Shown in pieces: positions 1 to 35,281 of a stretch of 35,281 nucleotides of DNA. The stretch's first letter is position 1. The number at the start of each line of letters is the position of its first letter. The DNA is from a bacterium (GTDB lineage: Bacteria > Elusimicrobiota > Elusimicrobia > Elusimicrobiales > UBA9959). The translations under genes and the position numbers were made by a program. The notes under the pieces are model-generated. The model did no database searches and was not told the origin of the DNA. It was given only the letters and a program-made list of their open reading frames with translations. Where the stretch lies: the NCBI GenBank assembly GCA_021789695.1, contig JAJYJH010000020.1:1-35281 (forward strand). The letters are read 5' to 3'.

Positions 1-72
1 CAGGAGCGGGCCCGGGCAGGCCATCGAGCGGGCGTCAACGACTTTAGCTGCTTTCACGTCTTTCAGGTCCAT
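1..72 (-). CDS. TusA/SirA-like sulfurtransferase, N-terminal 24 residues (runs off window)
   Basis: The visible start of a small sulfur-carrier protein. The reading frame from ATG at 72 encodes 24 residues and contains VDARSMACPGPLL, the family signature in which the cysteine of the CPxP motif (Cys19) carries a persulfide. A Shine-Dalgarno GGAGG lies about 7 bases before the ATG. The gene begins 16 bases after the stop of the ArsR-type repressor, so the two are probably cotranscribed. TusA proteins pass sulfane sulfur between proteins in the cytoplasm for tRNA thiolation, cofactor synthesis or sulfur oxidation. Which of these applies cannot be told without the genes to the left. The rest of the protein lies outside the window. 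Confidence 0.8.
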   Translation of the reverse strand, partial: MDLKDVKAAKVVDARSMACPGPLL

Positions 73-88
73 GATTTCCTCCGTTAAG

Positions 89-391
89 CTAAATATCGAA
101 ATTCGGGCAATAGAGCTTCTTGACCCTGGCTATAAGGTCAGCCAGGTTCGGGTCCTTGATGCTGTAGAAGATTCTGTTGCCGTCACGGCGCTTCTGAATC
201 AGGCCGCGGTCGGCCATTACGCGCAGGTGCTGGGAGATGTTGCCTTTAGTGGTACCCAGTTTCTTGACCAGCTCGTGCACGTACATCTCGCGCCGGAGCA
301 GCATACAGGTGATCATCAGGCGCGCCGGGTGCGCGACGCAGGCGAGGGTGGCCGAGATCTCCTCCGCGCGGGCGAGCATGACCTTCCTCAT
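89..391 (-). CDS. ArsR-family repressor of the persulfide-sensing (BigR/SqrR/YgaV) type
   Basis: A winged-helix repressor of about 100 residues. The recognition helix is in TTKGNISQHLRVMADRGLI and the wing in KRRDGNRIFYSI. There is no metal-binding CxC box. Two cysteines sit where BigR, SqrR and E. coli YgaV carry their redox pair: one in helix 2 (LMITCMLL, Cys29) and one at the C-terminus (KKLYCP, Cys95); a third is at Cys18. In that subfamily the pair forms a polysulfide bridge and releases DNA. Start choice: ATG 391 lies 7 bases after the -10 box and would be leaderless; ATG 379 has GAGGAAGG before it and gives 96 residues. A TTG at 427 is in frame but is part of the -35 box. The TusA-like gene follows by 16 bases, which fits a sulfide or persulfide response. 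Family assignment is firm; the ligand is inferred. Confidence 0.87.
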   Translation of the reverse strand: MRKVMLARAEEISATLACVAHPARLMITCMLLRREMYVHELVKKLGTTKGNISQHLRVMADRGLIQKRRDGNRIFYSIKDPNLADLIARVKKLYCPNFDI

Positions 392-397
392 ATATAG

Positions 398-419
398 TAG
401 TTTAGCAAATGCTAAACTA
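398..419. promoter_or_regulatory. Operator palindrome in the ArsR promoter
   Basis: A perfect inverted repeat TAGTTTAGCA-N2-TGCTAAACTA that fills the spacer and -10 box of the promoter at 399-427. A dimeric ArsR protein bound here would block RNA polymerase, so autorepression is the likely arrangement. The TAG stop codon of the lipoprotein gene is also part of this palindrome. Confidence 0.75.
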
Positions 420-427
420 GTTGTCAA
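399..427 (-). promoter_or_regulatory. Sigma70-type promoter of the ArsR-tusA unit
   Basis: On the minus strand a perfect -35 TTGACA (427-422), a 17-base spacer and TAAACT (404-399, 4 of 6 to consensus). Transcription would start about 391-393, at or just before the first ATG. The promoter lies inside the last codons of the upstream lipoprotein gene. Confidence 0.7.
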
Positions 428-584
428 AAACCCCGGATTTCCCGGCCGGCGCGTTTGCCGGGACGCGCGCGACGGCGCCGGAGGCCCTTGGTCTCGGGAT
501 GTTTTCCGGCGGTTTTTTCCTGGTATCGCACGCGGCGAGCGCGGCCAGAACGGCCAGCGCCGCGGCCGCGAGTTTTATCCGCAT
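417..584 (-). CDS. Small lipoprotein, 55 residues
   Basis: A short frame with a complete bacterial lipoprotein signal: MRIK, a hydrophobic stretch of about 14 Ala/Leu/Val residues, and the lipobox LAAC with Cys19 as the lipidation site. The mature part is about 37 residues, rich in Pro, Arg and Ala, and ends in GVFDN. A strong purine-rich ribosome site (GGGGGAGGGGGG) precedes ATG 584. It starts 18 bases after the asd stop, so it probably belongs to that operon. Its end overlaps the ArsR promoter and operator. I do not recognise a family. Small lipoproteins next to lysine-pathway genes are known elsewhere (LptM/YifL), but the mature sequence here does not match that family. Confidence 0.7.
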   Translation of the reverse strand: MRIKLAAAALAVLAALAACDTRKKPPENIPRPRASGAVARVPANAPAGKSGVFDN

Positions 585-602
585 CCCCCCTCCCCCGCTT
601 TT

Positions 603-1634
603 TTAAAGAGCCGCTATCTTTTCCGCTATCTGGACCGAATTCAGGGCGGCGCCTTTGTACAGGTTGTCTGAAACTATCCAAAGCTGGTATTCCCCGGGGG
701 CAGTCCCCGACCTACGCAGGCGCCCGGCGTAGACAATCTCCGTGCGGAGCCCGTTCTCCAGCGGCGTGGGATAATCCTCCGGCCTGGAGAAGAATTTTAG
801 GCCGGGTGTCCGCCCCAGTTCCTCTTCCAGCGCGGCCCGGGAAGCCGGACGTCCGGTCCGGAACCAGACGGCCAACGAATGTCCCCGCAGGACTGGCACG
901 CGCACCGCGGTGGAACTGACCCGTATGTTCCCGTCGCCCCAGATCTTCTTAAGTTCCGCCTTCACCTTGTTCTCTTCTCCGGTATTCCCCTCCCCGTCGA
1001 AGCCCCCCACCTGCGGGAACAGGTTGAAGGCTATCGGGCGCGGGAAGCCGCTGACGGCCGAACGCCGGACCGAACCGGATCCGAAATAGTCTTTCAACTC
1101 CTCCTCAAGAACGCGCATAGCTGTTCTTCCCGCACCCGAAACGGCCTGGTAGGTAGCGATCCGCAGTTCGGTGACGCGGAAACGACGGTGCACCCCGGCC
1201 AGCGCCACCGCGGCCCCGGTAATGGTGCAGTTGGGCCCGGCTATCAATTTTCGCGAGGGCTTTATTTCGGCCCCGTTGACCTCGGGGATGACGAGCGGCA
1301 CGCCGCGCGCGAGGCGGAAACGGGAGGAATCGTCTATGCACCAAACGCCGGAGGCCGCCAGACGCGGCGCAAAACGGCCCGAGACCGCCTCGTTGGAGAC
1401 AAAAAAGACGAGCCCGGACTTTTTAAGGGCGGCCAAGGTCGGGACCGAACAGTCGAATTTCCTTCCTCGGAAGCGGACCTGAGTCTTTTTTCTGCCGGAA
1501 TTGAAGGCGTACAGTTCACCCACCGGAAAATTCCTGCTCTCGAGCAGGCCAAGCAGTTCCCCTCCCACCATGCCCGAGGCTCCGACCACGGCAACGTCAA
1601 ATTCCGGAGTGTTCTTATCAGTCGCCATTGTCAT
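603..1634 (-). CDS. asd: Aspartate-semialdehyde dehydrogenase
   Basis: Converts aspartyl phosphate to aspartate semialdehyde with NADPH in the cytoplasm, at the branch to lysine/diaminopimelate, threonine and methionine. The 343 residues have the usual length. The nucleotide-binding loop is GASGMVG (18-24). The catalytic cysteine is Cys136 in AGPNCTI, with Gln163 in YQAVSGAG and His252 in LRGHS as expected partners. GPNC replaces the more usual NPNC. The frame overlaps the end of the secreted-protein gene by 17 bases; a second ATG at 1628 (MATDK) is equally possible, and no clear Shine-Dalgarno decides. It is the fourth gene of the parA-parB operon, an unusual place for a biosynthetic gene, and is followed by the small lipoprotein. 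Confidence 0.93.
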   Translation of the reverse strand: MTMATDKNTPEFDVAVVGASGMVGGELLGLLESRNFPVGELYAFNSGRKKTQVRFRGRKFDCSVPTLAALKKSGLVFFVSNEAVSGRFAPRLAASGVWCIDDSSRFRLARGVPLVIPEVNGAEIKPSRKLIAGPNCTITGAAVALAGVHRRFRVTELRIATYQAVSGAGRTAMRVLEEELKDYFGSGSVRRSAVSGFPRPIAFNLFPQVGGFDGEGNTGEENKVKAELKKIWGDGNIRVSSTAVRVPVLRGHSLAVWFRTGRPASRAALEEELGRTPGLKFFSRPEDYPTPLENGLRTEIVYAGRLRRSGTAPGEYQLWIVSDNLYKGAALNSVQIAEKIAAL

Positions 1635-2766
1635 ACCCGGCGCCGGAATTATCCCGTTGCCCCCCCTCCTGCGCCTGCCCCTGGGATTGCGCCTGGCCCT
1701 GGGATTGCGCCTGGCCCTGGTCCTGGCCGCCCGGCTGGGCGGCGGCCGCCGGCACCGCCGGAATGGTTATAGGGCTGGAATATCCGACGTTCTCGAGGCT
1801 GTCAACAGCGGCGGCACGCAGGTAGAACATGTCCTTGGAAATAGCATCGCGCTTGAAGGTCCAGAAATAGGGCGAGCGGAAGAAATAGCGGGTCACGCGC
1901 TGCCAATCGAACTTGTCGTAGGAAACCTCCAGCCAGGCGGCGTGGATGTCTTCGCCTATGGCGGTGAAGAAAACGTTTATCTCGTCCGGGGTGAGTTCCG
2001 CCGAGAAGCCTTTGATGAAGACCTTGTAGGGGTTTGAGGGCACCAGCTTGACGGCCATAGCCGGCTTTATGCCTTTTATCGGGGTCTCCAGCGCGTCGCC
2101 GCCGGAAGGAGCGTTACCCATTACGGAGCGGTTCAGCCAGACGTCCTGGTCCTTGTCGGAGCTGATGGCAGCCGCTATTATTGGCGAGCTGGAAGAGGAG
2201 GTAAAATACTGCGAGGAAGACCACAGCGCCAGATAATTATCTTTGTCGGCGGAAACGCGCGAGAGCGGAACTTCCGCCCAGAACCAGCGGGAGGAGTTCA
2301 CGCCGTCGAGCGAGTCGTTCGGCAAGGGCTCCCGTGGCAGATCGGCCGCGTCCACCAGGAAATAGGTGTGGTCCGAACTGAAGTCCGGAGTCTGGTTGAC
2401 GGCCATATAAATCTTGCCGGGGATGGGGTCCGTGTCCCAGGGGGACGGCCACGACATGATCTTGGCTCGGCCCAGCTTGGCGCCGATGAAGGCCCGCGCG
2501 TAGCCGCCCGTAGGTATCGGCGGCAGCTTGACTATCCAGCAGTTGTTATAACCCACGTACCAGTCGGCGTTGAAGCCGCCGTCGGCGTACATATAGTAGC
2601 GCCCGAGGTTCATCTCTGGCGCGAAATACGCCGGGACGAAAGACGTGGCCCCGGCCGAGAAGGCCGGGCCGTTGCCCGCGGGCGCGGCCGGCGCCGGCGG
2701 AACTGCCGCCAGAAAGACGGAGACCGCTGCCGCCAGGAGGTTGCGTTCTATTTTCTTTCGTGTCAC
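1618..2766 (-). CDS. Secreted protein of unknown function with Gln/Gly-rich repeat tail
   Basis: A 382-residue protein with a Sec signal (basic MTRKKIER, hydrophobic run to about residue 28, ending in Ala-rich sequence). The mature part is rich in aromatic residues and Ser, with a C-terminal beta-rich segment (SYDKFDWQRVTRYFF ... FYLRAAAVDSLENVGYSSP) that resembles a fibronectin-III or Ig-like fold. The last 45 or so residues are low-complexity with repeated GQAQSQ units. It starts at GTG 2766, overlapping the parB stop in a GTGA junction, so translation is probably coupled to parB; its end overlaps asd. I do not recognise the family. Export together with a cytoplasmic partition operon is odd; it may simply be operon drift, or an envelope protein made at a matching level. 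Confidence 0.75.
   Translation of the reverse strand: MTRKKIERNLLAAAVSVFLAAVPPAPAAPAGNGPAFSAGATSFVPAYFAPEMNLGRYYMYADGGFNADWYVGYNNCWIVKLPPIPTGGYARAFIGAKLGRAKIMSWPSPWDTDPIPGKIYMAVNQTPDFSSDHTYFLVDAADLPREPLPNDSLDGVNSSRWFWAEVPLSRVSADKDNYLALWSSSQYFTSSSSSPIIAAAISSDKDQDVWLNRSVMGNAPSGGDALETPIKGIKPAMAVKLVPSNPYKVFIKGFSAELTPDEINVFFTAIGEDIHAAWLEVSYDKFDWQRVTRYFFRSPYFWTFKRDAISKDMFYLRAAAVDSLENVGYSSPITIPAVPAAAAQPGGQDQGQAQSQGQAQSQGQAQEGGQRDNSGAGYDNGD
1673..1726. repeat. Three-copy 18-bp tandem repeat
   Basis: Three adjacent 18-base units (1673-1690, 1691-1708, 1709-1726) of the form GCCTGGCCCTGGGATTGC. The first two differ by one base and the third diverges at its end. They encode the GQAQSQ repeats near the C-terminus of the secreted protein at 1618-2766. 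In-frame period, so copy number can change without breaking the gene. Confidence 0.85.
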
Positions 2767-3632
2767 TTTTTTATAATTTGTGTTACCCTATCCAGGTCGT
2801 CCAGCGAGAAATAGTGTATCACAATTTTTCCGTTCTGCGGGCCGGGCCCCGGACAGACCTCCACCTTCGTGCCGAGCGTCTTCTCCAGCACCGCCTCCAG
2901 TTCCATCACCTCGGGAGTGCGGCGGGAGCCTGTGCGGGGGGCGCGGGGGGCGCGCTGCCTGTCCGGATGGAAGCCGTGCGCCATGGCCTCCACCTCACGC
3001 ACCGTCATCCGCTCCGCCACTATGCGCTGGTAAAGCTCGCGGCGCTTGGCCGCGTCAGGGACGGAGATCAGGGCGCGGGCGTGGCCCTCGTCTATCGTCC
3101 CGCTCTGGACCCCCTGACGGATTTCCGCGTCCAGCTCCAACAGGCGCAGCGTGTTGGAAACGGCAGAACGGGACTTCCCCACCCTGCCCGCTATGTCGGA
3201 TTGCGAAACGCCGAACTTGTCCATCAACTGACGGTAAGCCATCGCGGTATCCACCGCATTCAGGTCCTCGCGCTGTATATTCTCTATGAGCGAAAGCCCG
3301 AGTTTCTGTTCGTCGTCCAAGTCTTTCCTTATTATCGCGTCTATCTCGGCCAGGCCGGCCAGCCTGCAGGCGCGCAGGCGCCGCTCTCCGGCCAGCACCG
3401 TATACCCGTCATCGCCGCCGTTCCGCCAAACCGTGATGGGCTGTAGCAGCCCACCGGCCTTTATTGACTCCGCCAGCTCGGCCAGCCTGGCCTCGTCGAA
3501 AATGCGGCGCGGCTGGTACGGGTTGGGTATTATCCTGTTCACCGGGATCTTCTGCACTATATCCCCGGAGATATCGTTGTTTTGAACCTTGGTTATCAGG
3601 GAGTCTATACCTCTGCCAAGAGCTTTTCTCAT
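2763..3632 (-). CDS. parB: Chromosome-partitioning protein ParB (Spo0J)
   Basis: A 289-residue ParB of normal length. Residues 5-12 (LGRGIDSL) form the N-terminal peptide that contacts ParA. The CTP-binding and clamp region has the GERR box (82-85) and ENIQRE (117-122). The helix-turn-helix that reads parS is at about 141-165 (GVSQSDIAGRVGKSRSAVSN). The C-terminal 40 residues fit the dimerisation domain. ParB loads on parS sites, slides as a CTP-dependent clamp and, with ParA and SMC, segregates the replication origin. It begins 39 bases after parA and overlaps the next gene by GTGA. Three parS-like sites lie upstream of parA, so the locus is probably self-contained and close to the chromosomal origin. 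Confidence 0.96.
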   Translation of the reverse strand: MRKALGRGIDSLITKVQNNDISGDIVQKIPVNRIIPNPYQPRRIFDEARLAELAESIKAGGLLQPITVWRNGGDDGYTVLAGERRLRACRLAGLAEIDAIIRKDLDDEQKLGLSLIENIQREDLNAVDTAMAYRQLMDKFGVSQSDIAGRVGKSRSAVSNTLRLLELDAEIRQGVQSGTIDEGHARALISVPDAAKRRELYQRIVAERMTVREVEAMAHGFHPDRQRAPRAPRTGSRRTPEVMELEAVLEKTLGTKVEVCPGPGPQNGKIVIHYFSLDDLDRVTQIIKK

Positions 3633-3671
3633 ATGCCGTTCCTTCCTTATGTTAAGGGCCCGCGGAGCCGC

Positions 3672-4511
3672 CTAGCCGCCCAGGTCGTATTCCAGTTCGG
3701 TCTCTTCGTTGACGTAAAGATCTGAATTCTTGTATACAGACACGTCCACGCCCCTGCGCGACAGAAATTCCAGCGCCAACTCCTTGTAGGCCAGCGCGCC
3801 GCGCGAGCTTGGGTCATAGACGAAGATGGGCTGCCCGTAGCTGGGCGCCTCCGCCAGACGGACATTGCGAGGGATCACGGTCTTATATAGTTTCTCCCCG
3901 TAATAGCGGCTTATCTCCTCCCGCACCTGGTTTGCCAGGTTTATGCGCGAATCGAACATGGTCACCACCCCGCCGTCTATCTTTAAGCCCGGGTTAAGGG
4001 CCTGCTTTATCTTCTCCACGGTATTCATAAAATAGGCCAGACCTTCCATGGCGTAATACTCGCACTGTACCGGGGTCACCACCGAGTTCGCGGCATTAAG
4101 GGCGTTCACCGTCAGCAAGCCCAGCGACGGAGGACAATCTATAACTACGAATTTATACATCCCCCCCACTTTCTCAAGGGAACGTTTAAGGACCGACTCG
4201 CGGGAAAATTCGCTGACCAGTTCTATCTCCGCCCCAGCCAGATTATGGCTGGTAGGAACAATGTCCAGCCATTCCACCGAGGTCTGGTGTATAGCCGCCT
4301 CCACGGAGGAGTGGCCGCTCAGCACGTCATAGATGTTTTTGTTGTTCTTGGTGATATCCACCCCGAGGCCGGAGGTGGCATTACTTTGCGGATCGAAATC
4401 TATAAGCAGCGTCTCGTAATCGAAGGCGGCCAGAGCCACCGCCAAGTTTATGGCCGTAGTGGTTTTCCCCACCCCTCCCTTCTGATTAGCTATAGCCACT
4501 ATCTCTGCCAT
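3672..4511 (-). CDS. parA: Chromosome-partitioning ATPase ParA (Soj)
   Basis: A 279-residue Walker-type ATPase. It opens with the deviant Walker A box KGGVGKTT (11-18), followed by FDPQSNATSGLG (A' region) and VIDCPPSLGLLT (Walker B region). Membership of the chromosomal Soj group is supported by the lack of an N-terminal helix-turn-helix. ATG 4511 is preceded by AAGGAG at 5 bases, so I chose it over the longer open frame to 4634. A promoter at 4587-4615 and a parS-like site at 4543-4558 lie just upstream, so ParB may feed back on this operon. ParA binds DNA as an ATP dimer and is released by ParB, giving directed movement of origins. Confidence 0.96.
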   Translation of the reverse strand: MAEIVAIANQKGGVGKTTTAINLAVALAAFDYETLLIDFDPQSNATSGLGVDITKNNKNIYDVLSGHSSVEAAIHQTSVEWLDIVPTSHNLAGAEIELVSEFSRESVLKRSLEKVGGMYKFVVIDCPPSLGLLTVNALNAANSVVTPVQCEYYAMEGLAYFMNTVEKIKQALNPGLKIDGGVVTMFDSRINLANQVREEISRYYGEKLYKTVIPRNVRLAEAPSYGQPIFVYDPSSRGALAYKELALEFLSRRGVDVSVYKNSDLYVNEETELEYDLGG

Positions 4512-4542
4512 ACGTTCTCCTTGAATATGAAGCGTGACCGTT

Positions 4543-4558
4543 GTTTTCACATGAAACA
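4543..4558. promoter_or_regulatory. parS-like site 1 (parA leader)
   Basis: GTTTTCACATGAAACA, 13 of 16 identical to the general parS consensus TGTTTCACGTGAAACA. Read on the minus strand it is TGTTTCATGTGAAAAC. It lies between the parA promoter and the parA start, where bound ParB could affect transcription. Confidence 0.75.
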
Positions 4559-4586
4559 CAGGACTCCGCCATATAAGAACAGAGGA

Positions 4587-4615
4587 ATTGTATAGTTTTG
4601 CGGAATTAAAGTCAA
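4587..4615 (-). promoter_or_regulatory. parA: Promoter of the parA-parB operon
   Basis: Minus-strand TTGACT (4615-4610), 17-base spacer, TACAAT (4592-4587); each box matches 5 of 6 consensus bases. The expected start point is about 4580, giving a leader of about 70 bases that contains parS-like site 1. Confidence 0.7.
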
Positions 4616-4671
4616 TTCCACAACGCAGTCGCACTTTTCACTTATACGGCTTGCGCCAAATTTTTCCCTAC

Positions 4672-4687
4672 TGTTTCACGTGAAAAC
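4672..4687. promoter_or_regulatory. parS-like site 2
   Basis: TGTTTCACGTGAAAAC, 14 of 16 identical to the parS consensus and with the exact CACGTG core. It differs by one base from sites 1 and 3 when those are read on the minus strand. Best of the three sites. Confidence 0.85.
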
Positions 4688-4751
4688 TGTTTTTACCGCG
4701 GCATAAGGTTTTAACTGCCGCAGGCGCCACTAGCGACGCCGCAGGCGAAAT

Positions 4752-4767
4752 GTTTTCACATGAAACA
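4752..4767. promoter_or_regulatory. parS-like site 3
   Basis: GTTTTCACATGAAACA, identical over all 16 bases to site 1 although about 200 bases away. The preservation of the same deviations from consensus suggests real ParB sites with a local variant consensus rather than chance. Confidence 0.75.
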
Positions 4768-4897
4768 TCCGGACGCGCACAAAAAACGTCTAACCGTAAG
4801 CGCGGTACCCCTGCTCACACAAAAACAAGATTAGGCGATATCCGCACCCCAAGGCCGGAGAGATCTTTGCCCCAGGTCAATACAAACCATGGCATAA

Positions 4898-5158
4898 TCA
4901 ATCCCAACCCATTGAATCCATAGCGGCGTCGTTCGAGACAGTCTGCTCGACCTGGTCCTGAACCTTCGGCGCTTGGCCAACAGCATGAGCATCCACGCTA
5001 ACTCCCTCCCGCACGGGGAGGAGCGAGGCCGGTATAGCCCAGTTGCGCCCAATACGCAAAGCCGCAATCCGCCCGGACTTCACCCGCTTGAAAACAGCGA
5101 TACGGCTAAGTCCGAGCATGGCGGCAGCCTCAGGAACAGAATAATATTCCCTTGCCAT
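4898..5158 (-). CDS. Small excisionase/MerR-type helix-turn-helix DNA-binding protein
   Basis: An 86-residue protein. Residues 5-47 (YYSVPEAAAMLGLSRIAVFKR ... SGRIAALRIGRNWAIP) are a typical HTH_17 excisionase-family domain: helix-turn-helix followed by the short wing with RIGRNW. The remaining 39 residues are acidic and polar with no recognised domain. There is no ribosome binding site before ATG 5158; a -10-like TAATAT ends 6 bases upstream, so the mRNA may be leaderless. A perfect palindrome sits in that promoter and a second copy of the half-sites lies 35 bases further, toward the divergent epimerase gene. It could repress itself and its neighbour. Despite the family name there is no integrase or phage gene nearby. 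Confidence 0.8.
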   Translation of the reverse strand: MAREYYSVPEAAAMLGLSRIAVFKRVKSGRIAALRIGRNWAIPASLLPVREGVSVDAHAVGQAPKVQDQVEQTVSNDAAMDSMGWD

Positions 5159-5164
5159 AGCAAT

Positions 5165-5193
5165 ATATTAACATATGTTAACTATTTTTTCAA
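5165..5193 (-). promoter_or_regulatory. Likely leaderless promoter of the HTH gene
   Basis: Minus-strand TTGAAA (5193-5188), 17-base spacer, TAATAT (5170-5165; 4 of 6). The expected start point falls on the ATG at 5158. An operator-like palindrome covers the end of the spacer and part of the -10 box. Confidence 0.55.
5168..5181. promoter_or_regulatory. Operator-like palindrome A
   Basis: TTAACATATGTTAA, a perfect 14-base palindrome (TTAACA-N2-TGTTAA) in the HTH gene promoter. Its right half continues as TGTTAACTAT, identical to the right arm of palindrome B. Confidence 0.65.
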
Positions 5194-5215
5194 GCACATT
5201 TTCCAATCAAAAGAA

Positions 5216-5237
5216 ATAGTTAACAACTGTTAACTAT
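5216..5237. promoter_or_regulatory. Operator-like palindrome B
   Basis: ATAGTTAACA-N2-TGTTAACTAT, a perfect 22-base inverted repeat with the same TTAACA-N2-TGTTAA core as palindrome A, centred about 52 bases away. Such spacing is compatible with binding on the same DNA face. AT-rich DNA with possible plus-strand -10 boxes follows, so it could control the epimerase operon. Confidence 0.65.
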
Positions 5238-5274
5238 ATAAATAAAAAAACAACCAAAGCAGGAACGGGGGGCC

Positions 5275-5382
5275 ATGACAACCCCGACAGATGCCTCCCA
5301 AGCACGTCCTATAAACAACGCACCACGCTGTTTCAGCCTGAGCGACGGAAAAGCGGAAAAAATTTATATACTATACAACTGA
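5275..5382 (+). CDS. Possible 35-codon upstream ORF or leader peptide
   Basis: A short frame MTTPTDASQARP...IYILYN whose stop TGA lies 2 bases before the ATG of the epimerase gene. G-rich sequence (GGAACGGGGGG) precedes its ATG. The tight stop-start junction would allow translational coupling, and would explain why the epimerase lacks its own ribosome site. The alternative is that this is noncoding and the epimerase mRNA is leaderless. No homology or signal peptide recognised. Confidence 0.3.
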   Translation: MTTPTDASQARPINNAPRCFSLSDGKAEKIYILYN

Positions 5383-5384
5383 CA

Positions 5385-6377
5385 ATGCGCATCCTGATAC
5401 TTGGCGGCACCAGCTTTTTCGGCAGGGAAGCCGCGCTGAGACTGCAGAAGGCCGGCAACGAAGTTACGGTCTTCTCCCGACGCGCCCCCATAGACGGCCT
5501 TCCGCTGGACATAAAACAGTCCCGTGGGGATAGAACGGTGGAGATCGATCTCAACCGCATGGCCGTGGAGCCCTGGGACGCCGTCATAGACAACATCTGC
5601 TATTCTCCGGAGGACGCGCAGAAGGCCATAAAAGTGTTCAACGGCCGCACCGGGCTCTATCTGTTCACCTCAACGGCGGCGGTATATCCCGTCCTGGAGG
5701 GGGCTTCTTCGCCTTTCAAGGAGAGCCTGGTTGAACTGCTGCCGCTAAAGGCCGGGCTCAAGGAAAAATACGCCTACGGCCTGGGCAAATACCTGGCCGA
5801 GAAAGAATTCATGGGGGCTTTCGCCGAGAAGAAGTTCCCGGTCGTCATAATACGGCCGCCAGTAGTGATCGGTCCCAACGACCCGACGCTGCGCGCTTAC
5901 TCGTACTGGCTGCGGCTGACCGACGGAGGGCCCCTTTTCCTGCCAGGAGCGCTTTTCCGGAACCGCTACGTATTCTCTAAGGACCTGGCCCGGGCCATGG
6001 AAACCCTGCTTTACTCCGAGGAGCCGCACGGCAAGGCGTACAACATCGGAGACTCGCACCCCCTTACGCTGGAGGACTTTGTAAAACTTTCTGCGCGCAT
6101 AATGCACAAGGAAGCTGAGATTATATATCCGGACTACGCCAGGCTCAAAGAGAGCGGCTTCGACATGGCCGCCTCGCCTTTCTCCATGGGCTCAGATTTC
6201 GTTCTGGACGTATCGAAGGCTGAAAAAGAACTGGGCTGGGCTTCCACCCCGGCGGCGGCCTGGCTGGAGGAGACCATCCTCTGGTACCTCTTCAGCTACA
6301 CGGGGCCGGCGCCAAAAAACTACGCCTCGCGCAAACGGGAGCTGGAACTGGCGGAAAAATGGAAGGCGGCAAGATGA
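5385..6377 (+). CDS. NAD(P)-dependent epimerase/dehydratase (extended SDR)
   Basis: A 330-residue Rossmann-fold enzyme. The N-terminal dinucleotide motif is GGTSFFG (7-13), the segment FTSTAAVYP (94-102) supplies the catalytic Ser/Thr, and YGLGK (131-135) is the YxxxK pair. The sequence RPPVVIGPNDP and the late element YNIGDSHPLTLEDFV fit nucleotide-sugar epimerases and reductases. The substrate cannot be named; neighbours suggest envelope carbohydrate. Its stop overlaps the next start (ATGA), so it is coupled to the KdsC-type phosphatase. No Shine-Dalgarno is seen; TATACA (5372-5377) ends 7 bases before the ATG, or it may be coupled to the 35-codon ORF. Confidence 0.85.
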   Translation: MRILILGGTSFFGREAALRLQKAGNEVTVFSRRAPIDGLPLDIKQSRGDRTVEIDLNRMAVEPWDAVIDNICYSPEDAQKAIKVFNGRTGLYLFTSTAAVYPVLEGASSPFKESLVELLPLKAGLKEKYAYGLGKYLAEKEFMGAFAEKKFPVVIIRPPVVIGPNDPTLRAYSYWLRLTDGGPLFLPGALFRNRYVFSKDLARAMETLLYSEEPHGKAYNIGDSHPLTLEDFVKLSARIMHKEAEIIYPDYARLKESGFDMAASPFSMGSDFVLDVSKAEKELGWASTPAAAWLEETILWYLFSYTGPAPKNYASRKRELELAEKWKAAR

Positions 6378-6973
6378 CCTTAGCGCAGAGAGCCAAGAAA
6401 ATAAAGATCTTCCTGATGGACGTGGACGGCGTCCTGACCGACGGCAAGATGTACTTCGTACCGGCCGGCAAGGGACTGACCGAGGTGCGCTCCTTCCATT
6501 CCCTCGACGGGATAGGCCTGCGCCTGCTCAACCAGTTCGGCGTGACGACCGGAGTCATCACCGGCAGGGAATCGCCCGGCACGGTGGCCCGCGCGCGGGG
6601 ACTGGGTATGTCCTACGCCTACCAGGGCTTCCTTTCCAAGCTGGAGCCGCTGGAGCGCATACTAGCCGAAACGGGGCTTAAACCGGAGAACGCGGCCTAC
6701 ATGGGCGACGACTGGACGGATATCCCGCTGCTGAAGAAGGCCGGGCTGGCCTGCGCGCCCGCTAACGCCATGCCCGAGGCCAGAAAAGCCGCCCATTTCG
6801 TGACCGCCAAGGACGGCGGGACCGGCGCGGTGCGCGAGGTCTGCGACCTGATACTGAAAAGCCAGGGGCACTGGGAGACCGTTATGAGTTATGTCGAGAG
6901 CGCGCACTGGCCGGAGATAAAAAAAGGCCCGCTGAAGATAATCAGGCAGCCCGGGCCCCGGGGGGGGAAATAA
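6374..6973 (+). CDS. kdsC: KdsC-type HAD phosphatase (KDO 8-phosphate phosphatase family)
   Basis: A 199-residue C0-type HAD phosphatase. Motif I is DVDGVLTDG (Asp16 nucleophile, Asp18 acid/base), motif II is the Thr in ITGRES (Thr63), Lys89 lies in LSKLEPLE, and motif III/IV is GDDWTD (Asp112-Asp113). These match KdsC, which removes phosphate from KDO 8-phosphate for lipopolysaccharide core. About 20 extra residues follow the usual end. ATG 6374 overlaps the epimerase stop and has GGAAGG 7 bases before it, so I preferred it to ATG 6359. A related sugar phosphatase (for example sialic-acid 9-phosphatase) is possible. An eight-G run at 6960-6967 precedes the stop. Confidence 0.85.
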   Translation: MTLAQRAKKIKIFLMDVDGVLTDGKMYFVPAGKGLTEVRSFHSLDGIGLRLLNQFGVTTGVITGRESPGTVARARGLGMSYAYQGFLSKLEPLERILAETGLKPENAAYMGDDWTDIPLLKKAGLACAPANAMPEARKAAHFVTAKDGGTGAVREVCDLILKSQGHWETVMSYVESAHWPEIKKGPLKIIRQPGPRGGK

Positions 6974-7098
6974 GCGCCTCAGGCGGGAAATATGCGCTGG
7001 GCTTCTGGATGCAGGACTGGGCTTGGGGCGGGCTGGACATTTTAAGGATAGAACTTTAACGGTCCCCGGGAGAAGTCCGGGGCGAAGGACTGAACTCC

Positions 7099-7782
7099 AT
7101 GGGACAATTCCTCACCGCTTTCGGCGCCGGCGCCGCGTCGTTCTTCTCGCCCTGCATCCTGCCGCTGCTGCCGGCCTACCTCTCCATGCTCTCCGGGTTC
7201 TCGGCCGGGGAGATAGTGAAAGGGGACGCCAAAGTGGTAACGCGCAAGGTGGTAGGCAGCGCGCTGATCTTCGTGGTGGGTTTCACTACCGCCTTCGTCG
7301 GGATGGGAGCGGCTGCTTCCAGCATCGGCAGCCTGCTCTTCGACTACAAGCAGCTGCTTCTCCGCGTGCTTGGCCTCGTGATGGCGCTGCTGGGCGTGCA
7401 CATGACGGGGCTGGTCAACTTGAAGTTCCTCAACTACGAGAAGCGCTTCTCCACGCGCGGCATGGCGCGTGGCCCGCTGGGCGCCTTTCTGATGGGCTTC
7501 GCGTTCGCGCTGGGCTGGTCGCCCTGCATAGGCCCCATCCTCGCGGCCATACTGGGGATGGCCGCCGTCGCGGGCACCGCGGTCAAGGGGATGTCCCTGC
7601 TGCTGGCCTATTCCGCCGGCATGGCGGTGCCGCTGCTGGCGGCGGCAGCGCTGACGGCCAAATTTTTCGGCTTCATGGCGCGCTTCCGGAAGGCTATGCG
7701 CTGGGTGGAGATAATAGCCGGTTCGCTGCTGGTAGCGGCCGGAGCCATGCTCTTTTTCGACAGGCTGATGTTCCTGCGCTGA
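7099..7782 (+). CDS. ccdA: CcdA/DsbD-type thiol-disulfide transmembrane protein
   Basis: A 227-residue membrane protein with about six transmembrane segments. It carries the two paired cysteine motifs of the CcdA family: SPCILPLLPAYL (Cys19) and SPCIGPIL (Cys143), placed in the first and fourth helices. CcdA moves reducing equivalents from cytoplasmic thioredoxin to periplasmic partners, for cytochrome c maturation or disulfide reduction. AAGGA lies about 9 bases before the ATG. It is 125 bases after kdsC and convergent with pyrE (26 bases between stops). No periplasmic thioredoxin partner is visible nearby. Confidence 0.92.
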   Translation: MGQFLTAFGAGAASFFSPCILPLLPAYLSMLSGFSAGEIVKGDAKVVTRKVVGSALIFVVGFTTAFVGMGAAASSIGSLLFDYKQLLLRVLGLVMALLGVHMTGLVNLKFLNYEKRFSTRGMARGPLGAFLMGFAFALGWSPCIGPILAAILGMAAVAGTAVKGMSLLLAYSAGMAVPLLAAAALTAKFFGFMARFRKAMRWVEIIAGSLLVAAGAMLFFDRLMFLR

Positions 7783-7808
7783 CATCGCGCCGGGGACGCC
7801 GCGGCAAG

Positions 7809-8384
7809 TCAGGTCAACTTGCGGGAGCCCGGTTTCACCAGCGGGACGCCAGCGGTGCAGAGCGGGCATTTCTCCGGCTGGTAGGTGGTCAGGGCCAGCC
7901 TCAGCAGACTGAGCGCCGGGAACGGCAGCGTCTTCTCTCCCATCCGGTTTATAACGGACATGGCCCCCAGGGTCACGGCGCCGGCGGCGGCGGCCACGGC
8001 GGCGGTCTCCAGCGTAGACTTGCCCGTAGTGAAAACATCTTCCACGATGATAAGTTTGGCGCCCTTGGGGAGGGCGAAGCCGCGCCGCAGGGCCATCGCG
8101 TTGTTCTCTCGCTCCGTGAACAGGAAATCCACGCCGAAAGCCCGGGCCGTCTCGTGCCCGATGATGAGCCCGCCCATGGCGGGGGAGAGGACCAGGTCCG
8201 GCCTCGGCCCGCTCCAGCCCTCTGCCAGCGCCGAGCCCATCCTGCCAGCCCAGGCCGTGGCCTTCAGCGCCAGCGCGCACTGCACGTAGTTGGGGCTGTG
8301 CAGCCCGGACGAAAGCAGGAAATGGCCTTCCAGGAAAGCCCCGGACGAGGCCAGGTAGGAACGGAGTTCTTCCTCTTCTATCAT
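7809..8384 (-). CDS. pyrE: Orotate phosphoribosyltransferase
   Basis: Joins orotate to PRPP to give orotidine 5'-phosphate, the fifth step of UMP synthesis. The PRPP loop is LIIVEDVFTTGKST (111-124) with the two acidic residues Glu115-Asp116. Residues 69-76 (AMGGLIIG) and 90-93 (TERE) also fit. The 191 residues have normal length; the C-terminus contains a CPLC pair (KCPLCTAG) whose role is unclear and may bind metal. The start overlaps the pyrF stop as ATGA, with GGAG just upstream. Last gene of the pyrC-D-F-E run. Confidence 0.95.
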   Translation of the reverse strand: MIEEEELRSYLASSGAFLEGHFLLSSGLHSPNYVQCALALKATAWAGRMGSALAEGWSGPRPDLVLSPAMGGLIIGHETARAFGVDFLFTERENNAMALRRGFALPKGAKLIIVEDVFTTGKSTLETAAVAAAAGAVTLGAMSVINRMGEKTLPFPALSLLRLALTTYQPEKCPLCTAGVPLVKPGSRKLT

Positions 8385-9058
8385 TCCAACTCCTTCAGTA
8401 CGGCCGCGGCGGCCGCGGCCGGGTCTTCGGCCGCTATGATGGGCCTTCCCACTACTATAAAATCCGAGCCGGCAGCCCTGGCGGCCGCGGGGGTCACGGC
8501 GCGCTTCTGGTCGTCGCCGAGCGCCGCAGGCCTTATGCCCGGCGTTATCAACTTTATTTTTCCGCCGTACAGTTTTCTGAGCCCGGCCGCCTCCAGCGGC
8601 GAACAGACCACCCCATCCGCCCCGTTGTCCAGCCCCAGCGCGGCAAGCCGCCTGACCGTCTTTGCTATGCCGCAGCGGAAGCCGGCGCGGAACAGGCCGT
8701 GCTCGTCGAAGCTGGTCAGCACCGTGATGCCCCAGAGCTTCGGGCGCTTCTCCAGCTCGGCGCAGGCCTTCAGCATCTCGGCGCCGCCGGAGAGGTGCAG
8801 CGAAACGGAGTAGACGCCCATCGCGGCAGCGTGGCGCACCGCGCCTTTGACCGTGTTGGGAATGTCGTGGAACTTGAGGTCCAGGAAGACCTTCCCGCCA
8901 CGCCTGTGCACCAGTTCCACGGCCGCCGGGCCGGCGGCCGTGAAAAGTACGGACCCTATCTTGAAATACTTTACCTGCCCCTCCAGCCTTTCAAGGAGGC
9001 GCTCGGCCGACTTCAGTGTGTCTGCGTCCAGGGCGGCTATGAGCTCGGTCTTTTGCAT
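8381..9058 (-). CDS. pyrF: Orotidine 5'-phosphate decarboxylase
   Basis: Decarboxylates OMP to UMP. The 225-residue TIM barrel has the catalytic array Lys33 (YFKIG) and Asp60-x-Lys62-xx-Asp65 (LDLKFHDIPNT). The phosphate-binding end has TPGIRP and VVGRPI. It overlaps pyrE (ATGA). The 75 bases back to pyrD contain a TATAAT-like sequence on the minus strand about 27 bases before the start, so a secondary promoter for pyrFE is possible but weakly supported. Confidence 0.95.
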   Translation of the reverse strand: MQKTELIAALDADTLKSAERLLERLEGQVKYFKIGSVLFTAAGPAAVELVHRRGGKVFLDLKFHDIPNTVKGAVRHAAAMGVYSVSLHLSGGAEMLKACAELEKRPKLWGITVLTSFDEHGLFRAGFRCGIAKTVRRLAALGLDNGADGVVCSPLEAAGLRKLYGGKIKLITPGIRPAALGDDQKRAVTPAAARAAGSDFIVVGRPIIAAEDPAAAAAAVLKELE

Positions 9059-9133
9059 AAAGGGCGCGGCTGCGTCGGGTAAATTATATAAAAATCCCCG
9101 GTAAGGAACGGTTCGGCCCGGAGCAGCCGCGGG

Positions 9134-10186
9134 CTAGCCGCGGCTGCCGGCGGAACCGCGAAAGCCCTGGAGGCGCAGGTATTCTACGATATCCCTGACC
9201 AGGAAGGGACCTTCGTAGATGAGCCCGGAATAAACCTGCACCAGGTCAGCCCCCAACTTCAGTTTCTCCAGCGCGCTGGGGCCGTCCGTAACCCCGCCGG
9301 AGCCTATCAGCGGAACCCTGCCCTTCACCAGGGCTGCGGTCCTGGCCAGCACGGAATTGGAAAGTTCGCGCAGGGGCTTGCCGCTCAGGCCTCCTTCGTA
9401 GGAACGCCAGTAGGCCGGCACGGACTCGCGGCTGACCGTGGTGTTGGTCGCTATCAAGCCGAAGCCCTTCTCCACGGCCAGGGAGGCGGCGGACTCCAGG
9501 TCGGCCTCCTCCAGGTCCGGCGCAATCTTGACGAAGAAAGGCCTGGCCTTCTTCATGCCGGCGGCGAAGTCCAGCATCGGCTCCAGCAGGCGGCGCAACC
9601 TGTCGCGGCCGTGCAGCGAACGCAGCTGCAGCGTGTTGGGGGAGCTTATGTTCACGGCGAAGTAATCGCCGAACTCGTACATGACCTTCAGCGTCTCCAG
9701 GTAGTTCCTGGGCGCCTCCTCCAGCGAACAGTCCGCGTTCTTGCCCACGCTTATGCCCACCGGCACCGGCAGCGGCAGCAGCTTTTCCAGCGAGCGCGCC
9801 GCCTGCCAGGCCCCGGCATTGTTGAAGCCCATGCGATTAATGAGTCCCCTGTCCTCGCGCAGCCGGAAAAGCCGCGGCCTCGGGTTGCCGGGCTGCGGGC
9901 GCAGGGTCACCGTACCCAGTTCCAGGAAACCGAAGCCGAGCCCCGCCAGGAAACGCGCGGCCTCGCAGTTCTTGTCGAAGCCGGCAGCCAGCCCGACCGG
10001 GTTACGGAACCTGAGGCCGGCGGCCTCCACCGGAATGTCCTTCGAGCGCGTCAGCAGGCGGGCCAGCGAGCCGGCCGGCGGCAGGCGCTGGGCGGCCCGC
10101 GCCGTCCTTATGACGGCGTCGTGAGCGGTTTCCGGGTTGAGCCTGAAGAGCAGCTGCCTTACGAGCTTGCGGTATAAGAATCCCAT
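9134..10186 (-). CDS. pyrD: Dihydroorotate dehydrogenase, class 2 (quinone-linked)
   Basis: Oxidises dihydroorotate to orotate using FMN and passes electrons to membrane quinone. The 350-residue length and the N-terminal extension (MGFLYRKLVRQLLFRLNPETAHD), typical of the membrane-associated class, exclude class 1. The catalytic serine is in NISSPNT (181-182). FMN-binding elements include GLAAGFDKN, GTVTLRPQPGNPRPR, NRMGFNN, TNTT and GSGGV. The gene lies 31 bases after pyrC. Class 2 implies a respiratory quinone pool, which fits a respiring diderm cell; no pyrK partner is present or needed. Confidence 0.96.
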   Translation of the reverse strand: MGFLYRKLVRQLLFRLNPETAHDAVIRTARAAQRLPPAGSLARLLTRSKDIPVEAAGLRFRNPVGLAAGFDKNCEAARFLAGLGFGFLELGTVTLRPQPGNPRPRLFRLREDRGLINRMGFNNAGAWQAARSLEKLLPLPVPVGISVGKNADCSLEEAPRNYLETLKVMYEFGDYFAVNISSPNTLQLRSLHGRDRLRRLLEPMLDFAAGMKKARPFFVKIAPDLEEADLESAASLAVEKGFGLIATNTTVSRESVPAYWRSYEGGLSGKPLRELSNSVLARTAALVKGRVPLIGSGGVTDGPSALEKLKLGADLVQVYSGLIYEGPFLVRDIVEYLRLQGFRGSAGSRG

Positions 10187-10217
10187 GAGCGTGGTACGAT
10201 TCTAGCAAAAACGCGGT

Positions 10218-11483
10218 TCAGGGCGCGCGGAACGTTATCTCTCCGGCCAGCACGGTGGCGGCGGGCCAGCCCCGGAGCCTCCGCCCGACGAAAGGCGAAT
10301 TGGAGGATCTGGAGACGAAGCGCTCAGGCACCTGCCGGGCGCGGCGCGGGTCCAACAGCGTTACGTCGGCGTCGAAGCCGGCGGCCAGCCTGCCTTTCTT
10401 CCGCAGGCCCAGCAGCCGGGCCGGGTTCAGACTGAGCAGCGCCGCCAGGCGGCCCTTCGTCACCACGCCCTTGAGCGCGAGCTCGGTAGCGCAAAGCGGG
10501 GCCAGCGTCTCCAGACCTATGACCCCAAAAGGCGCGCGCCGCAGGCCCAGAGCCTTCAGCCGCCGCTCATGCGGGGCGTGGTCGGTGGCGATCAGGTCTA
10601 TGGTGCCGTCGGCCAGGCCGCGCAGCACGGCGCGCCGGTCAGCCTCGGAGCGGAGCGGCGGCTTCATCTTGAAATCTGCGTCGTCTACGGGGATATCGGC
10701 GTCGGTAAGGGCGAAATAATGCGGGCAGGTCTCTCCGGTCACGGGCCAGCCGCAGGCCTTGGCCGAGCGCAGCGCCGCCACCGAGGAGGCCAGGCTGAGG
10801 TGCTGCAGGTGCAGCGGCCCGCTGCAGGCCGCGGCCAGGAGGCCGTTTATCACGGCCCGCAGTTCGGCCATGGGCGGTATGCCGGGCAGGCCCAGCCTGC
10901 GGGCGGCCGGCCCCGCGTTCACCACCCCGTCCCCGGTCAGGCGGAAGTCCTCCGGATGGTCCAGCAGCGGAAACCCCAAGGCGGCCGCTTTCCTTATCAG
11001 CTCCGGCAGCAGCTGGCGGGGCAGACAGGAGCCGTCGTCGGTGAAAGCGCGGGCGCCGGCCCGCTTAAGAGCGGCCAACGGCGCCACGGCCTTGCCGGCC
11101 CGGCCCCTGGTGGCGGCGGCCGAAAAAAACAGGTTGACCGGCAGACCTTCCGCCCTGCGGCGCAGGCGGCGCAGCAGGGCGGGGGAATCCAGCGGCGGGA
11201 CGGTGTTTGGCATCAGCAGAGCGGTGGTCACGCCGCCGGCCGCGGCGGCTAGTGCCGCGCTCTCCAGCGTCTCGGCGGCCTCCGCGCCCGGCTCTCGGGT
11301 GTGCACGTGAGCGTCCACGAAGCCCGGAAAGACCCACAGCCCGGAGGCGTCCAACACCTCGCAGGAAGGCGGCGCCTTTATGCGCCCCCCGGCCCGCTTT
11401 ATACGCCCCCCGGCCAACAGCAAATCCCCGATCCCCTCTCCGGAAACCGGGTCTATCAGAAGACCGTTCTTTATCAGCAGCAT
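10218..11483 (-). CDS. pyrC: Dihydroorotase
   Basis: Cyclises carbamoyl aspartate to dihydroorotate. The 421 residues fit the long, type I (B. subtilis-like) enzyme. Metal ligands appear as HxH in DAHVHTREPG (His59, His61), His176 (LLDHPED), His228 (LHLQHLS) and Asp301 (ATDHAPHE), and FTDDGS (148-152) is the type I signature. ATG 11483 shares one base with the stop of the preceding membrane-protein gene (TGATG), so I used it although the frame stays open to 12233. pyrB and carAB are not in the window, so the pathway is completed elsewhere. Confidence 0.95.
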   Translation of the reverse strand: MLLIKNGLLIDPVSGEGIGDLLLAGGRIKRAGGRIKAPPSCEVLDASGLWVFPGFVDAHVHTREPGAEAAETLESAALAAAAGGVTTALLMPNTVPPLDSPALLRRLRRRAEGLPVNLFFSAAATRGRAGKAVAPLAALKRAGARAFTDDGSCLPRQLLPELIRKAAALGFPLLDHPEDFRLTGDGVVNAGPAARRLGLPGIPPMAELRAVINGLLAAACSGPLHLQHLSLASSVAALRSAKACGWPVTGETCPHYFALTDADIPVDDADFKMKPPLRSEADRRAVLRGLADGTIDLIATDHAPHERRLKALGLRRAPFGVIGLETLAPLCATELALKGVVTKGRLAALLSLNPARLLGLRKKGRLAAGFDADVTLLDPRRARQVPERFVSRSSNSPFVGRRLRGWPAATVLAGEITFRAP

Positions 11484-12121
11484 CAGCGGCCGGGCCGGCT
11501 CGTAGAACTCTCCACGGTTATCAACCTGGGCGCGAAAGCCGACGCGGTCTCGCGGTAGAGCGCCAGTTGAAACCCGGTCAGCAGCAACAGCGCGGCCCAG
11601 GCCAGCCGCAGCCGCCGGCGCGGGCGCAGGACGTCCGCGGCGCGCGCGGCAACGGCCAGCAGCAGCGTGCCCCCTATGGCGGCGTGCCAGACCAGCACGC
11701 GGCGCCAGGCCTCCGCGTCGACGCGCCAGGCCAGGACGAAGTAAAGGACGCCAGCAAAGGCGAGCAGGCCGAGGAACGTGGCCAACCAGCCCCCGCCCCC
11801 GCGGCCCAGGGCCTCCTTGGTCAGCAGACTCAAACCCGCCGCGGAATAAACGCAGGCGAAGGAGACGAAGATGTAAAAACCGCGGCGGACAGAAAGGGCA
11901 ACCGCCAGCTGGGCCGGGCTCCAGCGGCCCGGCAGCGCCAATATGACGGCGAACATCAGCGCGCCGGAAAGCGCCAGGGCCGCGGCGGCCGACAGCGTTA
12001 ACCGGCGTCCGTCGTTGTCGAGCGCATAGGCCTCTGCCGCGCCCAGCAGCAGCAGGGCCGCCCCTTGTATGGGATGTATAAGGTTGGAGGCGCGGGTGAA
12101 GTCCGCGTAGTCTATTATCAT
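11483..12121 (-). CDS. Six-helix membrane protein of unknown function
   Basis: A 212-residue hydrophobic protein with about six transmembrane segments, rich in Ala and Leu. A conserved-looking His lies near the first helix (NLIHPIQG) and another in the fifth (LVWHAAIGG), which might suit a redox or heme membrane protein, but I do not recognise the family. ATG 12121 overlaps the stop of the upstream gene as ATGA and its own stop overlaps the pyrC start, so it is locked into the pyrimidine operon by coupling. A link to pyrimidine synthesis is not shown by its sequence. Confidence 0.75.
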   Translation of the reverse strand: MIIDYADFTRASNLIHPIQGAALLLLGAAEAYALDNDGRRLTLSAAAALALSGALMFAVILALPGRWSPAQLAVALSVRRGFYIFVSFACVYSAAGLSLLTKEALGRGGGGWLATFLGLLAFAGVLYFVLAWRVDAEAWRRVLVWHAAIGGTLLLAVAARAADVLRPRRRLRLAWAALLLLTGFQLALYRETASAFAPRLITVESSTSRPGR

Positions 12122-12501
12122 TTCTTCCTGCCTCTGGCGCGGCGCGGCGGACCCGCGAAGTAAAAATAGAGCGCGGCCAGACCGGCGGCGATAAAGCCGA
12201 GCCACAGCGGGCTGGACAGTTTATCCCCGGCAAAAGCGGCGGGTGGCGCAGCCGGGGCCGGGGAGGGAGCGGAAGCCGTGTCCCGACCGGAGCGCGGCGC
12301 GGCGGCCGCCGGGGCGCTATTGTCCGCGGTAGCGTGCTCGCGCGCCGCGGCCGGGGAGGCTATATCGCGCAGCATCGCGGCCGCAAGAAAGGGGGAAAGC
12401 TTCTTGTTCCCGGCGGAACAGGCGTCCGTGCTCTTGGAGCAGTCGGCCCAGGAGGGGACGGAGGCGAGGAGTAGCGCGGCCAGCAGAAAATATTTTTTCA
12501 T
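12118..12501 (-). CDS. Secreted, C-terminally membrane-anchored small protein
   Basis: A 127-residue protein. It has a Sec signal (MKKYFLLAALLLASVPSWA), two cysteines soon after the likely cleavage site (DCSKSTDACSAG), a Pro/Ala-rich middle (about 64-90) and one C-terminal transmembrane segment (LWLGFIAAGLAALYFYFAG) followed by a basic tail PPRRARGRKK. The predicted topology is a periplasmic domain anchored to the inner membrane. It overlaps the nitroreductase stop and the next start by ATGA on both sides. Family unknown. Confidence 0.7.
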   Translation of the reverse strand: MKKYFLLAALLLASVPSWADCSKSTDACSAGNKKLSPFLAAAMLRDIASPAAAREHATADNSAPAAAAPRSGRDTASAPSPAPAAPPAAFAGDKLSSPLWLGFIAAGLAALYFYFAGPPRRARGRKK

Positions 12502-13052
12502 GACTTGTTGTAGGAGCAGAATTCCTCCCTGGTCTTACGCGGCCTGGGCGCAGGCACCGTCTCCGGGTAACCGACCGCTATGAGCACCTGTATCTTCCTG
12601 CCGCCGGGCAGGCCCAGCGCCTTGGCGGCCGCGCGCTGGTTGAACCAGCCTATCCAGCAGGTGCCCAGCCCCTGGTCCGCCGCGGCCAGCACGAAATGCT
12701 CCGCCGCTATCCCGACGTCTATCAAGCGGAAGTTGGTGTTTTGCACCTGGTTGCCCAGCCAGGCCGTCAGGTTGCCCTTGTCGGAGACCACGGCCACGAT
12801 GGCGGGGGCCGCGGCCGCGAAACGGGTAGCCGAATAGAGCCCGCCGAACGCCGTTTCGCAGAACCTCTCCTTCAACTCCGGCTCGTCGATAATGACGAAG
12901 CGGCAGGGCTGAGCGTTGCAGGCCGAGGGCGCCAGGCGGGCAGCCTCCAGGCAGAGGTCCAGTTTCTCCCTTTCCACGGGGTCTGGTTTGTACCTGCGCA
13001 CGCTGCGGCGCGCCGCGACCAGTTCCAGAAAGCGCGATCCGGGCATAGGCAT
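12498..13052 (-). CDS. Nitroreductase-family flavoprotein
   Basis: A 184-residue FMN-dependent oxidoreductase. N-terminal RRSVRRYKPDPV is the FMN-binding arginine motif, followed by LAPSACNAQPCRFVII and the late element GLGTCWIGWF typical of the family. Members reduce nitro compounds, quinones, flavins or enones with NAD(P)H; the physiological substrate is unknown. No ribosome site precedes ATG 13052; TATATT (13065-13060) ends 7 bases upstream, so the message may be leaderless. It is the first gene of the unit that runs into pyrC-D-F-E, and diverges from the PAS gene. Confidence 0.88.
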   Translation of the reverse strand: MPMPGSRFLELVAARRSVRRYKPDPVEREKLDLCLEAARLAPSACNAQPCRFVIIDEPELKERFCETAFGGLYSATRFAAAAPAIVAVVSDKGNLTAWLGNQVQNTNFRLIDVGIAAEHFVLAAADQGLGTCWIGWFNQRAAAKALGLPGGRKIQVLIAVGYPETVPAPRPRKTREEFCSYNKS

Positions 13053-13054
13053 AT

Positions 13055-13066
13055 TTTATAATATAG
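13055..13066. promoter_or_regulatory. Overlapping divergent -10 boxes
   Basis: Within 42 intergenic bases, minus-strand TATATT (13065-13060) serves the nitroreductase unit and plus-strand TATAAT (13057-13062) can serve the PAS gene. They share bases, so the two directions probably compete. No good -35 box is seen for either. Confidence 0.5.
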
Positions 13067-13094
13067 GCAGCGCGGTTTGAGAAAGGACAAAAAA

Positions 13095-13433
13095 ATGAAG
13101 AACTGGGAGAACGGAGTAAATTTTGCCATCACGGTCTGCGACGCGGAAGGCAAAGTGCTTGAGATGAACGACAAGTCGGCCGCCACCTTCGCAAAAAGGG
13201 GCGGCAGGGAACTGCTAGGCAGGAGCCTTCTGGAACTCCATCCAGAGCCGGCCAGGAGCAAGTTGAAAAAGATGCTCACCGAGCCTTTCACCAACGCCTA
13301 CACGATAGAAAAGGGCGGCGTCAGGAAACTGATCTACCAAACCCCGTGGTACGAGGACGGCAGGTTCTCCGGCTTCGTGGAGCTCTCAATGGAGGTCCCC
13401 GCCAAAATGCCGCACCATGTCCGCGAGCCTTAA
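13095..13433 (+). CDS. Stand-alone PAS-domain protein
   Basis: A 112-residue protein made of a single PAS fold: N-terminal FAITVCDAEGKVLEMNDKSA, GRSLLELHPEPARSKLKKML, and the C-terminal strands VRKLIYQTPWYEDGRFSGFVELSMEV. There is no kinase, cyclase or DNA-binding domain. PAS domains bind small ligands or partners, so it may act as a sensor subunit or adaptor; a His in HPEP could be a heme ligand, but that is speculation. ATG 13095 has AAAGGA 8 bases upstream; an in-frame TTG at 13077 is less likely. Confidence 0.8.
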   Translation: MKNWENGVNFAITVCDAEGKVLEMNDKSAATFAKRGGRELLGRSLLELHPEPARSKLKKMLTEPFTNAYTIEKGGVRKLIYQTPWYEDGRFSGFVELSMEVPAKMPHHVREP

Positions 13434-13590
13434 AGAAGAATTGGAGTTCAGCGGGCCTTATACCCCGCGGCGATATCTTTCATAAGACCTGGCAACCGGG
13501 CCTTTTTCCCATCGGTCCCCGGGGAAAAGAAGTGTCTGTTCCGGCCTTTTCGGCCTACACCGGTAGAGCGGCATCGGGAACGAGCTGTCC

Positions 13591-15351
13591 CTACGCCGCG
13601 GAGGAGCGCTGGAAGCGGCGGGCGATGTCGCCTCCGGAGAGGTAGAACAGCGTGGGGCGTCCGTGCGGGCAGTGGTAACTGTCCCGGGTCCGTTTCAGGT
13701 CTTCCATCAGCCGCAGGGCCTCCTGCGGCCTCACAAAATCGCGGGCTTTGACAGATTTCTTGCAGGCCATCGTGGCGATGACGCTGCGCTTCATGTCCTC
13801 GGCAGCTTTTTCCGGCTCCCCCAGGACCTCGGAGAGGTAGCCGAGGAACTCGGCGAATGCGGCCGGAGTAAAATAGAACAGCGACGGGGCCGCGCGCAGC
13901 AGCGCGGCGGCCGGGCCGCGCTGGTCTATCTCGAAGCCGGCGGTCTTCAGCCAATCGCGCCACTTGAGCACCGTCTCCATCTGGGAGCGCGACAGTTCTG
14001 CCTCGAGCGGCACCAGCAGCGGCTGCACCCTCACGCCGCCCCTGTCGAACTCTTCCAGGTACTTCTCGAACAGCACGCGCTCCTGCGCGGCGTGCTGGTC
14101 CACCACCAGCAGGCCGGCGCCGGACTCGAAAATGAGATAACTCTTGGCCAGCTGGCCCAGGTAGGAAAGGTCGTGCGAGCGCCAGTCTGCGGCCGGCGGC
14201 AGTGGCGCAGCGGCAGCCTCGGGGGATGCGGCGGGAGCGGCGAACAAACTACCGGTCTCGGCGGCGGCTGAAGGCGGCGACGACAAAGCCTCCCGGTAGG
14301 CGGGGACGTCGGGGGCGGCGCCGGGAGAAGGCAGGGAGACCTCCGCCGTCTGTTTGGAGAGCAGCTCCTCGTAGACGGTGTTGGACACCGTCTTGAAGAC
14401 CTCGTTCTCGGAGGAGAACTTGACGTCTCGCTTCTGCGGGTGAATGTTGGCGTCGAAGGCGCCGGGAGAAAGCTCCACGAACAGCGCGCAAGCCGGGTGG
14501 CGCCCGGTCAGCATGTGGCCGTAGCCGCGGTACAGGGCCTGCCGCAGCAGCGCGGAGGAGACCGGCCGCCGGTTCACGAAATAGTGCTGGTTGGCGCGAG
14601 TGGTGGACAGCGCATCCGGCCTGGAGACGAAACCGTAGACGGCCATCCCTTCGGTCCTGCCCTCCACGCGGGCTAGCCCGCCGTAGACGCTCTTGCCGAA
14701 GATGGCCGCGGCGCGGCTCTTGAGGTTCTCCCACCGGCCGCCGGGCAGGACGGGAAAGTTCAGTATCTCCGCCCCGTCTATCGTAAGACGGAACGCGGCG
14801 CCGGAATTGGCCAGCGCGGCCTCCTCCACCGCCCGGATGAGGTGCGCGCGCTCGGCGGCGTCGCTCTTCATGAACTTGGCGCGGGCCGGGGTGTTGAAGA
14901 ACAGGTCGGCGGCTTCCACGGTGGTACCCTTGACGGGAGGCGCGGGAAGCTCGGCTGTCACCCGGCCGCCCTCGCCTTCGAGGCAATAGCCGGAATCCGC
15001 CCCCGCCCTGAACGAGGTCAGCCTCAGGCGGGAGACGGCGAAGACTGAGTAGAGCGCCTCGCCGCGGAAGCCGAACGTGGCCAGCGAGTAGATGTCGTCG
15101 AAAACTCCGAGCTTGCTGGTGGCGTGGCGCCCGAGCGCCAGCCTCAGGTCCTCGCGGTCCATGCCGCGCCCGTCGTCGTGCACGCGGATCAGGCCGCGGC
15201 CGGCCTTCTTTATCTCTATCTCCACCTTGGAGGCCCCGGCGTCCAGAGAGTTCTCTATCAGCTCCTTCAGCACGGAGGCCGGGCGCTCTATCACCTCGCC
15301 GGCGGCTATCTTGGAGACCACCTCTTCGGGCAGGACCTTTATCTCGGGCAT
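13591..15351 (-). CDS. mutL: DNA mismatch repair protein MutL
   Basis: A complete 586-residue MutL. N-terminal GHKL ATPase motifs are ELIENSLDAGA (30-40), DDGRGM (59-64) and GFRGEAL (94-100). A Pro/Ala-rich linker spans about 338-390. The C-terminal domain has the endonuclease motif DQHAAQERVLFE (418-429), matching DQHA(x)2E(x)4E, plus ACKKSVKA (529-536) and CPHGRP (561-566), the other metal-site elements. It should therefore nick DNA itself, so no MutH is required. It starts 10 bases after the CPBP gene. There is no Shine-Dalgarno; TAAAAT (15364-15359) lies 7 bases before the ATG, overlapping the upstream stop codon. Confidence 0.97.
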   Translation of the reverse strand: MPEIKVLPEEVVSKIAAGEVIERPASVLKELIENSLDAGASKVEIEIKKAGRGLIRVHDDGRGMDREDLRLALGRHATSKLGVFDDIYSLATFGFRGEALYSVFAVSRLRLTSFRAGADSGYCLEGEGGRVTAELPAPPVKGTTVEAADLFFNTPARAKFMKSDAAERAHLIRAVEEAALANSGAAFRLTIDGAEILNFPVLPGGRWENLKSRAAAIFGKSVYGGLARVEGRTEGMAVYGFVSRPDALSTTRANQHYFVNRRPVSSALLRQALYRGYGHMLTGRHPACALFVELSPGAFDANIHPQKRDVKFSSENEVFKTVSNTVYEELLSKQTAEVSLPSPGAAPDVPAYREALSSPPSAAAETGSLFAAPAASPEAAAAPLPPAADWRSHDLSYLGQLAKSYLIFESGAGLLVVDQHAAQERVLFEKYLEEFDRGGVRVQPLLVPLEAELSRSQMETVLKWRDWLKTAGFEIDQRGPAAALLRAAPSLFYFTPAAFAEFLGYLSEVLGEPEKAAEDMKRSVIATMACKKSVKARDFVRPQEALRLMEDLKRTRDSYHCPHGRPTLFYLSGGDIARRFQRSSAA

Positions 15352-15358
15352 ATAGGGG

Positions 15359-15364
15359 ATTTTA
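15359..15364 (-). promoter_or_regulatory. mutL: -10-like box before mutL
   Basis: Minus-strand TAAAAT, 5 of 6 to TATAAT, ending 7 bases before the mutL ATG. It would produce a leaderless mutL message in addition to readthrough from the CPBP gene. No -35 box recognised. Confidence 0.4.
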
Positions 15365-16102
15365 CTTTATTAGCACTTTCAGCGACATCATGCTGACATT
15401 GATCAGCGCGTGCAGCAGGATGTTGAGGGACAGGCGGCGCTCCCGCTCGTAGACCCAGGCCAGGTAGATCCCCACCGGGAAGATGATGGGGGCGCCCTCG
15501 CCGTGGAACAGCGCGAAAAGCAAACCGGACCACAAGGCGCTGGCCCAGAAGCCGTTCTTCAGCCTTATCGTGGTGTAGACGATGCGCCGGAAAAAGGTCT
15601 CCTCCACCACCGGCGCCGCCACGCAGGCGCTGATCAGCGCCAGCAGGAAACTGGGGCGGGCCGAGACGGCCGCCTTGTAGAGCGCCATGTTCTCTGCGCT
15701 GTTGCGGACGTCCAGGGGGCGCATGGCGGCCGCCAGCCTGTCGCCCAGCAGATAATAACCGGCGTAAAGGGCCGCGGCTATGCCGGCCAGCAGGACGGCG
15801 TAGCCCAGGAAATACAGCAGCGCCTTGACAAAATCGCGCCCGGCCCGAGCGCGCCAGTCGGCCAGAGCTCCACGCCAGGAAACTCCCATGCCTGACAACA
15901 CGGTCCAAGAGATATAGCCAGTGACCAGCAGGGCCGGGAGGAAGCCTCCAAAGGTCCCGAGGCTTACGCCAAAATGCCGCTCCAGCAGCGTTACGCCGGC
16001 CGATACAGCTATCTGCAGCAGTATCACCAAAGCCGTCAGCAGCCAGAGGTGCCTGTAGTCGGTGCAGGTCTTTATCCCTGAGAACGGGTTGGGGCTTTGC
16101 AT
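15362..16102 (-). CDS. CPBP-family intramembrane metalloprotease
   Basis: A 246-residue polytopic membrane protein (about six to eight helices) with the three CPBP (CAAX/Abi) motifs: EETFFRR with Glu167-Glu168 and Arg172, LFALFHG with His200, and LLHALIN with His231 and Asn235. In this family the glutamates and histidines bind the metal that cuts substrates within the membrane. Substrate unknown. The ATG at 16102 directly touches the T-run of the terminator at 16103-16130 and has no ribosome site, so either the true start or its transcription is unusual. mutL follows by 10 bases. Confidence 0.87.
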   Translation of the reverse strand: MQSPNPFSGIKTCTDYRHLWLLTALVILLQIAVSAGVTLLERHFGVSLGTFGGFLPALLVTGYISWTVLSGMGVSWRGALADWRARAGRDFVKALLYFLGYAVLLAGIAAALYAGYYLLGDRLAAAMRPLDVRNSAENMALYKAAVSARPSFLLALISACVAAPVVEETFFRRIVYTTIRLKNGFWASALWSGLLFALFHGEGAPIIFPVGIYLAWVYERERRLSLNILLHALINVSMMSLKVLIK

Positions 16103-16130
16103 AAAAAGGGCCCGGGAACGACCCGGGCCC
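16103..16130 (-). terminator. Intrinsic terminator after the five-repeat protein
   Basis: On the minus strand GGGCCCGGG-TCGTT-CCCGGGCCC followed by TTTTTA: a 9-bp all-GC stem, 5-base loop and a five-T run. It lies 18 bases after the stop of the gene at 16149-17303. Its T-run runs straight into the ATG of the CPBP gene. Confidence 0.85.
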
Positions 16131-16148
16131 GCAGCGGCGTACGGCGGC

Positions 16149-17303
16149 TCAGCGGACGGGGGCGTTCTGCCCGGCCTTGGCCACGTAGTCCAGCACGTAG
16201 GTGAAGCTGCCGAGCTGGCCGGTCACGTCCGAGCCCACCACCGGCAGGCCGGCGGCGTTGAAAGCGGCGGTCTTGTCGGCCAGGGCCTTTTTAGCGTCCT
16301 GGTCGAAGGTGAAGGTCTCCTGCGCCTGGTAGGTCTCCACCGCGGCTGAGGGGACGACGGCGCCGTGCTGGTAGAAGTTCTGCACCAGGAAGTCCACGCT
16401 GTAGGAATAGTCGTTGCCGGCGGGACGGGAAACGGCTGAGAGCGGCGGCACGCCGGCGTTGGCGAAAAGAGGCAGGGCGGTCTTGCCGGCGGCCAGTGCG
16501 TCCTTTTCGAACGGGAACGTCGCGCGGCCGTCGTAGCGGACCACGGAGTACTGCGGCCGCGGGCCTTCGTTGCCGGCCTTGACGGCGTACTCCACCCGCA
16601 CGGCGTAGTTGCCGTCCGGACGAGGCACGGCCTCGCCGCGGATGGCTGGCACGCCGGCCTGTCTGAACAGGGCCAGATAGGCGGGGATGTTCTGCTTGGC
16701 GTCGCTTTCAAAGGTGAACTTGCCGCCGGTATAGGTCCGGAACTTCACGTCGTACTGTGGCGCCCGGAACAGCACGTCGTTGGCCAGGTAGTCAACGGAA
16801 AAAGTCCCGTTGGCGCCGGAGTCCTCGGTACGGGAGCCGATCACGGGCAGGCGGGCGGCGCGGAAGTTGGCCGCGCAGTCGTTCAGCGCGTCCGCCGCGC
16901 TCTGGGAGGGCCAGTAGGAGGCCCCGTTGCTGTAGGTTTCCACCAGCACGGCGGGGGGCAGGGCCGCGCCGGCCTTCACCGTCGGGATGTAGTCTATCAC
17001 GAAACTGTAGTCGTTGCCGGACGGCACCACGCGGCCTCCCAGAGTGGTTATCCCTGCGGCCTGCAGCGCCGCTATGCGGGCGTCCATGGCCGGCTTGGCT
17101 TGGTTTTCGAAAGTGAACGTTTCGTCGGTGGTATAATTGGCTATCGTTACTCCGGGCGGGGTCACCGGCGCGGGGCCGTGCGGCCTCGCGGCCGGAGTCC
17201 CGGGGATGGTGCCGGCATCATAGGAGTTGAGCGAGAAAGTCTGGGCCGAAGCCGGAACTGCAAGCACGAAGAACGAAAGCGCGGCGGCTGTGTTTTTCAG
17301 CAT
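16149..17303 (-). CDS. Secreted protein with five tandem repeats of about 70 residues
   Basis: A 384-residue exported protein. A Sec signal (MLKNTAAALSFFVLAVPASA) is followed by a short Pro-rich linker and five repeats, each with the plan Tyr-x(3-4)-[Thr/Lys/Ala]-F-x-F-[Glu/Asp], an Ala-rich helix, AAGLPVVG-like, and a closing strand such as YSFVIDYI, FSVDYL, YAVRVEYA, YSVDFL, YVLDYV. Repeats 1 and 5 are most alike (DETFTFENQAKP and QETFTFDQDAKK). The alternating strand-helix-strand pattern suggests small alpha/beta modules. ATG 17303 has GGAGG 5 bases upstream; ATG 17315 is less likely. TATAAT at 17331-17326 gives a short leader, and a strong terminator follows. Family not recognised. Confidence 0.78.
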   Translation of the reverse strand: MLKNTAAALSFFVLAVPASAQTFSLNSYDAGTIPGTPAARPHGPAPVTPPGVTIANYTTDETFTFENQAKPAMDARIAALQAAGITTLGGRVVPSGNDYSFVIDYIPTVKAGAALPPAVLVETYSNGASYWPSQSAADALNDCAANFRAARLPVIGSRTEDSGANGTFSVDYLANDVLFRAPQYDVKFRTYTGGKFTFESDAKQNIPAYLALFRQAGVPAIRGEAVPRPDGNYAVRVEYAVKAGNEGPRPQYSVVRYDGRATFPFEKDALAAGKTALPLFANAGVPPLSAVSRPAGNDYSYSVDFLVQNFYQHGAVVPSAAVETYQAQETFTFDQDAKKALADKTAAFNAAGLPVVGSDVTGQLGSFTYVLDYVAKAGQNAPVR

Positions 17304-17325
17304 TTGTGCCTCCATCTACCCTTAG

Positions 17326-17331
17326 ATTATA
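17326..17331 (-). promoter_or_regulatory. -10 box of the five-repeat protein gene
   Basis: Perfect TATAAT on the minus strand. Transcription should begin about 17319, giving a leader of roughly 16 bases to ATG 17303 that includes GGAGG. No convincing -35 box. Confidence 0.5.
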
Positions 17332-17385
17332 ATAATTAGGCCTCCGGGGAACATGGGCCGATAGTCCGCGTTTCTTATAGGTCTT

Positions 17386-17796
17386 ATGGACGATGAAAAA
17401 AAATGGCTGGACTGGTTCTATTACGCGGCCCCGTTATGGCTGGCGCTGGAGACGTTCGTCTGGCCGGACTTCCGCGCCGGCGTGATAACGGGCGGGGCGT
17501 TCCGGGGTAACGCGGCCTTTTATTGCGTTGAATGGGGGCTCGGGGCCGCTCTCTATTTCGAACTGCCTTACGCCCGGCTCTCGGCGCTTATAGAGAACGC
17601 GGCGCTGACGATTCTCTACCTGAAGTTCATCTTGTTCGCTCCGTGGGACATCGCCTCCAACCTGGCGTACGATCCCGCCGGCGCATCTGCGGCCTCGTAC
17701 GCGGCCGCCCTGCCGGGCGCTTTATATTCCTGCCTGCACGTGGTCCTGCGGCTGCGGTCCGGGCTGGACAGCCTGGGCGGAAAGCTCAATCCCTGA
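17386..17796 (+). CDS. Small integral membrane protein of unknown function
   Basis: A 136-residue protein with about three or four hydrophobic segments (for example WFYYAAPLWLALETFV, AAFYCVEWGLGAALYF, ALTILYLKFILFAPWDIA, AALPGALYSCLHVVLRL). It is rich in aromatic residues. Its end overlaps the convergent mutS by 11 bases. The ribosome site is weak (AGG 8 bases before ATG). It diverges from the five-repeat protein gene, 82 bases away. No family recognised. Confidence 0.65.
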   Translation: MDDEKKWLDWFYYAAPLWLALETFVWPDFRAGVITGGAFRGNAAFYCVEWGLGAALYFELPYARLSALIENAALTILYLKFILFAPWDIASNLAYDPAGASAASYAAALPGALYSCLHVVLRLRSGLDSLGGKLNP

Positions 17797-20362
17797 GCCG
17801 TTTCTTCCAGTCGGTTATCGCGGTGAGCGCCTGTATCGGCGTCATGTTGTCGGTATCGCACATCTTCAGTTCGTCGAGCACGGGGTGGCCGGAGAAGATG
17901 GGCAGCAGGGGGGTCTGGTTCTCGTCCTTCGACTCCACCTTTATGTTGCCCTTGGTCTCCAGCGTCAGCAGGATTTCTCTGGCGCGGGCTATGGCGCTCT
18001 CCGGCAGGCCGGCGAGCTGGGCGACATGGATGCCGTAGGACTTGTCGGCGGGTCCGCCGGAGATCTTGTGCAGAAAGACCACCTCGGTCCTGCCGAGGGC
18101 GTTGGTCCATTCCTTCACGGCGATGTTGCAATTCTTGATGCCGGCGAACTTCTCGGCGAGTTCGGTCAGCTCGAAATAGTGCGTGGCGAACAACACCTTC
18201 GGGCCGTCTTCCGGCTTATAGAGATGCTCCACCACGGCCCAGGCGATAGAGATGCCGTCGAACGTGGACGTGCCGCGGCCCACCTCGTCCAGAAGAATCA
18301 GGCTCTTCGGCGTTGCCAGGCGCATAATGGCCGACGTCTCGCGCATCTCCACCATGAACGTCGACTCGCCGCGGGCCATGCGGTCCTGTGCGCCTATGCG
18401 CGTCATGATGCGGTCCACTACGCCGATCTCAGCCGCGCGGGCCGGCACGAACGAACCTATCTGCGCGAGTATGACTATGACCGCGGCCTGGCGCAGGTAG
18501 ACGCTTTTGCCGCTCATGTTGGGGCCGGTGAGTATGATCACGCGGGCCTCCGAATCGCCTATCTCCAGGTCGTTCGGCACGAACGCGCCTGCCGGCAGAA
18601 AGCGCTCCACGGCGGGGTGGCGTCCCTCCTCCACCTTCAGCAGGTCGCCTGAACTCACTTTCGGGCGCGAGAACTCGTAGCGCACCGCGCACTCGGAAAG
18701 CGCGTAGAAAACGTCCAGTTCGGCCGCGCCGGAAGCGAAGGTCTTTATCTCCGCTATAGAGCTCTTTACCCTCTCCCTCAGCGCGGCAAAGAGCTGCGAC
18801 TCCAGCCGCGCCATTTTCTCCTCGGCGCCCAGGATTTTGTTCTCCAGCACCTTAAGGTCCTCGGTGATGTAGCGCTCGGCATTCACCAGCGTCTGCTTGC
18901 GCACGAAATAGTGCGGCACCTTCTGGGCCTGCGCCTTGGAAACCTCGATGTAGTAGCCGAATACGCTGTTATATCCGACTTTCAGCGTCGGGATGCCGGT
19001 CTTCTCCTTCTCTTTGAACTCTATATCGGTCAAAAGTTTCTGGCTGTCGCGGCGGACGAGGCGGAGGTCGTCGAGCTCCGGGCTGTATCCCTCGCGTATG
19101 ACGCCGCCATCGGACAGGCGGGCGGGCGGGGTTTCGCCAAGGGCGCGCTCCAGCTCGGTCCGAAGGCTGTTGAGCGCGTGCGAGGCGCCGTCCAGGCGGG
19201 CGGCCAGTTCTGGCGCGCGCTCGAAGAAACCCGCGGAACTGATCAGCAGCTTAAGGCGCGGCAGCTGCGTCAGCGCCTTGCGCAGGGCCCCGAGGTCGCG
19301 CGGCGAAGCGGAAAGGTTTATCACGCGGCCCAGCAACCGCTCGATGTCCGGCACCTGGGCCAGAACTTCGCCCAGCTGTTCGCGGGCCTCGCGGTTCTCT
19401 GCGAGGAAGGCCGTAAAGTCCTGGCGGGAGTTTATCTCGCGCAGGTCCGTCAGCGGCTCCAGCAGCCAACGGCGCAGCAGGCGCGAACCCATGGAGGTGC
19501 GGCACAGGTCCAGCACGCCCCACAGCGTCCTGGAATCATCGCCGTCGGGAGAGGAGACAAGCTCCAGCGTCTTGATGGCCGACTCGTCCAGCTGCAGGCG
19601 GTTGGAAGGTTCGTGATAGGAGGGGGAGAAGACCTCCTTAAGGCCGGGTTGCGTCTGGCGCACGTACGAAGTGACCTTCAGCGCGGTCTTCATGGCCAGT
19701 TTATGGTTCTGCCAGACGGCCTGCGAGGTCCACGGCGGCAGGTCCGAGTCGGAGCGGACGTGTTCGGTCGGCTCCAAGCCCAACACCAGGCCGCGCTTCT
19801 TTATCTCCTTTACGGTGCGCGGATCGGCTATGATCTCCGCCGGGGAAAGTCTCGAGAGCAGCGCCGCCAGCTGGTAGAGGTCCGGGTCGTTGAGGTTCTG
19901 AGTAGCCAGGAAATCGCCGGTGGAGGCGTCGAAGGAGGCCAGACCCCAGCCCACGATGTCCAGTTCCACCGCGGCAAGGTAGCGGCTGGAGCGCGGCTGC
20001 AGTAATTCGTCCTCCACTACGGTGCCTGGCGTTATCAGGCGCACCACCTCGCGCCTGAAAAGCTTGGCCTTCTTGGCGTCGCCGGAGGGAGCGACCTGCT
20101 CGCAGATGGCGACCTTGTGCCCGGCCGCCAGCAGGCGGGAGATGTAGCTGGTGGCGGAATGGTGCGGCACGCCGCACATCGGCACTCCCTGCCGGGCCGT
20201 CAGCGTCAGCCCCAGCGCGGAGCTGGCGGTCCTGGCGTCGTCGAAGAACAGCTCATAGAAATCCCCCAGCCTGAAGAAGAGCAGCGCGTGCGGATACGCT
20301 TTCTTCAGCGCCTGATACTGCTGCATCAACGGTGTTTCTGGGGTTTCCACTTGTTGGGTCAT
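17786..20362 (-). CDS. mutS: DNA mismatch repair protein MutS
   Basis: A full-length 858-residue MutS1. The mismatch-reading Phe-x-Glu is FYE (35-37) in RLGDFYELFF. Connector, core and clamp domains follow, including KVGYNSVFGYYIEVSKA (461-477). The ATPase has Walker A GPNMSGKS (613-620) and the signature LLDEVGRGTSTFDG. The protein recognises base mismatches and recruits MutL, whose gene lies 2.4 kb further on in a separate unit. It starts 72 bases after the dus gene with only a weak ribosome site (GTGAG). The last 11 bases overlap the convergent membrane-protein gene. Confidence 0.98.
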   Translation of the reverse strand: MTQQVETPETPLMQQYQALKKAYPHALLFFRLGDFYELFFDDARTASSALGLTLTARQGVPMCGVPHHSATSYISRLLAAGHKVAICEQVAPSGDAKKAKLFRREVVRLITPGTVVEDELLQPRSSRYLAAVELDIVGWGLASFDASTGDFLATQNLNDPDLYQLAALLSRLSPAEIIADPRTVKEIKKRGLVLGLEPTEHVRSDSDLPPWTSQAVWQNHKLAMKTALKVTSYVRQTQPGLKEVFSPSYHEPSNRLQLDESAIKTLELVSSPDGDDSRTLWGVLDLCRTSMGSRLLRRWLLEPLTDLREINSRQDFTAFLAENREAREQLGEVLAQVPDIERLLGRVINLSASPRDLGALRKALTQLPRLKLLISSAGFFERAPELAARLDGASHALNSLRTELERALGETPPARLSDGGVIREGYSPELDDLRLVRRDSQKLLTDIEFKEKEKTGIPTLKVGYNSVFGYYIEVSKAQAQKVPHYFVRKQTLVNAERYITEDLKVLENKILGAEEKMARLESQLFAALRERVKSSIAEIKTFASGAAELDVFYALSECAVRYEFSRPKVSSGDLLKVEEGRHPAVERFLPAGAFVPNDLEIGDSEARVIILTGPNMSGKSVYLRQAAVIVILAQIGSFVPARAAEIGVVDRIMTRIGAQDRMARGESTFMVEMRETSAIMRLATPKSLILLDEVGRGTSTFDGISIAWAVVEHLYKPEDGPKVLFATHYFELTELAEKFAGIKNCNIAVKEWTNALGRTEVVFLHKISGGPADKSYGIHVAQLAGLPESAIARAREILLTLETKGNIKVESKDENQTPLLPIFSGHPVLDELKMCDTDNMTPIQALTAITDWKKRLRD

Positions 20363-20434
20363 AGAATTAACTCACAATATTCGCCACAGCGGCGCGGCGG
20401 ACGGAGCGGAACGCCGGGCACGCCGGAGAACGGG

Positions 20435-21415
20435 CTACTTTTCCCGTGTATATTGTATCAAAAGCCCTTCCGCTTCTTTAAGGGTCTTGAGGCTCATGAA
20501 CGCGCCGCGCACTCCAGCGGCGCCGGGCAGGCCCTTAAGCCAGTAGCCCACCAGTTTGCGGGCGCGGGCCAGGCCGTGCTCCTCGCCGTAGATGCCGGCA
20601 TTCAGTTCCAGGTAGCGCAGGAAGAGTTTAACGCGGTCGGCGTCGGACGGGCGGGGGACGCTCTCTCCGGAGAGCCCTGCGGCTATCTCGGCGAACACCG
20701 CCGGGTTGTGAACGGCGGCTCTGCCGACGGCGACCCCGGAGCAGCCGGCCTCCAGCATAGCCCTGGCCTGGTCCGCGCCGCCTACCCCGCCGTTACCGAA
20801 AACCGGGACCTTGGCGACCGCGGCCGCAGCGGCCAGGTACTCCAGGTTCACCGGTCCCGAATGGAACTGGGAAGCCGGCCTGCCGTGCACGGTCAGCGCC
20901 GACGCGCCGGCCTCCTCGCAGACCCGCGCCAGCAGCGGGGCCAGGTTCTCGCCGGGCTCCAGGCCCGTGCGGAACTTCACCGTAACCGGGATCTTGACGC
21001 TCCTGACCATGCGCGAGACTATGTCGGCCAGCAACTGCGGGGAGCGCATCAGCTCCGCCCCTGCTCCAGAGCGGCGCACCTTTTTCACCGGGCAGCCGGC
21101 GTTGACGTCCACGATATCCGCCCCCGCGCGTTCGGCCGCCTGCGCGGCCAGCGCCATGGATTGCGGATCGGCCCCGAATAACTGTATGGCCGCCGGGCGC
21201 TCGCCCGGCAGCAGTTCCAACATCTTGAACGATTTTTTGTTGCCGTACTTAAGGCTTTCCGCCGAGACCATCTCGGTCACCACCAGCCCGGCGCCGCCGC
21301 CGGCGGCCAGCACGCGGAAGGCAGCGTTGGTAATGCCGGCCATCGGGGCCAGGGCGAGATTGTTCCTGAGTTCTAGCCCGCCTAAGCGCAGCGGGCGCAG
21401 CAGCGGGGCGGTCAC
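20435..21415 (-). CDS. dusB: tRNA-dihydrouridine synthase, DusB-like
   Basis: Reduces specific uridines in tRNA to dihydrouridine using FMN and NADPH. The 326-residue TIM barrel begins with LALAPMAGITNAAFR, has the catalytic cysteine Cys108 in DVNAGCPVKKV, and carries IQLFG, VKFRTG, TVHGR and GNGGV, all usual in this family. Assignment to the DusB group rather than DusA or DusC is from overall pattern and is less certain. Starts at GTG 21415, overlapping the upstream stop as GTGA. mutS follows by 72 bases. Confidence 0.92.
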   Translation of the reverse strand: MTAPLLRPLRLGGLELRNNLALAPMAGITNAAFRVLAAGGGAGLVVTEMVSAESLKYGNKKSFKMLELLPGERPAAIQLFGADPQSMALAAQAAERAGADIVDVNAGCPVKKVRRSGAGAELMRSPQLLADIVSRMVRSVKIPVTVKFRTGLEPGENLAPLLARVCEEAGASALTVHGRPASQFHSGPVNLEYLAAAAAVAKVPVFGNGGVGGADQARAMLEAGCSGVAVGRAAVHNPAVFAEIAAGLSGESVPRPSDADRVKLFLRYLELNAGIYGEEHGLARARKLVGYWLKGLPGAAGVRGAFMSLKTLKEAEGLLIQYTREK

Positions 21416-22167
21416 GGGTTGATATTATAGTCGCCGTCGTGGCCGGGGCTGAAGTCCCTTGGCGCGCGGCGCAGCAGCAGGCGCGTTTCCGAGCGGGGGG
21501 CCCCCACCTTCCTCAGCACGTCCAGCTGGAAGGCGAAGGCCTTGGCCTCGATATCGAGCAGAGAGTCCATGCCGTGGTAGTCCACGCGCACCGGATTTGC
21601 GTCCACCTGCAGGTCCGCCTTCTGGCCCGGAAGCGGCGGCGGCGGCAGGGCCTTTTTCTTGGATAAAGAGTAGGCTGCGTGCCAGGCCTGGTGGGCGACG
21701 ATCCCCGCGCACCAGGTAACGGAGCGAAAGGCGTTGGCGTCGGAGATGGCGGCAACGGTCTGTCCATGGTCCATGTAGAAGCCGGTCATATTCTGGCTGC
21801 GGATGACGGAGAGATTGCTCTTGATGAACAGGAAGGTGTCGCGATCGGCCGCCCAGATCAGATTAAGGGCGCTCAGCACTTGCCCCTTGAACTCCGGGGA
21901 GCCCTGTATGTCAATGGCGACGCGCGGGTCGTAGGCGGGCGGCAGCCTGGCCGCGGCCACGCCCGGCACCACCGGGGCCTGGGTCTGCGGCGCCGGGACG
22001 AAGGCTCCGGGAGCCGCGGCGCCCGAGCGATGGAACAGGACCTTTAGCCAGGCCGCCGGGCCGGCGCCCTCTTCGGCGCCCATGCGGACCTGGACGAAGT
22101 ACCAGACGCCGACGCCCATCAGGACCAGCGGCAGCAAGGCTAAGACCTTGTACAGGTGCTTCTTCAT
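21412..22167 (-). CDS. Membrane-anchored protein with metalloprotease-like HQxxH motif
   Basis: A 251-residue protein with one N-terminal transmembrane segment (LALLPLVLMGVGVWYFVQV) and a Pro/Ala-rich stretch, then a globular domain. In it, IVAHQAWHAAYS (156-167) looks like a gluzincin HExxH helix with Gln160 in place of the catalytic Glu, and LLDIEAKAFAFQ (203-214) looks like the third-ligand helix with Glu207. Zinc could still bind, but hydrolysis would be expected to be weak or absent. It may be a structural or regulatory pseudoprotease. ATG 22167 (MKKHL) is chosen over GTG 22182. The stop overlaps the dus start as GTGA. The family name is not known to me. Confidence 0.7.
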   Translation of the reverse strand: MKKHLYKVLALLPLVLMGVGVWYFVQVRMGAEEGAGPAAWLKVLFHRSGAAAPGAFVPAPQTQAPVVPGVAAARLPPAYDPRVAIDIQGSPEFKGQVLSALNLIWAADRDTFLFIKSNLSVIRSQNMTGFYMDHGQTVAAISDANAFRSVTWCAGIVAHQAWHAAYSLSKKKALPPPPLPGQKADLQVDANPVRVDYHGMDSLLDIEAKAFAFQLDVLRKVGAPRSETRLLLRRAPRDFSPGHDGDYNINP

Positions 22168-22220
22168 GGGGTCAGTTCCCACCCGGCCCGGCTCCGGTAA
22201 AACACGGACCAGCGCTCAAA

Positions 22221-22273
22221 AATAAAGCCGGCCGGAAGGCTAAGGTCGCGACGAAGACCCGCCACCGGCCGGC
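22221..22273 (-). terminator. Probable terminator after the zinc-ribbon gene
   Basis: On the minus strand GCCGGCCGG (22273-22265) and CCGGCCGGC (22235-22227) form a 9-bp stem around a 29-base loop that can itself pair (GGTC with GACC), followed by TTTATTTTT. The stem starts 8 bases after the stop codon. The large structured loop is unusual for a simple terminator. Confidence 0.65.
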
Positions 22274-22280
22274 GGGAAGG

Positions 22281-22682
22281 CTACTTTAGAGCCTTGAGAT
22301 AGGATTTATAGAAGGCCTGCAGCTCGCTGTCGGCGTCCTGGAACTCCAGCACGTGCTTCTTGCAGCCGCGGCGCGAGCAGATCTGCACCTGCCCGCCATC
22401 CTTAAGGTCGAAGGCCACCATCTGGGAGCCGCACACGTCGCACTTGCGGGTGCTCTTCAGATCGGCCTTGCAATGCGGGCAGCGGAAGCCGGCCACCTTG
22501 CCCGCGGGGACCGGCAACCCCGTCTCGGCCAGGTAACTGCCGTAAAGGGCGCTCAGATAGAGCGGGGCGTGTTTGCCCGCGTAGGTCAGGTTGACCTCTA
22601 TGGCCCTGGTGCCGTCCAGCTTCTTTCCGGCGCTCATCAGCGACTTGCCGCAATGCGGGCATTTTACGAATACGCTTACCAT
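22281..22682 (-). CDS. Small zinc-ribbon protein
   Basis: A 133-residue cytoplasmic protein with four cysteine pairs: Cys8/Cys11 (CPHC), Cys68/Cys71 (CPHC), Cys81/Cys84 (CDVC) and Cys102/Cys107 (CSRRGC). Pairs one and two have the spacing of split zinc ribbons, pairs three and four a second ribbon. No other domain is seen. GGAGG lies 7 bases before ATG. It follows macB by 77 bases in the same direction and ends at a probable terminator, so it may be the last gene of the tolC-macAB operon. Function unknown; such proteins often bind nucleic acid or proteins. Confidence 0.75.
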   Translation of the reverse strand: MVSVFVKCPHCGKSLMSAGKKLDGTRAIEVNLTYAGKHAPLYLSALYGSYLAETGLPVPAGKVAGFRCPHCKADLKSTRKCDVCGSQMVAFDLKDGGQVQICSRRGCKKHVLEFQDADSELQAFYKSYLKALK

Positions 22683-22759
22683 GACACTACCTCCAGAGAA
22701 TCGGCTGCCCGGAGGAATCGGCGCCTGCCGCCCGTCCGGCTTCCGGCTATGATATCAAA

Positions 22760-24706
22760 TTATTCATACCGAAGCGCGTCTATCGGGGACAGGTCGGAAG
22801 CCTTCCGGGCAGGCCAGAAACCGAACGCGACCCCCACCCCGGCCGAGAAACCGAAGGCCAGACCCACCGAGGCCGGAGAAATATAGATGGCCCAGCCGGA
22901 CAGCTTGGAGAGCAGCAGCGAGGCCCCGGCGCCGGTCAGTATACCCAGCAGACCGCCTATCACCGAGATAATCACGGCCTCTATCAAGAACTGCAGCAGC
23001 ACCGCTCGCCGGGTGGCGCCGATGGCCTTCCGCAGGCCTATCTCCTTGGTCCGCTCGCTGACGCTGACCAGCATGATGTTCATGATGCCTATGCCGCCGA
23101 CGATCAGCGAAATGCCCGCTATGATGCCCAGCAGCGTGCTGAACGTCTTTATTGTCCCGGTCAGCATGTTCTGGATGTCGGCCATGTTCATCAGCGAGAC
23201 GTCGTCGTCCTTGTAGGGCGGGATGTTATGGCGCTTGCGCATCAGCGCTATAATGTCGTCCTGCACCTTGGGCATCAGCTTGTAATTGGAGACCTCCACC
23301 CAGACGGAATCCACGTACTGCTTGCCCAGCAGCACCTTCATGGCGGTGTGCAGCGGCACTACGACCACGTCGTCCTGGTCCCGGAAACCGGAGGCGCCCT
23401 TCATGGGCAGAACGCCTATCACGCTAAAGTTCTTGCCGTTAATCTTAATCGTCTTGCCCACCGGGTCCGAAACGCCAAAGAGCTGCGTGGCCACGGTCTG
23501 CCCGATAACGGCGACCTTTTTCAGCGCCGTGTCCTCGCCTTCGGAGAAGAAGCGGCCGAAGTACGGCTCGGCCGCACGCATCGACGGGTAGTTTGCGGTC
23601 ACGCCCATCAGCTGCGTGCGGTAGTTGGTGGGGCCGTAGACCACCTGTACGAAGCCCTGCACCTCGGCGTCGGTCTTGGTGACGTCGGGGACGAACCTCG
23701 GAAGCGCGGCGGCGTCGGCCAGCGTGATGCGGCTGGTGGCGCCCCGGCCGAACGACATGCCGCGGTGAGAGATGTTGCCGGGTATGACGGCCAGCAGGTT
23801 TGTGCCCAGCGACGACATCTGTTTCTCTATGGCCTTCTGCGCGCCGGTGCCTACGGCCATCATCGCTATAAGCGCGCCGACGCCTATGATAATGCCGAGC
23901 ATCGTCAGCAACGAGCGGGTCTTGTTGCTAACTATCGAACTGATAGAGGAGGCCATGTTCTCCACGACCTCGCGCCAGGAGAGGAAGAAGGACTTGGGGA
24001 TGCGCAGGTGACCCCCTTCCTCCTTTTTCTGGGTGGGTTTTTTGGTCACGTCCTCTATGATCATCCCGTCCCTGAGTTTTATTACGCGGTCCGCCCAGGC
24101 CGCGATGTCCGGCTCATGCGTTACGATGACCACGGTTATGCCCTGGTCGTTGAGCTTGCGGAAGATGCCCATGATCTCGTTGGACTGGTCGCTGGCCAGG
24201 TTGCCGGTGGGCTCGTCGGCGAAGATCAGCTTCGGATTATTGACCAGCGAACGGGCTATCGCCACGCGCTGCTGCTGGCCGCCGGAGAGCTGGTTGGGCC
24301 GGTGGTCCATGCGGTCGGCCAGGCCCACTTGCGCCAGGTGCTTGCCGGCCTCGGCGGGGCGGGCCTTTTCGCCAAGGTAGATCTGAGGCAGGGCCACGTT
24401 CTCGGCGGCGGTGATGCGCGGCAGCAGGTTGAACTGCTGGAACACGAAGCCCAGGATGCGGGCACGCAGGTAGGAGAGTTCCACGTCGTCGAGCTCGGAG
24501 ACCTCCCTGCCGAAGAGTTTGTACGAGCCGGAGGTCGGGCGGTCCAGCAGGCCCAAGATGTGCATCAGCGTTGACTTGCCCGAGCCGGAGGGGCCCATGA
24601 TCGCGACAAACTCGCCCTCCTTGACCGACAGGTCCACGCCTTTCAGTATGCGCAGCGGCTCGCCGCCCATTTGGTATACCTTGGTTATGCCCTTGAGTTC
24701 TATCAT
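22760..24706 (-). CDS. macB: MacB-type fused ABC transporter (ATPase plus permease)
   Basis: A 648-residue inner-membrane protein. Residues 1-225 are an ABC ATPase with Walker A GPSGSGKS, Q-loop FVFQQFNLLP, signature LSGGQQQR, Walker B LIFADEPTG and the switch His in VTHEP. A linker rich in Lys leads to the first transmembrane helix (RSLLTMLGIIIGVGALIAMMAVG), a periplasmic domain of about 240 residues, and three C-terminal helices with the FtsX/MacB sequence SERTKEIGLRKAIGATRRAVLLQFL. MacB works with MacA and TolC to push substrates (macrolides, peptides, lipids or virulence factors) from the periplasm. Start has GGAGG 7 bases upstream. Substrate unknown. Confidence 0.93.
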   Translation of the reverse strand: MIELKGITKVYQMGGEPLRILKGVDLSVKEGEFVAIMGPSGSGKSTLMHILGLLDRPTSGSYKLFGREVSELDDVELSYLRARILGFVFQQFNLLPRITAAENVALPQIYLGEKARPAEAGKHLAQVGLADRMDHRPNQLSGGQQQRVAIARSLVNNPKLIFADEPTGNLASDQSNEIMGIFRKLNDQGITVVIVTHEPDIAAWADRVIKLRDGMIIEDVTKKPTQKKEEGGHLRIPKSFFLSWREVVENMASSISSIVSNKTRSLLTMLGIIIGVGALIAMMAVGTGAQKAIEKQMSSLGTNLLAVIPGNISHRGMSFGRGATSRITLADAAALPRFVPDVTKTDAEVQGFVQVVYGPTNYRTQLMGVTANYPSMRAAEPYFGRFFSEGEDTALKKVAVIGQTVATQLFGVSDPVGKTIKINGKNFSVIGVLPMKGASGFRDQDDVVVVPLHTAMKVLLGKQYVDSVWVEVSNYKLMPKVQDDIIALMRKRHNIPPYKDDDVSLMNMADIQNMLTGTIKTFSTLLGIIAGISLIVGGIGIMNIMLVSVSERTKEIGLRKAIGATRRAVLLQFLIEAVIISVIGGLLGILTGAGASLLLSKLSGWAIYISPASVGLAFGFSAGVGVAFGFWPARKASDLSPIDALRYE

Positions 24707-24742
24707 AAAGCGCCTCCCGCCCGGCGGGCGGGACCGGCCTTC

Positions 24743-25714
24743 TTAGTGCATGGCCCGGTGCGCGTTGCGCGATATCTTCGGCCGCTTGGGCATCAACGGG
24801 TTGATGCCCTGGGACTGCTGCGGCACGTAGCCCTTGTCCGTGTACCTGACCGTGTCGCCCTCTTCCAGGCCCTTCGTGACCTCCACCATATCCCCCTGGT
24901 CCAGACCGGTCTCTATCCTCTGGTAGACCGGCTTGCCGTTATTGACCGAGGTTATCACGGCGGTATGCCCGGAGGGGTCTATCGTGACCGCCTCGGTCGG
25001 GATCAGCAGTGCGTGCTGCTTTCTGGAAACCTCTATCTTTATATTGGCCGTCATCTGCGACCTGAAGAAGGCCGGCACATGGTCCGGCTGTATCTTGACC
25101 GTATAGGTTATAACGTTGCTCTGGTTGGTGCCCTCGTCCAGGATCTGGAAAACGCTGCCTCTGACTGGCCTGTCGGGATAGGAGTCCAGCACTATGGTCG
25201 CCTTCTGCCCGGGCTTTACCTTTCCGATGTCGGACTCGTCCACGTTGGCCTCTACGATGAGCCTGTCGGACAGGGCGAAGAGCACGGTGGACTGGCTGAC
25301 GGTCTGACCCTCGACCACGTTCTTCAGGATGATGGTGCCGTCCAGGGGGGAGACCACCTTCATCGGTTTATAGGTGTCCTGCCAGTGCTTGTACTGCGCA
25401 GCGCCCATAGCGCGGGCGGCGTCCAGTATGGCCACGCGGTCGGAGGAACTCATCAGCGCCAGCACCTGGCCGGCTTTTACCCTGTCGCCCTCGTGGACAA
25501 GTATCTGCTCTATACGGCCCGCGGAAGAAGGGTTTATCTCCACGCGGTTGAGCGGGGCCACGGAACCGGTGGTCTCCACAAACTCGGAGATGGTCTTGGA
25601 CACCACCTGCGCGGAAACGTAACGGACCTCCTCCGTATGGTGGGTTCGATACCAGTAATACCCGCCGCCGCCCAGCAGGACGAGGACGCTTACCGCTAAA
25701 AGGATCTTCTTCAT
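24743..25714 (-). CDS. macA: MacA-like periplasmic adaptor with a very short helical hairpin
   Basis: A 323-residue membrane-fusion protein: N-terminal anchor (MKKILLAVSVLVLLGGGGYYW), first lipoyl half-motif (GRIEQILVHEGDRVKAGQVLALM), second half (MKVVSPLDGTIILKNVVEGQTV), beta-barrel and membrane-proximal domains (SALLIPTEAVTID-like). It connects MacB to the outer-membrane duct. The coiled-coil hairpin between the lipoyl halves is only about 25 residues (SSSDRVAILDAARAMGAAQYK...), far shorter than in E. coli MacA, so contact with TolC must differ. AGGAG sits 5 bases before ATG. It follows the tolC gene by 53 bases and precedes macB by 36. Confidence 0.9.
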   Translation of the reverse strand: MKKILLAVSVLVLLGGGGYYWYRTHHTEEVRYVSAQVVSKTISEFVETTGSVAPLNRVEINPSSAGRIEQILVHEGDRVKAGQVLALMSSSDRVAILDAARAMGAAQYKHWQDTYKPMKVVSPLDGTIILKNVVEGQTVSQSTVLFALSDRLIVEANVDESDIGKVKPGQKATIVLDSYPDRPVRGSVFQILDEGTNQSNVITYTVKIQPDHVPAFFRSQMTANIKIEVSRKQHALLIPTEAVTIDPSGHTAVITSVNNGKPVYQRIETGLDQGDMVEVTKGLEEGDTVRYTDKGYVPQQSQGINPLMPKRPKISRNAHRAMH

Positions 25715-25767
25715 GGTTTCTCCTGTGAGTCGGATGCTTCAAAAGGTCTGGCCGGGAAAATCCGGCG

Positions 25768-27042
25768 CTATCTGTCCTCCAGGCCAAAGCCCAACAGCCC
25801 CTGCAAAGAGATCAGGCTGCTGTTTGCCCGCTGGTAATAGGAGAGCTGGTTCAACTGGGCGTCCACAAGAGTCTGCTCCACGGTCTCCAGATCGATGAAG
25901 CTCATCTGGCCGGCCTGGTACTGTATCTGCGACTCCTTGTAGCGCGTCTCATCCGCGTCCAGCACCGCCACGTTAACCAACGCATTATCCCTGGCGTTCA
26001 GGAAATTATTGTAACCGTCGCGTATATTATTGAGCAGGGAGTTCTTGGCGTCCTGCAGGGAAGCCTCTCCGCTCTTGTAGGCCTGCCCGGCCGCTTTGAT
26101 ATTGTTGGGGGTATAGGTCAGGCCGTTTGAGAAGAGCGGCAGATTTAGGCTCAGCCCCATGGACCAGCTCCTGCCGCCGGAGAACTCCCGGTCTCCCGCC
26201 CAGCCGACGGCGCCGTTGGCCATAAGGGTCGGATAGAGGTCGTACTTAGCGCCGAGCAGCCTTTCCTTGAGACTTTCAAGGCTCTTTTCCTGCGACTCAA
26301 TATGCGGGACCTTCTCAACCAGGTTCTTCAGGCCGGAGGCATCAAGCGTATAGTCCGGTGCCGTCAACTCCGCTTTAGCGACTATGGGCCTGTAATCGGT
26401 GTAGCCCATGGCGCTGAGCAAGTCCAGGCGCGCGCTCTCCAGACTGCGCGCCGCCTGCATGACGCTGGAACTGGAGAGCTGGGTCAGCGCCTGAGAGTAG
26501 AGCATGTTACCCTTGGACTCGGTGCCGCTCTCGTAGTCCAGCGCGACCAGCTGGGAATTGTTCTGCCTGATGACCAGGATCTTTTTCTGCGTGGCCAGGT
26601 TATCCTGTGCGTAGACCAGGTTTATGAACGCGGTGTAGAGCGTCTGGCGCAGAGCGGCCGATTCGGCCCTGTAGTCCGCGTCGGCCTTCTCGTAGGCCAG
26701 TTTGGCGCTCCTTATCGAGGAGAGAGCCTTCAGGTTAAGCAGGTCCTGGCTGGCCGACAAGGACGTGCTGACCCTGTCGTAAGGAGATGAAAGCTGCGCC
26801 CCGCTCCTGGTAACGGAATGCGAGATGTCGACCGAAGGCAGATAGGCGTTGAAGCCGGCCCGGTACAGGTACTTGTACTGTTCTACCGTGGCCTTCTGCG
26901 CCTTCAGGGCGGGGTTGTTCTGCGCTGCTTGCGCCACGCAGTCCTGCCAGGTGAGCTCCAGCGGCGGCTCCTGAGCGGCGGCCGCCGCCAGCGACGCCGC
27001 CGCCAGCAGCGCCAACGCGGTAAGTGAGAGTTTTTTCATCAT
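25768..27042 (-). CDS. tolC: TolC-family outer-membrane efflux protein
   Basis: A 424-residue outer-membrane factor. A signal peptide (MMKKLSLTALALLAAASLAAAAA) precedes two structural repeats: each has a long amphipathic helix pair and strands, with NPALKAQKATVEQYKYLYRAGF near residue 40 and a second copy starting near MGLSLNLPLFSNG (about residue 265). The C-terminal helix QTLVDAQLNQLSYYQRANSSLISLQGLLG is typical. It should form a trimeric duct for the MacA/MacB pair encoded directly downstream. ATG 27042 and ATG 27039 are both possible. There is no Shine-Dalgarno close by; AGGAGG lies 40 bases upstream, 5' of a leader hairpin. Confidence 0.9.
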   Translation of the reverse strand: MMKKLSLTALALLAAASLAAAAAQEPPLELTWQDCVAQAAQNNPALKAQKATVEQYKYLYRAGFNAYLPSVDISHSVTRSGAQLSSPYDRVSTSLSASQDLLNLKALSSIRSAKLAYEKADADYRAESAALRQTLYTAFINLVYAQDNLATQKKILVIRQNNSQLVALDYESGTESKGNMLYSQALTQLSSSSVMQAARSLESARLDLLSAMGYTDYRPIVAKAELTAPDYTLDASGLKNLVEKVPHIESQEKSLESLKERLLGAKYDLYPTLMANGAVGWAGDREFSGGRSWSMGLSLNLPLFSNGLTYTPNNIKAAGQAYKSGEASLQDAKNSLLNNIRDGYNNFLNARDNALVNVAVLDADETRYKESQIQYQAGQMSFIDLETVEQTLVDAQLNQLSYYQRANSSLISLQGLLGFGLEDR

Positions 27043-27056
27043 TCAGTATAACGCCC

Positions 27057-27083
27057 GGGCAGGCCGTTTTATTGCGCCCGCCC
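27057..27083 (-). other. Hairpin in the tolC leader
   Basis: On the minus strand GGGCGGGC (27083-27076) pairs with GCCTGCCC (27064-27057), one G-U pair included, around an 11-base loop. AGGAGG lies immediately 5' of it and the start codon 14 bases 3' of it. Folding would bring the ribosome site closer to the start. Confidence 0.4.
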
Positions 27084-27093
27084 CTCCTGTTTT

Positions 27094-27107
27094 TTACCTA
27101 ACGGTAA
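27094..27107. promoter_or_regulatory. Operator-like palindrome at the tolC operon start point
   Basis: TTACCTAACGGTAA: 5-base arms TTACC/GGTAA around 4 bases, directly downstream of the -10 box and over the expected start of transcription. The form resembles operators of TetR-type efflux repressors, but no such regulator gene is in the window. Confidence 0.5.
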
Positions 27108-27135
27108 GTATACGTCATACTGACCGCCGGGTCAA
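27107..27135 (-). promoter_or_regulatory. Sigma70-type promoter of the tolC-macA-macB operon
   Basis: Minus-strand TTGACC (27135-27130), 17-base spacer, TATACT (27112-27107); each box matches 5 of 6 consensus bases. Expected start point about 27100, leader about 60 bases. Confidence 0.72.
27121..27134. promoter_or_regulatory. Second palindrome in the tolC operon promoter
   Basis: TGACCGCCGGGTCA: arms TGACC/GGTCA around 4 bases, overlapping the -35 box. It shares the ACC-N4-GGT plan with the palindrome at 27094-27107, centred 27 bases away, so both may bind the same dimer. Confidence 0.45.
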
Positions 27136-27240
27136 TATACCTCGTGCGCGGAGGAGGGTAAAAATTTGTCCTGCGCTCAATAAAGGCAACGCCGTTAAAA
27201 AATTGCGGCTTTTTAGTCTCCACATTTATTATTTCTGTCC
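27136..27240. other. AT-rich intergenic DNA
   Basis: No gene supported. The stretch holds only a weak stem (GCCG/CGGC near 27207-27225, followed on the plus strand by TTTTT). Together with the tolC promoter and the possible gene remnant at 27241-27501 it makes up the longest non-gene gap of the window. Confidence 0.4.
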
Positions 27241-27501
27241 TTAATCTGGTTTTTGGGGATACCTTTTGGCCTTGACGGATATTACAAGGTCTTTGGATGT
27301 TGAGCCCTTCTCCAGCATGAAGCGGACGTTGTTGCGGTAGTAGTGGTCCAGGGCTTTCAGCACATCCTCCTGCCTAGAATCTTGAACCCATTCATTGTTC
27401 TGCACGGCGGGGCCGAGGGGTTTGGACTTGGCGGTCTTAGCGAGTTCTTTGGCTTGGCATAGTATGCGGCCCGCGGCGCCGGCGCAGCCGGCGGCGCTAT
27501 T
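27241..27501 (-). pseudogene. Possible gene remnant or orphan small ORF
   Basis: An 86-codon open frame without ATG that reads like protein: ILCQAKELAKTAKSKPLGP, then VQNNEWVQDSRQEDVLKAL, DHYYRNNVRFMLEKGSTSK and DLVISVKAKRYPQKPD before TAA. Charged and hydrophobic residues alternate as in a helix followed by a strand, and codons are less GC-rich than in neighbours. Its only plausible start is GTG 27405 (54 residues), with no ribosome site. It begins inside the end of the flavoprotein gene. It may be the 3' end of a gene that lost its beginning; it could also be chance. Confidence 0.35.
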
Positions 27502-28654
27502 TCAGTTTTTCCTGGCCGGAGAAACTGCGGGCCAGGCCGAAGCCTGCCAGTATTTCGCGGTCCTCCGCGGAAGGGGAGCCGGCGATATGGGCCGCCAGGG
27601 CCTCGCCGAGGCCGGGCCCCAGCATGAAGCCCTGCCCGCACATACCCACGGCCAGAACGTAGCCCTTAACCGCGGCCGGGAAGTCCACCACCGGGAAACC
27701 GTCCGGAGTCATCGGGTACAGCCCGCGCCAGGTGCGCCGGACCCGCAGGTTGGAAAGGCCCGGCAGCAGGTTTATCATGCGGCGGGAGATCTCCGGCAGG
27801 AACTCGGAGGTGGAACGGCGGTCGCGGCCCCAGATGGAGGGCTGCGGCGTCATGCAGAACACTATCTGCCCCTCCCGGTTCTGGTAAAAATAGTAATTTT
27901 TGGACTTATTTCCCGGGCGGATATCCACTACCATCGGCTCTAAAAACCGCTGCGCTGGTTCGGTTATACCGGCCTCGTGGCAGTCGGGCTTCACCGGGAC
28001 CGCTACCCCCGCCAGCTCCGAGACCTCGGCGGCCTCTGCGCCGGCGGCGTTCACCACGAAGCGCGCGCGGTAGCGGGCCTGGGCCGAAAGCACGCCTTTG
28101 ACCTCCCCGTTCTCCGTTAGTATCCCCCTCGCGGGCTCCTTGAAGCGGAATTCCGCGCCGAGAGAGAGGGCCCGCCTGTAGAAGGCGTTTACGCACAGCA
28201 GCGGCGAGGCCGAGCCGTCGTCCGGGGAATAGGTGCCGCCGCGCAGGTCCCTCTCCCCTATGCCGGGCGCCAACTTCTTCACCCGCTCCGGGCCTACCCA
28301 GTCTATGTTCAGGCCGAAGCCTCTCTGCACCTTCAGCAGCTCCTTCAGCACGACCTCGTCGTTCTCCGCGTAGACCGGGAACAGGTAACCGCCCCTGATC
28401 CAGCCTATATCGTCGCCGTATTTTTCCTTCCAGGATGAGAAGATCCCGAGGCTTCTCAGGCAGGCCTTGATCTTGGAACCGTCCGAATGCGTCGCGCGCA
28501 CGCCGCCGATGGCGCACTTGTTCTGGCCCTGGCCGGGAGAGGCCTCCTTCTCCAGCACCAGCGTCCTGAGTTCCCTTTCCGCCAGCGCCATGGCTAGCGG
28601 CGTACCGATGCTGCCAGCCCCTATAATGACTACGTCGTAATCCTTCTCGGTCAT
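27497..28654 (-). CDS. FAD-dependent amino-acid/amine dehydrogenase (DAO fold, HcnC-like)
   Basis: A 385-residue flavoenzyme. The FAD loop is VVIIGAGSIGTPLA (residues 8-21) followed by the acidic end of strand 2 (VLEKE). NKCAIGGVRATHSDG matches the substrate-side SGG(V)R motif of sarcosine oxidase, glycine oxidase and HcnC. RRTWRGLYPMTPDGFPVVD and VAVGMCGQGFMLGPGLGE are the C-terminal FAD-closing motifs. The start has AGGG 7-8 bases upstream and lies 10 bases after the multidomain oxidoreductase gene. The pair looks like subunits of an amino-acid or imino-acid dehydrogenase, the group that includes hydrogen cyanide synthase and opine oxidases. Substrate cannot be named. Confidence 0.85.
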   Translation of the reverse strand: MTEKDYDVVIIGAGSIGTPLAMALAERELRTLVLEKEASPGQGQNKCAIGGVRATHSDGSKIKACLRSLGIFSSWKEKYGDDIGWIRGGYLFPVYAENDEVVLKELLKVQRGFGLNIDWVGPERVKKLAPGIGERDLRGGTYSPDDGSASPLLCVNAFYRRALSLGAEFRFKEPARGILTENGEVKGVLSAQARYRARFVVNAAGAEAAEVSELAGVAVPVKPDCHEAGITEPAQRFLEPMVVDIRPGNKSKNYYFYQNREGQIVFCMTPQPSIWGRDRRSTSEFLPEISRRMINLLPGLSNLRVRRTWRGLYPMTPDGFPVVDFPAAVKGYVLAVGMCGQGFMLGPGLGEALAAHIAGSPSAEDREILAGFGLARSFSGQEKLK

Positions 28655-28664
28655 AGATATCCCT

Positions 28665-30761
28665 TTAAAAGTCGCTCCAACCACCCTTCTCCTCGGCCTC
28701 GGCGCGGCATTTAACTCCGGAAAAGACGCCCAGCGGCGCCTCCACGAACAACGGCCTCCTGGTGAACGGCGTGACCTCCTCCGGGAGCACGCCTTCGCTG
28801 CGGAAGACGTTCGCCAGCATGACAGAACAGGTCTTGGAGCCGCAGGCGCCCATGCCGGCACGCGTGACGGCCTTGAGCTGGTTGAGGTCGCGCACCCCGG
28901 AACGGATTGCCCGGCGTATCTCTCCCAGGCTGACCCGCTCGCAGCGGCAGATAATGGTCTCGTCGTCGGCCTTCGCCAGGTCGGCCCCCGACAAGGTCCC
29001 GTCCTCCTCCGTGTACAGCCGCAGCGAGACCGCGCGGTCGGCGGTCTCCGGCTTCGCCTTCACTACGACTATCATCGTGTTCTCCGCCTTGAAATCCTTG
29101 ACGTCAAGCACCTCGGCCTCGCCCAGGTCCTCCCCCTCGCGGGCGGTCAGGCGCACCCGGCCGCCCTTTTTCACCAGGCCGCGGCCTATCTCGAACGGTA
29201 TAGCCACCGACGGGTTGGCCTGGTCCCTGCGGCGGTCCACTACGGTTATAGCCAGGCCGGGGCAGATCAGCAGGCACTTGTAGCAGCCTATGCACTCCCC
29301 GTCGAATTTCGGCACGTTCATGATGCTCTCTCCAGAGAGCTTGATGGACTTTTTGGGACAAACGGTCACGCAGGGGTTGCAGGGGATCTCCTGCCGGCAG
29401 TGCAGGACCGGATAAACCGGCTTGTCGTGGGTTTTCTTTTCCACGGGCCAGGTGTTCCCGGGGCGGGACTTCAGCACCTCCAAGCGCTCGAACCAGAACT
29501 CCGGCACCGGGGCGGCCATAACGCCTAGGGACTTCAGCACCTTATGCGCGGTGATCTTGCCGCTGAACATCGCGGCCGAGGCCTCGGCTATTTCCTCAGC
29601 GTCCCCGCATACAAAAGCCTGCATACCTGCCTCTTTCGCCTGCGCGTGGAATTCGTCCACGGAGGAGAGGCCAACGGCTATCAACAGCGTGTCGGCATTG
29701 AAAGTCTTCTCGGTGCCGGGCTTCGGCCGGAACTTCTCGTCCACCTCGGCTATCGTCACGTTCTCAAGCTGTTCCCTGCCGTAGGCGCGCAGTATCGTGT
29801 GGCGCGTATAGACCGGCACTCCCAGGCGGCGCACCTTGTCTTCGTGCACCTTGTAGCCGCCGCACTTGGGCAGGGCCTCTATCAGGCCGACCACCTGTAT
29901 GCCGGCCTGCAGCGCGTGGTAGGCCGCTATCAGGCCCACGTTGCCGCCGCCGACGATAAAAAGCCGTTTCGCCGGGCGCACCAGGTCGCGGTTGACCAGC
30001 GTCTGGAAGGCGCCGGCGCCGTAAACGCCGGGCAGCGTGTTGCCGGGAAAGGCAAGGGATTTCTCCCGCGCTCCCGTGGCGCTTATAACGGCCTTGGGCC
30101 GCACCAGGCAGTACTGCTCCCCGCGCAGCACCCCCACTTTCTTATCCGAGAACACCGCCAGGCAGGTGGCGTTCTTCCAGGCCTTAACCGACGGATATTC
30201 CTTGAGCTGCTCCTCCAGCTTCCCGGCAATGTCTATGCCGCGCGTGCCGGCGAAACAGTCTTCCACGGAACCGAAGAACTTGTGCGTCTGCAGCACCAGT
30301 TTTCCGCCGAAACGGTCCTTGTCGTCTATGATCAGCGTCTTCACGCCCAGTTTGCCAAGCTCCGCCGCGGCCGCCAGCCCCGAAGGGCCGCCGCCGAGTA
30401 CCAGCGCGTCCACGTCCAGTTCCTCCACACGGCCGAATTCCTGTACGCAGGCCGCGCGCGGCAGGCGCGCCTCGCCCTTAAGCGTCTCCACGACCATGCC
30501 CTCGCGCACCGCGCTCACGCAGGACTTCACGGTGAGCCCGTCGGCTATCACGGAGCACTGCGCGCACTGGCCGTTGGCGCAGAAGATGCCCTGCGGCGAG
30601 CCATCCCTCTTGTGGCGGCCGAAAATCTTGATGCCGTTGGCGAACAGCGCGCTGGAGATCATCTCGCCTTCAAGCGCCTCGCAGGTCCGTCCGTCAAAAG
30701 TGAATTTTACCGCCTTCCGTTCCTCCGGCTGGAGAACTGGGTGTGTTGTTATCCTTTCCAT
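28665..30761 (-). CDS. Fused HcnA/HcnB-like oxidoreductase with inserted 2x[4Fe-4S] ferredoxin
   Basis: A 698-residue protein with five parts: a 2Fe-2S ferredoxin-like domain (about 17-100; Cys61, Cys66, Cys69, Cys81); an FAD/NAD(P) pyridine-nucleotide oxidoreductase (about 116-410; GGGPSG 123-128, GGGNVG 271-276); a ferredoxin with Cys455/461/464/468 and Cys490/493/496/500; a spacer (about 510-600); and a BFD-type 2Fe-2S domain (CRC at 605-607, Cys640, Cys645). HcnA and HcnB of cyanide synthase, and alpha subunits of sarcosine and opine oxidases, have parts one, two and five. It should carry electrons from the partner flavoenzyme to ferredoxin, NAD or quinone. GAGAGG precedes the ATG. One cysteine spacing in the first 4Fe cluster is non-standard (Cys455-x5-Cys461). 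Confidence 0.88.
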   Translation of the reverse strand: MERITTHPVLQPEERKAVKFTFDGRTCEALEGEMISSALFANGIKIFGRHKRDGSPQGIFCANGQCAQCSVIADGLTVKSCVSAVREGMVVETLKGEARLPRAACVQEFGRVEELDVDALVLGGGPSGLAAAAELGKLGVKTLIIDDKDRFGGKLVLQTHKFFGSVEDCFAGTRGIDIAGKLEEQLKEYPSVKAWKNATCLAVFSDKKVGVLRGEQYCLVRPKAVISATGAREKSLAFPGNTLPGVYGAGAFQTLVNRDLVRPAKRLFIVGGGNVGLIAAYHALQAGIQVVGLIEALPKCGGYKVHEDKVRRLGVPVYTRHTILRAYGREQLENVTIAEVDEKFRPKPGTEKTFNADTLLIAVGLSSVDEFHAQAKEAGMQAFVCGDAEEIAEASAAMFSGKITAHKVLKSLGVMAAPVPEFWFERLEVLKSRPGNTWPVEKKTHDKPVYPVLHCRQEIPCNPCVTVCPKKSIKLSGESIMNVPKFDGECIGCYKCLLICPGLAITVVDRRRDQANPSVAIPFEIGRGLVKKGGRVRLTAREGEDLGEAEVLDVKDFKAENTMIVVVKAKPETADRAVSLRLYTEEDGTLSGADLAKADDETIICRCERVSLGEIRRAIRSGVRDLNQLKAVTRAGMGACGSKTCSVMLANVFRSEGVLPEEVTPFTRRPLFVEAPLGVFSGVKCRAEAEEKGGWSDF

Positions 30762-30828
30762 GTTATCCTCTCCGCGGGCCAGGCGCCCGCCTCTTCAATA
30801 CTATATCAAAAGTGCCGCTGGCCGGGTA

Positions 30829-30847
30829 AAAACCGGCCGCCGGTTTT
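30829..30847. repeat. Inverted repeat in the divergent promoter region
   Basis: AAAACCGG-CCG-CCGGTTTT, 8-base perfect arms, between the flavoprotein operon and the divergent secreted-protein gene, just upstream of a TATAAT. It could be an operator or a bidirectional terminator-like hairpin. Confidence 0.5.
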
Positions 30848-30848
30848 G

Positions 30849-30854
30849 TATAAT
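30849..30854 (+). promoter_or_regulatory. -10 box of the secreted-protein gene
   Basis: TATAAT, with a partial extended element (TTTTG before it). The expected start point falls on the ATG at 30861, and GGAGG for ATG 30873 follows directly. No -35 box. Confidence 0.5.
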
Positions 30855-30872
30855 CCGTACATGGAGGATACC

Positions 30873-31400
30873 ATGAAAAAGTTTTTCCTGACCGCGCTTT
30901 GCTCGTTCCTGGGGGCCGGTCTTTACGCCGCAGAGCCCGCTTTTCCGGGCACGTCCTTCTCTAAACAGCTGGTCATCAACGGAGAAGTTCCGGCGGCCGT
31001 CCCGGCCGCCTCCCGGCCGGCCCGGGCCAAGGGCGGCCAGTACGTGCAGGTCTCGGCCTACGTTACGCTGAACGGCAGCGGCTGGATGCCGGGCAACGCC
31101 GGCGGCTTCACCACGGTCACCCTCACCGGCTGGGCCACGTTCCGCGACTCCACTGGGCAGATAACAAGCAACAGCACCTACATCAACACCTCGGTCTCCG
31201 CCTGGGTTAGACCCAACCAGTACGTCTTCCAGACCGTCAACCCCGGCGTCTTCGTGACGCTCTACCGCAACGGCAGGTCCGTGGGCTCCGTCAACGTCGC
31301 CGGCAGCGTTTCGGTGAGCGGATGGCCGACCTCTGGCTACTTCAGCCTCAGCGGCTCCGGCACGCTCAGCGGCTCGCTTTACGTGGAGAACGAGAACTAA
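30873..31400 (+). CDS. Secreted beta-rich protein of unknown function
   Basis: A 175-residue exported protein. Signal peptide MKKFFLTALCSFLGAGLYA, then a short Pro/Ala linker and about 120 residues rich in Gly, Ser, Thr and Val with alternating hydrophobic residues (YVQVSAYVTLNGSGW, TTVTLTGWATFRD, GSVNVAGSVSVSG, GSGTLSGSLYVENEN), as in a beta-sandwich or beta-solenoid. No cysteines in the mature part. ATG 30873 follows GGAGG by 5 bases; ATG 30861 is an alternative. The gene stands alone, with its own -10 box and terminator. Family not recognised. Confidence 0.75.
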   Translation: MKKFFLTALCSFLGAGLYAAEPAFPGTSFSKQLVINGEVPAAVPAASRPARAKGGQYVQVSAYVTLNGSGWMPGNAGGFTTVTLTGWATFRDSTGQITSNSTYINTSVSAWVRPNQYVFQTVNPGVFVTLYRNGRSVGSVNVAGSVSVSGWPTSGYFSLSGSGTLSGSLYVENEN

Positions 31401-31426
31401 AACGGGCGGCCCCGGCCGGACCGGGA

Positions 31427-31454
31427 GGGCGGCTTTAAAAAGCCGCCCTTTTTT
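31427..31454 (+). terminator. Intrinsic terminator after the secreted beta-rich protein
   Basis: GGGCGGCTTT-AA-AAAGCCGCCC followed by TTTTTT, a 10-bp stem with six Ts, 26 bases after the stop codon. The -10-like box of folD begins directly after it. Confidence 0.93.
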
Positions 31455-31456
31455 AT

Positions 31457-31462
31457 TATCAT
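31457..31462 (+). promoter_or_regulatory. folD: -10-like box before folD
   Basis: TATCAT (5 of 6), ending 6 bases before the folD ATG; TATTAT overlaps it at 31454-31459. Placed directly behind the terminator. Would give a leaderless or near-leaderless message. Confidence 0.45.
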
Positions 31463-31468
31463 TTCGCT

Positions 31469-32368
31469 ATGCGCATACTTGAAGGAAAGACACTCTCTGC
31501 CGAAATCCTCGGAGCCCTGCCGCCACGTATAGAGGCCGTCATGGCCCGCCTGGGAAGGCCACCCTCGCTGGCCATCGTGAACTACTTCGAGGACTCTCCT
31601 TCGGCCGTGTACGTGAAGCGCAAGACAGCTGTCTGCGAGAAACTGGGGATCCAGGTCAGGCTCTTCGCGCCAAAGCCCGAGGAGGGCTACCCGGCCTTCA
31701 AGGCACTGCTGGCCAGGATTGGCGCCGACCCGGCGTACGACGCGCTGATGATAGAGCGCCCGCTGCCGGAGGGCTTCGAGACGCTGGAAACCTGGGACGC
31801 GGTCCCGGCCGCCAAGGACGTGGACGGCCTCTCCACCATGAACATGGGCAGGCTCTTCATCTCCAAGAGATTCCCTGAAATAGAGAACGGCGGCTATTTC
31901 TCTCCGTGCACCGCGCTAGCCGTGGTCCGCCTGATGCGCTTCCACGGCATAGCCCCCGCCGGCATGAACATCGCCGTGGCCGGCCGTTCGGCGGTGGTGG
32001 GGAGACCGCTGGCCCATATGCTGACCGCTCTGGACGCAACCGTGACGGTCTGCCACACCCGCACCAAGAGCATCGCCGAGGTTTTCCGCTCTGCGGACCT
32101 GGTGATAACGGCTGTCGGCAAGGCAAAGTGGCTCAAGAGGGAGCTACTGCCGGCCGGGGCCACCGTGATAGACGTCGGCACCAATTTCGACGAGAACGGC
32201 AGGATGTGCGGCGATGCCGACTTCGAGGGGCTGAAAGAGACGGCGTCGGCGCTGTCCCCGGTGCCGGGCGGGGTGGGCCCGGTCACGCTGGCCTGCTTGC
32301 TGGAGGCCACTGTCAGGGCGGCCGAACTGGCCCCGAAGACCGGGAAAGGCGGTATAATACTGACATGA
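31469..32368 (+). CDS. folD: Methylene-tetrahydrofolate dehydrogenase/cyclohydrolase
   Basis: Interconverts 5,10-methylene-, methenyl- and 10-formyl-tetrahydrofolate with NADP in the cytoplasm. The 299 residues fit FolD. Active-site Tyr48 and Lys52 lie in YVKRKTAVCEKLG, Asp119 in KDVDGL, the NADP loop in GRSAVVGRPLA, and PVPGGVGPVT closes the fold. The usual LVQLPLP motif reads MIERPLP, so the conserved Gln (Gln98 in E. coli) is Glu96. No Shine-Dalgarno; a -10-like box ends 6 bases before the ATG. Its stop overlaps the next gene as ATGA. Confidence 0.93.
   Translation: MRILEGKTLSAEILGALPPRIEAVMARLGRPPSLAIVNYFEDSPSAVYVKRKTAVCEKLGIQVRLFAPKPEEGYPAFKALLARIGADPAYDALMIERPLPEGFETLETWDAVPAAKDVDGLSTMNMGRLFISKRFPEIENGGYFSPCTALAVVRLMRFHGIAPAGMNIAVAGRSAVVGRPLAHMLTALDATVTVCHTRTKSIAEVFRSADLVITAVGKAKWLKRELLPAGATVIDVGTNFDENGRMCGDADFEGLKETASALSPVPGGVGPVTLACLLEATVRAAELAPKTGKGGIILT
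32353..32358 (+). promoter_or_regulatory. Perfect -10 box inside the end of folD
   Basis: TATAAT ending 6 bases before the ATG of the Lys-rich protein gene, the spacing expected for a leaderless transcript. It lies within folD coding sequence. No -35 box. Confidence 0.5.
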
Positions 32369-33057
32369 GGAACGCCTTCTCCCTGCTGCTAATCCTGTCG
32401 CTGGCCGCCGCTCTCTGCCCTCCGGCCGGAGCCGTACTGACCATGGGAACCATTTCGAACAACGGGGCCAGCGGCGGAACAGCCGCGCAGCAGGCGCCGG
32501 CCGGGACCAAAGGCAGTAAGCCCGAGCCCACGAAAGCGGCGCCCAAGAAAAATCCGGCTCAGAAGAAAGCCGTTAAAAAAACCGGCAAGAAGGCCTTCCG
32601 GAAAAAAAAGAAAAGAGCCGCCGGGACGGCCTCCGGGTATAAGTTCTCCAACGTGGACGGGGCCGCCGTCTACAAGCTTGACCGCAATGCCAACCCGATA
32701 ACCGGTTCTTCCGCGCACAAACGGAAACCGGCCGCCAGGAAGAAGGGACGGCCCGGCCATAAAAAAACCCGGGGAAAATCCCGGGCCCGCAAAAAAACCG
32801 CGAGGAAGACCGTCCGCAAGAAGGCCTCCGCGTACAAGTTCTCCGACGTGGACGGGGCCGCTGTCTACAAGCTTGACCGCAATGCCAACCCCATAGTCAA
32901 GAAGACCGGAAAGCCGAAAAAAGGGCGCTACGGGAAAAAGGGCCGGGCCGCAAAAAACGTAACGGGCGCCGCCGCGAAACTTGAGCCGGCCAAGCCGCTG
33001 GACTACCAGGAACCTCCTGCCGGGCAGGACGGGCAGCAGACCAACGGAGGACAGTGA
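32365..33057 (+). CDS. Exported Lys/Arg-rich protein with two YKFS-VDGAAVYKLD repeats
   Basis: A 230-residue protein. A signal peptide (MRNAFSLLLILSLAAALCPPAGA) is followed by a very basic, Ala/Pro/Gly-rich chain like histone H1 or a DNA- or cell-wall-binding tail. Two near-identical 21-residue modules, 92-112 and 157-177, begin YKFS and end DRNANPI; they differ at one residue (Asn or Asp at position five). The spacing between modules is 65 residues. The C-terminus is acidic-polar (QEPPAGQDGQQTNGGQ). The start overlaps the folD stop (ATGA), and the stop overlaps the next start (TGATG). If exported, it would bind acidic surfaces such as LPS or DNA. Family unknown. Confidence 0.72.
   Translation: MRNAFSLLLILSLAAALCPPAGAVLTMGTISNNGASGGTAAQQAPAGTKGSKPEPTKAAPKKNPAQKKAVKKTGKKAFRKKKKRAAGTASGYKFSNVDGAAVYKLDRNANPITGSSAHKRKPAARKKGRPGHKKTRGKSRARKKTARKTVRKKASAYKFSDVDGAAVYKLDRNANPIVKKTGKPKKGRYGKKGRAAKNVTGAAAKLEPAKPLDYQEPPAGQDGQQTNGGQ
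32638..32700 (+). repeat. 63-bp direct repeat, copy 1
   Basis: Encodes the first YKFS...ANPI module of the Lys-rich protein. It matches copy 2 (32833-32895) at 59 of 63 bases; three of the four differences are silent. Confidence 0.9.
32833..32895 (+). repeat. 63-bp direct repeat, copy 2
   Basis: Encodes the second module. High DNA identity and mainly silent changes suggest a fairly recent duplication under protein-level constraint, or gene conversion between the copies. Confidence 0.9.
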
Positions 33058-33539
33058 TGTCCGATTTGCTTGTAAAGCTTTACGAACTCCCGTCTTCGGC
33101 CCCGCACCTGGAGAAACTGCTGGCCGGCGGCGTGGAGATACGCCGCGCCATAGGCCCGGAGAAGCACGCGGTCGTGGAATGGGCGGAGAAAGAGTTTTCC
33201 CGCTCCTGGGCCTCGGAGTGCGACGTGGCCATGTCATCCCAGCCGGTATCCTGTTTCCTGGCCGTGAAAGGAAAAAAACTCGTCGGCTTCGCCTGCTACG
33301 ACGCCACACTGAAGGGCTTTTTCGGCCCCATCGGAGTGGACAAAAAGGCGCATAAGACCGGCTTGGGCACTGCGCTGCTGCTACGCACGCTCGAGGCCAT
33401 GCGGGACGCCGGATACGGTTACGCCGTCATAGGCTGGGCGGGCCCGGTGGATTTTTTCAGAAAAACGGCCGGGGCCGTGGTCATAGACGGCTCAGAACCA
33501 GGAGTCTACAGGAACCTGGTCAAGGCCGGACCGCGCTGA
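33057..33539 (+). CDS. GNAT-family N-acetyltransferase
   Basis: A 160-residue acetyltransferase. The acetyl-CoA pyrophosphate loop is in GVDKKAHKTGLGTALLLRTLEAM (Q/RxxGxG/A-type KTGLGT), preceded by the beta strands FLAVKGKKLVGFACYDATL and GFFGPIG. The C-terminal strand region is YGYAVIGWAGPVDFFRKTAGAV. The acceptor substrate is unknown. ATG 33057 shares a base with the preceding stop (TGATG) and has GGAGG 6 bases upstream; GTG 33054 is in frame but less likely. The methyltransferase follows after 2 bases. Confidence 0.85.
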   Translation: MSDLLVKLYELPSSAPHLEKLLAGGVEIRRAIGPEKHAVVEWAEKEFSRSWASECDVAMSSQPVSCFLAVKGKKLVGFACYDATLKGFFGPIGVDKKAHKTGLGTALLLRTLEAMRDAGYGYAVIGWAGPVDFFRKTAGAVVIDGSEPGVYRNLVKAGPR

Positions 33540-33541
33540 AA

Positions 33542-34288
33542 ATGAGGGCGCGGGCGGACTGGCACAGGGATTTCTTCCGTAATTCTTTCTACAATCCCGC
33601 CGCCGGAGAGGCCGCGCGCAGGGCCCCGGCAGAGGCTTCCTTTGTGCTGCGGCGGCTGAAACTAAAACGTGGCTCCGCCCTGCTGGACCTCTGCTGCGGG
33701 CCGGGCAGGCACGCAGTAGAGTTCGCCAAGAAGGGGCTGGCGGTGACCGGCTACGATCTCTCGGGTGAGTACCTGCGCGAAGCGGCCGCGCGGGCCAAGA
33801 AGGCGCGGGTGGCACTGCGGCTGGCGCGCGGCGACATGCGGGAACTGAAGTTCAGCGGCGAGTTCGACGCCGCCGTCAACCTTTTCACCAGTTTCGGCTA
33901 TTTCCTGAAGTTCTCCGACGACCTGAGGACCCTGAAAGGCGTCTCTAGGGCCCTGAAACCGGGCGGCTTCTTCCTTATAGAACTGGTCAACGCCGAGCAC
34001 GCGCGGAAGTCCTTCCGGCCGCGCTGGTGGGACGACATGGGCGACCATTTCCTGCTGATTAGCTCCGAACTGACCGCGGACGGACTGCACGAGACCTGGA
34101 TGCGGCTGCCGAAGAGGGGGGGGCGAGCGCGAGCACGGACCTTCTTCTGCCGGCTATACGACAGGAAGCGTCTTTCCGGGACGCTCGCGCAGGCCGGCCT
34201 CAAGCCGCTAAAGTTCTGGGGCGGCTACGGCGGCGCCCCGCTCTCGGCCAGGCACAGCAGCCTGATCTGCCTGGCGATAAAAAAGTGA
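33542..34288 (+). CDS. Class I SAM-dependent methyltransferase
   Basis: A 248-residue methyltransferase. Motif I is LLDLCCGPGRHAVEFAKKG, the acidic end of strand 2 is VTGYDLSGEYL, motif III/IV is ARGDMREL and FDAAVNLFTSFGYF, and ALKPGGFFLIE is post-motif. After this core comes a beta-rich C-terminal part (WWDDMGDHFLLISSELT...) that is common in this uncharacterised group. The substrate cannot be named. It is the last gene of the folD unit and is convergent with rlmN, with 4 bases between the stops. Confidence 0.87.
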   Translation: MRARADWHRDFFRNSFYNPAAGEAARRAPAEASFVLRRLKLKRGSALLDLCCGPGRHAVEFAKKGLAVTGYDLSGEYLREAAARAKKARVALRLARGDMRELKFSGEFDAAVNLFTSFGYFLKFSDDLRTLKGVSRALKPGGFFLIELVNAEHARKSFRPRWWDDMGDHFLLISSELTADGLHETWMRLPKRGGRARARTFFCRLYDRKRLSGTLAQAGLKPLKFWGGYGGAPLSARHSSLICLAIKK

Positions 34289-34292
34289 AGGT

Positions 34293-35281
34293 TCAATCCC
34301 GGGCTTGGCGGCCGGCGGCCTCGGCGGCGGCCAGCTGGCCGCAGGCCGCGGCGATGTCGGAGCCTTTCTCCAGCCTCAGGTAAGTGCGCACACCGGCCGC
34401 TATCATCGTCTTCTGAAACAGCTTGGCGCGCGGAGTCACTCCGGCCCCGCCTCCGGGCGGATTATAGGGGATCAAATTCAGACGGCAGTCGGCGCCTTTT
34501 ATCAGTGCCAGCAGTTTTCGCGCGGCCTCCGGGGAGTCGTTGATTCCGTCAAAAATTATGTACTCAAGAAAAACCTGGGCGCCCCTGGCCCGGCAGTAGG
34601 ACCGGACCGCCTCCATCACCTTCTTTACCGGATAGCGGGTTTCCATCGGGACCAGCCCGGCCCGCAACGCGCTGTCCGCAGTCACCAGCGAGACGGCCAG
34701 CTTCACCTTCAGGTCCGAGGCGGCCAATTCCTCTATCACCGGCACCACGCCGACGGTGGAGACCGTCATCCTGCCCTGCGAAAAATTCCAGCCGCGCCCG
34801 TCCGAAAGGATGAGCACGGCCTTCTTAACGCTCTCCCAGTTCAGGAACGGTTCGCCCATGCCCATGAAGACCAGGCTGTCCAGCCGCCCGCCGGCCGCGG
34901 CCAGACAGGCGGCGAACTGCGCGGTTATCTCCGAGGGGGCGAGGCTGCGCCTGAGACCCATGCGTCCTGTGGCGCAGAAGGAACAGCCGCAGGCGCAGCC
35001 GGACTGCGACGAGAGGCAGGCGGAAAGGCGGCCCTTGCCCGGCAGCACCACCGACTCAGCCGGATCGCCGCCAAAGCCGAAAAGCAGCCTGGCCGTGCCG
35101 TCCCGTGAAACGAGCCTTCTGAGCGGCGGCTGGAACGGGGACAGGGAGAAGGCGCCGGCCAGCGCCGTCAGCACCTTTGGCGGCAGTTCCTTCATCTCTC
35201 CAAAGGAATCCGCCCCTTTCCGGTACAGCAAGGAGAACACGGCGGCGGCGTGCGACGGTTTCTCCCCCAGCGCGGCGAGCC
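34293..35281 (-). CDS. rlmN: 23S rRNA/tRNA adenine-C2 methyltransferase RlmN (5' end outside window)
   Basis: A radical-SAM enzyme that methylates C2 of A2503 in 23S rRNA and A37 in some tRNAs. The cluster motif CxxxCxxC is in SGCACGCSFCATG. FMGMGEPFLNW and the C-terminal DIAAACGQL, which holds the methyl-carrying cysteine, identify RlmN rather than another radical-SAM protein. The frame is open through the window edge; upstream residues LAALGEKPSHAAAVFSLLYRKG align with the N-terminal RlmN segment, so GTG 35240 is internal and the true start is to the right of 35281. Convergent with the methyltransferase gene. Confidence 0.94.
   Translation of the reverse strand, partial: LAALGEKPSHAAAVFSLLYRKGADSFGEMKELPPKVLTALAGAFSLSPFQPPLRRLVSRDGTARLLFGFGGDPAESVVLPGKGRLSACLSSQSGCACGCSFCATGRMGLRRSLAPSEITAQFAACLAAAGGRLDSLVFMGMGEPFLNWESVKKAVLILSDGRGWNFSQGRMTVSTVGVVPVIEELAASDLKVKLAVSLVTADSALRAGLVPMETRYPVKKVMEAVRSYCRARGAQVFLEYIIFDGINDSPEAARKLLALIKGADCRLNLIPYNPPGGGAGVTPRAKLFQKTMIAAGVRTYLRLEKGSDIAAACGQLAAAEAAGRQARD

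Follow-up and report, generated by a model that had tools for sequence, protein, structure and literature searches.

ArsR-family repressors that sense sulfane sulfur, namely SqrR of Rhodobacter capsulatus, BigR of Xylella fastidiosa, YgaV of E. coli and HlyU of Vibrio, have been grouped as 'SSN cluster 4' (PMC10509353). YgaV regulates its own sulfurtransferase operon from an operator that lies over the promoter and controls one membrane rhodanese, YgaP. Its tetrasulfide was mapped to the peptides ILC31ML and KNVYC98P (PMC9774250). In Hyphomicrobium denitrificans, the ArsR repressors sHdrR and SoxR respond to sulfane sulfur and control a cytoplasmic sulfur pathway of the heterodisulfide-reductase-like type, the sHdr/lipoate-binding-protein sulfur-oxidizing system (PMC12423496, PMC10451225). 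Regulators related to sHdrR have been described as neighbors of sulfur genes, YeeE transporters and RND pumps (PMC12423496). Two further systems are comparable in gene content. Type II QmoABC consists of HdrA-like QmoA and QmoB and a QmoC-type membrane subunit in hosts without detectable AprA or DsrA; its role was stated to be unknown and further experiments were called for (PMC10504309). In the YTD cluster (yedE-tusA-dsrE), TusA is paired with DsrE in anaerobic sulfur metabolism (PMC12998232).

This work describes an arsR-type repressor gene and its operon in the genome (2.45 Mb, 63 contigs) of an uncultured member of the Elusimicrobiota. The window, i.e. the whole stretch of DNA analyzed (35,281 nt), is the entire contig C17, and the features of interest lie at its start (Table 1). 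We propose, with a probability of roughly 80%, that the gene encodes a SqrR/BigR/YgaV-type sulfane-sulfur-sensing repressor of its own operon, which runs from arsR to dsrE2. The proposal was obtained from sequence, namely from the cysteine pair, the operator, its overlap with the promoter, and the order and conservation of the operon. The sulfur-sensing switch itself is already known in kind, and what the initial annotation observed at positions 1 to 427 stands in place with small corrections.

The window protein shares about 40% sequence identity with YgaV and resembles it in being an ArsR protein with the same cysteine pair in near-identical peptides, at the head of an apparently autoregulated sulfurtransferase operon whose operator overlies the promoter; the window protein would, however, control a TusA/Qmo/DsrE cassette. 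With SqrR, BigR and HlyU, which are its closest solved structures, it has the fold, the cysteine pair and the absence of a metal site in common, but the targets differ. Whereas sHdrR and SoxR act on the sHdr system, the electron module of the window operon is Qmo-like (two HdrA-type subunits, FlpD and QmoC). The cassette departs from described type II QmoABC in its association with TusA, DsrE2 and a probable sulfane-sulfur repressor and in encoding FlpD/MvhD as a separate gene. It differs from the YTD cluster in its additional Qmo-like genes and in that YedE was not found in the operon or the genome. The latter also holds for YeeE in the genome, both being candidates raised by the initial annotation, although YeeE does follow a sister regulator in relatives.

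Table 1. Features of the regulatory region in the window and of a second module headed by regulators of the same clade.
Feature	Position	Strand	Basis or remark
tusA, 5' end (MDLKDVKAAKVVDARSMACPGPLL...), cut by the contig end	1..72	-	Shine-Dalgarno GGAGG, CPGP motif
arsR-type repressor gene, SqrR/BigR/YgaV-like	89..391	-	ORF and homology
α5 cysteine codon (C91), proposed bridge partner	107..109	-	aligns with YgaV C98
α2 cysteine codon (C25), proposed sulfur-sensing residue	305..307	-	aligns with YgaV C31
Operator, inverted repeat TAGTTTAGCA-AA-TGCTAAACTA	398..419	.	family core TTTAG-N6-CTAAA
-10 box TAAACT, made by the operator arm	399..404	-	promoter scan
-35 box TTGACA of the arsR promoter	422..427	-	promoter scan; conserved in most relatives
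Second module	L049:7986-12271; L143, L145, L154, L155		shared between phyla

Position 1 of the window is the end of contig C17, so the genes to its left were recovered from other contigs and genomes. The second gene, tusA, starts at position 72, 16 nt past the arsR stop, and about 24 of its codons lie in the window. Its reading as a TusA-type sulfur carrier is borne out by the CPGP motif in the window fragment and by a sibling (L032), in which the full-length protein has CPGP and matches PF01206 (4e-18, 65 bits against a cut-off of 28.6). In the sibling genome G007, which encodes an ArsR 97% identical to that of the window, the order is arsR-tusA-flpD-qmoA-qmoB-97aa-qmoC-dsrE-dsrE2, followed by a FadL-type porin (QmoA, 429 aa; QmoB, 596 aa; QmoC, 360 aa). 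The intergenic distances from flpD through dsrE are -4 to +1 nt, so that these genes overlap or adjoin, with larger gaps between arsR and tusA (16 nt) and between tusA and flpD (86 nt). In the window's own genome, contig C31 starts with the 3' end of qmoB, followed by the 97-aa gene, qmoC, a DsrE-type gene and DsrE2, with an assembly gap of about 3.6 kb separating C17 from C31. The operon is thus split over two contigs there, and its integrity in that genome rests on the sibling. The compact regulator-TusA operon of the initial annotation arose because the contig stops within tusA; such a unit was rejected in view of the sibling contig, with its Qmo/Hdr-like membrane complex and DsrE genes, and the operon comprises about nine genes. 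Among the other sulfur genes anticipated to the left of position 1, DsrE is present, and no SQR, rhodanese or persulfide dioxygenase was found in the operon.

The 97-aa protein between QmoB and QmoC (L070:96-389) is a predicted winged-helix protein whose N-terminal helix is long, and the sibling's version gave no family match in Pfam or NCBIfam; it is possibly an accessory subunit or a regulator of the complex. The stretch between qmoC and dsrE2 (L070:1513-1875, with its equivalents in congeners) varies in content, being occupied by a DsrE, a divergent DsrE, a CGGC-domain protein, both, or nothing. The operon showed no HdrB gene, and the sole CCG (HdrB-type) protein found in the window's genome is a 486-aa frame on contig C32, outside it. 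In many congeners, the tusA-flpD spacer contains a long, very stable hairpin (L108:10552-10720; about -70 to -118 kcal/mol). A conserved regulatory RNA, which this stability had brought into consideration, was rejected, as the same sequence is a multi-copy dispersed repeat in several congeners: the family has 15 to 45 matches in either orientation in six sampled congeners and 2 in the window's genome, and the hairpin is therefore not specific to the Qmo operon. A second promoter or attenuation at this gap is possible in many congeners.

The assignment of the electron-transfer genes to a Qmo type was made by description, not by phylogeny. The best matches of QmoA and QmoB are HdrA2-type NCBIfam models, and the sibling QmoC scores 137 bits against the cut-off of 300 of the QmoC equivalog NF038018. 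AprA (TIGR02061) gave no match in the window's genome (G000), and neither AprA nor DsrA was found above cut-off in 61 genomes. APS reductase and sulfite reductase were accordingly rejected as partners, and the Qmo-like complex is unlikely to serve an APS reductase. The cassette looks like type II Qmo, and the gene content, with TusA and DsrE2, points to carrier-bound sulfane sulfur as its substrate.

About 20 genomes of the genus show this operon order, as do other genera of the family. The arrangement is conserved within Elusimicrobiota and extends to other phyla: a Fibrobacterota MAG (L144) and a Spirochaetota MAG (L152) have the same order, in a Silvanigrella MAG (L132) HdrA-like genes come after arsR-tusA-flpD, and the genes of an Oligoflexia MAG (L141) are arsR-tusA-dsrE2. 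QmoC of this family (≥ 58% identity) occurs in 24 of 341 genomes of the phylum, 22 of which also encode the regulator. In G018, the 3.4-kb contig bearing qmoC stops short of the operon's 5' end, with a sister regulator elsewhere, and in G056 qmoC lies 2.4 kb from a contig end, too near to show the 5' end of the operon or a regulator. Apart from such contig-end cases, this qmoC was found only together with the regulator.

Regulators of the same clade also head other gene sets. A second module consists of arsR, a multiheme cytochrome c, a cytochrome b, YeeE and a YeeE with a rhodanese domain, and its hosts are Elusimicrobiota, Deltaproteobacteria, a Bdellovibrio MAG and Thermoanaerobaculum-type MAGs. 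Other sister regulators precede CoA-disulfide-reductase-like fusions, either with rhodanese, TusA and DsrE (L146, L158) or with rhodanese alone (L133), and one (L142) precedes an RND pump. TusA proteins also act in biosynthetic sulfur relay. The regulator could therefore be a true sulfane-sulfur sensor while the cassette serves persulfide detoxification or biosynthetic sulfur delivery and the Qmo-like genes use another substrate. This reading, which draws on that established role of TusA, on the likely detoxifying function of the fusions under several clade members and on the RND pump, appears rather unlikely: the overlapping or abutting genes from flpD to dsrE and the co-occurrence of qmoC with the regulator argue for one functional unit.

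The proposed link between the regulator and this unit is the operator. It has perfect 10-bp arms around a 2-nt AA center, so that 20 of 22 positions are symmetric; the 'perfect 22-base palindrome' of the initial annotation is correct for the arms and not for the center. The full 22-mer palindrome is present in some congeners (G050, G020). Within the window, the operator is the sole match at ≤ 3 mismatches, against an average of 0.04 in shuffled sequences. The promoter scan agrees with the annotated TTGACA-17-TAAACT promoter, which matches at 10 of 12 positions and was found once against 0.2 expected. The operator sits between and over the -35 and -10 boxes, its right arm providing the latter, and it thus covers the promoter of arsR itself, as had been noted. 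Within the genus, AGTTTAG-N6-CTAAACT (≤ 1 mismatch) occurs once per regulator-bearing genome, at the arsR promoter, with the exception of G004, which has none; the same search in congeners without the regulator gave no match in any of them. Taken over all phyla, the core TTTAG-N6-CTAAA is perfect within 200 bp upstream of 41 of 46 clade members and matches at ≥ 9 of 10 positions in 45 of 46; a perfect match was found in 1 of 920 Markov shuffles and upstream of none of 15 ArsRs from outside the clade. A 55-aa lipoprotein-like ORF (window 417-584) overlaps the arsR promoter and the operator edge with its 3' end, and a homologue is found in the same place in the sibling.

The E. coli ygaV promoter (L221:1184-1366) contains two adjacent copies of TTTAG-N6-CTTAA, each matching the operator core at 9 of 10 positions and ending 22 and 6 nt before the start codon (chance about 0.0008). 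They surround the mapped start site at -28, in the general region of the YgaV footprint. These copies tie the operator motif to a characterized family member. The deduced SqrR motif, ATTC-N8-GAAT (as quoted in PMC9774250), is absent from the window promoter.

Two candidate starts, ATG 391 and ATG 379, are plausible for the repressor, giving proteins of 100 and 96 aa, respectively, that end at position 89 on the minus strand; residues are numbered from ATG 379. The TTG start listed at 427 is unlikely because it lies inside the -35 box. ATG 391 is 7 nt past the -10 box (window 389-404), a spacing kept in most relatives, and this upstream ATG has no Shine-Dalgarno sequence in most of them, which suggests that the repressor may be translated from a leaderless mRNA. 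ATG 379 is preceded by AGGAAGG in the window, a sequence missing from most relatives.

The protein has three cysteines, at residues 14, 25 and 91. C25 and C91 match the cysteine pair of all four references (YgaV, SqrR, BigR and HlyU) and are invariant in alignments of 18 and 30 relatives. The window peptides ITC25ML and KKLYC91P are the counterparts of the two YgaV tetrasulfide peptides, with KKLYCP in place of KNVYCP around C91. In the distant clade members L143, L145, L154 and L155, the context of the C-terminal cysteine is shifted or lies outside the matched segment. Unlike SmtB, CzrA and the CxC-type ArsR paralogues of the genus, the protein has no CxC in α3 and no histidine metal ligands in α5. 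The annotated retention of both cysteines of the BigR/SqrR/YgaV pair and the lack of metal sites are hence confirmed.

The same pair could also form a plain disulfide, in which case the protein would be a general thiol or peroxide redox switch and the operon would answer oxidative stress, not sulfane sulfur. X. fastidiosa BigR has been reported to form a disulfide (PMC9774250), and the third cysteine, C14, is common within the genus. We nevertheless regard such a switch as improbable: relatives bearing the pair, e.g. HlyU, respond to persulfides, not to H2O2 or disulfides; the H2O2 sensor RexT uses two adjacent α3 cysteines, which the window protein does not have; and the neighboring genes are for sulfur transfer and electron transfer, with none for peroxide defense.

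The family placement is consistent with a sulfane-sulfur sensor. The best PDB sequence matches are YgaV (4e-16), SqrR (9e-15) and BigR (7e-14), with metal sensors ranking below. The AlphaFold2 model (pLDDT 93.5) has a winged-helix ArsR fold near characterized sulfane-sulfur sensors: its best Foldseek matches are states of SqrR, including the tetrasulfide (6o8n), followed by HlyU, BigR and YgaV. By sequence and predicted fold, the protein thus belongs with SqrR, YgaV, BigR and HlyU. In the maximum-likelihood tree it falls in a 40-sequence clade (support 99/98), separate from SmtB, NmtR and CzrA as well as from the CxC-type ArsR found in its own phylum; the branch joining the clade to YgaV, HlyU, SqrR and BigR is weak, and the order among the persulfide-sensor branches is not fixed. 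The named close relatives are Elusimicrobiota MAGs (Elusimicrobia/Elusimicrobiales). Against the NCBIfam BigR equivalog NF040642, the protein scores 76 bits, under the cut-off of 155, as do SqrR (100) and YgaV (57), with only BigR passing (171 bits). That it instead senses metals or arsenic in the manner of SmtB/CzrA/ArsR and is only incidentally close to tusA is highly improbable: the broad 'metalloregulator' model NF033788, which it passes, is also passed by YgaV, SqrR and BigR, and the protein lacks the α3 CxC and the α5 His ligands, is separated from the metal sensors by the tree and has sulfur carriers, not metal pumps, as neighbors.

Comparison with SqrR and YgaV thus did not place the protein with metal-sensing ArsR groups, and the annotated persulfide-sensor assignment is supported, as far as sequence allows, by the PDB matches, the fold match to the SqrR tetrasulfide, the position in the tree, and the conserved operator and sulfur gene neighborhoods (TusA, DsrE and DsrE2 in the operon; YeeE and rhodanese fusions near the regulators of relatives). 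The protein is very probably a SqrR/BigR/YgaV-type switch that senses reactive sulfur. By analogy with these proteins, the reduced dimer would bind TTTAG-N6-CTAAA at the promoter boxes and in the spacer between them, blocking RNA polymerase. When persulfides or polysulfides rise, sulfur atoms would bridge C25 (α2) and C91 (α5), and the bridged repressor, with its lower DNA affinity, would be released. The operon from arsR to dsrE2 would then be transcribed, TusA and the DsrE proteins would carry sulfane sulfur, and the Qmo/Hdr-like complex would link this sulfur to the quinone pool. This last step, in which electrons would pass between sulfane sulfur on its carriers and quinones, is suggested by gene content only.

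In the literature searched, no description of a TusA-QmoC-DsrE cassette under an ArsR regulator was found, although one may exist elsewhere, and neither the repressor clade, its operator nor its link to type II Qmo was found. The finding that a probable sulfane-sulfur repressor and TusA head such a type II Qmo cassette, with one gene order shared by several phyla, gives the cassette a testable role, the handling of carrier-bound sulfane sulfur. More tentatively, and as a possibility that we would not yet favor, a horizontally spread repressor clade with its own operator may run a persulfide-based electron chain from TusA/DsrE2 through type II Qmo to quinone that depends on neither Dsr, Apr nor sHdr. 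Its hosts would be Elusimicrobiota, Fibrobacterota, Spirochaetota and Bdellovibrionota-related bacteria. In that chain, TusA and DsrE2 would feed or drain persulfide sulfur, and the module would be self-contained and anaerobic. The conserved operator offers a simple handle for finding further targets of the clade in unannotated genomes, including the second module with its multiheme cytochrome, cytochrome b, YeeE and rhodanese.
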